A DNA stretch of 45,516 bases from a virus: positions 1-45,516 of the IMG/VR virus record IMGVR_UViG_3300020171_000054; one strand, written 5' to 3'. The position numbers and the translations under genes were made by a program. The notes beneath the pieces were generated by a model. The model worked only from the letters and a program-made list of their open reading frames with translations, was not told where the DNA came from and did not search any database. Position 1 is the first letter of the stretch. Each line of letters begins with the position of its first letter. This document shows, piece by piece, positions 1-45,516 of this stretch.

Positions 1-194
1 TTGCTGTCTATCTCATCCGCAGTGACAACTCGTGCAGCAATCTCGCCAGGCAAAGCAAGCGTGAGAACGCCATGTATCTCATCACCATGCTTCCAGTCAG
101 CATCGTAATCGTCATGTAGCATTACTTCGTCTGAGTGTGCGGAGAGATGCGCCTTACGCTCTTCCCTGTTTGTGTACGTTAATCGTACTGTCAT
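1..194 (-). CDS. 5' part of a small late gene that continues at the other end of the window
   Basis: This open frame starts at an ATG whose first base overlaps the TAA stop of the fibre gene (TAATG) and runs off base 1 after 64 codons plus two bases. Joining base 1 to base 45516 completes a Lys codon (aa+g) and continues in frame, without a stop, into the partial frame at 45384-45516, giving a 108-residue protein. It is acidic, with no signal peptide or membrane segment. I do not recognise its family. Its place between a tail fibre and a second tail protein gene suggests a tail accessory or fibre-assembly role, which is inference only. Confidence 0.75.
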   Translation of the reverse strand, partial: MTVRLTYTNREERKAHLSAHSDEVMLHDDYDADWKHGDEIHGVLTLALPGEIAARVVTADEIDS

Positions 195-1360
195 TATGCA
201 GCCCTCCAAATACGCAGGACAGATCCCTTTGCCATTGTTGATCCTGTCACAGACGAGTTGGCCTGTGCCCAAACTGTTTGGAGCGTGCCAGCATTTGCCC
301 CGCCAATATACATAAACAGGCCTTTCTTCCCCTTCAAGAGGGTTGCGTCTATTTGTCCAAAGGCTGTTGCGCCAGAGGCTAAGGAGGTCAATGATTGAGC
401 AGTGGTGTCTGGCCATGTAATGAATGCTAGAGAGCCCGACCAATATAATGCCCCTCCTGTCGGGTATGAGAAGCCGATTTTCATATCACCAGGATCGCCA
501 CCTGGCGCCATTAGAAAGTCTCCTTCAAACAATACGTTCTCATTCGCAGCCACCGAGAAAAACAGTTCGTCATCATTCTGTAGTGTTGTTGAGCTTGTAA
601 CCGTCTCATCGGCCGTCTTAAGGATCGCAGTTCCTTGGGCCGCGCCGCCAGCAGCAGCCCATTTGACCCCCGTGGCTTCGCCTGAATCAGCAGTCAATAC
701 CTGGTCGTTCGTCCCGACCGCCAGCCGACTTACCGCATTATCGGCAGTCCCTACAAGCAGATCGCCTTTCGCGTCCACATCGCTTTCCATCACCGCGCCA
801 GCGGCATTGACATTCGTCGCGTCAGTTACGTCCGCCCCGTCTTCCACGTTGAGCAGCGTTCTTGCCTGTGTCGCGCTAAGTGCCGCGATATTCCCCGCTG
901 TGATGCGCCCTACTAGGGTTTGTTCGGCTACCGTCAGTGCGGCGGGGGTATCATCTGTAGTCGCCTCGAGAATAGTATTGGCATCAAACAGGGTCTTGCT
1001 AATCTTGTCAGAGAATAGATGAGCAATCTCATCAGCCGCACTGATCAACTCGACGTAAGAGCCAATCGGCCATTCGTATGCCTCATCCCCCACCGTTACG
1101 TTCTTAGCCAACGCGTAATCCGTCGCCCCGCCGCCCATCGTCAGCGTGTTCGTTGCCCGCGAAGTATAAATGATGAGACACCACTTCGTCGCCGCCGTAA
1201 ACGCCAACGTGTCCCTTATCCATATCACATGGCCCAATGGTGTCGGGCTTGGGAACAACGACCCATCGACCAACACAACGGTCGTATCAGTCCCTCGCGT
1301 GTAGCTTGCCGCCAACGTACTTTGTATCTGATTCGCGCTAGGCGCAGCCAAGGTCGTCAT
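194..1360 (-). CDS. tail fibre / receptor-binding-type protein
   Basis: A 388-residue protein, low in cysteine and rich in Ala, Thr, Gly and Asp. The middle contains the run GRITAGNIAALSATQARTLL followed by VEDGADVTD and DAKGDLLVGTADNAVSRLAVG, wording that recurs in many phage fibre and tail-spike shafts. The last 150 residues look like a compact fibre tip rich in aromatic residues and ending in VLRIWRAA. The ATG follows GTGAGGT. It lies downstream of sugar-modifying genes and overlaps the next gene by one base. Role as an adsorption fibre is inferred from composition and motif style; the receptor is unknown. Confidence 0.75.
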   Translation of the reverse strand: MTTLAAPSANQIQSTLAASYTRGTDTTVVLVDGSLFPSPTPLGHVIWIRDTLAFTAATKWCLIIYTSRATNTLTMGGGATDYALAKNVTVGDEAYEWPIGSYVELISAADEIAHLFSDKISKTLFDANTILEATTDDTPAALTVAEQTLVGRITAGNIAALSATQARTLLNVEDGADVTDATNVNAAGAVMESDVDAKGDLLVGTADNAVSRLAVGTNDQVLTADSGEATGVKWAAAGGAAQGTAILKTADETVTSSTTLQNDDELFFSVAANENVLFEGDFLMAPGGDPGDMKIGFSYPTGGALYWSGSLAFITWPDTTAQSLTSLASGATAFGQIDATLLKGKKGLFMYIGGANAGTLQTVWAQANSSVTGSTMAKGSVLRIWRAA

Positions 1361-1368
1361 ACCTCACC

Positions 1369-2073
1369 TCACAGTCGTTCTAATATGTCCTTCAATCCAG
1401 CGGATATCTCTCCAACTTTCTCTTGATTCCCTAGCCGCCATTCGCCGGGTTCAATCGTCTCTCCCAAAGCCGATGTATAATCGCGGAACTTGAACCCCTT
1501 CCCGAATACCCTCTCTGAGTATTCCCACTGGTTCTCAATTCCCAAGGCGTCAGCTAGAATGATTCCATGTAGAGAGCTAGACATAATCCGCTCACACTTG
1601 GACGCCTCTCTCAAGACGTGTTCAATGCCGCCAGTAATCGGAATCACATGGGCGTCCTCACGATCAGCATGGATGTAGTGTGGGATAATCCCAAGCTCAT
1701 ACTGCTTCTTTTCCTTGGGGGCGAATAGAGAGCACAGCAAACCAAGATCGCCGTAAGGAATATCGCGTATGTCCAACATGTCTATCGCTATCCTATCCTC
1801 CGTCAATCGCCCTCTCAGCCCCAGGATAGTTGCCCCACCAAGATCTGTCCGCCGTGTCCCCTCGTTCATTATCCCCGTAGTCAGTAGCGTGCCTTTGAAG
1901 TCTTGGGGTACGTGTTCGATGATCGAGCCACATCCAAACAGATCGGCCTCATTCTGGCGTGCCCATCCAAACTTGATCTTCGTCAGCTTGTGTAGAAAGT
2001 ACGGTGTCAGCCAGTCGCCAAAGTTCCCAACCGACTTATCCCAGATATTCCCGCGATACCACCAAACTTTCAT
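1369..2073 (-). CDS. polysaccharide pyruvyl transferase family protein
   Basis: A 234-residue protein resembling the polysaccharide pyruvyl transferase superfamily (CsaB/GumL/WcaK type), which moves pyruvate from phosphoenolpyruvate onto sugars of surface polymers. Visible features are the N-terminal VGNFGDWLTPYF (NFGD, residues 17-20), GCGSIIEHV, the LGLRGRLT segment, YGDLGLL, a GIIPHYIH segment, then SSSLHGIILADALGI, the family's SxHG signature near the C-terminal third. It is shorter than many members (about 300 residues). The ATG overlaps the previous stop as ATGA. It sits in a tail operon with two glycosyltransferases, so it may modify virion or host glycans. Superfamily assignment is fairly secure; pyruvyl transfer itself is not proven. 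Confidence 0.8.
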   Translation of the reverse strand: MKVWWYRGNIWDKSVGNFGDWLTPYFLHKLTKIKFGWARQNEADLFGCGSIIEHVPQDFKGTLLTTGIMNEGTRRTDLGGATILGLRGRLTEDRIAIDMLDIRDIPYGDLGLLCSLFAPKEKKQYELGIIPHYIHADREDAHVIPITGGIEHVLREASKCERIMSSSLHGIILADALGIENQWEYSERVFGKGFKFRDYTSALGETIEPGEWRLGNQEKVGEISAGLKDILERL

Positions 2074-2408
2074 TTTTCACCTGCCATGTCTTCGAGTTCC
2101 GTCATCAGGTTATTTCGTGCCCATGCTGCCACCTCTTCGACTGACATGCCTTCTACCTCATCAGCCAACACGGAAGCCCGTACCTTCTCAGCAAGTGCCT
2201 CATCCGGCTTGTGATACGTCGTCACCAATTCCATCACTCTGGCAAAGCCCTCCCCTTTGATAACTAGAGTGATCGGCTTTGCAGTATCATTCACTCCTTG
2301 CGAAGTGAGGATGTCCACCCGCACCTCGCCAAATCGCTTACGCCCTGGGGTTACGTCTACCACAGGATTGATGGTGATATCGCACTCAGCATACACTTTA
2401 GGACACAT
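2070..2408 (-). CDS. hypothetical protein in tail/glycan operon
   Basis: A 112-residue acidic protein beginning MCPKVYAECD; the start is chosen because AAAGGAGAGAGG precedes this ATG, whereas the longer frame has no ribosome site. The first half looks beta-rich (ECDITINPVVDV, GEVRVDIL, PITLVIKGEG). The second half is helical (LAEKVRASVLADEVEG, VEEVAAWARNNL). It overlaps the upstream glycosyltransferase by 11 bases and the downstream pyruvyl-transferase-like gene by 4, so the three are translationally coupled. No family is recognised. A small virion or accessory protein is possible. Confidence 0.7.
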   Translation of the reverse strand: MCPKVYAECDITINPVVDVTPGRKRFGEVRVDILTSQGVNDTAKPITLVIKGEGFARVMELVTTYHKPDEALAEKVRASVLADEVEGMSVEEVAAWARNNLMTELEDMAGEK

Positions 2409-3210
2409 CCTCTCTCCTTTCCTCAAGCCACTCAAACAGGCCGTCAATGGCCTCAGTGTCAGTTGCGCCACTTGCTCGCATTCGTTTCAATGCGCGGATG
2501 GCAGAGTTTTGTCCTTCTCTTCGATGGTGAACCATCAACATCCTAACGACCTTCAGATTCACCGTCTTGAAGTGATCGAGCACCATGTCGCAATCCACCC
2601 AGATCTCGAAACCAGCAGCCCGAATTGCATCACACCACACATAGTCCTCAGTGGCGATAACGTCCGTTCGATCTTCCGTCATCGACATCCGAAATGTGCC
2701 GAGAGGGATCGCCTCCATCACGTGGCGCTTTATAAGGATCCCGCTATTGCCAACCCGGTCACATTGCCTCAACCCGACATAGCCGGCCATCGGCTGAATG
2801 TACAGCGGCTCATACGGAATCACGTCGATGTCTTGAGGCTGCTCGAAGTGGCGCGCTAGTTCGATATCAAGATCTGTGCCGCCGTCTCGTACCCCAACAC
2901 AAGGCAGCGGCCCTTGATCCCCACCCCATCTATACCCAAGCGGAATCACGACATCTTTATCGTGCGCCAATAGCCTGTCAAGGGCGTTCTCTGGCAGATG
3001 CTCGTCATCGTTGATCAGGAACAGATATTCGCAATCAGTCGCCAGAAACTCCTTGAGCAGCGTATTGACCGCCAATTCAAGCGGCCGATAACGCGTTGCC
3101 TCAACGACAGTAATATCGTACTTTCCAGAAAGGCACCATTGTCTCAGGCGATAGGACAGACTCGTCCCAACCGACCCTTGATTCGGTACACCAATGAAGA
3201 TACTCGGCAT
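2398..3210 (-). CDS. GT-A-like glycosyltransferase, copy 1
   Basis: A 270-residue protein with a glycosyltransferase-2-like layout. It has an N-terminal beta strand PSIFIGVPNQG, then YLFLINDDEHLP (the NDDE at residues 67-70 replaces the usual DxD metal site), then DRLLAHDKDVVIPLGYRW, and a C-terminal EDYVWCDAIRAAGFEIW segment with a likely catalytic acidic ED. The layout parallels the protein at 42388-43011, so the two are paralogues. No membrane segment is seen, so it would be soluble. It lies within the tail operon, 2 bases after a tail gene. Substrate unknown; it could act on virion proteins or host surface sugars. Confidence 0.78.
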   Translation of the reverse strand: MPSIFIGVPNQGSVGTSLSYRLRQWCLSGKYDITVVEATRYRPLELAVNTLLKEFLATDCEYLFLINDDEHLPENALDRLLAHDKDVVIPLGYRWGGDQGPLPCVGVRDGGTDLDIELARHFEQPQDIDVIPYEPLYIQPMAGYVGLRQCDRVGNSGILIKRHVMEAIPLGTFRMSMTEDRTDVIATEDYVWCDAIRAAGFEIWVDCDMVLDHFKTVNLKVVRMLMVHHRREGQNSAIRALKRMRASGATDTEAIDGLFEWLEERREDVS

Positions 3211-3212
3211 GG

Positions 3213-3608
3213 CTACGCCTGCGGTGCAATCGTCACTGTGATTGCGTTAATCGCAAACACAAGTTGATCTCCCACACCAATCAGCTTTGAGACTGTCAAT
3301 GCTCCAGAGGCAGAGAACTTGCCGTCACCTTCCACTGTCGTTGTTGCGATTGCCAACCAGCCAATCGTGCCCCAAGTGCCTGTAACCGCTGCTGGGAATT
3401 CTACGGCTGCTATGTTCTTCGTCGAACCAGTCGCCGCCGTCGCCATTGATAGCGTCATTCGTGTGTAGCCATACGACGCCGAAATCTCCGCCGCTGCTGT
3501 TCCTGCATCCCCTGGGTTTGCGTCACAACATGCCGCCCAAATATTGTCCGTCCGAAACTCCGCTGTAAGAATCTGATTTCTCAGCGCCGTTGTAAATCCG
3601 CTTGCCAT
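3213..3608 (-). CDS. small tail/virion protein, WGT-motif family
   Basis: A 131-residue protein starting MASGFTTALRN; this ATG is preceded by AGGGGTG and suits the family better than the GTG three codons upstream. It resembles a widespread phage tail-associated family of about 130 residues. Members carry an N-terminal LxNxxL helix, a statement such as FPAAVTGTWGTIGWLAI, and a beta-rich end with GDQLVFAINAITVTI. All three are visible here. It follows the Dit N-terminal gene directly. The exact structural role (tail tip or fibre base) is not established. Confidence 0.7.
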   Translation of the reverse strand: MASGFTTALRNQILTAEFRTDNIWAACCDANPGDAGTAAAEISASYGYTRMTLSMATAATGSTKNIAAVEFPAAVTGTWGTIGWLAIATTTVEGDGKFSASGALTVSKLIGVGDQLVFAINAITVTIAPQA

Positions 3609-3619
3609 CTCAATCACCC

Positions 3620-4198
3620 CTACTTGATCTGTCTCGTGATCAACGTGAATCCTGTCACGTTACCAGAGCCTGCTTTCATCGTGATCGTCATCGTCGGAGG
3701 TGTTCTGTAATCCCCCGCGTTTTCGACCGCCATTGTTTGATATGCCGCCGTTATGTTGTACGTATCAGTGTCTTCCGCCGCGTACGAGAATGGATCAGCC
3801 GCAAGCAATGGCAATGAGAAGTATCCCTTGCTTCCGCCGACCAGTCGCGTCAATGGCATCTTCCCCGCATAGCGAACCGTATACGTATAGCCCGCTTCCT
3901 TGGTGAACACGAGAGCCACGTCTTTCGGATGTCCATCCTGATCAAGCAACACTTGAGAAAATGTCTTTGTGAGGCTCTGTAGCGTCTCAGGGGTGGTTGA
4001 ATCGATCATCACGAGATCGAGCACGATGATTCGTGGCCCAAGATCGGTTGTGAACAGGTGAACGCCATTACGTCCGGGGATCACCACCGATTGATCTCTA
4101 GTTTGTGGCAGAACCGGCTCGTCAAAGTCTGGCATCAGCTCGACACCTAGTGTCGTGTTGGCTATGCCCCCTATCGTGAATCTGCTTATGTCACTCAC
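3620..4198 (-). CDS. distal tail protein (Dit), N-terminal half only
   Basis: A 192-residue protein in the Dit position, immediately after the tape measure with a GTGA overlap (GTG start). The sequence fits the N-terminal belt domain of Siphovirus Dit proteins: VVIPGRNGVHLF near residue 40, a central GKMPLTRLVGGSKGYFSLPLLAADPFSY, and VENAGDYRTPPTMTITM. In usual Dits the chain then continues into a galectin-like C-terminal domain ending near xxPRxL. Here it stops after TLITRQIK. Domains matching the missing half occur at the C-termini of the proteins at 43369-45222 and 41055-42401. Dit identity is strong; the split is my reading. Confidence 0.8.
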   Translation of the reverse strand: MSDISRFTIGGIANTTLGVELMPDFDEPVLPQTRDQSVVIPGRNGVHLFTTDLGPRIIVLDLVMIDSTTPETLQSLTKTFSQVLLDQDGHPKDVALVFTKEAGYTYTVRYAGKMPLTRLVGGSKGYFSLPLLAADPFSYAAEDTDTYNITAAYQTMAVENAGDYRTPPTMTITMKAGSGNVTGFTLITRQIK

Positions 4199-7100
4199 GT
4201 GCGCACCCCCTCAGAGCGTAGTCTTGATTGGAAGAGGCTATAGTGTTCGCGGGCGATAAGTTCGATGTCTGACTCAGAGCGCACGTTCAATATTGCGCCA
4301 TCGTACATGCCGCGCATGTCGATAGAGATGTTGCCTGCGCCGGCAAGCATCGGCTGTTGAGGACTGAGCGCATTGACAATGCCATCACCAATCTTTGCGA
4401 AGACACTCTTACTGAGAGGGAGATAGGCTTCGGCCACGCCGCTTTCGGCCACCATGTGCGGGGGGAGAAGCGTTGGGCTATCGAATACAGCGCCCTCCTT
4501 GAAGCCGATCAAAGCACCACTAAGCGCAAGAGCACCACCTCCAAATGCGGCAGCAGCGGCAGCAGCAGCATGTTGTGCTTGTAGAGGGACGGCCCATAAT
4601 CCGCCAAGCACAATAGCGGCGGTATACGCCAGAGCTTTCGCAGCTTCCGTTATGCTGAGAATGAGTAATTCTTCTTTCGCGGCAGTGAGCGCCGTCTGCA
4701 GGATCTTCCACATAGCCTCGCCGAATGAGACTGCTAAATCTTCCATCGCAGTCTCCTCGTCTGCGATTGCCTCTATTCGGTCGTCTCTCAAGTCTCCTAT
4801 TGCAGTGGTATAAGCGGTTTCCATGTCGGTCATCTTGCGATCATGGTCGATCTTGGCATCTTCTAGGCGGTCTTGATAATTTATGAACTCTCTTTGCTGC
4901 GCGTCATAATCACTCGCATTCACCATCGCCCTTGCATGGTCCCGAGCTAAATCTTCTAGCTTGCGATCATAAGCAAGTTGCGCAGCCGCCTTATCCTCTT
5001 CGTAATCTGCGTCTGTTGTTTCTAGATCTGTGACATAATCTTCTTCGATCTCCAACATCCGATTAGCATGTTCTTCGGCAGCCCGTGTCTTGTCTCTATA
5101 GTAATTAAACACACCTTCGAGCATTGCGCCGAGTGTCTCGCCAACATACTCCAAGATATTTTCCCAGACTGTTTTAGTGGCCTTCTCGAACGTTGTCAGT
5201 TGTTGCGTTCCTCCAAGAGTTACCTTTTCAAACGCAGCAAGGATCAGCAATAGATCGCCGCTTGCTGTAACCCCAGCATCACCGAGAGCTTCGACTTTCG
5301 TGGTTACCTCATCATATATGCCACGAAGCCGTTCGAGAATTTCAGCCTGTCTCGCACCGCCATCTATCGCGTCATCATATGCCTGTAGTAATTCCAGCGT
5401 TTCGTTTAACAACCCATGTTCTGACTGATATAGCGCCTTATTAGATTGAGCGAGAAGATCCTGTGCATCAGCAAGCCGCTCTGCTTCTGTCCTCATCGCT
5501 CGCGTCACTATGCCGGCGGCCTCAAGAGTGGCGATATGGTCTAATGTTGATTGAGCAACCTCGATATTGGCCTCTGTGAGATAGTCCACTTGGTCCATCA
5601 ATTCATCGTACTGCGCCTGCTGTTCTTTCAGCGCATCTGTATATTCAACAGAGCCAACAGGAGAATCTCCCATAATCTTATTCAGTTTTTTGTATCTTTT
5701 CTCTAAGTCCTTAATCGTCCGTGCGGCTTTGGTTGTTGATTTGATTGACTTGTCTTGTTCACGGGCATACTTCATCGTTTCGGTAATCAATGCCTGAAGT
5801 GCGGCAGATACTTCAAGATCGCCCTCAGCAAGATACTCAGCCGCGGCGGTTAGCGCATTGTGGAATTTCTCAAGGTCTTGCAGGGCAAGGGCATATTCGT
5901 AGCTGCCCTCTTCTGTCTCATTGAGCGCGGCGAGCAGATCGTTGTACTCCTGGACGAGAGCGGATATTGCAACGACTGTATCATCTGTGTCGTCTGCTGC
6001 CCCCTCTTGGCCGGCGCGATATTCAGCAAGCAGACGGTTGACTTCGGCTATGGCGTCTTTGGACGTTTGCAGCATTGTGTTGAGCTTCCCTGTGCTTTCC
6101 GCTGTAACGTCTGACGCATCTGCAACCCCGATATATCCTATGCGTAGCGTTCCGAGTTCTGGGTACAACTCAGCGAACTTCGCAAGAATAATGTCAACCC
6201 CAAGAACCCAAGCATCGGCCATATCTTCTGGGGCAAGTTGCAATACTGCGCTTTGGAGATTGAATAGCTCTTTGATTATGTCGCCATATACTTCTTTGCT
6301 GATCTCTCCAAGGTTCTTCATCTCGGTTATGGTGTCTGTTAGCCCTTCGTAGTAATCGGCGCTGACGATATTACTCTTCGATGCGCCGTCTAGAGCCTTG
6401 ACCATCGCGTCGATCTCTTTATTGAAATCGCGCATCTCTTTGGCCGTTCTTGGCAATCCATCATCGCTAGAGAGGATAGCAACGAGAGAAGCAATACCAG
6501 CAACGAGAAGCAATATCGGATTCGTATAAGCAGTGATTACAAATAAGCCAGCACCAATCGCTATCAAGGCGTTCTTCACCGCAGTTCCATTATCAATCAT
6601 CCATTGGAACGGCGCGATGATCTTCTTGATTGCTGTCTCGAAGATAGAAGTCCCATCCGCCGCCTCTGTCATTCGGTTGACCCACGGGATAAGGGTACCA
6701 GTCACAAACTTCTGGATGACGGGCAGCGCCTTGGTCCCAATCGTCACAAGCAGCAGCTCAATCGAGCCTTTCAAGATCTGCCATTGTCCCGATACGGTAT
6801 CGAGCATTGCAGCCTGTTGATCGAACGCGACGGATGTTCCTGTGATGGATCCCTGGTATGCTTCAAGAGCGGCCTGCCCTTGTCCAATCAAGATGTTCAT
6901 CTCGCCGGCAGCGCCCGCGAAGACAGCACTCATTGCTGCCATCTTCTGTTCGGCTGTATATCCGAGTTCGATGAATGACTCTTCGAGCTGTCCAACTAGC
7001 TCGATGACTCCGATGAAGTTACCTTCGGCGTCGAATGTGTCAATATTGAGTCGCTTGAGTGCATCCGCCGCTTCGTCTGTTGGATCGGCTAGACCCTCAA

Positions 7101-7797
7101 GCGCTGTAGAAAGCGCCCTGGTTGCCCGGCCACCTGTCAAGCCAGCGTCCCCCAGCTTTGCAATGACGGTCAACGCCTCTTCCATCGGTCTGTTCAGTGC
7201 AGCCATTACAGGTGCAAGATACTTCATCGACTCGCCCAGGGTATCAACCGTAGTCGCAGATGAAGACGCAGCAGCGGCCAGGGCATTAGCTACCCGTGTT
7301 GATTCTGAAGCCTCTAACCCCATACCCTTGAGAACTGCGCCCGTGATGCGTACAGCCTCGGCAAGCTCCATCACCTGAGATTCGGCTAAGGCAACAGCAC
7401 CATCCATCGCCAAGACAATCTCAGTCGCAGTAAATCCGGCACGAGCAAACGCCTCCATGCCGTCTGCGATCTCGGTCATCGTCTGTGCGGTATCAAGCCC
7501 TAACTGTTTCGCCTTTTCGGTTAGAGCCTCAAACTCGTCAGCAGTAGCGCCTGAAATAGCCTTGACCTTGGCCATAGCCAATTCAAAGTCGGCAGCCTTC
7601 TTGATAGCGGAAACGAAGACAGCACCAGCGGCAATAGCAAGACCGGCAAAGATGAGTTTGCCCGCCTTCCCTATCTTCGTCAGCACATTATTGAACTTGG
7701 CTCCGAAGGAAGCACCGGCAGTGTTGACCGCAGCTAGGTCCGCAATCGCGGCTGCCTTGTTGATGCTTATAGTTCCGAAGAGCCGAAACACTTCCAC
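4195..7797 (-). CDS. tape measure protein
   Basis: A 1200-residue protein, the longest in the genome, between the tail chaperones and Dit. Near the N-terminus (about residues 70-360) is a TP901-like tape-measure core, including the phrases FELAMAKVKAISGAT and VALAESQVMELAEAVRITG. Hydrophobic segments occur near residues 47-66 and 400-445 and again near 1090-1130. Between lies a long charged helical or coiled-coil region. It sets tail length and enters the host envelope on DNA ejection. At about 0.15 nm per residue the tail would be near 180 nm. The start is GTG after AGGTGATTTCTA. No peptidoglycan hydrolase motif was recognised. Confidence 0.93.
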   Translation of the reverse strand: MEVFRLFGTISINKAAAIADLAAVNTAGASFGAKFNNVLTKIGKAGKLIFAGLAIAAGAVFVSAIKKAADFELAMAKVKAISGATADEFEALTEKAKQLGLDTAQTMTEIADGMEAFARAGFTATEIVLAMDGAVALAESQVMELAEAVRITGAVLKGMGLEASESTRVANALAAAASSSATTVDTLGESMKYLAPVMAALNRPMEEALTVIAKLGDAGLTGGRATRALSTALEGLADPTDEAADALKRLNIDTFDAEGNFIGVIELVGQLEESFIELGYTAEQKMAAMSAVFAGAAGEMNILIGQGQAALEAYQGSITGTSVAFDQQAAMLDTVSGQWQILKGSIELLLVTIGTKALPVIQKFVTGTLIPWVNRMTEAADGTSIFETAIKKIIAPFQWMIDNGTAVKNALIAIGAGLFVITAYTNPILLLVAGIASLVAILSSDDGLPRTAKEMRDFNKEIDAMVKALDGASKSNIVSADYYEGLTDTITEMKNLGEISKEVYGDIIKELFNLQSAVLQLAPEDMADAWVLGVDIILAKFAELYPELGTLRIGYIGVADASDVTAESTGKLNTMLQTSKDAIAEVNRLLAEYRAGQEGAADDTDDTVVAISALVQEYNDLLAALNETEEGSYEYALALQDLEKFHNALTAAAEYLAEGDLEVSAALQALITETMKYAREQDKSIKSTTKAARTIKDLEKRYKKLNKIMGDSPVGSVEYTDALKEQQAQYDELMDQVDYLTEANIEVAQSTLDHIATLEAAGIVTRAMRTEAERLADAQDLLAQSNKALYQSEHGLLNETLELLQAYDDAIDGGARQAEILERLRGIYDEVTTKVEALGDAGVTASGDLLLILAAFEKVTLGGTQQLTTFEKATKTVWENILEYVGETLGAMLEGVFNYYRDKTRAAEEHANRMLEIEEDYVTDLETTDADYEEDKAAAQLAYDRKLEDLARDHARAMVNASDYDAQQREFINYQDRLEDAKIDHDRKMTDMETAYTTAIGDLRDDRIEAIADEETAMEDLAVSFGEAMWKILQTALTAAKEELLILSITEAAKALAYTAAIVLGGLWAVPLQAQHAAAAAAAAFGGGALALSGALIGFKEGAVFDSPTLLPPHMVAESGVAEAYLPLSKSVFAKIGDGIVNALSPQQPMLAGAGNISIDMRGMYDGAILNVRSESDIELIAREHYSLFQSRLRSEGVRT

Positions 7798-7807
7798 TAG
7801 AAATCAC

Positions 7808-8218
7808 CTACTTCTCTTTAATCTTCACGCCCGGAGGAAGCACCGCTATCTTCTTCACGCCCTTCGCAAAGGCTCGTTTGATGTCCTCATCCGTCAATGT
7901 TCGGCCGCTCTCTTCCACTTCGTCACCTAGTCCAAGCTGTGCCAGCCAATTCTTGAACGGGATAACCTCTCGGTTCTTCCCTTCGCCTACCGTCGGTGGT
8001 GCCATTCTGTAGCTCCATAGCGCTTCCCACCGCCTTTCTTCTTTCCTCATTTCGCCAGTTACCCTGACTGCCTGAAGCAACCTGGCATACGGTAACGCTA
8101 GGACTTCTTCGTCGGTCCAGCTATACCTCTCTTGGATGCCGTCGATGGCCCTCTCGAAACCTTTCTCGCCGTCAGACTCTGAAGCGCTGGATGTTTCATC
8201 ATTCGCTTCACACTGCCG
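7808..8218 (-). CDS. tail assembly chaperone, T extension (reached by -1 frameshift)
   Basis: This frame is open from the slippery site at 8218-8224 to its stop, 136 residues, and has no convincing start of its own (the first Met-like codon at 8080 is a TTG with no ribosome site). The new frame reads GFERAIDGIQERYSWTDEEV and LALPYARLLQAV, typical of the T part of G/GT-type chaperones, which bind tape measure and tube subunits during tail assembly. It should be made only as a 275-residue fusion with residues 1-139 of the preceding protein. It sits directly before the tape measure, as expected. Confidence 0.85.
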   Translation of the reverse strand, partial: RQCEANDETSSASESDGEKGFERAIDGIQERYSWTDEEVLALPYARLLQAVRVTGEMRKEERRWEALWSYRMAPPTVGEGKNREVIPFKNWLAQLGLGDEVEESGRTLTDEDIKRAFAKGVKKIAVLPPGVKIKEK

Positions 8219-8634
8219 AAAAAAGCTTGCACGTCCTCATGTTCTAGCAAGGCTTCAATGACCTTGATCTCTGAACCGAGCGGGAATACGTCTGGATCGC
8301 GGATGGTGCCCGTGTTGTCCGTTGCTTCGTCGATCTTGTCGAAGACGATGCCGCGCGCTATCCCGAGATAGTCGGCCATCCAGTCAATCACTTCGTCCAT
8401 TGCCAGCGGAAGCAGATCAAGGATATAGGTTCCTACTTCCATCGTGCTGACGTTGCCCATGTTCGCAAGCGCATTACGGCCGCCGGCCTGGACAACCGTT
8501 GCAACGATCTTTGCCGCTCGCTGAACATCGAGCAAGCCTAATCGACGGAGCTTGTATTCCTTCCCTTCGATATCGAGAACCGGAGGGGACCACGTAAGTG
8601 GCCCCGCTCCGCTTGTCTTGCCTTTCTCAGTCAT
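8098..8634 (-). CDS. tail assembly chaperone G
   Basis: A 178-residue protein between the tail tube and tape measure genes. It has the mixed character of siphovirus tail chaperones: an N-terminal beta section (DIEGKEYKLRRLGLLDVQRA), then helices rich in Ala, Leu and Asp, and a basic C-terminal tail RGIAGPTKKS. The start ATG follows AGGGGGATGA. After codon 138 it carries the slippery heptamer TTTTTTC, which gives a longer GT product. Like lambda gpG, it should help the tape measure nucleate tail assembly and be absent from the virion. Position and frameshift make the call strong although sequence similarity is weak. Confidence 0.85.
   Translation of the reverse strand: MTEKGKTSGAGPLTWSPPVLDIEGKEYKLRRLGLLDVQRAAKIVATVVQAGGRNALANMGNVSTMEVGTYILDLLPLAMDEVIDWMADYLGIARGIVFDKIDEATDNTGTIRDPDVFPLGSEIKVIEALLEHEDVQAFFGSVKRMMKHPALQSLTARKVSRGPSTASKRGIAGPTKKS
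8218..8224 (-). promoter_or_regulatory. programmed -1 ribosomal frameshift slippery site
   Basis: The minus strand reads T TTT TTC, in register with the chaperone codons GCT TTT TTC, so both tRNAs can re-pair one base back. The -1 frame is open for the next 136 codons, and the zero frame ends 40 codons later. The heptamer U UUU UUC is a known slippery sequence. The placement is classical for tail chaperones. Confidence 0.85.
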
Positions 8635-8646
8635 TCATCCCCCTCG

Positions 8647-9765
8647 CTAAATTCCGTATGGTATCCACAACTCAACTGGCGCTTGGTCCAGATCCAGACC
8701 ATCTGCTGGATCGTAAAATCCAGTCCATGTCGTCTTTAACAGTGTCTCGTTAATCCGCTCGCCAGGGATCTCAATCGTGTCTGGCTCGCTAAGCGGGTTC
8801 TTAATGATGAAGACCACTGGATACGTCTGGCTTGCGTCGGATACCTCACACAGAAGAGCGATGTTCGTGAAGTGATCCGCTGCGGCAATCTGGCCAGGGG
8901 TGATGATCGTGTACGTGTCCCCGGATGCGGTGTTGTCGTATACGTAGAACACGGTGATGAAGTCTCCGTCAAGGACTGCGCCTGCAGCGGTAGACATAAC
9001 GACTTGATATACCATCGTCATCGTGCCTCCGACTGCAACGATCGTATTGACGGTTCCAGCCGTAGCTCTGCTGAGAGACACAACCCCGAGTGCGCTGATT
9101 GCTGTCACGCCCGTGACACCATAGGTCGTGTTGTTGATGAGCCCAATGAGTGCAACTGCATCCGCCGTGTCGTCCCCAGAAATGGAGAACTCTCTACTGG
9201 CTGGTGTAGTAACAGTCGCATGCGCCGTGAACGTTACCCCTCCGATAGTAATCGTGTGGCCGGCGAGCACCGTCGCAAGCGTGATCTGATCGACCACGGT
9301 GTAATCAGTGTTGAGAGTCAGCTTGACGCCCGCTCCCAAAGCAGCAGGAGTGCGCCACACTTCGAGCGTGCTTTCGTCGATGGTAGGTGTCCCCGCAGGA
9401 GCTACGCCAACATCCGTCTCTGTTCCTACTCCGATGTACTCGCCCTTGATTCCAGTAGGTGATTGATCTGCACTGTTTGCGCCAGGTAGATGCCACAGAT
9501 AATGGTTGACCGAATGCTCCAATAGACTTACTGATAACGTCGGAACAACCTTGTCAATGAACCGATGTCCGACCACCCATCCCATCGCGCCATCTGGTTC
9601 GACGTCGTGATACGTCAAGCCGTAAGAAAAGCTTGATCCGCCTTTTGTTTCCCCCAGCAATGTGCCAGGCGTGCCAAGATCCGTAAAGTCCTTGTACAAC
9701 GACCCTGGCCCTCTCAGATACTTTGCGACTGCTGCCGCCGAAATCCCCGTTCTAATCGTTCCCAT
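8647..9765 (-). CDS. major tail tube protein with inserted domain
   Basis: A 372-residue protein starting MGTIRTGISAAAV, preceded by GGTGAGGTGATTCAG; an earlier GTG-type start adds six residues. Its position between tail terminator and chaperones marks it as the tail tube subunit. Outer segments such as GGSSFSYGLTYHDVEPDG and WTGFYDPADGLDLDQ fit a tube fold. Residues about 165-255 hold an inserted module (TITIGGVTFTAHA, DDTADAVALIGLINNTTYGV, GVVSLSRATAGTV) that recurs in two other virion genes here. The protein is longer than many tube proteins (200-300 residues), consistent with the insertion, which probably decorates the tail surface. Confidence 0.82.
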   Translation of the reverse strand: MGTIRTGISAAAVAKYLRGPGSLYKDFTDLGTPGTLLGETKGGSSFSYGLTYHDVEPDGAMGWVVGHRFIDKVVPTLSVSLLEHSVNHYLWHLPGANSADQSPTGIKGEYIGVGTETDVGVAPAGTPTIDESTLEVWRTPAALGAGVKLTLNTDYTVVDQITLATVLAGHTITIGGVTFTAHATVTTPASREFSISGDDTADAVALIGLINNTTYGVTGVTAISALGVVSLSRATAGTVNTIVAVGGTMTMVYQVVMSTAAGAVLDGDFITVFYVYDNTASGDTYTIITPGQIAAADHFTNIALLCEVSDASQTYPVVFIIKNPLSEPDTIEIPGERINETLLKTTWTGFYDPADGLDLDQAPVELWIPYGI

Positions 9766-9775
9766 CTGAATCACC

Positions 9776-10204
9776 TCACCCAATTATGTTGGTTATATCC
9801 CTTGCTGCCCCGACCCAGAGATCCCATTGGCTTGCAAAATGCCATACCTTGGCTGCATCCGTCGGGATGTATCCGCCCGAAAACCATTCCAGTAATATGT
9901 TCGCCTCGTCTGAGCCCGTCATGTTTCCAAACTCGTGAAATAGAATCTTGACACGATCAATCGCCGCGTCTGCAGTTACTGGGCTTGCGCCGTAGTACCA
10001 CAGATCGAGGTAGTACGTGTGAATTCCATGAAGAAGATTTCCGTTAAGAGATAGGCGATGCCAGAAGTAAGGCATGGCTGGATCTTCTGAGGCCATCACC
10101 CGATACACCGAAACAGGCGTTCCGAGCAACGTCTTCAGCGTGTCGTCAGTTGTGATCCGCGTCCACAATGTCGTGATGATTGCTTGCCCGGTTTCGACGG
10201 CCAT
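9776..10204 (-). CDS. tail terminator / tail completion-like protein
   Basis: A 142-residue protein starting MAVETGQAIITTLW; the ATG overlaps the previous stop by one base (TAATG). It lies between an HK97 gp10-like neck protein and the tail tube, the usual place of the tail terminator that caps the tube and joins it to the head. Visible features are DDTLKTLLGTPVSVYRV, a YFWHRLSLNG strand, and TYYLDLWYYGASPVTADAAIDRVK, which resembles the sequence around the central strands of terminator proteins. Assignment rests mainly on order and size. Confidence 0.7.
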   Translation of the reverse strand: MAVETGQAIITTLWTRITTDDTLKTLLGTPVSVYRVMASEDPAMPYFWHRLSLNGNLLHGIHTYYLDLWYYGASPVTADAAIDRVKILFHEFGNMTGSDEANILLEWFSGGYIPTDAAKVWHFASQWDLWVGAARDITNIIG

Positions 10205-10599
10205 TAGAACCACCTCTGTGCGAGCTTGGCCAACATTACCGGTTTTGCTTGATCGAGGGACGGCTTGAGCCACGGACGCCCGCCCCTGTTGGCTGGCTTC
10301 TTCTCAAGGAACAATCCATACTCAACAGCAGTCCCCACTTGAACCTCATCCTTCAATACCTTCCTATCGACGCGCTCTCGCAGGTTACCGGTTGCAACGG
10401 CTGGATATTCGCCCGGCGCTGATGCTGTATACGTTACTTGCGTCCCGGGCACTTTATACGTGCGCCCGGATCTTGCACCGGCAAGATTTTGAACGGTCTG
10501 ATTCCTTCCAACATCGGCTGCCGCAATCAGGGCCTTCTGCGATGCGGCTTCAATCGCAATCGTTACGACGGGCAAGTTAGAAATGAATATCTTAGACAC
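10204..10599 (-). CDS. HK97 gp10-like neck / tail completion protein
   Basis: A 131-residue protein. A GTG at 10599 is chosen because GGGGGAGG lies six bases upstream; a TTG two codons earlier is less well placed. The C-terminal part has RGGRPWLKPSLDQAKPVMLAKL, the RPFLxPAL-type signature of the HK97 gp10 family, and the middle has AVEYGLFLE, where the family usually has YAxxxExG. These proteins take part in head-tail joining. It overlaps the head closure gene by 8 bases and the terminator gene by 3. Confidence 0.8.
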   Translation of the reverse strand: MSKIFISNLPVVTIAIEAASQKALIAAADVGRNQTVQNLAGARSGRTYKVPGTQVTYTASAPGEYPAVATGNLRERVDRKVLKDEVQVGTAVEYGLFLEKKPANRGGRPWLKPSLDQAKPVMLAKLAQRWF

Positions 10600-10948
10600 T
10601 AGCAACCTCCCCCGTATCCTCTACCAGCAACGACGTAACCGCCCCAACCCCATCAACGTTCACTGGGCTTGACCGTGGCTTATAAACCTTCAGCTTGTTA
10701 GGATGCCCATCCGTTACCCAGACAAATTGTGTCCCTCTCATCGTAATCGTCGGCCTATCATAGAAGCGGAACTCGAAGCGAATGACGGCATCTAGTTCGC
10801 AACCATATCTCTGCACCGCCTGAGCTGGCGTAATCGACACGATGTTACACCACCGAGTTTCAGTGGATGCAGTTGTCCATGCAGTACCACCGGCTGCCTG
10901 TGGCGCACTCGATCCTGTATTAATCCTCACACGTTGATCTGCGTTCAT
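10592..10948 (-). CDS. head closure / head-tail joining protein
   Basis: A 118-residue beta-rich protein in the gp16/FII-like head closure position. It begins with an RVRINTGSSAPQAAGGTAW segment, has WCNIVSITPAQAVQRYG, then AVIRFEFRFYDRPTITMRGT, and a strand with KLKVYKPRSSPVNVDGVG. This order (initial turn, ethe 'W..V..l.p......g', 'R.R....i......f') matches phage head-tail adaptor proteins. It starts with an ATGA overlap on the connector gene. It would seal the portal after packaging. Confidence 0.75.
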   Translation of the reverse strand: MNADQRVRINTGSSAPQAAGGTAWTTASTETRWCNIVSITPAQAVQRYGCELDAVIRFEFRFYDRPTITMRGTQFVWVTDGHPNKLKVYKPRSSPVNVDGVGAVTSLLVEDTGEVASV

Positions 10949-11634
10949 CCTAGCCCCGGCAACAAACGTAAATGAGAGATGAGATCGAAGTTACTCTGCA
11001 TCCCTGACTCCTCCGACTTCATCGATACGTACATCGCCGAATCTTGTCCAGCGACTGAGGTCTGCATTGCCGCCAGCCTATTTCTGAAGTTGCGTGCAAT
11101 GTGCTGATAGATCCACTGGTTGATGTCTTCTGGAATACCTAGCGCCGTTCGCACCTGGCGCACCATCAGCTTGTCTTCGTCTGAACTCTCCACAACGATG
11201 GCGGCATTGTTTCCGTAGCGCCGTGAGAAGGTCACAGTGCCCGTTGAATTGGCTGCGAGGACTCCAGGTACACCGGTAGCGCCAAAGGATCCTCCGAGCG
11301 TCGTAGAGTTGATATAGGTAACGAAGTTATCAGCCGTCAAGGTGTCGCTTGCTCCAAGAGCGAAGTACAACTCATCTTCGTCCGCCGCGGCCTTGCAGGT
11401 GTACTGCTTCCCGTTGACGACGATATAGTCATCGGCAACAACGCCACTGAATACCACAGTCGGATTCAATACCTCGAATGGATTGTTCAAATATTCGTCC
11501 GCCTTGCGCTTTGCCGCGTTAAACAGCACCTCAAGCAAGGCATCATGGTCCGTTCCATCGACGCGGCAATATGCCTTGACGAGCGTCTTCTCTGTCGCCC
11601 AAACTAGGTTTGTATACACCGGGCCGTCTGCCAT
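10945..11634 (-). CDS. head-tail connector (gp6-like) with inserted domain
   Basis: A 229-residue protein. Residues 1-55 and 155-205 look like a split HK97 gp6 / DUF-type connector: EKTLVKAYCRVDGTDHDALL, then AAKRKADEYLNNPF, and late helices with ALGIPEDINQWIYQHIARNF. Such connectors are normally near 100 residues. The extra length is a beta-rich insert (about residues 56-155) with DYIVVNGKQYTCKA, DNFVTYINSTT, and GTVTFSRRYGNNA, the same module found in the tail tube and in the protein at 14415-15209. It would dock under the portal. Family call from architecture and order. Confidence 0.72.
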   Translation of the reverse strand: MADGPVYTNLVWATEKTLVKAYCRVDGTDHDALLEVLFNAAKRKADEYLNNPFEVLNPTVVFSGVVADDYIVVNGKQYTCKAAADEDELYFALGASDTLTADNFVTYINSTTLGGSFGATGVPGVLAANSTGTVTFSRRYGNNAAIVVESSDEDKLMVRQVRTALGIPEDINQWIYQHIARNFRNRLAAMQTSVAGQDSAMYVSMKSEESGMQSNFDLISHLRLLPGLG

Positions 11635-11637
11635 GGC

Positions 11638-11829
11638 TTATCTCCCAAACACCTTGTGCGTCTCGAATACCGTCTTGCCGATAGCTCGATTCTCAGGCAC
11701 TTCGATGATCCGATTCGCAATGCCCTCTAAGATCATCCGTTCGCCTATTTCCTTGCTCACAATTACTTCATCCCCAACGTCGTAATCTCGCGCCTTGATC
11801 GTCTGCGCTTTTGCCAACGTGATCTTCAT
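11638..11829 (-). CDS. small hypothetical head-module protein
   Basis: A 63-residue charged protein (MKITLAKAQTIKARDYD...) with a short beta-like stretch GDEVIVSKEIGERMI. The ATG follows GGGGTGAGGT. It ends three bases before the connector start. Small proteins with a valine-rich 'A..f..g..y..Gd.v.vs...a..li..G.a' pattern occur beside phage connectors. The role is unknown. Confidence 0.75.
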   Translation of the reverse strand: MKITLAKAQTIKARDYDVGDEVIVSKEIGERMILEGIANRIIEVPENRAIGKTVFETHKVFGR

Positions 11830-11877
11830 ACCTCACCCCCGAACGAATGCGGAGGGCCGAAGCCCCCCGCGTTATAT

Positions 11878-13974
11878 CTACTCGATGACGTATGTGATGA
11901 TGATGTCTACGCCAGTCGCGGTATCAAGATTGCCGCCAGTCTTCCCAATTGTGATCGCCGTAGCCGCGTCGCATGCTGCGAACGAAGCACCGTCAGCCAG
12001 GACAGCCGCGCCAGCATCGCCAGCATTTAGTACCGCCGATTGCGTTAGGCTTGCTTGTGCGAAAGCTGCAATCTTCACAGAGCCAGCTGCTTGAGTCCCA
12101 AGGATGTCTACCGTTGTAGTTGTCCCAACAGCGCCACCGTAAGCGATAGCCGTCACAGAGACGATGCGATATGCCCGGCCAGTGATAGCAGGCAACAGCT
12201 CATGGCCTGCGTTGATCTCAGCAACCGTCACACGATGGCGATCATTTAGCACAACAGATTGTGCATAGCTCGTAAGTCCAGCTTGCGCGTTCCAGAATCC
12301 ATCCGTCGCGTTATCAAGCGACTCTTCATTCTGGCCAACGATATCTGTAGTACAGGTTCCGATGTCGACACCAATAACAGCCGCGCTGTCATCAATAACG
12401 ATCCCTTGTTCCCAGGCTTCTTTGCCAGAGTTGGTTGAGATTCTCAGCCCTGCGAACTTAGTAGCCGCCATGCTAACAGCCCCATCAACGCTTGAGTTGA
12501 TAGTAACGCCAGTAAGCCATCCATCGTTGGCAAGCGTGACATCTGCATCAAAGTCCAGCGCGAAGAATCCCGCCGACCTTTGAGTAGTTGCAGTTCCCGT
12601 GAAGTCGGAGTCTGTCCCAGATGCTTCGATCACTCCAGATACAGCAGAATGAACGCCGTCGGCCAAAGCGTGCTTGACCCTCAATCTGGCCTCTACCGCC
12701 GAAACAGAAATTTGGTTTGGCTGTGCAACAGAAACTTGATATCTGGAACGTATTCCAGCCGTAAGTCCCGTATCGCCAGCAGTCAGCGTGGTCAGGGGTT
12801 CAGTGTGAACTTCCATGGCGAACGGATCAGCAGTCGTAACCGGTATCCCAACATCCATCGTCCCCATGTCGAAGAAGCTGCTTACATCTACTGCCCCAAC
12901 AAGGTCAATGTTCGTCTCAGTGATCGTTAGCGTGTCAGCCGCCGTATTGTCAATCGTTGCAGCATCGCTGAACGTCAAGACATCGGATAGCGTAGTCGCG
13001 TCCAATGCCATTGCCCCAACGAAGTCGAACCCGCCCGCCGCCGTCCATGTCACCGCGTCGGCAGATCCTGCAACATGAGTGATGGCCGTATTGCCGGTCG
13101 TGGCCGCAACTGCGATGTTCATATAGGTCGTTGCGTTCGGTCCGATTCGCGTAGCTGGTCCCTCAATGCTCGCAAAGCCCGCACTGATTGCCCGGACTGA
13201 CGTACTCCCATCAAGAAGCACCGTCGTACCGTCCACCGCAATCCCGCCAGTGACACCAAACTCACCGACAACAGCGACGTTCGTTTCTGTCAGAGTCAGA
13301 GTATCCGCTGCGGTGTTGTCGATTGTTCCCGCATCCGAGAAGGTGAGCACGTCAGACAGGGTAAGTGCATCCGCTGCGAACGCACCAACGAAGTCGAACG
13401 AATTCGCCGTCCATGTTACAGTTGGCGCATTCCCTGTATGTGTTATCGTGGTGATGCCTGTCGTGACAGCGGTTGCGATCTGTATGTATTCCGTCGCGTT
13501 TAGTCCCAGCCGGTTCGCCGGTGACTCAGAGCTAGTGAATCCAGCACTGATAGCTCGCGTCGATGTACTACCGTCTAGTGATACCGTTGCGCCATTCGTA
13601 TCGAAGCTGCCAACGAATGACAGAGAATCAGCCGTCCACGTAACTGCCGGAGCTGTTCCGGTATGTGTGATGGTTGTAATGCCACTAGCTGCCGTAGTCG
13701 CAATCGACATATAGATCGTCGCGTTTACACCAATCCTATTAGCCGCGGCTTCAAGGCTGGTAAACCCAGCACTGACATTCCGCACCGACGTAGCGCCATC
13801 TATAACAACTGTTGAACTCATATCAACCGCGAACGTTGTCCCCGTGAATGATGTCGCACTCGTGCCAGACATCGTCAATGCCCCAGCGACCACGATGCTA
13901 TCAAAGTAGTTTGTCTTCGCCATGCACGTCATCCCCAAGAGGAGGACGAGACTTAAAACAAGTAGCTTCTTCAT
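11878..13974 (-). CDS. large repetitive virion-type protein with signal peptide
   Basis: A 698-residue protein with a clear export signal: MKKLLVLSLVLLLG then MTCMAK. The ATG is chosen because AGGAGG sits 8 bases upstream; GTG codons lie earlier. Residues about 55-330 contain repeats of about 70 residues keyed by DGSTSxRxISAGF, NATxYxxIA, GxTxITH and FDFVG. A second unit, LSDVLTFSDAxTIDNTAADT, appears twice. The C-terminal 110 residues (HRVTVAEINAGHELLPAI, SVTAIAYGGAV, then TAITIGKTGGNLDTATGVD) resemble a domain seen in capsid-linked fibre proteins. It sits inside the head operon. A signal peptide on such a protein is odd; it may be a surface-exported adhesin or a head fibre. Confidence 0.8.
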   Translation of the reverse strand: MKKLLVLSLVLLLGMTCMAKTNYFDSIVVAGALTMSGTSATSFTGTTFAVDMSSTVVIDGATSVRNVSAGFTSLEAAANRIGVNATIYMSIATTAASGITTITHTGTAPAVTWTADSLSFVGSFDTNGATVSLDGSTSTRAISAGFTSSESPANRLGLNATEYIQIATAVTTGITTITHTGNAPTVTWTANSFDFVGAFAADALTLSDVLTFSDAGTIDNTAADTLTLTETNVAVVGEFGVTGGIAVDGTTVLLDGSTSVRAISAGFASIEGPATRIGPNATTYMNIAVAATTGNTAITHVAGSADAVTWTAAGGFDFVGAMALDATTLSDVLTFSDAATIDNTAADTLTITETNIDLVGAVDVSSFFDMGTMDVGIPVTTADPFAMEVHTEPLTTLTAGDTGLTAGIRSRYQVSVAQPNQISVSAVEARLRVKHALADGVHSAVSGVIEASGTDSDFTGTATTQRSAGFFALDFDADVTLANDGWLTGVTINSSVDGAVSMAATKFAGLRISTNSGKEAWEQGIVIDDSAAVIGVDIGTCTTDIVGQNEESLDNATDGFWNAQAGLTSYAQSVVLNDRHRVTVAEINAGHELLPAITGRAYRIVSVTAIAYGGAVGTTTTVDILGTQAAGSVKIAAFAQASLTQSAVLNAGDAGAAVLADGASFAACDAATAITIGKTGGNLDTATGVDIIITYVIE

Positions 13975-13986
13975 TCTCACCACCTC

Positions 13987-14406
13987 CTAGAGTGGCTGCT
14001 TGAACGTCACCGTCACCAACGCCTTTCCAGTCGTCGGCACAGTGCTCGTATGTGTGAAGATAGCTGAGACAACGACATCGGCGGTCGGAGCGTAGTCAAG
14101 TACGTTGACTTCGGTCGTCTCGCTGTTTGCCACTGTCGGGTTTCCGTCTTCAATGAAATAGTTCGTATCAGCAGGAATGCCGACGATCAGAGCGTTATTC
14201 GCTCCACCATTGAAGGCAGTCACTACCCACACCTTGCATCCAAGGAATCTAGCGCCGGCGGGGATGGTCCCAATAGCGACTGTCCCCGTCCCGCCGATTA
14301 CATCCGTGTACTCGATCAATTCTGAGATCGAGCCAACTTGCTCTTCTGCCCACGCACAAGGAGATCCAGGAGAGCGCACGCTCTTTGGTCTTAGTTTATC
14401 AACCAT
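13987..14406 (-). CDS. small head/virion protein
   Basis: A 139-residue protein between a capsid-associated gene and the repeat protein. The second part is beta-rich with alternating hydrophobics (VAIGTIPAGARFLGCKVWVV, VLDYAPTADVVVSAIF, KALVTVTFKQPL). This looks like a jelly-roll-type head protein, similar in style to small phage decoration or fibre proteins. The ATG follows GGGGGAATC. No specific family is certain. Confidence 0.65.
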   Translation of the reverse strand: MVDKLRPKSVRSPGSPCAWAEEQVGSISELIEYTDVIGGTGTVAIGTIPAGARFLGCKVWVVTAFNGGANNALIVGIPADTNYFIEDGNPTVANSETTEVNVLDYAPTADVVVSAIFTHTSTVPTTGKALVTVTFKQPL

Positions 14407-14414
14407 GATTCCCC

Positions 14415-15209
14415 CTATGCCGAAGTGTCGGTATATGCTACAGCCTGTCCAACAGGGCCATATCCAGCCATCGCGCGCTCCAAGAACGCAACCGTGTAAA
14501 CGTCAGTCTCGATACTGGCAAACCGCGCACCAACATGGGTGTAATCGCTGTTCCGTGTGAGATCCTGGACGTAGACTTCGAAGTCAGCCATCTGAATGAG
14601 ATCCTGCACGACCAATCGTGCATTGGATTCAGTGATGTCAAATGCTCCAGTCCCGTCGTTCTCACAAGTCACCTGACGATCGCCGCCGCCGGGTTCGGTA
14701 CAAGTAAGCGTAACAACAGCAGATGCAGCCGTTGCCAACATTCCAGGTACGCCATACGTCGCATCGTTGATGCACTCAGCCAATGCAGCAGCAGCGGCAT
14801 CGTTGTCGGTGTTAATGAACTGTCGATTTGGGACACTTGTTGCCGCCGCTGCCGTATACGTCAATGCAGTGCCGGCCGTCGGTATGCCTTCCCCGTTGAA
14901 GTAGTACGGCGTGAGTATCAACGTATCAGCTACGCTCACGGTGTTCATCGTGACACTCGCCATCGTTACTTTGATGCCCTGTGCCATCGTGATGGTTGCC
15001 CCAAGCTGCAACTCAGTGCCGCCGGCTGCGTTTAGCGCCTGATAGACAGCGAACGTGCAATCGTCACCAGCATTCTGCCCTCTGACAATCGCCGTGAACT
15101 TCGCCTTTGCGAACGTGTCCATTCGGAACCATTCGCCCGTAATGCTTGTTGCTCCAACTTGCGGCTTAACCGCACAATCTCCCTTGACGCCTTCTCTGAT
15201 CATGTGCAT
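14415..15209 (-). CDS. capsid-associated virion protein with shared inserted domain
   Basis: A 264-residue protein directly after the major capsid gene. The ATG follows AGGAGAACTAAT. The outer parts (SITGEWFRMDTFAKAKFTAI, then TFAVYQALNAAGG, and the C-terminal MADFEVYVQDLTRNSDYTHV and GARFASIETDVYTVAFLERA) make a virion fold that I take to be a capsid-decorating or head protein. Residues about 115-200 hold a module with NRQFINTDNDAAAAALAECI, NDATYGVPGMLATA and AVVTLTCTEPGGG, matching inserts in the connector and tail tube. Expected in the particle, probably on the head surface; the exact role is open. Confidence 0.68.
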   Translation of the reverse strand: MHMIREGVKGDCAVKPQVGATSITGEWFRMDTFAKAKFTAIVRGQNAGDDCTFAVYQALNAAGGTELQLGATITMAQGIKVTMASVTMNTVSVADTLILTPYYFNGEGIPTAGTALTYTAAAATSVPNRQFINTDNDAAAAALAECINDATYGVPGMLATAASAVVTLTCTEPGGGDRQVTCENDGTGAFDITESNARLVVQDLIQMADFEVYVQDLTRNSDYTHVGARFASIETDVYTVAFLERAMAGYGPVGQAVAYTDTSA

Positions 15210-15245
15210 ATTAGTTCTCCTCGCCCGTTAGGGCTTGACTTCTCT

Positions 15246-16556
15246 CTATGCGGCCAGCTGAATGAACGGGCTGACTGTATTCGTACCATCTCGCAGCGTA
15301 AGCGGTGAAGTAATCCACGGCTTGCCGTCTTCGTAGTAGGTGATTCTCAACGTCTCATTGCCGACGAGGAAGTTGGCATACGTGTTATCGCTCTTGAGCA
15401 TTGCCCCCATTCCAGGCTTGACGAGGTAGTAATCCAAGTTGACCAATCGCAGGTCGCCGGCTGTTCCAAGCGTCGGGCTGATCTCATTGAAGAAGATCGG
15501 AATACCCATCAGTGTCGGTGCTGGTATACCATCCCGTGCGTTGTCTGCCCAGATCAACTTACCGCCACCATCAACGAGCGTCATCAGCTGAGGAAGCATC
15601 GTTACACGTTGGCACAACCACACGAACCGTCCGCCGCCATTCGACATAATTCGTGAGATCATGTTCACGAGATCGACATAGTTGACTTCATCGGCTGAGC
15701 TTCGATCCACGTTAATCATCGCAGGGCTGGAAGCGAATCCCTTAAACTCGCCAGCACCTGTACCCGTCTGAATCTTGTCGTCGCGGTACGAAAGGATTGC
15801 ACCGTTGACCAAAGGCTGCATCATCGATCCCATCTGCGGTGTGTTCGCCGAAGACTCTTCCGATACCAGCCAATACACCCCAACCTTCTCGGGCTTCAGT
15901 GAAACTGTCAACAGCTTCGGTGTGCTCGTCTTTGTCGGTGACGCAAGTTCCTTTGAAGAATAGACGGCCACCCCGCCATAGATTCCCTTTGCTCCAGACT
16001 GATCGAATGCGTTGAACGTAAAGTCTGCATTCGGAGGATCGGTCCGAGGGAGCATCCTCACCAACGAGGATATCCATTGCTGATCGGGCGGGATCTGAAG
16101 CAGCTGGTCCGAGAACTGTGGCCGCATCCAGAAGCCACCATCCTGACCAGTGAGCGTAGTCAGATCACGCCGCTCCATCTCGCCAGTGTGCATTTTCTTC
16201 AGGCGCTCAGGGATTCCCATTCCAGAACGTGCCCCACGTACTTCGGCGATCATATCGTCGAAGCCACCTGGCTCGTTTCCGTATCCGTAGTCTTCCTCGC
16301 GTTTGGCTGTCGCCACAGTGCCCGGTGCTCGCTGTTCCTGAATCGCGGCCGTCAGTCGTGCATCGGCAGCGGCCAACTTCGCTTGCATCTCTTCCTTGTA
16401 TGCCTTCACATCGCCTGAAAGCTCTTTGATACGGAGATCGACTTCGGCCTTCACCGTCTCAGGCAAGCCCTCGAACTTATCGGCAATGCCCTTGAGTTGT
16501 ACGGCCATTCTCTCAAACGTCTCATTCTGATCGACTTTCTTCTCTTCGTCTGCCAT
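15246..16556 (-). CDS. major capsid protein, HK97 fold
   Basis: A 436-residue protein starting MADEEKKVDQ (ATG preceded by AGGGGTGAATAAC). Residues about 15-85 form the charged coiled-coil delta/scaffold arm of HK97-type capsids, which the upstream protease should remove. The core follows after TLTGQDGGFWMRPQFSDQLL, with LVRMLPRTDP, FTFNAFDQSG, and VGVYWLVSEES. The end has GTAGDLRLVNLDYYLVKPGM and FLVGNETLRITYYEDGKPWI, typical for this family. Operon order portal-protease-capsid supports it. It forms the icosahedral shell. Confidence 0.93.
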   Translation of the reverse strand: MADEEKKVDQNETFERMAVQLKGIADKFEGLPETVKAEVDLRIKELSGDVKAYKEEMQAKLAAADARLTAAIQEQRAPGTVATAKREEDYGYGNEPGGFDDMIAEVRGARSGMGIPERLKKMHTGEMERRDLTTLTGQDGGFWMRPQFSDQLLQIPPDQQWISSLVRMLPRTDPPNADFTFNAFDQSGAKGIYGGVAVYSSKELASPTKTSTPKLLTVSLKPEKVGVYWLVSEESSANTPQMGSMMQPLVNGAILSYRDDKIQTGTGAGEFKGFASSPAMINVDRSSADEVNYVDLVNMISRIMSNGGGRFVWLCQRVTMLPQLMTLVDGGGKLIWADNARDGIPAPTLMGIPIFFNEISPTLGTAGDLRLVNLDYYLVKPGMGAMLKSDNTYANFLVGNETLRITYYEDGKPWITSPLTLRDGTNTVSPFIQLAA

Positions 16557-16557
16557 G

Positions 16558-17205
16558 TTATTCACCCCTCATCTTTTGAATCCGGTCTAGTTGTCTCTGG
16601 ACGCCCTGCAAGTGGTTGCCCGGCTTGCCTAGCGGCTCCGTTTTCCGAGTGCCCTTAGGCGGCTCGTTGAGGAGTGCTTCGAGTCGATCCATCTGTTGCC
16701 TCATGCCGTCAGGAATCACCACAATCAGCTCTTCCTTTGTTCGTACCCCTGTGATAACAGCCTCTTCATTTGATGCGAAGTTGGTAGTCACTGGGGATAT
16801 CTCGAATAGCTTCACCTCTGTGAAGTGTTTTACTTCTCTACCAGTTTCGTCTTTCACCATCTTGCTTTTGATCTCTTTGAACGAATGGCTCATCTGTGTG
16901 ATGTAGCCTTTCTTGATTCCGCTGTAGACCTCAGCGCCTCGTTGAACGTCGAGGTCAAGCTGCCCGATGAATCTCACTCCCTTGTCATCTTCTTCCAGCA
17001 TGGCCAATCCAATCGGATTGCAAGAATCGTGCATCCACACCATCGGCACCTTGCCTCTACGGTCTTTGATAGTCTTTTTGAACGCGCCCTTGTCAAATAT
17101 TGTTTCGTGAGAATCAAGCGTGCCAAATACAGATGAAAGCCCTTCGATTGTCCCTGGCTCCCCGCCGTCTACCGCCCTCACCTCAAATGATCTCTCGGGT
17201 ATCAT
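16558..17205 (-). CDS. prohead maturation protease (HK97 type, S78 family)
   Basis: A 215-residue protein. Motifs match HK97 prohead protease: RSFEVRAVDGG, GLSSVFGTLDS, FDKGAFKKTI, then VPMVWMHDSCNPIG with the likely catalytic His, and YITQMSHSFKEI with the nucleophilic Ser region, followed by KLFEISPVTTNF. It should cut the N-terminal arm of the capsid protein during maturation. It overlaps the upstream gene by four bases (ATGA) and ends one base before the capsid ATG. Size fits the family (180-250 residues). Confidence 0.93.
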   Translation of the reverse strand: MIPERSFEVRAVDGGEPGTIEGLSSVFGTLDSHETIFDKGAFKKTIKDRRGKVPMVWMHDSCNPIGLAMLEEDDKGVRFIGQLDLDVQRGAEVYSGIKKGYITQMSHSFKEIKSKMVKDETGREVKHFTEVKLFEISPVTTNFASNEEAVITGVRTKEELIVVIPDGMRQQMDRLEALLNEPPKGTRKTEPLGKPGNHLQGVQRQLDRIQKMRGE

Positions 17206-17651
17206 GCGTGATCACCATTCTGCCCTTGCCACACCCACACGATGCAAGACGTGTAGTTGTCGGCTGCCTTGCTCGTGATGGTGATCTGGTAGGACGTTGA
17301 TTGCTTCAGGCATATCGGATCGTCCATGTCTTCGTACAGGCACACCTCAGTCAGGATCTCTGTCCCGCCTGTGTATGTCCCGCCATACTCAATCTCGCAC
17401 CCGCAGTCGTCTGGATGGTCGCCTTGCCGGTTCCTTGAATAGAACACCATCGCAGTACCAGCCGCGCCAATCGTTACATCCTCTGTCAGCGTTACGTTGA
17501 CAGCACCATTGGCTGATACCTGCTTGGACAACCAATATGATCCCGATGCCGGAGTTGTGACAACGATCTTGATAACGTCAGCAACGTCTTGATCCGCATC
17601 GAAGTATGACGCCCTGTATCCAGTATCTCTCACTGAACTATGTCTTCCCAT
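17202..17651 (-). CDS. hypothetical head-module protein
   Basis: A 149-residue protein starting MGRHSSVRDTGY; GGTGAGG precedes this ATG. A GTG three codons upstream (17660) would overlap the portal stop and is the alternative. It is beta-rich with repeated short strands (ADVIKIVVTTPASGSYWLSK, NVTLTEDVTIGAAG, AMVFYSRN) and a C-terminal YQITITSKAADNYTSCIVWV. Such proteins with 'i.v......g..v.l' strands are found between portal and protease in some phages and may decorate the head. Cys-Gly-Cys near residue 86 is unusual. Function not recognised. Confidence 0.65.
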   Translation of the reverse strand: MGRHSSVRDTGYRASYFDADQDVADVIKIVVTTPASGSYWLSKQVSANGAVNVTLTEDVTIGAAGTAMVFYSRNRQGDHPDDCGCEIEYGGTYTGGTEILTEVCLYEDMDDPICLKQSTSYQITITSKAADNYTSCIVWVWQGQNGDHA

Positions 17652-17656
17652 ATCCC

Positions 17657-19645
17657 TCACCTGTCCCTATATTGCTCGACGCATCTGCAGTTCACGTCGT
17701 CCGTTCCATCGCCTGGATACATCGCGCCGTCTTGATAGGCGTCGTCGAATGGAATCCACCCTTGGGCCGTATTGTTCACATGCTGCGGCCTCACCCGGTC
17801 ATCGCCTGCGTCAAGCCATGCCTTCTCTTTCGCAACCCCAGATTGACGCGCTGATTCGTGCATAGCAGTCCCTGCCGCTTGATGCACTTCAGTGCGAGCA
17901 ATCATCATCGATCGATAAACGCCCGTCCCGCCTTCCCACTCAGCAAACGTCTCGCGAATGCTGCGCGCTATTTTCACCGTGCTAAGGCCGGCCTTCTCGC
18001 CTTCCAAGATAATCGTGCGGATCCTCTTCTTCGTCGTATCTTGGATGAGCGTAATCTCTTCAGCCACATGAGCATTCACATACTTCTCAATCTCTTTCGA
18101 CCATGGATCGAAATCGCGACGCTCTATCCTCGACCTAGGAACTAACTCATCCATCACCGCTTGTCCAAAGTCCACGAAGATCTCTCTGTATACGGAAGTG
18201 AGCATCTTGAGCCACTTGCTTCGCTGGGAATCAATCGCTGGGTCGGTGTCAATCGCGCCGCCTTCTACCGCCTTCACAACGACCGAGCTTTCCGCCGCAA
18301 ACAAATCCTTCACCTTCTCGGTGACCCCTCGTTCCCATCCTTGTCTACGGCGGTCAGTCGCTCGGTAGTGCAGATCGAGCGCCCCATCGCGTATCGCACG
18401 GATATCACGCGCCCCTTCCTGCACTCTTGATGTGCCTACAGGTAACAGCGTCACCGGGAACATGCCCTCGTCTGGACAGTCAGCTTCGTCGAATCCTAGC
18501 TTCAAGCGTTCATTGATGGCCTTCGTCGATATGCCCATATTGAAATAGATCCTTCCCTCTTCTGCGGCGTCCTTGCGGGCTTCAATCATGGGGAGTGAGT
18601 TCGCCAGGTCGTAATCAAAATAGATGCCGTCGAAGTGTGGCGCAAGCTGGATGTTTAGCGTCCCCTTAATCAGCTCAGCCTCTGGAAGAAGTGTATCTTC
18701 CCAGGCCGCCCTCTTTGCCGCTCTCATGTTTTCGTACTTCGCAGGGATTAACCCAATCGCCTCAGCCGACACACCGAAGCCGACACATAGCTCTTGATTG
18801 GTGAGGTTTGAGCCACCCATGAAGTCCATCTCTGCCGGCGTTGGTGTAGCCGGCACGAATCCAGTCCCGTCTTCAATGATTAGAACTTGGCGCGCGTTAG
18901 ACGATCCCTTCTTGAAGTCATCAATCTGCTGCTTCAGATGATCGTACTGTCCCTTCTCTAGCTTCCCGGTAGACAATGTTCCCGATGGCCATAAGCCGTT
19001 CTTCATTGAGTGATACTGGAAGTTCGTGATTGCATTGCCAGTGTCAACGATCTTCGCATTGGCTCTAAGCACTGGCTGGCCGAATAGGTCATTCGCTGGA
19101 TTGAAGTTCTTGAAATGGACAATCTCTGTTTCGTCAAATGGGACCGGAGTTTCCCCTGGCAGCGTGTAGAGATAGACGAGCTTGTCCTTATATGCCTTGA
19201 TGCTTACCCTGTCAGAACGAAGAGGGTCCAGCCTTACGCTGTCGCCTACCTGGTTGACATACCAGTACGCATCGCCGGCCATGCAGAGGAACAACTCAAC
19301 CCGGAACTCTAGTTCGTCCATCGAGATTCTAGGATTCGGGCTGGCGATCATCCGCGCTGCTGGATGTGTCTCTGCAACGGGATCACCGGTACGGATATCT
19401 TTCGCAAGCAACGGAAGTGAGCGGATTGCATCGCCACGGAACTTGGTCAGTCTGTATACGAGGAAGTGAGATTCGTAGCCTTCGAGTACGGCCTTCTGCG
19501 TATTCCAATCAGTCCATTGCTCGACGCCATACTGAAGGGATTGTGTCGTCTGAATTGCGCGTGTCTCTGGGGCCAATAAATGAGCAAGGGCCACACGTGG
19601 CCCATCTGCCATCCAATCTAGTACAACGTCCCGGACGCGCCCCAT
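17657..19645 (-). CDS. portal protein fused to Mu gpF-like head morphogenesis domain
   Basis: A 662-residue fusion. Residues 1 to about 420 are an HK97-family portal: VYRLTKFRGDAIRSLPLLAK, HPAARMIASPNPRISMDELE, MAGDAYWYVNQVG, VHFKNFNPANDLFGQPVL, and the late GSNLTNQELCVGFGVSAEAI. Residues about 440-662 are a Mu gpF-like minor head domain, ending with RSMMIARTEVHQAAGTAM, AWLDAGDDRVRPQHV and DVNCRCVEQYRDR (a conserved metal-type H/C set). The portal ring packages and ejects DNA; the gpF-like part is injected or internal in related phages. Fusions of the two are known. The start ATG is weakly served (GGTGG). Confidence 0.92.
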   Translation of the reverse strand: MGRVRDVVLDWMADGPRVALAHLLAPETRAIQTTQSLQYGVEQWTDWNTQKAVLEGYESHFLVYRLTKFRGDAIRSLPLLAKDIRTGDPVAETHPAARMIASPNPRISMDELEFRVELFLCMAGDAYWYVNQVGDSVRLDPLRSDRVSIKAYKDKLVYLYTLPGETPVPFDETEIVHFKNFNPANDLFGQPVLRANAKIVDTGNAITNFQYHSMKNGLWPSGTLSTGKLEKGQYDHLKQQIDDFKKGSSNARQVLIIEDGTGFVPATPTPAEMDFMGGSNLTNQELCVGFGVSAEAIGLIPAKYENMRAAKRAAWEDTLLPEAELIKGTLNIQLAPHFDGIYFDYDLANSLPMIEARKDAAEEGRIYFNMGISTKAINERLKLGFDEADCPDEGMFPVTLLPVGTSRVQEGARDIRAIRDGALDLHYRATDRRRQGWERGVTEKVKDLFAAESSVVVKAVEGGAIDTDPAIDSQRSKWLKMLTSVYREIFVDFGQAVMDELVPRSRIERRDFDPWSKEIEKYVNAHVAEEITLIQDTTKKRIRTIILEGEKAGLSTVKIARSIRETFAEWEGGTGVYRSMMIARTEVHQAAGTAMHESARQSGVAKEKAWLDAGDDRVRPQHVNNTAQGWIPFDDAYQDGAMYPGDGTDDVNCRCVEQYRDR

Positions 19646-19713
19646 CTACCACCAACCCTCTCTACCCCCCCGTTAGATGATAACTCTAGCACAAAGAGCG
19701 GGCATGATGCAAA

Positions 19714-19887
19714 TTACTCCTCCTCCTTCCATATCACCGGCCACTTCCCCATCTCGATCACTGGCACCATCCGCACCTCGAACCCCATACCGTCCACACC
19801 AACGAACGGTCCACGAAGGAACAGCATCATCTTGCCGTCTTCGGATGTCGCCTTGATGTCGAACTGTGGCTTGGTTATTTGTTCCAT
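19714..19887 (-). CDS. small hypothetical protein between terminase and portal
   Basis: A 57-residue frame starting MEQITKPQFDIK, beta-prone with alternating hydrophobic residues (MMLFLRGPFVGVDGMGFEVR, then MVPVIEMGKWPVIW) and an acidic end KEEE. The ATG has only a weak ribosome site (GCCGGGACG). It fills most of the 323-base gap between the gene at 19969 and the portal. The rest of that gap (19646-19713 and 19888-19968) shows no gene. Codon use and placement favour a real gene, function unknown. Confidence 0.6.
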   Translation of the reverse strand: MEQITKPQFDIKATSEDGKMMLFLRGPFVGVDGMGFEVRMVPVIEMGKWPVIWKEEE

Positions 19888-19968
19888 TTCGTCCCGGCTC
19901 TCTACAGTGGAGCGACTAGCACCTTTCGCAGACAGGCTCTATATCCTTCTTCTTGTTAGGAAATAGGA

Positions 19969-20181
19969 TTATCCAGCTAACCTGTCCAGCCCAGCTTGCG
20001 CTACTGTGCCTCTATCATTTTGACTCAGATAGAATGTCAATGCCTCTCTCAGTGGAATGAGTTTTTCGTCAATAAGAATGGCATACTTCTCTTGCCGACG
20101 AGCAACTTTAGCCTTCGTCTTCTCGGGCCACGTCGCGTCAATAGGGTTGCAGATTGCAGCGATCTCTTCCGATAACTTCAT
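19969..20181 (-). CDS. small hypothetical protein downstream of TerL
   Basis: A 70-residue mainly helical protein (MKLSEEIAAICN, EKTKAKVARRQEKYAIL, LREALTFYLSQN). It starts 9 bases after the large terminase stop, with a GAGGGGGG ribosome site. No domain is recognised. It could be a small packaging or portal accessory protein by position only. Confidence 0.7.
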   Translation of the reverse strand: MKLSEEIAAICNPIDATWPEKTKAKVARRQEKYAILIDEKLIPLREALTFYLSQNDRGTVAQAGLDRLAG

Positions 20182-20190
20182 CCCCCCTCC

Positions 20191-21513
20191 TCACCAACTA
20201 ACAAACTCCGCACGGCTGCCTGGCTTCTCATCCAACCGTAGCAGTCGTCTCATTCCAATCACCATCGAGTCCATTCCGTCTGGGCTCCATCGAGCGCCCT
20301 CAATCCAGTTGCATAGCTGATATTCTAGCTTCGGCATGTGTCCGATTATACCACACTGCGCCCGCCCCCATCTAGCCTTGACCGGAAGCGCCCTCACGTA
20401 CTTATTCTGGATCGACGGAATCATGTTCGGGTTGTTGTCCAGCGGCGCCATCGAGATCATCGCCTTTTGCACCCCCATCTCAGCGGCTATCGGATTGATC
20501 GTCGTTCGAATCATCTCGCCGCCGGCATTGCTTTCGACGAGGATATAGATGTCGTTGCAGAAAGGTGTCCACCTCTTAACGGCATCAACGGCTGTCACGG
20601 CCCATCGCTCAGGCGGTGCGACTTCGGATAGATCTTCTAGTGCGTAGACAACCCCCAGCCCGTCCATGCCACAAGGGACGATTCCACATGAGTCGCTTCC
20701 TGGCTTAGACGACTTGCTGGGATCGACTGGGATAACGATAACCTCCCAGAACTTGGGCGCGATGTCGTCCTCGATTCTGTAAGCATCAATCATGTCTTGC
20801 GTCCACAGTGCCCCAGGCGTCTCCCAGATGTCTTCGGCGAGGATCTCTTGCCTATATGCCCGGTCGTCCATGTCCAGCGTGATCTCTTCAAGCGCTACTG
20901 TGCTGAGGTGTGGATTGTCGTGTGAGGTGAAGTGATAGCATTCCCAGCGGCCTGTCGTGTCCTTCTCGGCATTCTGGTACATATGTGCAGCGAACATTGG
21001 ATCGCGGGCCTTGGACCTTGCTGCGCTCTCTGCGTCCGGTGGCGTATAGATAAACGTCGTCGTTCCATCCTTGTCTAGCATCATCGGGGCTACAACCTTC
21101 GTCCATACCTTCTCGTCCATCATTTGAAACTCGTCAAGGATAATGTCGTCGCCATAGTCGCCACGCGCAGTATCAGGATTCCACGCAGTCTTCGCTTTGA
21201 TGCGTTGCTCTGTGCCAACCAGCTCGATGAATCTGGATGTTTCGTTCTTCTTGAACACGCCGGCGGATACTGGCTCTTCTAGTGAGCGAGTGATCTCAAA
21301 CCAGAAACGCTCAGTCTGCTCTTGAGTGGGGGCCATATAAAGAACTCGATGGCCGGCGAGGAACTTCTTGACGGCGCGGATTGCTATGCCGCTCGTCTTG
21401 CCGCCACGTCTGCCGGCACGAATGACGATTCGCTTCTTGGGGCATTCAACGAACTCAGCTTGCTTCGGATGTGGCTTACGAAGATGGATCGTGAAGTTCG
21501 TCGTTGTCGTCAT
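20191..21513 (-). CDS. terL: large terminase subunit
   Basis: A 440-residue DNA-packaging motor. The ATPase half has Walker A RAGRRGGKTS (about residues 32-41), Walker B DIILDE (123-128) and a coupling-type TFIYTPPD. The nuclease half has the acidic sites IPVDPSKSSK (Asp near 264), YILVESNAGGE (Glu near 327) and DGMDSMVIGM near 415. It moves phage DNA into the prohead through the portal and cuts it. It overlaps the small subunit by 38 bases. The length is typical. Confidence 0.95.
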   Translation of the reverse strand: MTTTTNFTIHLRKPHPKQAEFVECPKKRIVIRAGRRGGKTSGIAIRAVKKFLAGHRVLYMAPTQEQTERFWFEITRSLEEPVSAGVFKKNETSRFIELVGTEQRIKAKTAWNPDTARGDYGDDIILDEFQMMDEKVWTKVVAPMMLDKDGTTTFIYTPPDAESAARSKARDPMFAAHMYQNAEKDTTGRWECYHFTSHDNPHLSTVALEEITLDMDDRAYRQEILAEDIWETPGALWTQDMIDAYRIEDDIAPKFWEVIVIPVDPSKSSKPGSDSCGIVPCGMDGLGVVYALEDLSEVAPPERWAVTAVDAVKRWTPFCNDIYILVESNAGGEMIRTTINPIAAEMGVQKAMISMAPLDNNPNMIPSIQNKYVRALPVKARWGRAQCGIIGHMPKLEYQLCNWIEGARWSPDGMDSMVIGMRRLLRLDEKPGSRAEFVSW

Positions 21514-21880
21514 ATTTCACCGTGAGGGTGATGTTGCCTGATATGTCTTGATGATCCTTCTGGTTACAGTATTGCTGTCCGAGGTGAATGAGCATCTTGT
21601 CGCTGCCTTTCAATGCCTTCTGAAACTGTGCTCGACGAAGAGAGGTTTTACCCTTGCCCCTTAGACCCTCAGAAACGTCCGCAAAAGTCCGCCCATTCCC
21701 TTCGTCGTCCAGGTAGTGCTCTGCGACCCTTCGCTCAATGGTATCAGGCGAACAGTCAAACCAACCGGCAATCTCTTCTAGCGTAGACTGAACAACGCAC
21801 ATTTCCTCGAACCGCTTGAAGTCGATCTCTATTCGCGGTCGTCCGCCTACGTCCTTTGGCTTGCCTGTTGGCTTAGTCAT
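21476..21880 (-). CDS. terS: small terminase subunit
   Basis: A 134-residue protein just before TerL. The N-terminal part has a helix-turn-helix (FEEMCVVQSTLEEIAGWFDC then SPDTIERRVAEHY) that should bind the packaging site. This is followed by GKGKTSLRRAQFQKALKGSD, GQQYCNQKDH, a segment very typical of small terminases that forms the oligomer and contacts TerL. The ATG follows GGATAGGTGATAGC. No pac or cos site was identified from the sequence. Confidence 0.88.
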   Translation of the reverse strand: MTKPTGKPKDVGGRPRIEIDFKRFEEMCVVQSTLEEIAGWFDCSPDTIERRVAEHYLDDEGNGRTFADVSEGLRGKGKTSLRRAQFQKALKGSDKMLIHLGQQYCNQKDHQDISGNITLTVKYDDNDELHDPSS

Positions 21881-21900
21881 GCTATCACCTATCCATCATA

Positions 21901-22092
21901 TCACGATTCACCGCTATCCTGCGTTGGGGACTTCGACGCCGGGTAATCTTCTTCCAGGATCTTGATGAAGCTTTCTGCACTACCAATGTCTTTACATCGC
22001 CACACCACTGTCTGACGTATCTTTATTCCGGCACCATATCCCATCTTGCCGGCATCGTTGATTCTCTTTATGTCTTTTGCTCTCATCCTCAC
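21901..22092 (-). CDS. small basic hypothetical protein
   Basis: A 63-residue protein rich in Lys and Arg at the front (MRAKDIKRINDAGKMGYGAG). A GTG start overlaps the previous stop (GTGA); an ATG two codons later is possible, served by the same GGGGGG run. No family is recognised. It lies 20 bases before the small terminase gene and may be part of the packaging operon. Confidence 0.6.
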   Translation of the reverse strand: MRMRAKDIKRINDAGKMGYGAGIKIRQTVVWRCKDIGSAESFIKILEEDYPASKSPTQDSGES

Positions 22093-22532
22093 CCCCCCAA
22101 CCTCAACTCAATCGACATGAAGTGATACCATCGTGGCCACTCTCCAGGCACCCACATCAGCTCGTCATTCTCCTCTGGCCGCGCCCAGTCCGATCCACGC
22201 GGCGGCTCGATGGCCAACACACCAAACCAGTGAACCGGATATATCATACACCCTAGCGCCTGGAACTGGCGAACGTGAATCATCTCGTGGCGCCTCAAAT
22301 AGGCCTCACGATCTGATCCGCGCAATCGTCCTTCAATGACGATAGTGTTGCCTATGGTGAACGCTGAGCCGGGGATTGTGTTCGACTCGTCCCACACGAG
22401 GAAAACAGGATCGGCGGTGACGGTGATCGAATACGGCGTCCAGTCAACACCAACAACGAATTCGACGACTTCGATGCCACCAAACCACAGGGCCACGAGT
22501 AGGGACGTGAGGGCGATTGCGCCGTTAATCAT
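22089..22532 (-). CDS. membrane-anchored protein with HExxH motif
   Basis: A 147-residue protein with a hydrophobic N-terminal segment (ALTSLLVALWFGGI, residues 7-20, probable membrane anchor or uncleaved signal) and HEMIHVRQFQ at residues 82-91, a zinc metallopeptidase-type HExxH. The surroundings (TIGNTIVIEGRL before it, GCMIYPVHWFGVLA after it) resemble short bacterial proteins with RHExIHVRQY signatures and no established function. It lies in the accessory region before terminase. Possible envelope protease or lysis factor; this is inference. Confidence 0.7.
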   Translation of the reverse strand: MINGAIALTSLLVALWFGGIEVVEFVVGVDWTPYSITVTADPVFLVWDESNTIPGSAFTIGNTIVIEGRLRGSDREAYLRRHEMIHVRQFQALGCMIYPVHWFGVLAIEPPRGSDWARPEENDELMWVPGEWPRWYHFMSIELRLGG

Positions 22533-23034
22533 CTTGCGCCTCCATTGCTAGGATAAATGCGCGGGTTATTGCCTTTGGTGCTGTTTCTGCGCCAATAGCC
22601 ATTACATGATTGATGCGTGAGTCATTCAAAGTTGGACGCACGTTTTTCGTGAAATGAGCCACCCATTTATCGTGAATCTTGCTGTCTGAGTACAACATAA
22701 ATCCTTTCGGTTTCCATGATCCAACCAATTCCCATGTAGCCGCGATGTCATTGGGATAGTCGGGGACAGCTTCCATCATTGCCCAATATCGCAATGGTTG
22801 ATCGTCAAATCGTTGTTCACATACCTTTGGTGGCCAAGGGCTGTCTAACCGCGGTCTAGCTAGTTTTCTCGCGAAATGTGGCCCAAGAGTATATCCTCTA
22901 TTTCCATCTTTTTCTGCATATTGTTCCGCTTCGTCTCGATAAAACGGCCAAAGGACGCATTCATGGCCGAGCAATTTCTCAACCTCAATCCGTAGCTCTT
23001 CGTCCGTCATCGACATCACTTCATCGCGTGTCAT
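22525..23034 (-). CDS. phage ABA-sandwich domain protein
   Basis: A 169-residue protein matching small phage proteins with the ABA-sandwich layout: an N-terminal EELRIEVEKLLG helix, a middle with PRLDSPWPPK, then PDYPNDIAATWELV and a C-terminal ETAPKAITRAFILAMEAQDD. Proteins of this type often start near MTxxEIxxMxxxELxxxVA and end AIxRAAL. Function is unknown, usually early or accessory. Its 3' end shares a 31-base near-repeat with 23533-23564, where a similar reading (TRAFILAIGGE) survives as a relic. Confidence 0.72.
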   Translation of the reverse strand: MTRDEVMSMTDEELRIEVEKLLGHECVLWPFYRDEAEQYAEKDGNRGYTLGPHFARKLARPRLDSPWPPKVCEQRFDDQPLRYWAMMEAVPDYPNDIAATWELVGSWKPKGFMLYSDSKIHDKWVAHFTKNVRPTLNDSRINHVMAIGAETAPKAITRAFILAMEAQDD

Positions 23035-23233
23035 CAGGCCTCCCCCTCATATCCCCGCTCTTCTTCTGCGCTTCCCTTATCTCTTCCTGGACGCGTGCGA
23101 AATTAGTGAACGTCGTCCGCCATCGTGCCAGCGTCTCCTCCTCTACCTCAAACGCACACTCTGGCGTCGTTTCGCATAGCACATACGCCGGATATAAGTT
23201 TTTTGCAAAGGCGCTGATGATCTTCTTGGGCAT
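23021..23233 (-). CDS. small hypothetical protein
   Basis: A 70-residue protein starting MPKKIISAFAKN (ATG after AAGGAGATATGAG; a longer frame lacks a site). It has a Cys-containing stretch VLCETTPECAFEVEEE and a helical charged C-terminus (RVQEEIREAQKKSG). No domain recognised. It overlaps the ABA-sandwich gene by 14 bases, so both are probably co-translated. Confidence 0.65.
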   Translation of the reverse strand: MPKKIISAFAKNLYPAYVLCETTPECAFEVEEETLARWRTTFTNFARVQEEIREAQKKSGDMRGRPDDTR

Positions 23234-23234
23234 C

Positions 23235-23528
23235 TCATATCTCCTTTGGAACAATGCACCATTTTCTGACTTCATCTGTGATGAAAGCGTTCCCTTCCTT
23301 CTCTGACGATACTAATTTGCATCCCCAAGATTCCCACCGCTTATCTCCATCAGCATTTATGTATGCTCTGATCTTTGACTCTGGCGAACAGACATATGTG
23401 GTGGAAAGAATCTCACAAGCTATGTCAAACGACTCTGCTTCAACAACTCCGAGTAAGTGCGCTGGCCCCCACTCCCCCATTCCAAGCATTCCAGTCCATC
23501 CAGACGCCCATATCTCATGCTTACTCAT
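23235..23528 (-). CDS. small hypothetical protein
   Basis: A 97-residue protein starting MSKHEIWASG; TTGGAGGCGA precedes tandem ATGs at 23531 and 23528. The sequence is aromatic and mixed (GWTGMLGMGEWGPAHLLGVV, FDIACEILSTTYVC), ending VRKWCIVPKEI. It resembles small phage early proteins that handle no known reaction. Its leader contains the relic of an ABA-sandwich gene end. Confidence 0.65.
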   Translation of the reverse strand: MSKHEIWASGWTGMLGMGEWGPAHLLGVVEAESFDIACEILSTTYVCSPESKIRAYINADGDKRWESWGCKLVSSEKEGNAFITDEVRKWCIVPKEI

Positions 23529-23563
23529 CATTCGCCTCCAATTGCCAGGATGAATGCGCGGGT
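23528..23563 (-). pseudogene. relic 3' end of a second ABA-sandwich-type gene
   Basis: The frame here reads TRAFILAIGGE then stop, close to TRAFILAMEAQDD at the end of the 22525-23034 protein. At DNA level, 23533-23564 and 22537-22567 match over about 31 bases with one indel and two differences. An upstream in-frame stop leaves no complete gene. I take it as the remnant of a duplication. Confidence 0.5.
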
Positions 23564-23576
23564 TCTGTCTCACGTG

Positions 23577-23924
23577 TCATCCGAACTCCCTCATCACGTC
23601 GCGCTTTCTCAGGCACTCGCCGCGCTTCACGTTTTCTAGGACGCCGATCTTGCCAGCGATAATTGCACGGCGAATCCGGCTACCTCTCGTGCCTGTCAGG
23701 ATTCTCGCGGTTGTCTGGCTGATCCACTCTTCTCCCTCTTCCACTCGTTCGCAGTGAATCTTGCCGCCGCACGCTTTGCACGTGGTGAGCTTCTCGAATT
23801 GAGCAAGATCCATAATGCCAATGGGCACTTCGCATACCTCACAGTGGCGCATCCGCCTGTCTTCTGCGTCATTGGCCATGGCGCAGTTGTGTATACGCGC
23901 GTTGTGAATTGCTGCTTCGATCAT
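23577..23924 (-). CDS. zinc-finger-like protein, DksA/TraR style
   Basis: A 115-residue protein starting MIEAAIHNARIHN (ATG after AAGGAGGACGAA). Residues about 25-60 carry CEVCEVPIG and CKACGGKIHC, a four-cysteine zinc knuckle similar in spacing to TraR/DksA-type fingers but with an extended linker. The C-terminal half is helical and basic (ISQTTARILTGTRGSRIRRA, then IIAGKIGVLENVKRGE), like a small helix-turn-helix. Probably a regulator binding RNA polymerase or DNA; the target is unknown. Confidence 0.62.
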   Translation of the reverse strand: MIEAAIHNARIHNCAMANDAEDRRMRHCEVCEVPIGIMDLAQFEKLTTCKACGGKIHCERVEEGEEWISQTTARILTGTRGSRIRRAIIAGKIGVLENVKRGECLRKRDVMREFG

Positions 23925-23940
23925 TTCGTCCTCCTTGTTG

Positions 23941-24477
23941 CTATACACACCAATTGCAAATCATGCGGCCATATGTCGGGCATGTGCATCCGTAGCACTC
24001 GTCGCTGGATCGCGCGTGCTCGATATTGTTGTCTTTCAGCACGGCAGATCGAGCTTGCCATGCTTTGCACCCTTCGTCCATGTTCCAATTAGCTTCGGGA
24101 AACTCGGTGTTTATAGCATCTTCAATATCGTAGCAGCGGCATCTTTCATTCATCTCATCCTCCTCCGTCTCTTCGTCGATTCCGAGCAAAGAGAGTGCTC
24201 CCTTACGGGATAGCCAGTCGAACCCGCTCTCTATGTCCGCAAATGGGATGCCTTGCTCATTGACCACTAGGCCGATGTAGTTCTCGCAGAGAATCTCCGT
24301 GATGTCCTTATCCCATACGAATCTCAACGTGGTATTAAAGAAGCCGAGATTTGTGAAGAGCCTCCAGTACCACGGAGCCTCGGTCCTGAGCCAGCGATTG
24401 TGAGCCCGTCGTGCTGCGGTCTCCATCAGATAAATGCGTCCTTCCGACCAAGACGCCAATCTTGCCTTGCTCTTCAT
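23941..24477 (-). CDS. hypothetical protein with cysteine-rich C-terminus
   Basis: A 178-residue protein starting MKSKARLASWSEG (AAAGGAGGAGCG precedes). The N-terminal part is helical with many Trp and Arg (NRWLRTEAPWYWRLFTN), the middle acidic (LGIDEETEEDE), and the last 70 residues hold CRCYD, ECYGCTCPTYGRMICNWC, a probable metal-binding set. An internal ATG with a strong site (GGAGGATGAG, reading MNERCRCYD) could give a second, shorter product. No family recognised. Confidence 0.62.
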   Translation of the reverse strand: MKSKARLASWSEGRIYLMETAARRAHNRWLRTEAPWYWRLFTNLGFFNTTLRFVWDKDITEILCENYIGLVVNEQGIPFADIESGFDWLSRKGALSLLGIDEETEEDEMNERCRCYDIEDAINTEFPEANWNMDEGCKAWQARSAVLKDNNIEHARSSDECYGCTCPTYGRMICNWCV

Positions 24478-25292
24478 CGCTCCTCCTTTGGAATAAAGTG
24501 AATCACTGACTCTTCGTTGCCGTCTGGCCGGATTAGCTTGCCGCCTTCGGCGCGCAAGCCCCAACACACTTTCCCTAACTTATAGAGACGCGCCCCGATT
24601 TCCATCGTGTCCCTAAGCTCGGCCTCGTATGCCGTCCGATAGTAGACTTCAGGGCGAGCCCCAGTCAACCACGATCGCGGAGGAATCATGACATAAAAGA
24701 ACTCACGCTTCGTCATGTGCCCCGACTCGGCAAGCATCCGGCGATAATCAGCCACGCTCATTCCGTCAGGCCACTCCACATGCGTCTCAAGGCTCTTTGC
24801 GTACAGCCTGGACGCCGATAGCAGCTGAGATGCACTTAGGCCACGCGATGCCAAGCATTCGCGCAATGATCGCGCGTCAGGGTCCGCTGCCTTGACAACC
24901 TGCCCAAGCCGGTGAACACGTTCGGCAATCGTCTTATCCAGCAGCGTGAATCTGGATAGCTCGGATAGGATCCTCTCGCCCTCTTCGGCTTCCTTGCGGC
25001 GATAGAACCAGAGTTGCGCATATGGTATACGGCGGCGTTCGATGTCCATGACTTCAAGTTCTACCCTGTCCCACTTCGCAATGAGCAGTGAGCTGTTCCC
25101 TATATTGACGTGGCATAAACCGCAAAGCGTGATGCAGTTCTCAATCGTGTCGAGTTCATCGGATCCGCCCATGCCAAGCGGTTCGACGTGATGGACTTCG
25201 ATCATGGCAGTGTCGGACGAAGCGCCACAGATTGCGCATCTGTTACCATCCAATCGCAGCGCTTCATTGCGCACGGCTTGTGATCTAGACAT
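24474..25292 (-). CDS. HNH endonuclease with long C-terminal extension
   Basis: A 272-residue protein. The N-terminal 70 residues are an HNH nuclease: CAICGASSDT, IEVHHVEPLGMGG with the catalytic His pair, NCITLCGLCHVNIGN with the second zinc Cys pair. Residues 90-272 are a non-nuclease extension, partly helical, with a PPRSWLTGARPEVYYRTAYE segment that I do not recognise. Free-standing HNH genes act as homing or packaging-site nucleases; the extension could direct DNA specificity. It overlaps the next gene by 4 bases. It is the third of three HNH genes in this zone. Confidence 0.82.
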   Translation of the reverse strand: MSRSQAVRNEALRLDGNRCAICGASSDTAMIEVHHVEPLGMGGSDELDTIENCITLCGLCHVNIGNSSLLIAKWDRVELEVMDIERRRIPYAQLWFYRRKEAEEGERILSELSRFTLLDKTIAERVHRLGQVVKAADPDARSLRECLASRGLSASQLLSASRLYAKSLETHVEWPDGMSVADYRRMLAESGHMTKREFFYVMIPPRSWLTGARPEVYYRTAYEAELRDTMEIGARLYKLGKVCWGLRAEGGKLIRPDGNEESVIHFIPKEER

Positions 25293-25491
25293 TACTCACC
25301 GCTCCATGACCTATCAATCTCGGACGCCGCCACGGGCGCCAGATAAATCCGATAATCCGTTGCCATCGTGGACGCGGAACAGCTATAGCAACATGCGTAA
25401 CCGTTCCCCAATTATCTGCTGCTGATTGGAACATGACGTCGCTCGCCCCATTATTCACGAGAACGCGCCGTTTATATGCTCGTTTCTTCAT
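25285..25491 (-). CDS. small basic protein with WGTVTHVAI segment
   Basis: A 68-residue protein starting MKKRAYKRRVLVNNG; the start is shared with a four-base overlap on the upstream gene. It reads ADNWGTVTHVAIAVPRPRW, a phrase like the WGT signature of small phage tail proteins such as 3213-3608. The rest is Arg- and Trp-rich. It may be a fragment of such a gene captured among HNH genes, or an unrelated small protein. Confidence 0.5.
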   Translation of the reverse strand: MKKRAYKRRVLVNNGASDVMFQSAADNWGTVTHVAIAVPRPRWQRIIGFIWRPWRRPRLIGHGAVSNV

Positions 25492-25685
25492 GTCAATCGC
25501 CTCACGTTTCCGAACACCATAATCGCGCCAAGGAATATCAGTGGGAATCCCCACCACCACCCGGAGCCGACAGCCGCAGACGAACCAACAGCAAGCATCA
25601 GCCAGAATGTGATCCACCGCTTCGCACTCATGTGCCTGCCGATTTGGCCATCAATTCTGTGTAACATACCTTTCAGCCTGAGCAT
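25488..25685 (-). CDS. small membrane protein
   Basis: A 65-residue protein with an amphipathic N-terminus (MLRLKGMLHRIDGQIGRH) and two hydrophobic spans (ITFWLMLAVGSSAAVG and WWGFPLIFLGAIMVFG), so a probable two-pass inner-membrane protein. The ATG at 25685 has GGAGGG 6 bases upstream. It overlaps the HNH gene stop by 13 bases. It may be a superinfection or lysis factor but this is unproven. Confidence 0.6.
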   Translation of the reverse strand: MLRLKGMLHRIDGQIGRHMSAKRWITFWLMLAVGSSAAVGSGWWWGFPLIFLGAIMVFGNVRRLT

Positions 25686-26278
25686 AACTGGCCCTCCTTC
25701 TTTCCCAGCCTTATCATATATTCTTCTGCTGTAGTCGCCCTCTTCGATGAATTACAGCCGCCACATGCTGGCGCTATGTTCATAATGTAGCTGCTGCCAC
25801 CCCTTGAAAGCGGAACCTTATGATCAATAGTGACCGTTTCTGGCGTTAAAACACGCCCACAATAAGCGCATTTCCAATCATGTTGTTCGCAAAGTCTTGT
25901 GAACTCCTCTTTCATAAAAGACCCGCCATTTTCTAGTTTCGCCGCCATTCGCTTAGCGTTGCTACGCCTACTGCTTTCTCTTACTTTCTCAGGGTGCTTT
26001 TCCATCCTCTGCTTAGCATATTCTAGCGCTTCTGATCGATGTTCTTGATAGTAGATCCGTTTACGCATTAGTATCGCTTCGCGATTCTCCTGATGATAGA
26101 TCCGTTTGCTCTCAAGCCTTGCTTCACGATTAGCGAAATGCCAGCTCCTGCAACTTTCACGCATCTTCTTGCGGTGAGTAATAACCCATGCTTTTGCTTC
26201 ACAATTATGAGAACAAAACCGCTGATTGTGAACATTCACTACGAACTCTTTGCGGCATTGTTCACATATTTTCGGCAT
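25673..26278 (-). CDS. HNH endonuclease with zinc knuckle
   Basis: A 201-residue protein. It begins with a CEQCRKEFVV...CSHNC zinc knuckle, then a basic coiled-like stretch (HQENREAILMRKRIYYQEH), and ends with an HNH domain: CAYCGRVL, VTIDHKVPLSRGG, NIAPACGGCNSSK. DNA composition is more AT-rich than in the structural genes. It follows a ribbon-helix-helix gene, overlapping by 17 bases. Likely a homing-type nuclease. Confidence 0.82.
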   Translation of the reverse strand: MPKICEQCRKEFVVNVHNQRFCSHNCEAKAWVITHRKKMRESCRSWHFANREARLESKRIYHQENREAILMRKRIYYQEHRSEALEYAKQRMEKHPEKVRESSRRSNAKRMAAKLENGGSFMKEEFTRLCEQHDWKCAYCGRVLTPETVTIDHKVPLSRGGSSYIMNIAPACGGCNSSKRATTAEEYMIRLGKKEGQLCSG

Positions 26279-26414
26279 TCTCTTTCGCCATCTGCTTACG
26301 AAGCGCCCGCTTCATCGCGGCGTTTTTATTCTCGCTCGATTCTAAATATGCGATGATGTCAGCATCTTTCTCGGTGTTGAGTTGTAGCGAGAATTGCTTA
26401 CGGGTTGCGGTCAT
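26262..26414 (-). CDS. ribbon-helix-helix protein, copy 2
   Basis: A 50-residue protein (start ATG after AAGGAGAGAGCA). It reads RKQFSLQLNTEKDADIIAYL then NAAMKRALRKQMAK: one beta strand and two helices of the CopG/Arc ribbon-helix-helix fold. It is a clear paralogue of 27412-27561 (shared EKDADI, AYL and RALRxQ). Such dimers bind DNA and often repress their own promoter. It lies between two HNH genes and overlaps the second by 17 bases. Confidence 0.75.
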   Translation of the reverse strand: MTATRKQFSLQLNTEKDADIIAYLESSENKNAAMKRALRKQMAKENAENM

Positions 26415-26424
26415 TGCTCTCTCC

Positions 26425-27147
26425 TTATGCTGTTGCTAGTTGTAGCTCTCGCCATTCGGCGGGGGTCTTGGAGTACTTGCTACTGTTGCATGATCGGCAC
26501 AATAGACCCATGTTGGATAGTTCGTGTTTGCCACCCCTAGAAACTGGGACGACGTGATCGATGGTGCAGTATTTTAGGTCTCTAGATAATTCGCTGTCTC
26601 CGCCTAGAATTGATGGGAGTATCATCTTGTCGCCACATCCGTAGCAACGCCCATTCTGGGCCTCCCACATAGCAAGGTATTCTATAGTCGTTATGCCATT
26701 TCCTGTTTCCATTTGCGCCCTTCTACGATTGTCGAAATTCTGTCGATACGCTCTCCCTTCTGGAGATTCTAGCCGGACTCTCAGTATCTCCTGAGCCTCT
26801 GGCGTACGTTGGTGTTCTTTTCTCCTGGCTATACTATTTGGCAATCGAGAGTGCTTTAGTTTCTTTTCTTTCGCCGAGGGTGTTTTATGGTATGCTTTCT
26901 GTTGATCTTTATACTCTTGTCTTTGGCAATATTCTTTCAGATAGTCCTTCATATAAGGAACGCGAGACTCTTCTTGGCTACGGGATTTATCGCGGTCTCT
27001 TGCCTTGTCTAAACGACTAGGATTGCACCATACGGAAACGGTTTCATCACTGCATCCAACGACATCGCCAATGGCTTTATACGTCCACCCAAGCCCTCTC
27101 AGCCTGCGCATCTTCGCTTTCTGTTCCTCGGTCGCTCGCCTAGCCAT
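26425..27147 (-). CDS. HNH endonuclease with N-terminal helix-turn-helix
   Basis: A 240-residue protein. Residues about 5-45 are a helix-turn-helix (KMRRLRGLGWTYKAIGDVVG, SDETVSVWC). A long basic linker follows. The C-terminal HNH domain has GRCYGCGDKMIL, CTIDHVVPVSRGG, MGLLCRSCNSSK. The ATG follows AAGGAGGCGAG, and a strong promoter lies 24 bases upstream. This looks like a self-contained homing-endonuclease cassette. Confidence 0.85.
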   Translation of the reverse strand: MARRATEEQKAKMRRLRGLGWTYKAIGDVVGCSDETVSVWCNPSRLDKARDRDKSRSQEESRVPYMKDYLKEYCQRQEYKDQQKAYHKTPSAKEKKLKHSRLPNSIARRKEHQRTPEAQEILRVRLESPEGRAYRQNFDNRRRAQMETGNGITTIEYLAMWEAQNGRCYGCGDKMILPSILGGDSELSRDLKYCTIDHVVPVSRGGKHELSNMGLLCRSCNSSKYSKTPAEWRELQLATA

Positions 27148-27170
27148 CTCGCCTCCTTGCGTACATGTCT

Positions 27171-27198
27171 AGTATACACATATCGCCGCCAATGTCAA
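27171..27198 (-). promoter_or_regulatory. sigma70-type promoter for HNH gene
   Basis: The minus strand reads TTGACA, 16 bases, then TATACT. The -35 box overlaps the TGA stop of the gene at 27195-27422. Transcription would begin just before the HNH gene at 27147. Confidence 0.75.
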
Positions 27199-27422
27199 AC
27201 ATCAGCCCCACAGTAAGGGCACAGGAACATCGGAAGAAAGCCTCTGTCTGCTCCATCTGCTGCTCTCTCAGAAATAGTGACAATTTCATCAATGGTGATC
27301 GCATGGCGCACGACACATGCAAGAAGGCGAACCATGATATCTCTCTCGCAGCAGAATAGACGCTCACCTATGCTAGTCCATCGCCGCATTCTCCAGTTGA
27401 TCAGTAAGCGCCTAAGCATCAT
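27195..27422 (-). CDS. small protein with C-terminal CPYC motif
   Basis: A 75-residue protein (tandem ATG start, AGGAAGG upstream). It has CCERD in the first half, a helix-rich middle (DEIVTISERAADGA) and ends LCPYCGADV. With its terminal CPYC it recalls the one-knuckle zinc proteins at 27939-28100 and 28097-28417. Its start overlaps the ribbon-helix-helix stop by 11 bases and its stop lies inside the next promoter. Confidence 0.6.
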   Translation of the reverse strand: MMLRRLLINWRMRRWTSIGERLFCCERDIMVRLLACVVRHAITIDEIVTISERAADGADRGFLPMFLCPYCGADV

Positions 27423-27561
27423 GCGCCTTCCTCTCTATCTGCTCCCGGAGCGCCCGTCGAATTGCTTCAGTTCGATTCGGCTGTGCATCTAAATACGCGA
27501 GGATGTCTGCGTCTTTTTCGACGCTCAGCCAGATTGGGATCTGTCTCACTGTCGCTGCCAT
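27412..27561 (-). CDS. ribbon-helix-helix protein, copy 1
   Basis: A 49-residue protein starting MAATVRQIPIWL; AAAGGAGGGAAC is immediately upstream, and earlier frames lack a site. Strand RQIPIWLSV is followed by EKDADILAYLDA and NRTEAIRRALREQIERK, the RHH helices. Paralogue of 26262-26414. It is the first gene after the promoter at 27664-27692 and its leader holds a palindrome, so autoregulation is plausible. Confidence 0.75.
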   Translation of the reverse strand: MAATVRQIPIWLSVEKDADILAYLDAQPNRTEAIRRALREQIERKAHDA

Positions 27562-27573
27562 GTTCCCTCCTTT

Positions 27574-27660
27574 TAGTGGTGCGGCTAGACGGCTCGTCCA
27601 TCCTGACAACTATAGGCGATTGTGCGCCCCGCATAGTGCGCTATGCCCGTAGCCGCACTA
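27574..27660 (-). promoter_or_regulatory. structured leader with palindromic operator-like site
   Basis: Two features lie between promoter and gene. A perfect palindrome GCATAG-TGCG-CTATGC sits at 27631-27646. Around it, GTGCGGCTA (27579-27587) and its complement TAGCCGCAC (27650-27658) can form an outer stem. The site could bind a dimeric repressor such as the ribbon-helix-helix protein, or fold in RNA before the ribosome site. Neither is shown. Confidence 0.55.
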
Positions 27661-27663
27661 TCA

Positions 27664-27692
27664 ATCATACCATACCGGCGCCACGGTGTCAA
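27664..27692 (-). promoter_or_regulatory. sigma70-type promoter for ribbon-helix-helix gene
   Basis: The minus strand reads TTGACA, 17 bases, then TATGAT. The -35 box overlaps the TGA stop of the gene at 27689-27952, the same arrangement as at 27171-27198. Confidence 0.78.
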
Positions 27693-27952
27693 TCCCACCG
27701 CCGCCTTGGTCTTGGGTGATCGACTTCCAGCGCCGGGAACCTTAGCGCCGGCTTCTTCCGAAACACTCGCGTGTCGAGCATTGCCACGATGTCAACATAA
27801 CGATTCGAGATAGTGGCCCGCGCTTTGATCTCTTTATCAGTCGGCCATTTTGTCAATCCGTCAGCCCATTCTACGATAGCACGGACTTCTTCTTCCTGCC
27901 CATTAACAACGACATGAGTTCCCTTCCTTCCAGTCACTTCACACCGTCTCAT
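27689..27952 (-). CDS. small basic hypothetical protein
   Basis: An 87-residue protein starting MRRCEVTGRKGTHVVV, rich in Arg, Lys and Pro at the C-terminus (PALEVDHPRPRRRWD). A middle helix (EEVRAIVEWADGLTKWPTDK) and IKARATISNRYVDIVAML could be a helix-turn-helix. The ATG has no strong ribosome site and depends on the upstream stop (overlap of 14 bases). Function unknown. Confidence 0.58.
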   Translation of the reverse strand: MRRCEVTGRKGTHVVVNGQEEEVRAIVEWADGLTKWPTDKEIKARATISNRYVDIVAMLDTRVFRKKPALRFPALEVDHPRPRRRWD

Positions 27953-28100
27953 CACAAAACGGGCAGTGGAACATCGGCAAGAAACCCCAGCTAGTCCACC
28001 AGCCCACCACAAGCGGCCCTGCCTCGTCTCCGTCCGGAGTCCATTCAAGAGTCCTGGTTATCATTGCATTCCACAACTTGTCGCAGCAGACGCAGTTCAT
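27939..28100 (-). CDS. small cysteine-motif protein
   Basis: A 53-residue protein missed by length filters: MNCVCCDKLW at the start and HCPFCDETV at the end, giving CxxC pairs that could bind one zinc ion. The centre is Trp- and Gly-rich (GPLVVGWWTSWGFLPM). Its ATG overlaps the previous stop (ATGA). It is one of a series of tiny zinc-binding proteins in the early and accessory region. Confidence 0.62.
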   Translation of the reverse strand: MNCVCCDKLWNAMITRTLEWTPDGDEAGPLVVGWWTSWGFLPMFHCPFCDETV

Positions 28101-28417
28101 TGCGCCTCCATCATATCAAGTAGCTCTCTTGCCGCAGCATGTAGCGCCCCGGCAACAGAAGCCTCTATCCCCGTGAAGTGTTTCGCATTCTCAATCAATA
28201 CTGAGACACACTCATTGATCGTCTCTTTGCGGACACGGGCTTCGTCGGCGCGGGTATTCCAGACAGCGAACGCCTCTTCTTCACTCCTCCTTAATGGCCC
28301 CTCAGCAAGGCAAACGCCACATCCAGCACGATGCAGATGAATGTTGATGCCGAACTTCTCAACTCGGAGAGAGTATGAATCGGCACCGCAGAATGGGCAC
28401 GACTTCAACTTAGGCAT
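28097..28417 (-). CDS. Lar-like restriction-alleviation family zinc protein
   Basis: A 106-residue protein starting MPKLKSCPFCGADS (ATG after GAAGGAGGATGAG). The N-terminal KSCPFCG, HRAGCGVC, then SEEEAFAVWNTR is the signature of the Lar family, small zinc proteins best known from Rac prophage RalR/Lar that ease type I restriction. The C-terminal half (KETINECVSVLIENA, GALHAAARELLDMMEAQ) is helical. Restriction alleviation is only inferred from family resemblance. A near-copy of its last codons lies at 28800-28837. Confidence 0.72.
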   Translation of the reverse strand: MPKLKSCPFCGADSYSLRVEKFGINIHLHRAGCGVCLAEGPLRRSEEEAFAVWNTRADEARVRKETINECVSVLIENAKHFTGIEASVAGALHAAARELLDMMEAQ

Positions 28418-28418
28418 C

Positions 28419-28787
28419 TCATCCTCCTTCACTTGTGAACTTCCACATGATGAGTTGTCCGCTGAAAGGGAAGCCGGATTTAGCAAACCATGCTTCCATG
28501 TCGTCGTAGGAAGCGAACCCGTCAGCCTGTGCCAGCATTTCACGTTGGTCAGCATCCAAAGGTATACCGTGGTCGATCACCACACAAACGCCGTCGATCA
28601 TGATGTCTAGTGCCTGGAGACACTCGTTTTCGAGTAGCTTCCTGCACTCCTTCGTCCTCATCCCGGTGTAGTGGTACAATCGATCCCCAACTTGAAACGG
28701 ACGCTTGCGCTTCGCCCGAATCGTCTGCACGCACTCGCCGGACTCGACCTTCTCAGCCTTCCATTGTTGGTAGTTCAGTGTCGGCAT
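28419..28787 (-). CDS. ASCH-domain-like protein
   Basis: A 122-residue protein starting MPTLNYQQWKAEKVES (ATG after GAGGGGAC). It has QTIRAKRKRPFQVGDRLYHY followed by TGMRTKECRKL, then AQADGFASYDDMEAWFAK and LIMWKF, the order seen in ASCH/PUA-like phage proteins that bind RNA or modified nucleotides. No catalytic site is evident. It ends 1 base before the Lar-like gene start. Confidence 0.68.
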   Translation of the reverse strand: MPTLNYQQWKAEKVESGECVQTIRAKRKRPFQVGDRLYHYTGMRTKECRKLLENECLQALDIMIDGVCVVIDHGIPLDADQREMLAQADGFASYDDMEAWFAKSGFPFSGQLIMWKFTSEGG

Positions 28788-28799
28788 GTCCCCTCTCAA

Positions 28800-28854
28800 T
28801 CATATCAAGCAACTCTCTCGCCGCAGCTTGTAGCGCGGTTTCATGATTCGCCTT
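28800..28854 (-). pseudogene. relic 3' end of a second Lar-like gene
   Basis: A frame here reads ALQAAARELLDMIERG, close to ALHAAARELLDMMEAQ that ends the Lar-like protein. Bases 28800-28837 match 28111-28148 at 33 of 38 positions. No complete gene surrounds it. It looks like the broken tail of an older copy now joined to other genes. Confidence 0.55.
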
Positions 28855-29074
28855 GCGCTTTGGCGAGAGCAGCGCACAGCTTTAGCCATCCCTCGGTACT
28901 GGCAGCCTCGCTGCTTTCCAGCGTTCCGTCTTCAAGGAGTGCTGTAATCTCGCTGTGTATGGTCTCCAGCGCCTCGTACATCTCCGGCGCGGCGGCGATG
29001 AGATTGGCATTGGCAATTTCGGGTATTCCCCCTTCACACGCTCGCCAGACGCCCTTGTCGTTTAGGTTGGCGTG
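28841..29074 (-). pseudogene. open segment of IAAAPEMYEAL-type early protein, separated by in-frame TGA
   Basis: A 77-codon frame that directly continues the frame of 29075-29191 past a TGA. It reads GVWRACEGGIPEIANANLIA, AAPEMYEALETIHSEITALL, a signature of small phage early proteins (ANAxLIAAAPEMYEAL). Those proteins are normally single genes. It has no good start; the first ATG gives 47 residues (MYEALETI...) with no ribosome site. A TGG to TGA change (Trp to stop) would explain it, so I call it a probable split pseudogene, though read-through cannot be excluded. Confidence 0.5.
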
Positions 29075-29191
29075 TCAAGCCTTCAGGTCTTCAATCTCGT
29101 CAATGTCAGCGGCAGTCATCCCCTGTCGCGCCTCTTCCCCTAAACGCCTAATTGCATTTTCCAACAGTGTCAGCTTCCTTGCATTATTCAT
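29075..29191 (-). CDS. 38-residue protein, possibly truncated N-part of interrupted gene
   Basis: Reads MNNARKLTLLENAIRRLGEE, then ARQGMTAADIDEIEDLKA and a TGA; AAGGAGGATTC precedes the ATG, so it is translated. The frame stays open beyond the TGA (28841-29074). Standing alone it would be a small helical protein. More likely it is the N-terminal part of a protein lost by the stop mutation. Confidence 0.6.
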   Translation of the reverse strand: MNNARKLTLLENAIRRLGEEARQGMTAADIDEIEDLKA

Positions 29192-29207
29192 GAATCCTCC
29201 TTCGCCA

Positions 29208-29654
29208 CTATTCTGGCAGCTTGATTAACCCTAACGCCTCTCTCAGCTCATTGACCAAATGAGGTGAAGCAGCATTGAAATGTGCTAAGAATTCGGCGTT
29301 TTCTTCGGCGGCCTCTACAGGCTTGTGAGCCCCATATTTGCCAGAGGAGTAAACTGTTGCATCAATCACCTTGCCGCTGTCGGGGATGAGCGCGCGGAGC
29401 TTCTCGTATAAATTAGTTTCACACCCATAGCATCCTTCCATCGGTGTGTTCTGCGAGATGATTGTGATACACTCCTCGATTGTCTCGCGGCGTGTGTCTG
29501 TGCGGGTATTCCATGCAACGATGGCGTCCTCACGGCAATTTATGCTTTGCACATCAGCGCCGCACATAAAGCATCCAACAGAATAGACAGTGAATCCATT
29601 CCATTTTACTGTTGCTTCTCCACCGCAGAATGGGCACGGTTTCAACTCAGACAT
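29208..29654 (-). CDS. Lar-like zinc protein with C-terminal extension
   Basis: A 148-residue protein starting MSELKPCPFCGGEA (ATG after GGAGGAGAGA). The front is a Lar-family ribbon: KPCPFCGGEATVKW, CFMCGADV, CREDAIVAWNTR. The rest (ETIEECITIISQN, CYGCETN, FNAASPHLVNELREALGL) is helical and like the 'IAAAPHLVEAL' tails of small early proteins. Paralogue in part of 28097-28417. It may protect phage DNA from host restriction, by family analogy only. Confidence 0.7.
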   Translation of the reverse strand: MSELKPCPFCGGEATVKWNGFTVYSVGCFMCGADVQSINCREDAIVAWNTRTDTRRETIEECITIISQNTPMEGCYGCETNLYEKLRALIPDSGKVIDATVYSSGKYGAHKPVEAAEENAEFLAHFNAASPHLVNELREALGLIKLPE

Positions 29655-30261
29655 TCTCTCCTCCTTCACTCGCCGTCTTTAGAATGTTGCCAAGCCAGCA
29701 GTCGTCAGTGTGTCGAATTCCATCACGACGCAGAGAATGGTGATCGCACAGAAGACATCGATAGATCTCGTTTGGGCCTGCTGGTGCCATTTCAAGATTT
29801 GTACACGCTTCACGCAACCTCTCGACATCCACCAGCGCCTTCCCAGCCGGCGTGGCAGAGAGGGCTGCCCTGATCCTCTCATGCGCGGCCAATGGGTCGT
29901 TTGTCAGATGCACTGAGCAGAACTCTAGCGCCTCTCTCAGCGCCTCTATCTGCTGCTGCATCCACTCAATCAGTTCTCCAAGATCCGGCCATGTGTGAGG
30001 CTTATTGTGCGCAACTTGCCACGCCTTCTCCGCACCGCGCATCCGACTACGCTGAAGCTCTACGAGTCTGAAATGCATTTCGTCGCCTTCTTCGAAATCA
30101 GCAACGCGCTTCTCTAGTGCGGCTATCTTCTCCTTGGCCGCCTCTTCCCATGCACATCCGTCGATCAAGGTTGCTAGTTCGGCAAGTGCCTCTCGATAGA
30201 CATCTCCTGCGTAAATGACATTTATCAATTCCAACGCACGTCGTATCTTCTCAGTCTTCAT
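29647..30261 (-). CDS. hypothetical helical protein with CxxCxHH end
   Basis: A 204-residue protein, largely helical and charged (KEKIAALEKRVADFEEGDE is coiled-coil-like), with a C-terminal CLLCDHHSLRRDG segment that could bind zinc. The front (MKTEKIRRALELINVI) and the LSATPAGKALVDVERLREAC stretch match the style of small phage early proteins of unknown use. It overlaps the ATPase loader by four bases (ATGA) and the Lar-like gene by eight. Confidence 0.65.
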   Translation of the reverse strand: MKTEKIRRALELINVIYAGDVYREALAELATLIDGCAWEEAAKEKIAALEKRVADFEEGDEMHFRLVELQRSRMRGAEKAWQVAHNKPHTWPDLGELIEWMQQQIEALREALEFCSVHLTNDPLAAHERIRAALSATPAGKALVDVERLREACTNLEMAPAGPNEIYRCLLCDHHSLRRDGIRHTDDCWLGNILKTASEGGENV

Positions 30262-30854
30262 CGTTCGCCTCCTTTTCTCCTATCGTCACCATCAAGCCTG
30301 AGCATCTTGCACGAGCCTCTCCACCTAGACAGCACTCGATCCCCGTAGACTCTCTCAATAGCTAGCGCATTCATGTTCGTCGTTACGAATATCGGTAACA
30401 GGTTCGCCCAACGATAGTCGAAGATCGCCTGAAACGCAGCGTATACGAAGTCGCTGCCAGCTTTCTCATACTCAGTACCGAGATCGTCAACGAATAGCAA
30501 CTCAGCCCGCTTTGCATCGCCGGCAGGATCTTCGTTATTCGAGAATGCCTCTCGCAGTGCGTTAGCCAGATCGGTTGCCTTCCAGTAGTAGTATTTATGA
30601 AACGGCGTATATGCCTCAAGCCCGTTATCAATCTCTTTGATAACTGGACGGTTTGCAATATCGATGTCATTCAACGTGGCAATCATGATGTGTGTTTTGC
30701 CTGTGCCGACAGGCCCGCCGAGTATCATGCCACCAAGTTCGCCCGCGACGATCTGCTTGGCGTACTCGATCGCTTTGCGATTGCCATCGTCCACTCGGCA
30801 CGTCTCTAACGATGCGTTGATGAATCGCTTGTCAATCTTCGATCCGATAATCAT
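30258..30854 (-). CDS. DnaC-like helicase loader ATPase
   Basis: A 198-residue AAA+ protein starting MIIGSKIDKRF (ATG overlapping the previous stop, AAGGGGAC upstream). Walker A is GGPVGTGKT (46-54), Walker B is LLFVDDLG (119-126), and sensor-like IFVTTNMNALAIER with a final GDRVLSRWRG arginine region follow. This is the DnaC/IstB-type loader that places replicative helicase at the origin. A phage helicase is not seen, so it probably recruits the host DnaB. Confidence 0.88.
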   Translation of the reverse strand: MIIGSKIDKRFINASLETCRVDDGNRKAIEYAKQIVAGELGGMILGGPVGTGKTHIMIATLNDIDIANRPVIKEIDNGLEAYTPFHKYYYWKATDLANALREAFSNNEDPAGDAKRAELLFVDDLGTEYEKAGSDFVYAAFQAIFDYRWANLLPIFVTTNMNALAIERVYGDRVLSRWRGSCKMLRLDGDDRRKGGER

Positions 30855-31651
30855 TCTGTCCCCTTGCAAGTCTCAAACGCGTCGGCGTACTCGCCTGGAC
30901 GCGTTACTACTCTACGCAACGATCCGTTGCCTATCGCGCTGTTGCTGTCAGGCATCTTTCCAGCCGCGAAGTCAGCAATCCACTTTCGCACCGTGTTTAT
31001 CGTCCATGTCCAGCCAAGCAATGAAAGCCGATCCATGCAGCCGATTACCTCATTAACAGTGTAGCCTTCTTCGATAACCATCGCCTTCATGCCTTGTTGG
31101 ATTGGTAGCCATGCTTTGCCCTTCGGACGAACGCCTCTTGTCTCAGCGAAATGCTCAGTTAGTCTAGTGAGTTCTTCATTCGGCATTCTTGTCCTCGGCT
31201 TGTCCGAGGGAGTAGTTTGATACTTACTAAGATCCTTGTTGACTTCTTCTACTACCTGTTTACTACTATGTACCCCGGTTTCCCATGTGTTGGATTCCCC
31301 GTGTTCCGGGTTTTCAGGATACGGCTCATCTTCTTGCTTCGACGTGCCTTTCGATTCAGTAACAGTCCATTTGCTGCCTACGAATAATCCTGATCCATCT
31401 GCTTGTACAGGTTCTGTTGCCAGATACCCGGCCGCTTTGAGTTCTTTGATTGCAGAGCTTAGTGATGTCTTGCTGTCCTTCGCACGCCTTAGCAGATCGT
31501 TATACCGTATCTGCCAGTTTGGTGGGCGCGACATTAGGTAGAGATGAAGCCCCTTTGCTTTCCAAGACAAGTCTGGATTCTCTACGACTTCGAGATAAGT
31601 GGTTTTGTATTTTTCGTTGCGTCGTTGTTCAAGCCGTATCAGTTCGCTCAT
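30851..31651 (-). CDS. replication initiation protein-like, winged-helix
   Basis: A 266-residue protein starting MSELIRLEQRRNE. A longer GTG-start frame at 31738 lacks a site. Residues about 15-90 form a winged helix (YLEVVENPDLSWKAKGLHLY, then LMSRPPNWQIRYNDLLRRAK, GYLATEPVQADG). A linker rich in Glu and Pro follows and the C-terminal third (TVNEVIGCMDRLSLLGWTW) is a DnaD-like helical stretch. Paired with the DnaC-like gene it probably recognises the origin and passes the helicase loader on. No origin repeat was seen inside it. Confidence 0.78.
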   Translation of the reverse strand: MSELIRLEQRRNEKYKTTYLEVVENPDLSWKAKGLHLYLMSRPPNWQIRYNDLLRRAKDSKTSLSSAIKELKAAGYLATEPVQADGSGLFVGSKWTVTESKGTSKQEDEPYPENPEHGESNTWETGVHSSKQVVEEVNKDLSKYQTTPSDKPRTRMPNEELTRLTEHFAETRGVRPKGKAWLPIQQGMKAMVIEEGYTVNEVIGCMDRLSLLGWTWTINTVRKWIADFAAGKMPDSNSAIGNGSLRRVVTRPGEYADAFETCKGTE

Positions 31652-31753
31652 GCTTACCAACTCCCATTGGAAGAGTGTGTGGGCAGTTCGCCCCAATGAT
31701 GGAACGATTGCTAGGCAAGGCTCCGGCTCCCTGCCCACTTGGATAAGTATATC

Positions 31754-31888
31754 CTATCCCTGCGCCGAATCCAACTTACTCTCGGCCTGCTTCGCCTTCT
31801 TCTTCGCTTCCTTATATTCGACGAAAGTGATTCCGCACTTCGCACACGCCCATCCGCTACGCCACAAATGCCGCTTCCCGTCATTCAT
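31754..31888 (-). CDS. 44-residue protein with CAKC motif
   Basis: Reads MNDGKRHLWRSGWACAKCGI then TFVEYKEAKKKAKQAESK, with one CxxC pair and a basic helix. The ribosome site is weak (GAAGAGAG). An even smaller frame (31881-31934, 17 residues) precedes and overlaps it. The pattern W.C..CG.tF..Y resembles one-knuckle zinc micro-proteins of phages. Bases 31739-31753 and the GGATA-type palindrome just after it have no clear purpose. Confidence 0.55.
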   Translation of the reverse strand: MNDGKRHLWRSGWACAKCGITFVEYKEAKKKAKQAESKLDSAQG

Positions 31889-31942
31889 CACATCTCTCTT
31901 CATAAGTAGGATAAGTGCGTCGGAACTTAGACATCTCGTTGG

Positions 31943-32092
31943 TTATGTGCTCATCGTGATCCTGTAAGGGAGTCCCTCGCAGTAATGCTCAATCATCGTG
32001 TCAACCCACGACGGCTCTATGTATCCATCATATATGTGGTCGTAATACCAGGTCAGACATTCGAGGATTGCCTGTTTCAGGTCTAGATTCAC
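31943..32092 (-). CDS. 49-residue helical protein
   Basis: A GTG start with GGGAGGATAAA upstream is chosen; a longer TTG frame has no site. It reads VNLDLKQAILECLTWYYDHI then YDGYIEPSWVDTMIEHYCEG, mostly helical with aromatic residues. No family recognised. It follows an 18-residue frame by one base. Confidence 0.55.
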   Translation of the reverse strand: MNLDLKQAILECLTWYYDHIYDGYIEPSWVDTMIEHYCEGLPYRITMST

Positions 32093-32093
32093 T

Positions 32094-32150
32094 TTATCCT
32101 CCCATCTCGCTACGGATTGTTCCAACAGCGTAGAATACTCGTCGCGCCAT
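32094..32150 (-). CDS. 18-residue micro-ORF
   Basis: MARRVFYAVGTIRSEMGG, with an ATG overlapping the previous stop as TGATG and a GAGGAGGAG ribosome site in the upstream gene. Its stop TAA lies one base before the GTG of the next gene. It may serve translational coupling or be spurious. Confidence 0.4.
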   Translation of the reverse strand: MARRVFYAVGTIRSEMGG

Positions 32151-32353
32151 CACTCCTCCTCGTCCATCTCCCACACCCCGAACCGATGTCCATTCTCCGT
32201 ATAGAACTTCGCCGGCGGGATAGGCCAGCCAGCTCTTCGAAGTATATTGATAGCCTTCGCCGGATTGCACCCGAACCTGACGAAGCAATCAAGCACCGTC
32301 AGGCGATCGCCGTGACGCAGCGCGTTGAGGATGTCGTCAGTCTGAGACATCAC
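32150..32353 (-). CDS. helix-turn-helix domain protein
   Basis: A 67-residue protein with the small phage helix-turn-helix motif TDDILNALRHGDRLTVLDCF, VRFGCNPAKAINILRRAGWP, and an ENGHRFGVWEM wing. Proteins of this type are common in early phage operons and often described as HTH DNA-binding or transcription factors. Tandem ATG start; overlap of four bases with the upstream gene. Confidence 0.75.
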   Translation of the reverse strand: MMSQTDDILNALRHGDRLTVLDCFVRFGCNPAKAINILRRAGWPIPPAKFYTENGHRFGVWEMDEEE

Positions 32354-32568
32354 GCCCCCTGAATACTATCGAGAATCTGATCTCGTGTTGTTTTCGGAAG
32401 AAAGTGCGCCAAGATAATGATCCCAAGGCCGATCACTTCTACCCCTAAATCGCGCCGTTGAAAGGCATATGATTCTTTTGGCAGGACACACATCTCATTA
32501 ATGAGAACGGCTTGATCATGCACCATTCTCGCTATCTTCTTCTCTATCGCTTGATGAAATCTATCCAT
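32350..32568 (-). CDS. 72-residue hypothetical protein
   Basis: Reads MDRFHQAIEKKIARMVHDQA then LGVEVIGLGIIILAHFLPK, with a helical front and a hydrophobic stretch of about 11 residues, too short for a certain membrane span. The ATG overlaps the previous stop as TGATG. Unknown function. Confidence 0.65.
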   Translation of the reverse strand: MDRFHQAIEKKIARMVHDQAVLINEMCVLPKESYAFQRRDLGVEVIGLGIIILAHFLPKTTRDQILDSIQGA

Positions 32569-32834
32569 CAGAACAACTCCACTTGGCCGACAACGACTGG
32601 CGGCAGAGACTTGACGATGCGGTAGAAGAACTGATGCCCCACTTGCCGCATCTCAACCCTCTCGCCAGGTGGCAGCTGATGTCTCACCTCAGACACCCGT
32701 GTTGAAACGGCTGTCGTCTTCGCGGCATCCTGTAGCTCCCATCCGCCAATCCATCCACCGTGTGCGGCGCACAATGTTCTGTATACGCGAGCGGCGGCGG
32801 TTATGCTGTCTTCTGCGATTGATCCGGTATGCAC
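32568..32834 (-). CDS. winged-helix DNA-binding protein
   Basis: An 88-residue protein starting at a GTG with GGAGGAACC upstream; a longer frame from 32915 lacks a site. It has HGGWIGGWELQDAAKTTAVS, TRVSEVRHQLPPGERVEM, then RQVGHQFFYRIV, the helix-turn-helix and wing of a common phage regulator family. It overlaps the upstream gene by 34 bases in another frame. Confidence 0.68.
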   Translation of the reverse strand: MHTGSIAEDSITAAARVYRTLCAAHGGWIGGWELQDAAKTTAVSTRVSEVRHQLPPGERVEMRQVGHQFFYRIVKSLPPVVVGQVELF

Positions 32835-33061
32835 GGTTCCTCCTCGGACAGCATGGCTATAGCAGCTTCGTATTTCTCGATCATGTCTACTGCCGACATT
32901 GTTGGTTCGTCCCACATCATCAGCAGGGCATCTCTCACTGGCATCAGCTCCGCGGCGATGCGCTCATCAATCCTCTGTGTGTCGTATTCTGGGTCTAGTA
33001 GCCCGTGCTGTATAACGCCCATAGACTCAAGCATCTCTCGAATCTCTCTCGCTATCTTCAT
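32801..33061 (-). CDS. 86-residue helical protein
   Basis: Reads MKIAREIREMLESMGVIQHG then RIDERIAAELMPVRDALLMM, almost entirely helical and acidic. The ATG follows AAGGAGGAAGG. No family. It overlaps the 33027-33224 gene by 35 bases. Confidence 0.68.
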   Translation of the reverse strand: MKIAREIREMLESMGVIQHGLLDPEYDTQRIDERIAAELMPVRDALLMMWDEPTMSAVDMIEKYEAAIAMLSEEEPCIPDQSQKTA

Positions 33062-33224
33062 CCTTCCTCCTTCTCCGCGGCCTCAATCCGACACGCTGGA
33101 AATACCACAATAGCTGAGCGCCGATCAATTCCACCCATTCGTCGCCAGACGCAATGATGGTATCGATCGCCATGTCTCCGTCATCCCATCGTGCGTTACC
33201 GTAAGTTGCCTCTTTATAGTCCAC
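33027..33224 (-). CDS. 65-residue hypothetical protein
   Basis: GTG start after GAGGAGGAACT. It has an acidic front (VDYKEATYGNARWDDGDMAI) and a strongly basic tail (RPRRRRKDEDSERDSRDA), a composition common in nucleic-acid-binding accessory proteins. The 115-base gap before it (33225-33339) holds only a dubious 24-residue frame. Confidence 0.58.
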   Translation of the reverse strand: MDYKEATYGNARWDDGDMAIDTIIASGDEWVELIGAQLLWYFQRVGLRPRRRRKDEDSERDSRDA

Positions 33225-33339
33225 AGTTCCTCCTCAGTTGCAGCTGACAGGGTTGGCATCCTGCCGTCTTACGGTCGCCCTAAGGTGGTTGATGATCGTT
33301 GGCGACTCTGCTCGCGTCGCAGAACGCAGCCGCATAGCT

Positions 33340-33780
33340 TCATTTCGTCCGCCGCTCTATTTCGCTCGCCCAGGCGCCAATGGCATTAAGCATATTCATC
33401 GTCAATCGCGCCAGATCGCCGCTTGCCTGCTTGGTGGGTTCTTGGCCGCTATCTTGCCACAAATCGATCCCAGGCCCCCCTGGCTTCGTCTCAGAGCTTT
33501 CCAGGGCGATCATGTCTAGCGTTGACGGCCAGCGTTCGCCTGTTACCGCGTCCTTCACCTTGCCCGGAGTGGCGTCGAAGATCACTCGTTCGCCAATCAT
33601 CGAGTGAACGTCGCATTGGATCTCGCCTTCTTCAGTCTTCATCCCGGCGTAGCGTTTGTTCCACAGGTTGAAGCTGGATTCCCCCTTCTTGTCTGTGTCA
33701 ATCACAACGCGCCAGTATAGTTTCCCCCCCGTCTTTGCCGCGTTGTCGTATACGCGTAGAAGAGTGCCGTGATAAACCAT
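33340..33780 (-). CDS. hypothetical protein of the ERF operon
   Basis: A 146-residue protein. The first 80 residues are beta-rich (HGTLLRVYDNAAKTGGKLYW, RVVIDTDKKGESSFNLWNKR, IGERVIFDATPGKVKDA), which could be an OB-like fold such as a single-strand-binding protein. The rest has a short helical C-terminus (DLARLTMNMLNAIGAWASEI). It begins TGATG on the preceding 35-residue gene. An SSB-like role is only a guess from its place near ERF. Confidence 0.65.
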   Translation of the reverse strand: MVYHGTLLRVYDNAAKTGGKLYWRVVIDTDKKGESSFNLWNKRYAGMKTEEGEIQCDVHSMIGERVIFDATPGKVKDAVTGERWPSTLDMIALESSETKPGGPGIDLWQDSGQEPTKQASGDLARLTMNMLNAIGAWASEIERRTK

Positions 33781-33887
33781 CAGTCCACCTCCGCCGCACA
33801 GTCGGGGCAGTATAGATGCCCGCCAATCTCGGTAGCGGGATCGTTGTTGTCAGTACACCATCGGTCGCAGTTCCAGCAGCTATACAT
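33780..33887 (-). CDS. 35-residue zinc-ribbon micro-protein
   Basis: Reads MYSCWNCDRWCTDNNDPATE then IGGHLYCPDCAAEVD: CxxC and CxxC, spaced 27 residues apart, a one-metal ribbon. Start and stop both overlap neighbours as TGATG. It is below common gene-calling lengths. Confidence 0.62.
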   Translation of the reverse strand: MYSCWNCDRWCTDNNDPATEIGGHLYCPDCAAEVD

Positions 33888-34030
33888 CACTCCTCCTTAA
33901 AATCGTGTTCGCCGCCAGCGGAACAGTTATTCGCTGATGGGCTTACAGTAGCCCCGGCGTCCTGTAGCATCGCGAGAAGCATCAGACTTTTCAGAGATTC
34001 GCCACACTTGTTGCAGTTCGTATCTAACAT
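33887..34030 (-). CDS. 47-residue CxxC protein
   Basis: Reads MLDTNCNKCGESLKSLMLLA then MLQDAGATVSPSANNCSAGG and EHDFKEE. One CxxC pair near the front plus a later Cys and His could hold zinc. The stop and start overlap neighbours by one or two bases, so it is part of the ERF operon. Confidence 0.62.
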   Translation of the reverse strand: MLDTNCNKCGESLKSLMLLAMLQDAGATVSPSANNCSAGGEHDFKEE

Positions 34031-34725
34031 CACGCCTCCCTTCCATCTTGCTTGATGAGGTCGCGCAGCTTGACGCAGTTCACCAAAGAGAGCGGCAAGC
34101 CCATTGCAACGCCTTTCGATTCTGCGTACACCTCAACCTCATTCCACGTCATGCCAGCCATCGAGCAATGTCCGAAGAACTGGCGCAGTTCCTTCACACC
34201 ACGCTTCCCTCTGAGCGTCGCGACAATCGGAAGTGCTTGCTGATATGCAACCGGCGGTTCCTTATCCCCGAATGGATCTTCGGCATCCAACATCTTCTCT
34301 GCTGGCTCTCGATCCGTCCTGCTATCCGCCTCTGGGTCATCCCCCCACGAGATAAAGAATGCATTTGCTACCAGATACTTGGCCGCTGCTGTGTTCCCTT
34401 TCATCACCGCCTTATCGCCAGAATCCATGCCGCTCCCAAGTCCCTCGGCATGAAGCGAATCAGTGCCATCCGTGAAATCCATTGACAGTTTGACAACCGC
34501 AAGAACCTTGGGCCCTTTCTCAGAGGGTATCACTTCGTGGCTCACAAGCTCAGCATGGCTCTGGACGGCAATGCCGCGACTGCTGAGTGCTGCATTTACC
34601 TTCTTCAAGATGGCCTCAGCTGATGCGTAGCGGTACTTATGGAAATCATTCACTGAGTCCTTCTGTACGTAGCCAACCTCGGCCATCACCTCGGCCATCT
34701 TTTGCACGAGAGTCTTGTCGCTCAT
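34030..34725 (-). CDS. erf: ERF-family single-strand annealing protein
   Basis: A 231-residue protein. The N-terminal 140 residues match the ERF recombinase family: AEVGYVQKDSVNDFHKYRYA, SAEAILKKVNAALSSRGIAV, then LGSGMDSGDKAVMKGNTAAA and KYLVANAFFISWGDDPEAD. ERF proteins form rings that anneal complementary strands for recombination and genome circularisation. The C-terminal part is variable. It overlaps the upstream gene by four bases (ATGA). Confidence 0.88.
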   Translation of the reverse strand: MSDKTLVQKMAEVMAEVGYVQKDSVNDFHKYRYASAEAILKKVNAALSSRGIAVQSHAELVSHEVIPSEKGPKVLAVVKLSMDFTDGTDSLHAEGLGSGMDSGDKAVMKGNTAAAKYLVANAFFISWGDDPEADSRTDREPAEKMLDAEDPFGDKEPPVAYQQALPIVATLRGKRGVKELRQFFGHCSMAGMTWNEVEVYAESKGVAMGLPLSLVNCVKLRDLIKQDGREA

Positions 34726-34901
34726 TCTGCCTCCTCAAGTGCAAACCATGACAGCGTTGAGATCTCGCATAGAACGTCAAGATCCTCGAACGTAACAACA
34801 ACCCTCGCTTGGCTGCCGACGATCTCTTGCACGGTCCCTAGCTTCTCCAAGAGCGTCAGCTTCGTTCCTTCGCTCATGTCTTTCCGCGTATATCGCTTCA
34901 T
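34722..34901 (-). CDS. 59-residue hypothetical protein
   Basis: Starts MKRYTRKDMSEGTKLTLLEK (ATG after AAGGAGGAAGGA; longer frame lacks a site). The second half has a strand (SQARVVVTFEDLDVLCEIST). No family known. It lies between the 74-residue gene and ERF. Confidence 0.65.
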   Translation of the reverse strand: MKRYTRKDMSEGTKLTLLEKLGTVQEIVGSQARVVVTFEDLDVLCEISTLSWFALEEAE

Positions 34902-34915
34902 TCCTTCCTCCTTGT

Positions 34916-35140
34916 CTACCAAAGATCTGTATTCGCTACGCTCGCTGCCTTCTCCCTCTCGCACTCTTCGGCCCACGCCGCGTCGTCATCCGCAACCAGC
35001 TGCGCGATCTCCAGCGCCTCTCGCTTGTCAGGTGCACGCAGAAACTGGAAGTCGGCCTCGATTGAGTAGCCTTGGATGCGGTTGTAGTACACTGCCAGCC
35101 CGTTCGCTAGGTGGTACTTGAGTTCGTGGTAGGGTTGCAT
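34916..35140 (-). CDS. 74-residue hypothetical protein
   Basis: Reads MQPYHELKYHLANGLAVYYN then RAPDKREALEIAQLVADDDA, with an acidic helical end. The ATG follows AAGGAGGAGCG. No recognised domain; an early-operon protein. Confidence 0.65.
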   Translation of the reverse strand: MQPYHELKYHLANGLAVYYNRIQGYSIEADFQFLRAPDKREALEIAQLVADDDAAWAEECEREKAASVANTDLW

Positions 35141-35149
35141 CGCTCCTCC

Positions 35150-35329
35150 TTATTTGACGATCCGTCCCAAAACTCTCTCAAAGGCCATCAGAGAGCGGTT
35201 TGATGGCTTGTAGACATCCCGCTCGACGCAAGAGACATGCACGACGGTGTAGTGCATCGTGTCTGCCAGCTTCTGCTGCGTCAGCCCTTTCGCTAGTCGC
35301 GCCTCTTTGATTCGTTGTCCGATTGTCAT
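35150..35329 (-). CDS. XRE-family helix-turn-helix regulator
   Basis: A 59-residue protein starting MTIGQRIKEARLAKGLTQQK; the ATG overlaps the stop of the preceding 33-residue gene (ATGA) and GAGGAGGACG precedes. It is just one HTH_3 domain (LTQQKLADTMHYTVVHVSCV, ERDVYKPS), close to the minimal size. It is the second gene behind the early promoter, so autoregulation is likely. A TTGTACAA palindrome lies upstream of that promoter. Confidence 0.82.
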   Translation of the reverse strand: MTIGQRIKEARLAKGLTQQKLADTMHYTVVHVSCVERDVYKPSNRSLMAFERVLGRIVK

Positions 35330-35427
35330 TCGTCCTCCTCCTCGATTTCGTATCGCTCGCGCATGTTGTTCGCGAGGATTGATCGCTGTGTCGCCGTCAT
35401 CGCCTCGGTGTGGATGATGCGGTTCAT
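35326..35427 (-). CDS. 33-residue acidic protein, first early gene
   Basis: Reads MNRIIHTEAMTATQRSILAN then NMRERYEIEEEDE. AAGGAGGGAACG sits before the ATG, and it is the first frame after the early promoter at 35455-35482. It overlaps the XRE gene by four bases. Function unknown. Confidence 0.65.
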   Translation of the reverse strand: MNRIIHTEAMTATQRSILANNMRERYEIEEEDE

Positions 35428-35454
35428 CGTTCCCTCCTTGTGTCGCATAAAAGT

Positions 35455-35482
35455 AGTATAACAAACCAATGCGAGAAGTCAA
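35455..35482 (-). promoter_or_regulatory. strong sigma70-type early promoter
   Basis: The minus strand reads TTGACT, 16 bases, then TATACT, 28 bases ahead of the first early ATG. A TTGTACAA palindrome lies just upstream at 35496-35503, a possible operator. It follows a terminator hairpin and starts the long leftward transcript. Confidence 0.82.
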
Positions 35483-35515
35483 GAGGTTTGGACATTTGTA
35501 CAATCCGAAGTGAAA

Positions 35516-35539
35516 GGGGGCCAGGTGCCCCTGACCCCC
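35516..35539 (-). terminator. rho-independent terminator at end of late operon
   Basis: On the minus strand GGGGGTCAGG - GGCA - CCTGGCCCCC can form a 10-pair stem (one G-T), followed by TTTCACTT. It lies between the last late gene and the early promoter. The T tract is short, so efficiency is uncertain. Confidence 0.68.
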
Positions 35540-35596
35540 CACTACCAGCGAACTTCCCAAGGAGGTGGAAAGTGACCCATCTTATCACGTCTACCG

Positions 35597-35704
35597 TCAG
35601 TCGTCAAACACCTGTCCGCAGGCCAAACATTCCCACGTTTCCGGATCATCAAAAAGTTGCACAACCTCCTCTGATCCGCACGATGGACAGACGATGCGCT
35701 TCAT
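35597..35704 (-). CDS. 35-residue zinc-ribbon micro-protein
   Basis: Reads MKRIVCPSCGSEEVVQLFDD then PETWECLACGQVFDD, with CPSC and CLAC pairs 17 residues apart, a classic one-zinc ribbon like those in RNA polymerase partners. GGGGGAT precedes the ATG. It is the last gene before the late terminator. The 97 bases before it (35705-35801) hold no clear gene. Confidence 0.62.
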   Translation of the reverse strand: MKRIVCPSCGSEEVVQLFDDPETWECLACGQVFDD

Positions 35705-35801
35705 CTAGACATCCCCCGCACGAAGAAACAAAACACTGCCAGCCATGACACGATCAACCCTGCCGCCGCTATTCGTCTTCCAGCGGTACCAAGCGGGCGT
35801 T

Positions 35802-36653
35802 TCAACAGAGCCCCCCAGGCCCCACGTCAATGCGCCACGTCCCTTCGACAAAGAACCAGTCAATGGGCACGACGAATTCGAACACGTCGCCATCCGAATG
35901 GATCACCTGGTATAGGCCATGCTCTGCGATCCGAATGGTAATCCTGTTTTTCGAAGTCGGTGACTGTCCCGGCAGATCGAGCGTATACGTGCCATCCTGT
36001 TCAGGAAGGACAAACGCAACTTCAATCCACTCAGCACGGCCAACAGCGGTTATCGTTGCCATCTGGGATGGAGTTCCTTGCATCAAAGATTTCGGCTGAC
36101 ACGTCAAGCCAATACCCGTTGTCGCAATCCAAGTATCGACGTATCTCGCCAAATTAGCCTGTGCGGAATCACTCAGCGAACTTATTAAGCTCTCTCTTTC
36201 TCTCCAGGCGTCCATGCTATGAATCGCCATGCACGAATCCCACGGATAGCCAGTCAACGGCAAGAGCGGAATCGGTAGGCCTGAAATCAGTTCGATGGGA
36301 GCCGTCCAGCCTGGAAACCAAATGCGGATGTTCTCTGTATTGCGTTCGGCATAATCCCTAAAGATGGTGTCGCCGGCGGCCTTGAGATCGCACTTCACCG
36401 TGACTTCTGTTAGCTCGTACTTGGACGCGCTGAAGCCAGTCGGATTTCCATACTGATCTATGCCAGGACGGAAGTCCAGCCGAATCAAATCCCCAGGCTG
36501 CACATTCGCGTCATACCCCAACGGCAGTCCGTTGATCTTCGGCGCATGGATCACGCCCTCACTCCCAATTAGAAGAACTTCCGTCTCGTGGATTACAGGC
36601 ATGATGCACCCGCCCAGAGACACCAAACACAATAGCAATATCAGTCGTTTCAT
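35802..36653 (-). CDS. phage-encoded lipoprotein
   Basis: A 283-residue protein starting MKRLILLLCLVSLGGCIMPV: a short hydrophobic signal then lipobox LGGC, so Cys16 should be lipidated; +2 Ile suggests outer-membrane sorting. The ATG has GGAGGTAAC before it; a longer upstream frame is not served. The body is beta-rich (GDLIRLDFRPG, YTLDLPGQSP, NRITIRIAEHG, GTWRIDVGPGG) with few repeats. It lies in the region after the membrane proteins. It could block superinfection or act in lysis as an outer spanin-like protein; no partner is proven. Confidence 0.8.
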   Translation of the reverse strand: MKRLILLLCLVSLGGCIMPVIHETEVLLIGSEGVIHAPKINGLPLGYDANVQPGDLIRLDFRPGIDQYGNPTGFSASKYELTEVTVKCDLKAAGDTIFRDYAERNTENIRIWFPGWTAPIELISGLPIPLLPLTGYPWDSCMAIHSMDAWRERESLISSLSDSAQANLARYVDTWIATTGIGLTCQPKSLMQGTPSQMATITAVGRAEWIEVAFVLPEQDGTYTLDLPGQSPTSKNRITIRIAEHGLYQVIHSDGDVFEFVVPIDWFFVEGTWRIDVGPGGLC

Positions 36654-36662
36654 GTTACCTCC

Positions 36663-36706
36663 AAAAAAGAGAGGGGAGAGGGCTGTCTTGTCAGCAACCC
36701 TCCCCC
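36663..36706 (-). terminator. rho-independent terminator between OMP-like and lipoprotein genes
   Basis: The minus strand has GGGGGAGGGTTGCTG, a loop ACAAGA, then CAGCCCTCTCCCC followed by TCTCTTTTTT. The ribosome site of the lipoprotein begins immediately after the T run, so the lipoprotein would be made only by read-through or from a separate start. Confidence 0.75.
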
Positions 36707-36713
36707 GGCCATG

Positions 36714-36741
36714 CCTGCGCAAAGGAGGTAGAACGCGCAGG
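36714..36741 (-). promoter_or_regulatory. hairpin presenting an anti-Shine-Dalgarno loop
   Basis: A perfect 7-base inverted repeat CCTGCGC / GCGCAGG holds a 14-base loop that reads GTTCTACCTCCTTT on the minus strand. ACCTCC is exactly complementary to the lipoprotein's GGAGGT about 55 bases downstream, and to the 16S anti-site context. It sits just upstream of the terminator. Confidence 0.5.
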
Positions 36742-36772
36742 ACTTGCTCTCGCGAGCTTTCATTTCAGTAGT

Positions 36773-37279
36773 CTACCACTCCACATCGAACCCGAAGAAG
36801 AAGCTTGTCTCAAATCCAGGAATAACTCCCGGCCCAGGCAAGTTCGACACGTAGCCAAGAAGCACACCGGCATTCAGCGTAAGCACGTCGGTCACATAGC
36901 CGATGATTTCAACCCCGCCAGTCCATCCAATCAGATCGATTGCATCCGGCAACGGCGCGTAATCGACGTCCCACCCCATGGACAAAACGACATCGACATC
37001 AGACAAATAGCTGAACACTAATTCGGTATCGAGCGCCAGTAGCCCAGAGAGGATGCTGTCTGCCCAGTTGTAATCACGTGTCATGATGAAATCCCCGGCG
37101 ATAGAAAGCGGTCCCATGTCGATATATAGTGCGAGGAAATCGTAGCCGGCATACGCGCTGAACGGGTACGCCCCGCCACCGACATCCACGCTCTGCTCTG
37201 CCCCAAACTTCCAGCCGGCGAATGCAATCGCCGAAAAAGCCATCACGCCTACCAATGCTAACACTACTATTCGTTTCAT
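36773..37279 (-). CDS. outer-membrane beta-barrel-like protein with signal peptide
   Basis: A 168-residue protein. It starts with a cleavable signal (MKRIVVLALVGVMAFSA, then IAFA before GWKFG) and the mature part is made of alternating strands (AYAGYDFLALYIDMG, LSIAGDFIMTRD, TELVFSYLSDVDVVLSMG, LNAGVLLGYVSN) ending in SFFFGFDVEW, an aromatic C-terminal residue as in outer-membrane barrels. Size fits an 8-strand barrel like Ail/Lom. Phage-borne barrels are known to alter host surfaces. ATG after GGAGGGGTAAC. Position after lysis-like membrane genes. Barrel reading is inference from pattern. Confidence 0.72.
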   Translation of the reverse strand: MKRIVVLALVGVMAFSAIAFAGWKFGAEQSVDVGGGAYPFSAYAGYDFLALYIDMGPLSIAGDFIMTRDYNWADSILSGLLALDTELVFSYLSDVDVVLSMGWDVDYAPLPDAIDLIGWTGGVEIIGYVTDVLTLNAGVLLGYVSNLPGPGVIPGFETSFFFGFDVEW

Positions 37280-37280
37280 G

Positions 37281-37538
37281 TTACCCCTCCAGTTGTTCGA
37301 TTATATTCTCAGCCAGTATGTCCAATACGTCAGACAGCACACTCGCCAGATCGTCGTCCCATGTTGGTACTGTATTTGCTCCGTATGCCTCCAGCTTGCT
37401 AACTATCTTTGAAAGCTCAGCGTGTACATCTTGAACCTTCTCAGCAGTCGTGCCATCTCCATTGGCTGTCTTCCATATCCTCAGTGCGCCGAATCCGGCA
37501 GCAATAGCAAGGCTGATAGCCGACATTATGGTCTTCAA
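37281..37538 (-). CDS. small protein with N-terminal membrane anchor
   Basis: An 85-residue protein from a TTG start (GGGAG eight bases upstream); an ATG four codons on is the alternative. The first span SAISLAIAAGFGALRIWK is hydrophobic, then a helical acidic stretch (EKVQDVHAELSKIVSKLEAY). The shape resembles holin or i-spanin-like proteins. It sits with the other membrane proteins after Tal. Confidence 0.6.
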   Translation of the reverse strand: MKTIMSAISLAIAAGFGALRIWKTANGDGTTAEKVQDVHAELSKIVSKLEAYGANTVPTWDDDLASVLSDVLDILAENIIEQLEG

Positions 37539-37553
37539 AATATCAACTCCCTT

Positions 37554-38078
37554 TCAAGTTTTTAGCCATGCCCAAGATTTCCCTCTAGCGATATGTGATA
37601 TATTCGATCGATCTACTCCGAATTTCTTAGCTATGAATTTCTGAGACTTCTTTCCTAATAATGATCTGATAACTATAACGTCATCTTCTGTAAGTTTAGA
37701 TAGATTGCTGTCTGATCCTCTTACAGGTTTATGTAGCCCAGTCCTAAATGCGTGTAGTTGATTCTCTGATGGAATTAGATACTCTAAATTTTCAACGCGA
37801 TTGTTTATTTTATTTCCGTCGATATGATTCACCTGTTTCCCGATAGGACATTCACCAAGAAACGCTCTAGCAACTAGCCTGTGACATAAATGGTCAGGTG
37901 CGCTGTCATCTTTATTCAACCATACCCTTGCATAGCCAGTAGAATGAATGTTCGGTTTCAGGATTCGTCCAACGAATGTACTCTTATAGGCTTTAATCCT
38001 TCTAACTCGGCCTCGATCACTAACATCATAGATTCCTTCAAACCCTAAAATTGGTAGCCATCGTTCCTTGTCGCTCAT
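37554..38078 (-). CDS. HNH homing endonuclease (NUMOD4-HNH-HTH)
   Basis: A 174-residue protein: NUMOD4-like WLPILGFEGIYDVSDRGRVR, then an HNH core with LCHRLVARAFLGECPIGKQV, NHIDGNKINNRVENLEYL, and a C-terminal helix-turn-helix (SKLTEDDVIVIRSLL, QKFIAKKFGVDRSNISHIAR). DNA is clearly more AT-rich than its neighbours, which suggests insertion. It lies in the middle of the lysis and envelope genes and has its own likely promoter. Confidence 0.85.
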   Translation of the reverse strand: MSDKERWLPILGFEGIYDVSDRGRVRRIKAYKSTFVGRILKPNIHSTGYARVWLNKDDSAPDHLCHRLVARAFLGECPIGKQVNHIDGNKINNRVENLEYLIPSENQLHAFRTGLHKPVRGSDSNLSKLTEDDVIVIRSLLGKKSQKFIAKKFGVDRSNISHIARGKSWAWLKT

Positions 38079-38105
38079 GTTCCCCCTTTTGAAATCCTAG
38101 CCATC

Positions 38106-38134
38106 AATGTAGCACAGATCGGATGATTGAACAA
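38106..38134 (-). promoter_or_regulatory. possible promoter for the HNH gene
   Basis: TTGTTC, 17 bases, then TACATT with an extended TGC just before it, on the minus strand. A TTGACT at 38134-38139 overlaps but gives poor spacing. A modest match. Confidence 0.45.
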
Positions 38135-38145
38135 GTCAAACCACC

Positions 38146-38451
38146 TCACTTTTCACGATAGAGGGATTGGTACATCAGCCATGCCGCAAAGAGAAACACC
38201 ATCCTGAATGCCAGAGCAACCGGGCCCCAGACGAACGATTGCCATCCTTCAAGAGAATATCGCACGAGAACATGGAAGAAGACAAACACGCCATACATCC
38301 CGATGAAAGCCCCGGATATACACAGCGACAGCGACACATTAGAGTGCGACGTGCGCCATACCTGGGAAGCACGATAGGCGACGGCCCCCTGAAGAAGGAT
38401 CGCAATCGCATAACAGATCAAACCTATCACATCTATCGCGTATTGGCTCAT
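38146..38451 (-). CDS. multi-pass membrane protein, possible holin
   Basis: A 101-residue protein with about three membrane spans (IDVIGLICYAIAILLQGAVA, SLSLCISGAFIGMYGVFVFF, VWGPVALAFRMVFLFAAWLM) and a short charged end (YREK). Starts one base after the preceding gene. Its place after the tail-tip and next to another small membrane protein is typical of a holin or antiholin. No conclusive motif. Confidence 0.62.
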   Translation of the reverse strand: MSQYAIDVIGLICYAIAILLQGAVAYRASQVWRTSHSNVSLSLCISGAFIGMYGVFVFFHVLVRYSLEGWQSFVWGPVALAFRMVFLFAAWLMYQSLYREK

Positions 38452-38452
38452 G

Positions 38453-38692
38453 TTATTTTCCTAGGTTGTTCACCTGTCTCCGTATGTGTTCCATCGTCTC
38501 TGTGCGCCTTTCTCGTTGAGCCACAGCAAGCTCATCAATAGATCGCATCAGACCAGTCATGGCGATTGCGTTTTTCTCAACGGCCTCCGTTACTCTCTCG
38601 GTTACCTTAGAGTGCCGTTCCCATACCTTGCCAAGCAACACAATCAGCCCCGCCGCTATACCAACCGCCCCACCCTGGATGATTAGCTCCAC
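38453..38692 (-). CDS. small membrane protein with coiled-coil tail, holin/XhlA-like
   Basis: A 79-residue protein from GTG: IIQGGAVGIAAGLIVLLGKV is one N-terminal span, then a charged helix (RHSKVTERVTEAVEKNAIAM and ERRTETMEHIRRQVNNLGK). This layout resembles BhlA/XhlA-type holin accessory proteins. The ribosome site is weak (GAGGGCGG). It is followed closely by the multi-pass protein. Confidence 0.62.
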   Translation of the reverse strand: MELIIQGGAVGIAAGLIVLLGKVWERHSKVTERVTEAVEKNAIAMTGLMRSIDELAVAQRERRTETMEHIRRQVNNLGK

Positions 38693-38721
38693 ATTCCACC
38701 GCCCTCTATTCGTCGATTATA

Positions 38722-39051
38722 CTATGATTGGTCCCCGTCGAAAACTCTCTCAAGATTCCACTTCGCCCAATTGCCGCCCCAGACCGGATGACGGTTATCA
38801 TCAATCACGGTCCCTTTCAGTAGCTTCTCATCCTCACGTGAGATCTCAAACGTCGTCTCATTCGCGCCGATAGCTCGATCAATATCCAAAGCGAGATTCA
38901 TCACTCGCATGTAGCTGCCCCCGCTTGCTGCCAGAGGGACGATTCTCGTGATGAGCTCGCCGATAGTCATCGGGTGGCCATCGACCATTGGGACATCAGT
39001 CCCCCGCAGGATCTCGATTTGCTGCCCGATGTTCAACGTCCGTTTGTTCAT
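38722..39051 (-). CDS. hypothetical protein after Tal
   Basis: A 109-residue protein. It has NIGQQIEILRGTDVPMVDGH, MTIGELITRIVPLAA, DIDRAIGANETTFEISREDE and KLLKGTVIDD. This ordering (short beta hairpin, helix with D, 'F.is.ee...lk..v') is seen in small phage proteins of unknown use located before lysis genes. The ATG follows GGAGACAAAC. No enzyme motif is visible. Confidence 0.62.
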   Translation of the reverse strand: MNKRTLNIGQQIEILRGTDVPMVDGHPMTIGELITRIVPLAASGGSYMRVMNLALDIDRAIGANETTFEISREDEKLLKGTVIDDNRHPVWGGNWAKWNLERVFDGDQS

Positions 39052-39060
39052 GTTTGTCTC

Positions 39061-41058
39061 CTATGCTGGTTCCCTGAATGCTAGGTATCGCAATACTCCG
39101 CCGATATCACACGTAATCAAACCTTCATGTCCAATCGCCAGCGTAACCGAGTCGGTTGCGACGATGCCTTGGATTGTCATAACCGCCCCGCCGGCAACCT
39201 GCATCTTTATCTCGCTCCCGGCTGTCAGATACACATCGCCACCCGCCTCAATGTGGGTATCAGTCGCCGCGTATACGGTCCCAGTTGTCGACCAGCGAAG
39301 GGATCCAGTTGCATTAAGCAGAAGATAGGTTGTCGCATTCACTCCATACCAATAGTTGCTCGATGGATTGAATGCCTGAATCGGCCCAACAGCTGAATAC
39401 CCTGTACCTCTGAAGTCCCCGCAGTTGACGAACGCGTGAGAGTTCATGTTGAGATCGGCTAACAGCGTTCCGGTTATCGATCCGGATATAAGGATGCCCG
39501 ATCCTGTCCACTTGAAATAGCTAGAGGCATCGCCGATATTGAACAGGGCATTGACGCCACCTTCCCCCAGCCAGAAGCCCGCCGTGTTGTCCGCATAGCT
39601 TGTCTTGCCTAACTTGATCGCCCCGGCATTCGCCAGCGTGATCGTCTGCGCGTCAAGCGTCCCCGTCGTCAGCTTGCTAACCGTCAGCGTGGCAATCTTC
39701 CCGTCCGTAACGGCTAGATCGGTGATCTGATTCGTGCCAATAATGTTCACCGTCGCGTCTAGATTGATGGACGATACCTTGATCGACAGCGTTCCGGCTA
39801 CCGGATTGAACCTGAAGTAGTACGCTCCATGTTCGGCATAGAGTCGCCCAACGTTATCCATGTACGTCTTCCAGTTTGCTCCATCGCTATATCCCAAGTA
39901 GTCGGTAGTGATATAGAGTCCGGCGCTGCTCGGCACACCTGGAAGCGCCCCAGGAATGCCACCTGGAATATCCGTGATGTTGATTCCAGAAAGGTCGTTC
40001 ACGCCCAGCTTGGGAGATAGATCAAACTCCTCCCCCTTGTTGGCGAATGTTAGAGTGATGTCCCCCGGCTTGCCGGTTACGTCGCTTTTCCTGATCTCCA
40101 TCACTCGAACGTCAGTCGTGATATCAATCTCCGGATTATCTACTTGGACCAATGCCCCGATGGTGAATGAATCGATAGACTCGCCCGTCAGTTGATAGAG
40201 GTCCGCTTGATCGATCCAGTACGTATACGCTGGCTCTGAAATGACAGCCAGGTATGCCACAGCCGCGGCGTAAAGTTCAGCCGCTGTCGTGTAGCGCTGA
40301 TCCGTCCAATGATGAGTAATCGTCCCATACGTCGCGGTGTTGTTCGTGATATAAGCGTTGCTCGATGGCTCTTCTGAGGTGATGCCAATCTGATCCGCGC
40401 CCGCATTGGCCCCATGAGGATAGAGCTTCGTTACAAGCCCTGTGAGGTCCTTCTTTCGGCTTATCGACTTCATGTTGCGTCCATAGTCCACATAGGCTGT
40501 AATGGTCGTTGGTGGCACGATGAGGTTGAGCGTCCACGGATAGCTCGACGTGTCGAACGTCCAGAAGTAGCCAGACTGGAAGCGCTTCGGAATATCGAGA
40601 ATCGCTTTCAGAAGCGACACACCCCGTGCCCATTCGTAGAGGTAAGACTCAGAGAAGGCACATGTCCCTATCACCCAGCGTCCGGTTCCTTGTTCGGCGA
40701 GGATCGCAGCAATAGCCGCGGTTGTCCCCGCCGGAGCGCCCGTGTAGAACGTATCATCGAATTCGTCATCCATTAGCGTTCCGAGAACATGCTCACACTC
40801 GAACCGCTGATATTCTTCCCCTCCCTTTTGATCTTTCCAGCTCGTGAGGATCCGGAACAACTCAACCCGCGTGTCGCCGTCGAATATCTCGGCATAGCGC
40901 AGCTCTTGAATCTCAGAAAGGTGAGTGTCGTCTAGTGGCACAGAGAACCATGCCCGCCCGACTTCGTTCGCTCGGAGGTGATAGGCAACGTCGAAGGCGA
41001 GGGGAAGATAGGCCACCTTATTGAGGCTAGTGTCGTAAATGATTACAGGTGCGTTCAT
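39061..41058 (-). CDS. Tal-like tail tip / prophage tail endopeptidase-family protein
   Basis: A 665-residue protein. Residues 1-340 match the tail-associated (gp18/Tal-like) N-terminal fold that caps the tail tip: YHLRANEVGRAWFSVPLDDT, FDGDTRVELFRILTSWKDQK, GGEEYQRFECEHVLGTLMDD, then SLLKAILDIPKRF, RKKDLTGLVTKLYPHGANAG. The C-terminal 250 residues are fibre-like with repeated strands (ITDLAVTDGKIATLTVSKLT, LYADNTAGFW type). It binds Dit in other phages. It starts with an ATGA overlap on the Dit-C-ending gene. No peptidase residues were identified. Confidence 0.85.
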   Translation of the reverse strand: MNAPVIIYDTSLNKVAYLPLAFDVAYHLRANEVGRAWFSVPLDDTHLSEIQELRYAEIFDGDTRVELFRILTSWKDQKGGEEYQRFECEHVLGTLMDDEFDDTFYTGAPAGTTAAIAAILAEQGTGRWVIGTCAFSESYLYEWARGVSLLKAILDIPKRFQSGYFWTFDTSSYPWTLNLIVPPTTITAYVDYGRNMKSISRKKDLTGLVTKLYPHGANAGADQIGITSEEPSSNAYITNNTATYGTITHHWTDQRYTTAAELYAAAVAYLAVISEPAYTYWIDQADLYQLTGESIDSFTIGALVQVDNPEIDITTDVRVMEIRKSDVTGKPGDITLTFANKGEEFDLSPKLGVNDLSGINITDIPGGIPGALPGVPSSAGLYITTDYLGYSDGANWKTYMDNVGRLYAEHGAYYFRFNPVAGTLSIKVSSINLDATVNIIGTNQITDLAVTDGKIATLTVSKLTTGTLDAQTITLANAGAIKLGKTSYADNTAGFWLGEGGVNALFNIGDASSYFKWTGSGILISGSITGTLLADLNMNSHAFVNCGDFRGTGYSAVGPIQAFNPSSNYWYGVNATTYLLLNATGSLRWSTTGTVYAATDTHIEAGGDVYLTAGSEIKMQVAGGAVMTIQGIVATDSVTLAIGHEGLITCDIGGVLRYLAFREPA

Positions 41059-42401
41059 AAGTACCTCGGTTTGTGGCTAGTCTCAAAGTCAGCGTCCCTG
41101 GTTCCGTCGTCATCCTTCCATTGTAGTTCATTCGTCCCGGCGTAGAGTTGAGGAAACTTGCCCGTGAAATATCGCGTCGCATTCACGCCATTGAGTTCGA
41201 CGGTTTGCTCGTCTACGTCGATCACGAGAACGTCGCCCGCTATCAGTGTCCCGGTGTAGCCCATTGACTGAGTAACGTAAGCAAGGGCCGCGATCTCGGC
41301 AGAGCTGACGGCGGTGATCGTTACCGCGCCATGTTTCCATCTAGATGCGAGCGCAATCATGGATGGAGCCGCAGCAATATCTATAGTCCCCACGACTGTA
41401 ACGGAACCAACCGCCGCAAGAGAGGAAATGATTACAATAGGAATAATGCCAGATGCGATTCTGTCTCCATCCGCTGCCAACGAAGACACTGCCTGAACGA
41501 TACAATATGCCAGCGTTCTGTAATCCGCAGTTAAACTAGAAATCGCCACGATGGATGCGCTAGCCAGAGTCCGCGAGCCACCTAATAGAATCAACGAAGG
41601 AACGGAAATTATCGTCACGTCTCCAGACGCAATCCAGTTTCCTGAAGCGGAGAGAGAGGCTCCGGACAAAAGGGCAACAGCTCCCACGCGAATCCTTCCG
41701 GCAGAAGCGGTTACTAAAGGGACTGATGAGATAGACGCATTCGCATAAGCGATGTTGTCCCACGTCAAGCCGCTAGGCAGTATAGCCGGAGGAGTAAAGC
41801 TGGTCGTGATTGTAGATGTTCCCCCACTATGTTTATAGATCATGGACGCTGGTGCTACTGTAAGATCACAAGACCATAAATTATTCAAATCATCCCATGC
41901 TAGTCCGCTAGGATCTGCTGCCGGGCTAGCAAAACTAGTCGTTATTGTTGAGGTTCCGCCAGAATGTTGATATATGCGCCCAGGGTCTATAGCGTCGCAC
42001 GACCAGAGGTTCCCGGCATTATCCCACGTAAGATCATAAGGGGCTGCCGCAGGCGACGCGAAGCTGGCTGTAATCGTAGAAGTTCCGCCAGAGTGATGGT
42101 AAATTGCTTGAGCATCAGTATCACATGACCATAGATTGTTAGCATTATCCCACGTGAGACCGAGAACTAGAGTTGAGGGACTAGCGAAGCTGGTCGTGAT
42201 TGTTGCGGTTCCGCCAGAATGCTGATAAATTTTATCTAAAGCACCACCAGAACACGACCACAGATTGCCGACATTATCCCATGTCAAACCAGAGGGGACA
42301 CCAGGAGAAGAAAAACTTGTTCGAATCGTAGAAGTTCCACCAGAGTATTGGTATATTTTCCCAGTCCATCCATCACACGACCAGAGGTTACCGGCCATCA
42401 T
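41055..42401 (-). CDS. beta-propeller-like repeat protein ending in Dit C-half
   Basis: A 448-residue mosaic. Residues 1-215 hold five full and one closing blade of about 42 residues, each with LTWDNxxNLWSCD and IYxHSGGTSTITTSFASP; the last LTWDN would pair with the first NLWSCD to close a six-bladed ring. Residues about 215-365 are short repeats akin to 43369-45222. The last about 78 residues (MGYTGTLIAGDVLVIDVDEQ, TVELNGVNATRYF, GTNELQWKDDDGT, HKPRYL) match a Dit galectin-like domain. It lies just before Tal. Probably a tail-tip receptor or glycan-binding protein. Confidence 0.78.
   Translation of the reverse strand: MMAGNLWSCDGWTGKIYQYSGGTSTIRTSFSSPGVPSGLTWDNVGNLWSCSGGALDKIYQHSGGTATITTSFASPSTLVLGLTWDNANNLWSCDTDAQAIYHHSGGTSTITASFASPAAAPYDLTWDNAGNLWSCDAIDPGRIYQHSGGTSTITTSFASPAADPSGLAWDDLNNLWSCDLTVAPASMIYKHSGGTSTITTSFTPPAILPSGLTWDNIAYANASISSVPLVTASAGRIRVGAVALLSGASLSASGNWIASGDVTIISVPSLILLGGSRTLASASIVAISSLTADYRTLAYCIVQAVSSLAADGDRIASGIIPIVIISSLAAVGSVTVVGTIDIAAAPSMIALASRWKHGAVTITAVSSAEIAALAYVTQSMGYTGTLIAGDVLVIDVDEQTVELNGVNATRYFTGKFPQLYAGTNELQWKDDDGTRDADFETSHKPRYL
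41760..42390 (-). repeat. tandem DNA repeats encoding propeller blades
   Basis: Five imperfect units of about 125 bases, marked on the plus strand by repeated versions of gttccgccagaatg and tatcccacgt. They encode the 42-residue blades of the 41055-42401 protein. Confidence 0.75.
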
Positions 42402-43011
42402 TCATCACCAGCGCCTTGTTGACTGCCAAACTCCTCATGTGGATGTCATGGTCGCATATAGCATCGAAGTCAACGGCAATAGGGAATCCCGCCTCTCTAA
42501 CGCTCTCGCAGAAGTAGAAGTCTTCTGACAGCCCTTCGGTTCCAAATTCGTCATCATATCCAAACTTGAACGCCGGACGCTGAACCTTCTCCATCACCTC
42601 GCGTTTGATAAGAGTACATGCACAGGTTGTCACGTCTACATGCTGGGCGCCTTCTCCGTGATGAGGAAGATACCCTCCCCTATCTTCGTCCCATCTGAAC
42701 GACATCGGCATCAGGTGGTCTTGCCATATCTGAACCAGCCCGGCAACCATTGGCAAATCATGGGCAAGCAAGCGATCCAAGATGTCCGGCTTTGGAATCG
42801 TGTTCGCATCGAGAAAGAACAGATACGAGTATCGTTCTTTCAAAAACTCTTTGTGGCACAGATTCCTTGCACGATCCCACGGCTTCACGTTCTGTGGAGC
42901 AAACACCTTCAAGTCATACTTGCCAGATCCAAACCACGCGAGAAGGTTCATCGCATTATCTGTCGCGATGTTCCCCAGATTCGGAATGGCGATGAAGATG
43001 CTTGGCTTCAC
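42388..43011 (-). CDS. GT-A-like glycosyltransferase, copy 2
   Basis: A 207-residue protein from a GTG that overlaps the previous stop (TAGTG). It has PSIFIAIPNLGNIATDNAMN, YLFFLDANTIPKPDILDRLL with the metal-site DAN (68-70), VDVTTCACTLIKREVM, and GLSEDFYFCESVREAGFPIA with an ED acid pair near the end, then CDHDIHM. It is shorter than but paralogous to 2398-3210. Its 3' end overlaps the propeller gene by 14 bases. Sugar donor and acceptor unknown. Confidence 0.8.
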   Translation of the reverse strand: MKPSIFIAIPNLGNIATDNAMNLLAWFGSGKYDLKVFAPQNVKPWDRARNLCHKEFLKERYSYLFFLDANTIPKPDILDRLLAHDLPMVAGLVQIWQDHLMPMSFRWDEDRGGYLPHHGEGAQHVDVTTCACTLIKREVMEKVQRPAFKFGYDDEFGTEGLSEDFYFCESVREAGFPIAVDFDAICDHDIHMRSLAVNKALVMNDGR

Positions 43012-43361
43012 TATTCTCCTAGCACATCGTGGCGATTCTGCGCGACGGATTGAATGTTGAATAGTTTCGACTTGCTACCGTCTGGCCTGTCTTTCTGTGG
43101 CCGCCATGCACGCCCTTTCTCATTTGCTGCTGTTTCATTCAGTTGTTTGATTAGTCCGCTCTTCTTTCCCTTGATCACAAGCCACGTCGCATCGTCACAG
43201 ACACATACAGCCCCCTCTGTCTTCTTGCCATGCGTTTCTGGATGATCCTCATAAGCAACAACGTCAACCTGTTCGTATACCTCCCCCCACCAAGAGGGCC
43301 ATTCAAACTGACATTCTTTCTCGGTGCGGTTTTTCTTAATCTTCACCTCGAATGCTTTCAT
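43011..43361 (-). CDS. hypothetical protein before glycosyltransferase
   Basis: A 116-residue protein starting MKAFEVKIKKNRTEKECQFE (ATG after AGGAGGATT; a longer frame to 43412 is not served). It is charged with a beta front (DVVAYEDHPETHGKKTE, AVCVCDDATWLVIKGKKSG) and a basic, Lys/Arg-rich end. No family recognised. It sits between the long repeat protein and the glycosyltransferase. Confidence 0.65.
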   Translation of the reverse strand: MKAFEVKIKKNRTEKECQFEWPSWWGEVYEQVDVVAYEDHPETHGKKTEGAVCVCDDATWLVIKGKKSGLIKQLNETAANEKGRAWRPQKDRPDGSKSKLFNIQSVAQNRHDVLGE

Positions 43362-43368
43362 AATCCTC

Positions 43369-45222
43369 CTATAAATACCTCGGCTCATGCGCCGTCTCAA
43401 AGTCTGCGTCACGGCTCGCGTCGTCGTCTTTCCATATCAGTTCGTTCGTTCCCACGTAGAGCTTCGGGAATGTCCCCGTCATCAGCGAGCGCACATTCGT
43501 CTTGTTCAGTTTGACGGTCATCGCGTCGGTATCAATCACGAGCACGTCACCTGCTGCAAGCGTGCCGGTATATCCGAACAACTGAGTGATGTAGGCAATG
43601 GCGGCGATCTCGGCTAAACTCACTGCCGTTATCGTCACCGCCCCGCTTGCAACCTTCACGCCAGCCGACACCATAGACGCCACGGCAAGGATGGCCACGG
43701 CGGCAAGGACACCTCCAACAGCTTTAGCAATCAGCGACGCAATTACCTGAATAGCAACAGTGGCCGAAGCGATCCTGCCCCCGTCTGCTGCTAGCGATGC
43801 AATCGCCTGAATGGCAGCAGCGGCTACAGCATGAACTCTGCCTGATATAGCAAGCGAAGCAACAGAATCGATCGACACCACGCCGGCCAATCTTCTGAAA
43901 GCGTCTACGTCCAACGACGTTATCGCGTTGATTGCAGCAAGCCCTTGCTGTATACGTAGCGGATCCGCTTCCATCGACGCGACGGCCACGAGCGCCGCAA
44001 TTGCCGAAGCAATCCTGTCGCCATCCGCCCCTAGCGATGCGATTGAGTTGATGTCGATTGTCCCCGATCCGATCCTGTTTGCGGCACAAGCCATGGCCGC
44101 AATGGACTGGATTGCGCAGAAGGCATAAACAACATCTATCCCTGTAGCCGTTGCAATGAGTGACGATATAGCGTTGATTGCAACAATCGCCGAAGCAATC
44201 CGATCTGCGTCAATGGCGAGAGAGGCTGAAGAGTTGATGTCAACAGCAGCTTGACGTTTGCCGTATGCCTGTGCCTCTATTGACGCAATGGCCACGATGG
44301 ACGCGATAGCCGAAGCGATTCTGTCCCCATCCGCCACAAGCGAAGGAACGGCGTTGATGCTTGCAGCGCCACCAGCAGTCCTATTCCCGCCCGCTATAAG
44401 CGACGCGATAGATTGAATGGCAACGGCGGCCAATCGAAGCACATCGCCATCAAGAGTCAATGTTGAGACGGATTCAATCGCGGCCACCGCCGAAGCAATG
44501 AGATCGCCGTCAATGAACATCGAAGCGGCAGAGTCAATCCCTGTCGCCCCCGAGAATGTGCATGTGGATGTACCTGTCACTGACGAAACTATAGCGAATG
44601 CTGCCATTCCCCTGCATAGCGCATTCGCGTCTAGAGACATTGACGCCACAGCGTTGACATCCACCGCGCCAGACATCACTAAGTTTGCTGCTGCGGTAAG
44701 AGCCGCAGCCGCACTGATCGTCGCTCTAGCTGCCCGTATCCGCGCAGCCAAGGCCACAAGAGACGCCACCGATTGAATCGAACACAATCCAGGGCGAACT
44801 CTCAGCGGTTCGGCAGTCAATGACGCCGATGATTCAATCGCGGCCAATGCTGATGCAATCAGGTTTCCGTTGATTTCTAGTGCCGAAACAATGGCAAGCG
44901 CGGCGATGGCAGAAGCAAGCTTGTCGCCATCTATCACAAGCGACGTGCTCGCCTGAATCGCAGAAATAGCCGAAGCAATCCTGTCCCCGTCAACAGACAG
45001 CGATGGGACTGAGCTAATCGCGGTCGCTACTCCCCTCTTGCGGTAGGAAAGAGCGATCAGCGACGATATTGCATCAACCGCAGAGACGGCGGCAGCGGTT
45101 CGGTTTCCGAAAGCGGCCAATGATGCTGCGACAGAGATGGATGTCTCGCCATTTTTTATCGCGAGACCGACTCCCCCTGTCGAGCCATACATCGCCGCGC
45201 CGTACAGATTACGCCCGTAAAT
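43369..45222 (-). CDS. long 20-residue-repeat (solenoid-like) protein ending in Dit C-half
   Basis: A 617-residue protein if started at ATT (45222), or 607 from ATG 45192. AGGAGA lies five bases before the ATT and reads IYGRNLYGAAMYGSTGG; no site serves the ATG, so the ATT start is favoured. Residues about 30-530 consist of roughly 25 units keyed by DGDRIASAIAAIxAIASLxA, Ala/Ile/Ser-rich and likely a beta-solenoid. The last about 80 residues (FGYTGTLAAGDVLVIDTDAM, TVKLNKTNVRSLM, GTNELIWKDDDAS, HEPRYL) match a Dit galectin-like domain. Probably displayed on the tail tip. Confidence 0.72.
   Translation of the reverse strand: MYGRNLYGAAMYGSTGGVGLAIKNGETSISVAASLAAFGNRTAAAVSAVDAISSLIALSYRKRGVATAISSVPSLSVDGDRIASAISAIQASTSLVIDGDKLASAIAALAIVSALEINGNLIASALAAIESSASLTAEPLRVRPGLCSIQSVASLVALAARIRAARATISAAAALTAAANLVMSGAVDVNAVASMSLDANALCRGMAAFAIVSSVTGTSTCTFSGATGIDSAASMFIDGDLIASAVAAIESVSTLTLDGDVLRLAAVAIQSIASLIAGGNRTAGGAASINAVPSLVADGDRIASAIASIVAIASIEAQAYGKRQAAVDINSSASLAIDADRIASAIVAINAISSLIATATGIDVVYAFCAIQSIAAMACAANRIGSGTIDINSIASLGADGDRIASAIAALVAVASMEADPLRIQQGLAAINAITSLDVDAFRRLAGVVSIDSVASLAISGRVHAVAAAAIQAIASLAADGGRIASATVAIQVIASLIAKAVGGVLAAVAILAVASMVSAGVKVASGAVTITAVSLAEIAAIAYITQLFGYTGTLAAGDVLVIDTDAMTVKLNKTNVRSLMTGTFPKLYVGTNELIWKDDDASRDADFETAHEPRYL
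43650..45170 (-). repeat. tandem DNA repeats of about 60-66 bases
   Basis: Recurrent plus-strand phrases such as gccgaagcaatcctgtc and agcgatgcgat, spaced by multiples of about 60-66 bases, encode the 20-22-residue units of the repeat protein. Units differ throughout, so divergence has proceeded. Confidence 0.8.
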
Positions 45223-45231
45223 GGTTGTCTC

Positions 45232-45384
45232 CTATAACCCCAATATCTCTTCAAGCAACGCGACTCGGTCCCTTAACTTGGCCACGCTGTTCTCATTCGC
45301 TGCCGGTCCACGATCCTTCAACGCCCGAATCGCGTCCTTGCGCTTGTCAGCCTTCGCTACGTCAATTTGAGTTGTCTTGGGCAT
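45232..45384 (-). CDS. 50-residue helical protein
   Basis: Reads MPKTTQIDVAKADKRKDAIR then ALKDRGPAANENSVAKLRDR and VALLEEILGL: a basic front and a short leucine-rich helix. The ATG overlaps the previous stop as TAATG. It lies between the split junction gene and the repeat protein. Small phage proteins with the VAKLRDRVALLEEIL ending are often coiled-coil helpers of tail proteins; role not proven. Confidence 0.7.
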   Translation of the reverse strand: MPKTTQIDVAKADKRKDAIRALKDRGPAANENSVAKLRDRVALLEEILGL

Positions 45385-45516
45385 TAAAGCACCGCCTTCT
45401 CTGCTGCTGATTTCTCAATCTCCGTAGCCGCGATTTCGTTCAGCCGTGTGAACTCCTCACTGGCAGACATATCACCATTGAGCATCTGGACAATCTGACT
45501 GCGAAGGATGCCTATC
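45384..45516 (-). CDS. 3' part of the junction-spanning small gene
   Basis: A 43-codon partial frame reading IGILRSQIVQMLNGDMSASE then EFTRLNEIAATEIEKSAAEK and AVL, open to the window end. With bases 1-194 it forms a 108-residue protein (see that entry). Its stop overlaps the next ATG by one base. Confidence 0.75.
   Translation of the reverse strand, partial: IGILRSQIVQMLNGDMSASEEFTRLNEIAATEIEKSAAEKAVL

Follow-up and report, generated by a model that had tools for sequence, protein, structure and literature searches.

A two-piece distal tail protein whose galectin domain appears to be completed by the ends of arm proteins

The distal tail protein, Dit, is a ring protein at the tail tip that is normally made as one chain, and it serves as the hub on which the receptor arms of siphophages are built. 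In the window analyzed here, i.e. the complete stretch of 45,516 nucleotides forming the IMG/VR virus record IMGVR_UViG_3300020171_000054, a Dit-like gene stops short, and the ends of two long proteins encoded elsewhere in the record read like the part it lacks. This raises the question of whether a single Dit could be assembled from the products of separate genes, and what the sequences attached to its second half might then contribute. The pieces concerned are:

3620..4198, minus strand: Dit N-piece, 192 aa, with a belt/RIFT domain and the first galectin-domain strands, ending in GFTLITRQIK before the stop codon
43369..45192, minus strand: arm protein, 607 aa, with ~20-residue repeats followed by a Dit C-piece
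43372..43614, minus strand: Dit C-piece 1, 81 aa, matching phrog_33 214-277 (E=1.3e-11)
41055..42401, minus strand: arm protein, 448 aa, with a beta-propeller, repeats and a Dit C-piece
41760..42401, minus strand: beta-propeller, residues 1-214 of the 448-aa arm, from its predicted structure and a weak Vgb_lyase match
41058..41300, minus strand: Dit C-piece 2, 81 aa, matching phrog_33 214-278 (E=3e-12)

Residues 15-132 of the N-piece match PF05709 (E=1.2e-7, 32.4 bits against a cut-off of 24.2), which identifies the belt/RIFT domain. The protein further aligns with PHROG families annotated as 'distal tail protein Dit' (phrog_33 positions 39-215 and phrog_202 positions 21-192, E~1e-17), and its profile matches positions 43-168 of the SPP1 Dit chain 2x8k (E 2e-5). 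These matches uphold the proposal of the initial annotation that the gene encodes the N-terminal half of a Dit, to which the first galectin strands have to be added: the chain extends ~50 aa beyond the belt and terminates inside the galectin domain, so that the C-terminal galectin domain is not contained in the same chain as the belt. An AlphaFold model of the N-piece from four sequences reached a pLDDT of 37; its best Foldseek matches are Dits, the model being too poor for them to count.

Both C-pieces exceed the curated cut-off (25 bits) of PF22768, the SPP1_Dit C-terminal domain, with 26.8 bits in the 607-aa arm (residues 552-616 of a 617-aa frame, profile positions 35-97) and 33.3 bits in the 448-aa arm (residues 379-447, profile positions 31-97), and a PF22768 search of the whole record gave no match outside the ends of these two ORFs. 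They cover just the second part of this profile. On phrog_33 the N-piece stops at 215 and the C-pieces, searched alone, begin at 214; on 2x8k the C-piece profile matches positions 194-235 (E 1.3e-3) in a search independent of that with the N-piece. The view that the ends of the two arm genes represent the missing half of the Dit is thus well founded. The two C-pieces share 70% identity as proteins and 68% as DNA. The first arm gene had been delimited as 43369-45222, and its terminal C-piece stands; its start does not, because the 617-aa frame from 45222 opens without a usual start codon, making the ATG at 45192 the more likely start. In a model of the 448-aa arm the propeller is predicted with a pLDDT of ~80 and finds propellers in Foldseek (E down to 2e-8); the C-piece in the same model is not confidently folded. 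A family of unannotated function, phrog_31951 (173 aa), matches the repeats and C-piece of the window and its relatives, and therefore probably represents, judging from these alignments, the same kind of arm protein.

The named genes of this region all lie on the minus strand, and the neighbors of the pieces place them in the customary position of a Dit gene between tape measure and Tal, the N-piece following the former and the C-pieces preceding the latter:

4195..7797, minus strand: tape-measure-like protein, recognized by length and position, directly upstream of the N-piece
3213..3617, minus strand: Gp80-like protein (PF23140, E=3.2e-19), directly behind the N-piece
39061..41058, minus strand: Tal-like protein, 665 aa (PF06605 Prophage_tail, E=2.6e-28)

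The Tal-like gene follows the 448-aa arm gene with a 4-nt overlap, in keeping with the Dit-Tal order noted earlier. The order from N-piece to C-pieces spans the contig ends; joining these yields a single open frame of 191 aa, and therefore the N-piece, the genes downstream of it and the arm genes constitute one continuous late-gene run. The tail-fiber run also includes a polysaccharide pyruvyl transferase-like gene (1369-2073, minus strand; PF04230), near which lie two glycosyltransferase-looking genes without Pfam matches (2398-3210 and 42388-43011), and downstream of Tal there is an HNH/NUMOD4 homing-endonuclease-like gene (37554-38078, minus strand).

The split recurs in at least 14 further loci (L013=L027, L020, L023, L025, L026, L028, L047, L048, L053, L055, L056, L058, L059 and L062), each with a Gp80-like gene behind the N-piece, and in a local-profile scan of all loci the C-piece had an ORF of its own wherever a split locus offered enough sequence. 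Two groups can be recognized. The first comprises the window, L011, L012, L026=L016, L013=L018=L027, L028=L017 and L015; its N-pieces are 48-82% identical to that of the window and share its end point (as in L011 and L012). The gene order in this group is tape measure, N-piece, Gp80-like gene, further genes, C-piece arm, second C-piece protein and Tal, and it is uninterrupted in three contigs (L026, L013 and L028). The second C-piece of L028 stands alone as a 99-aa protein just upstream of Tal (phrog_33 214-277). The second group comprises L020, L023, L025, L047, L048, L053, L055, L056, L058, L059 and L062, along with the partial L057 and L063; here the order is tape measure, N-piece, Gp80-like gene, a single C-piece arm and Tal, and the C-pieces lack the GYTG strand motif. 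Of these, L047 lies within a Defluviitaleaceae assembly and L048 within a Clostridia genome; no host emerged when genomes were scanned with the N-piece of group 1. The Gp80-like gene is present behind all complete split N-pieces of both groups and absent from the intact loci scanned, and the fiber protein encoded by it might form a third component of the Dit device. The domains of the arms vary, with BNR_2 and Laminin_G_3 in L013, the beta-propeller in the window and repeat stalks elsewhere. The initial suggestion of an insertion that opened a single Dit in this phage is not borne out: the split predates the window and is fixed in many phages, and neither an insertion scar nor a pseudogene was found. 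L023 bears on one contig both an intact Dit-like gene (4176-4949) and a split N-piece (8007-8561), with Tal-like and holin-like genes between them, and is possibly a composite prophage.

In the intact Dits of L019, L021, L024 and L051 and the evolved Dit of L049 the N- and C-terminal parts lie within one ORF. Nine of ten genomes checked with PF22768 have an intact Dit, with matches starting at position 2-7 and no extra Dit half detected by this profile. Across 391 Clostridia genomes PF22768 gave 72 matches, and starts at position 25 or beyond were confined to four genomes: two with the split (L047 and L048), one with L049/L050 and one with an ordinary Dit (L051). The third of these genomes encodes both the evolved 492-aa Dit L049 and L050, a frameshifted, decayed copy of that tail region. 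Among INPHARED phages the relatives examined in detail carry intact Dits. The sugar-binding modules of evolved Dits are located either between the belt and the galectin domain or in loops of the latter (PMC7291167, PMC8540738, PMC10688798). On the 523 positions of phrog_202 the alignment of the N-piece ends at ~192 and that of the C-piece starts at ~453, and the break coincides with the site of the long insert of intact Dits of this family, of which L049 is an example. The arms are joined to the C-piece at this very site, albeit not in one continuous chain with the N-piece. Because the break falls where the insert begins, the two-piece Dit looks, at the level of these alignments, like an evolved Dit cut just ahead of its insert.

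To judge from dN/dS, which is ~0.07-0.18 for the N-pieces, 0.05-0.15 for their galectin tail alone and 0.10-0.14 for the C-pieces (rough values, with synonymous sites near saturation in several pairs), both halves are under purifying selection and their function is maintained. In a tree of the belt domain the split N-pieces form two clades among intact Dits; with six long-branch intact rows omitted the AU test rejects a single clade for them (p=0.0009), and with these rows retained the well-supported branches leave one origin possible. The C-piece tree displays the same two groups, with a single clade not rejected (p=0.115). The intact Dit of L019 is the sister of the window's group in both trees, and this agreement supports the N- and C-pieces being halves of one ancestral Dit. 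The split thus seems to have arisen twice; because a single C-piece clade is not rejected, a transferred cassette whose N-part was exchanged later is also possible. The two C-pieces of the window are sisters, in line with the earlier claim that the C-half was duplicated, and in group 1 generally the two C-pieces of a genome form a cluster of their own, which suggests that they were duplicated repeatedly or underwent gene conversion. Two subtypes of the C-piece middle segment (DxQT..TRYF versus DxMTVKLN..RANM) recur in three genomes (the window, L013 and L028), and the last 35 residues are genome-specific and homogenized within each genome, three genomes being too few for a firm claim.

We consider it probable, at roughly 0.77, that these loci specify a two-piece Dit, with the N-piece as belt ring and the galectin domain completed by the C-pieces of the arm proteins. 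What the computation shows is homology and complementarity of the pieces, their conservation and gene order, selection on them and congruent trees; we infer in addition that the pieces reassemble non-covalently, that the ring is a hexamer and that the arms bind a receptor. The N-piece would form a hexameric belt ring between the tail tube and Tal, carrying the first galectin strands; the remaining strands would be supplied by the C-terminal ~80 residues of the 607-aa and 448-aa arms, the pieces folding together non-covalently at the ring periphery into one galectin domain. Each C-piece would thereby plug its arm, either a repeat stalk or a stalk with a beta-propeller, into the tail tip. The function would be akin to that of an evolved Dit, except that the chain is severed before the insert, which stays attached to the C-piece; arms of the propeller, BNR, laminin-G or repeat type would thereby be clip-on parts. 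From the resemblance of their domains, the arms may bind carbohydrate.

A rather different account would take the 192-aa protein for a short Dit sufficient in itself, with the C-pieces serving as autonomous anchors elsewhere on the tail tip. Belt-only Dits of ~120-140 aa do exist (PMC8540738), lambda gpM being an example (PMC7291167), and in certain relatives the C-piece match to PF22768 begins as early as position 9-11, so that these C-pieces may include additional strands themselves. However, split N-pieces with complete ends measure 178-201 aa and continue ~50 aa into galectin strands evolving at the low dN/dS given above, the C-pieces of the window begin at PF22768 positions 31/35, and N- and C-pieces strictly co-occur wherever enough sequence is present for their pairing to be judged. 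Hence, we regard it as unlikely that the N-half is by itself a complete Dit of another type. It is much less probable still that recombination switches the N-piece, in invertible- or cassette-style, between stored C-half cassettes to which it is joined in turn: two C-pieces per group-1 genome and the apparent shuffling of arms between C-piece subtypes would suit such a system, but every copy found is a separate ORF, the C-pieces of the window are just 68% identical in their DNA, no recombinase is seen beside them and group 2 has a single C-piece. Joining of the pieces by readthrough or frameshifting was ruled out, as they lie genes apart, and no domain match suggests intein splicing. The location of the window's pieces at opposite contig ends might raise the suspicion of a decaying Dit or of an artefact of assembly or frameshifting, but this is scarcely credible and already refuted by the relatives: they have the same arrangement within single contigs, which stem from several metagenomes, and in two assemblies of Clostridia; both pieces are under purifying selection; and the decayed copy L050 has a quite different appearance.

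For the two-piece Dit, the split suggests how receptor arms could be clipped to the tail as exchangeable units. A more elaborate version, to which we give slightly less than even odds, is a mixed ring in which interchangeable C-pieces complete the galectin domain in trans, with several kinds of receptor arm per virion, and which arose twice at the same site; its stoichiometry would perhaps be 3+3, matching the trimeric Tal below the hexameric Dit. What makes the arrangement of broader interest is a natural cut in the Dit galectin domain, seemingly made twice where other phages insert modules. If the reading is correct, a single hub could bear arms of several different kinds, and phages could swap these arms in the form of separate genes. 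Another suggestion arising from this cut is that repeat proteins of 'unknown function' like phrog_31951, which is without the annotation as a Dit part that we propose for the arms of the window, are Dit parts.

Searches of the open-licence full-text literature yielded Dits of the evolved and minimal kinds and none in two pieces. The SPP1 Dit (gp19.1, PDB 2x8k) has the same belt and galectin domains, different stretches of which match the two kinds of pieces in the window; it is, however, a single 252-residue chain, whereas the window divides the protein between separate genes for two kinds of piece and has two copies of the C-part, each fused to an arm. The evolved Dits of Lactobacillus J-1, the lactococcal 936 phages and Oenococcus OE33PA, and those of phrog_202, likewise have extra, often sugar-binding modules on the galectin region. 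Their insert interrupts a continuous chain, whereas the chain in the window is broken before it, and, unlike them, split loci can hold several C-pieces per genome. In phages p2 and 80alpha the periphery of the Dit is the docking site for receptor-binding proteins (PMC7291167), a role shared with the arrangement proposed here; but in those phages they dock on a complete Dit, whereas in the window the docking element would be the missing half-domain itself.
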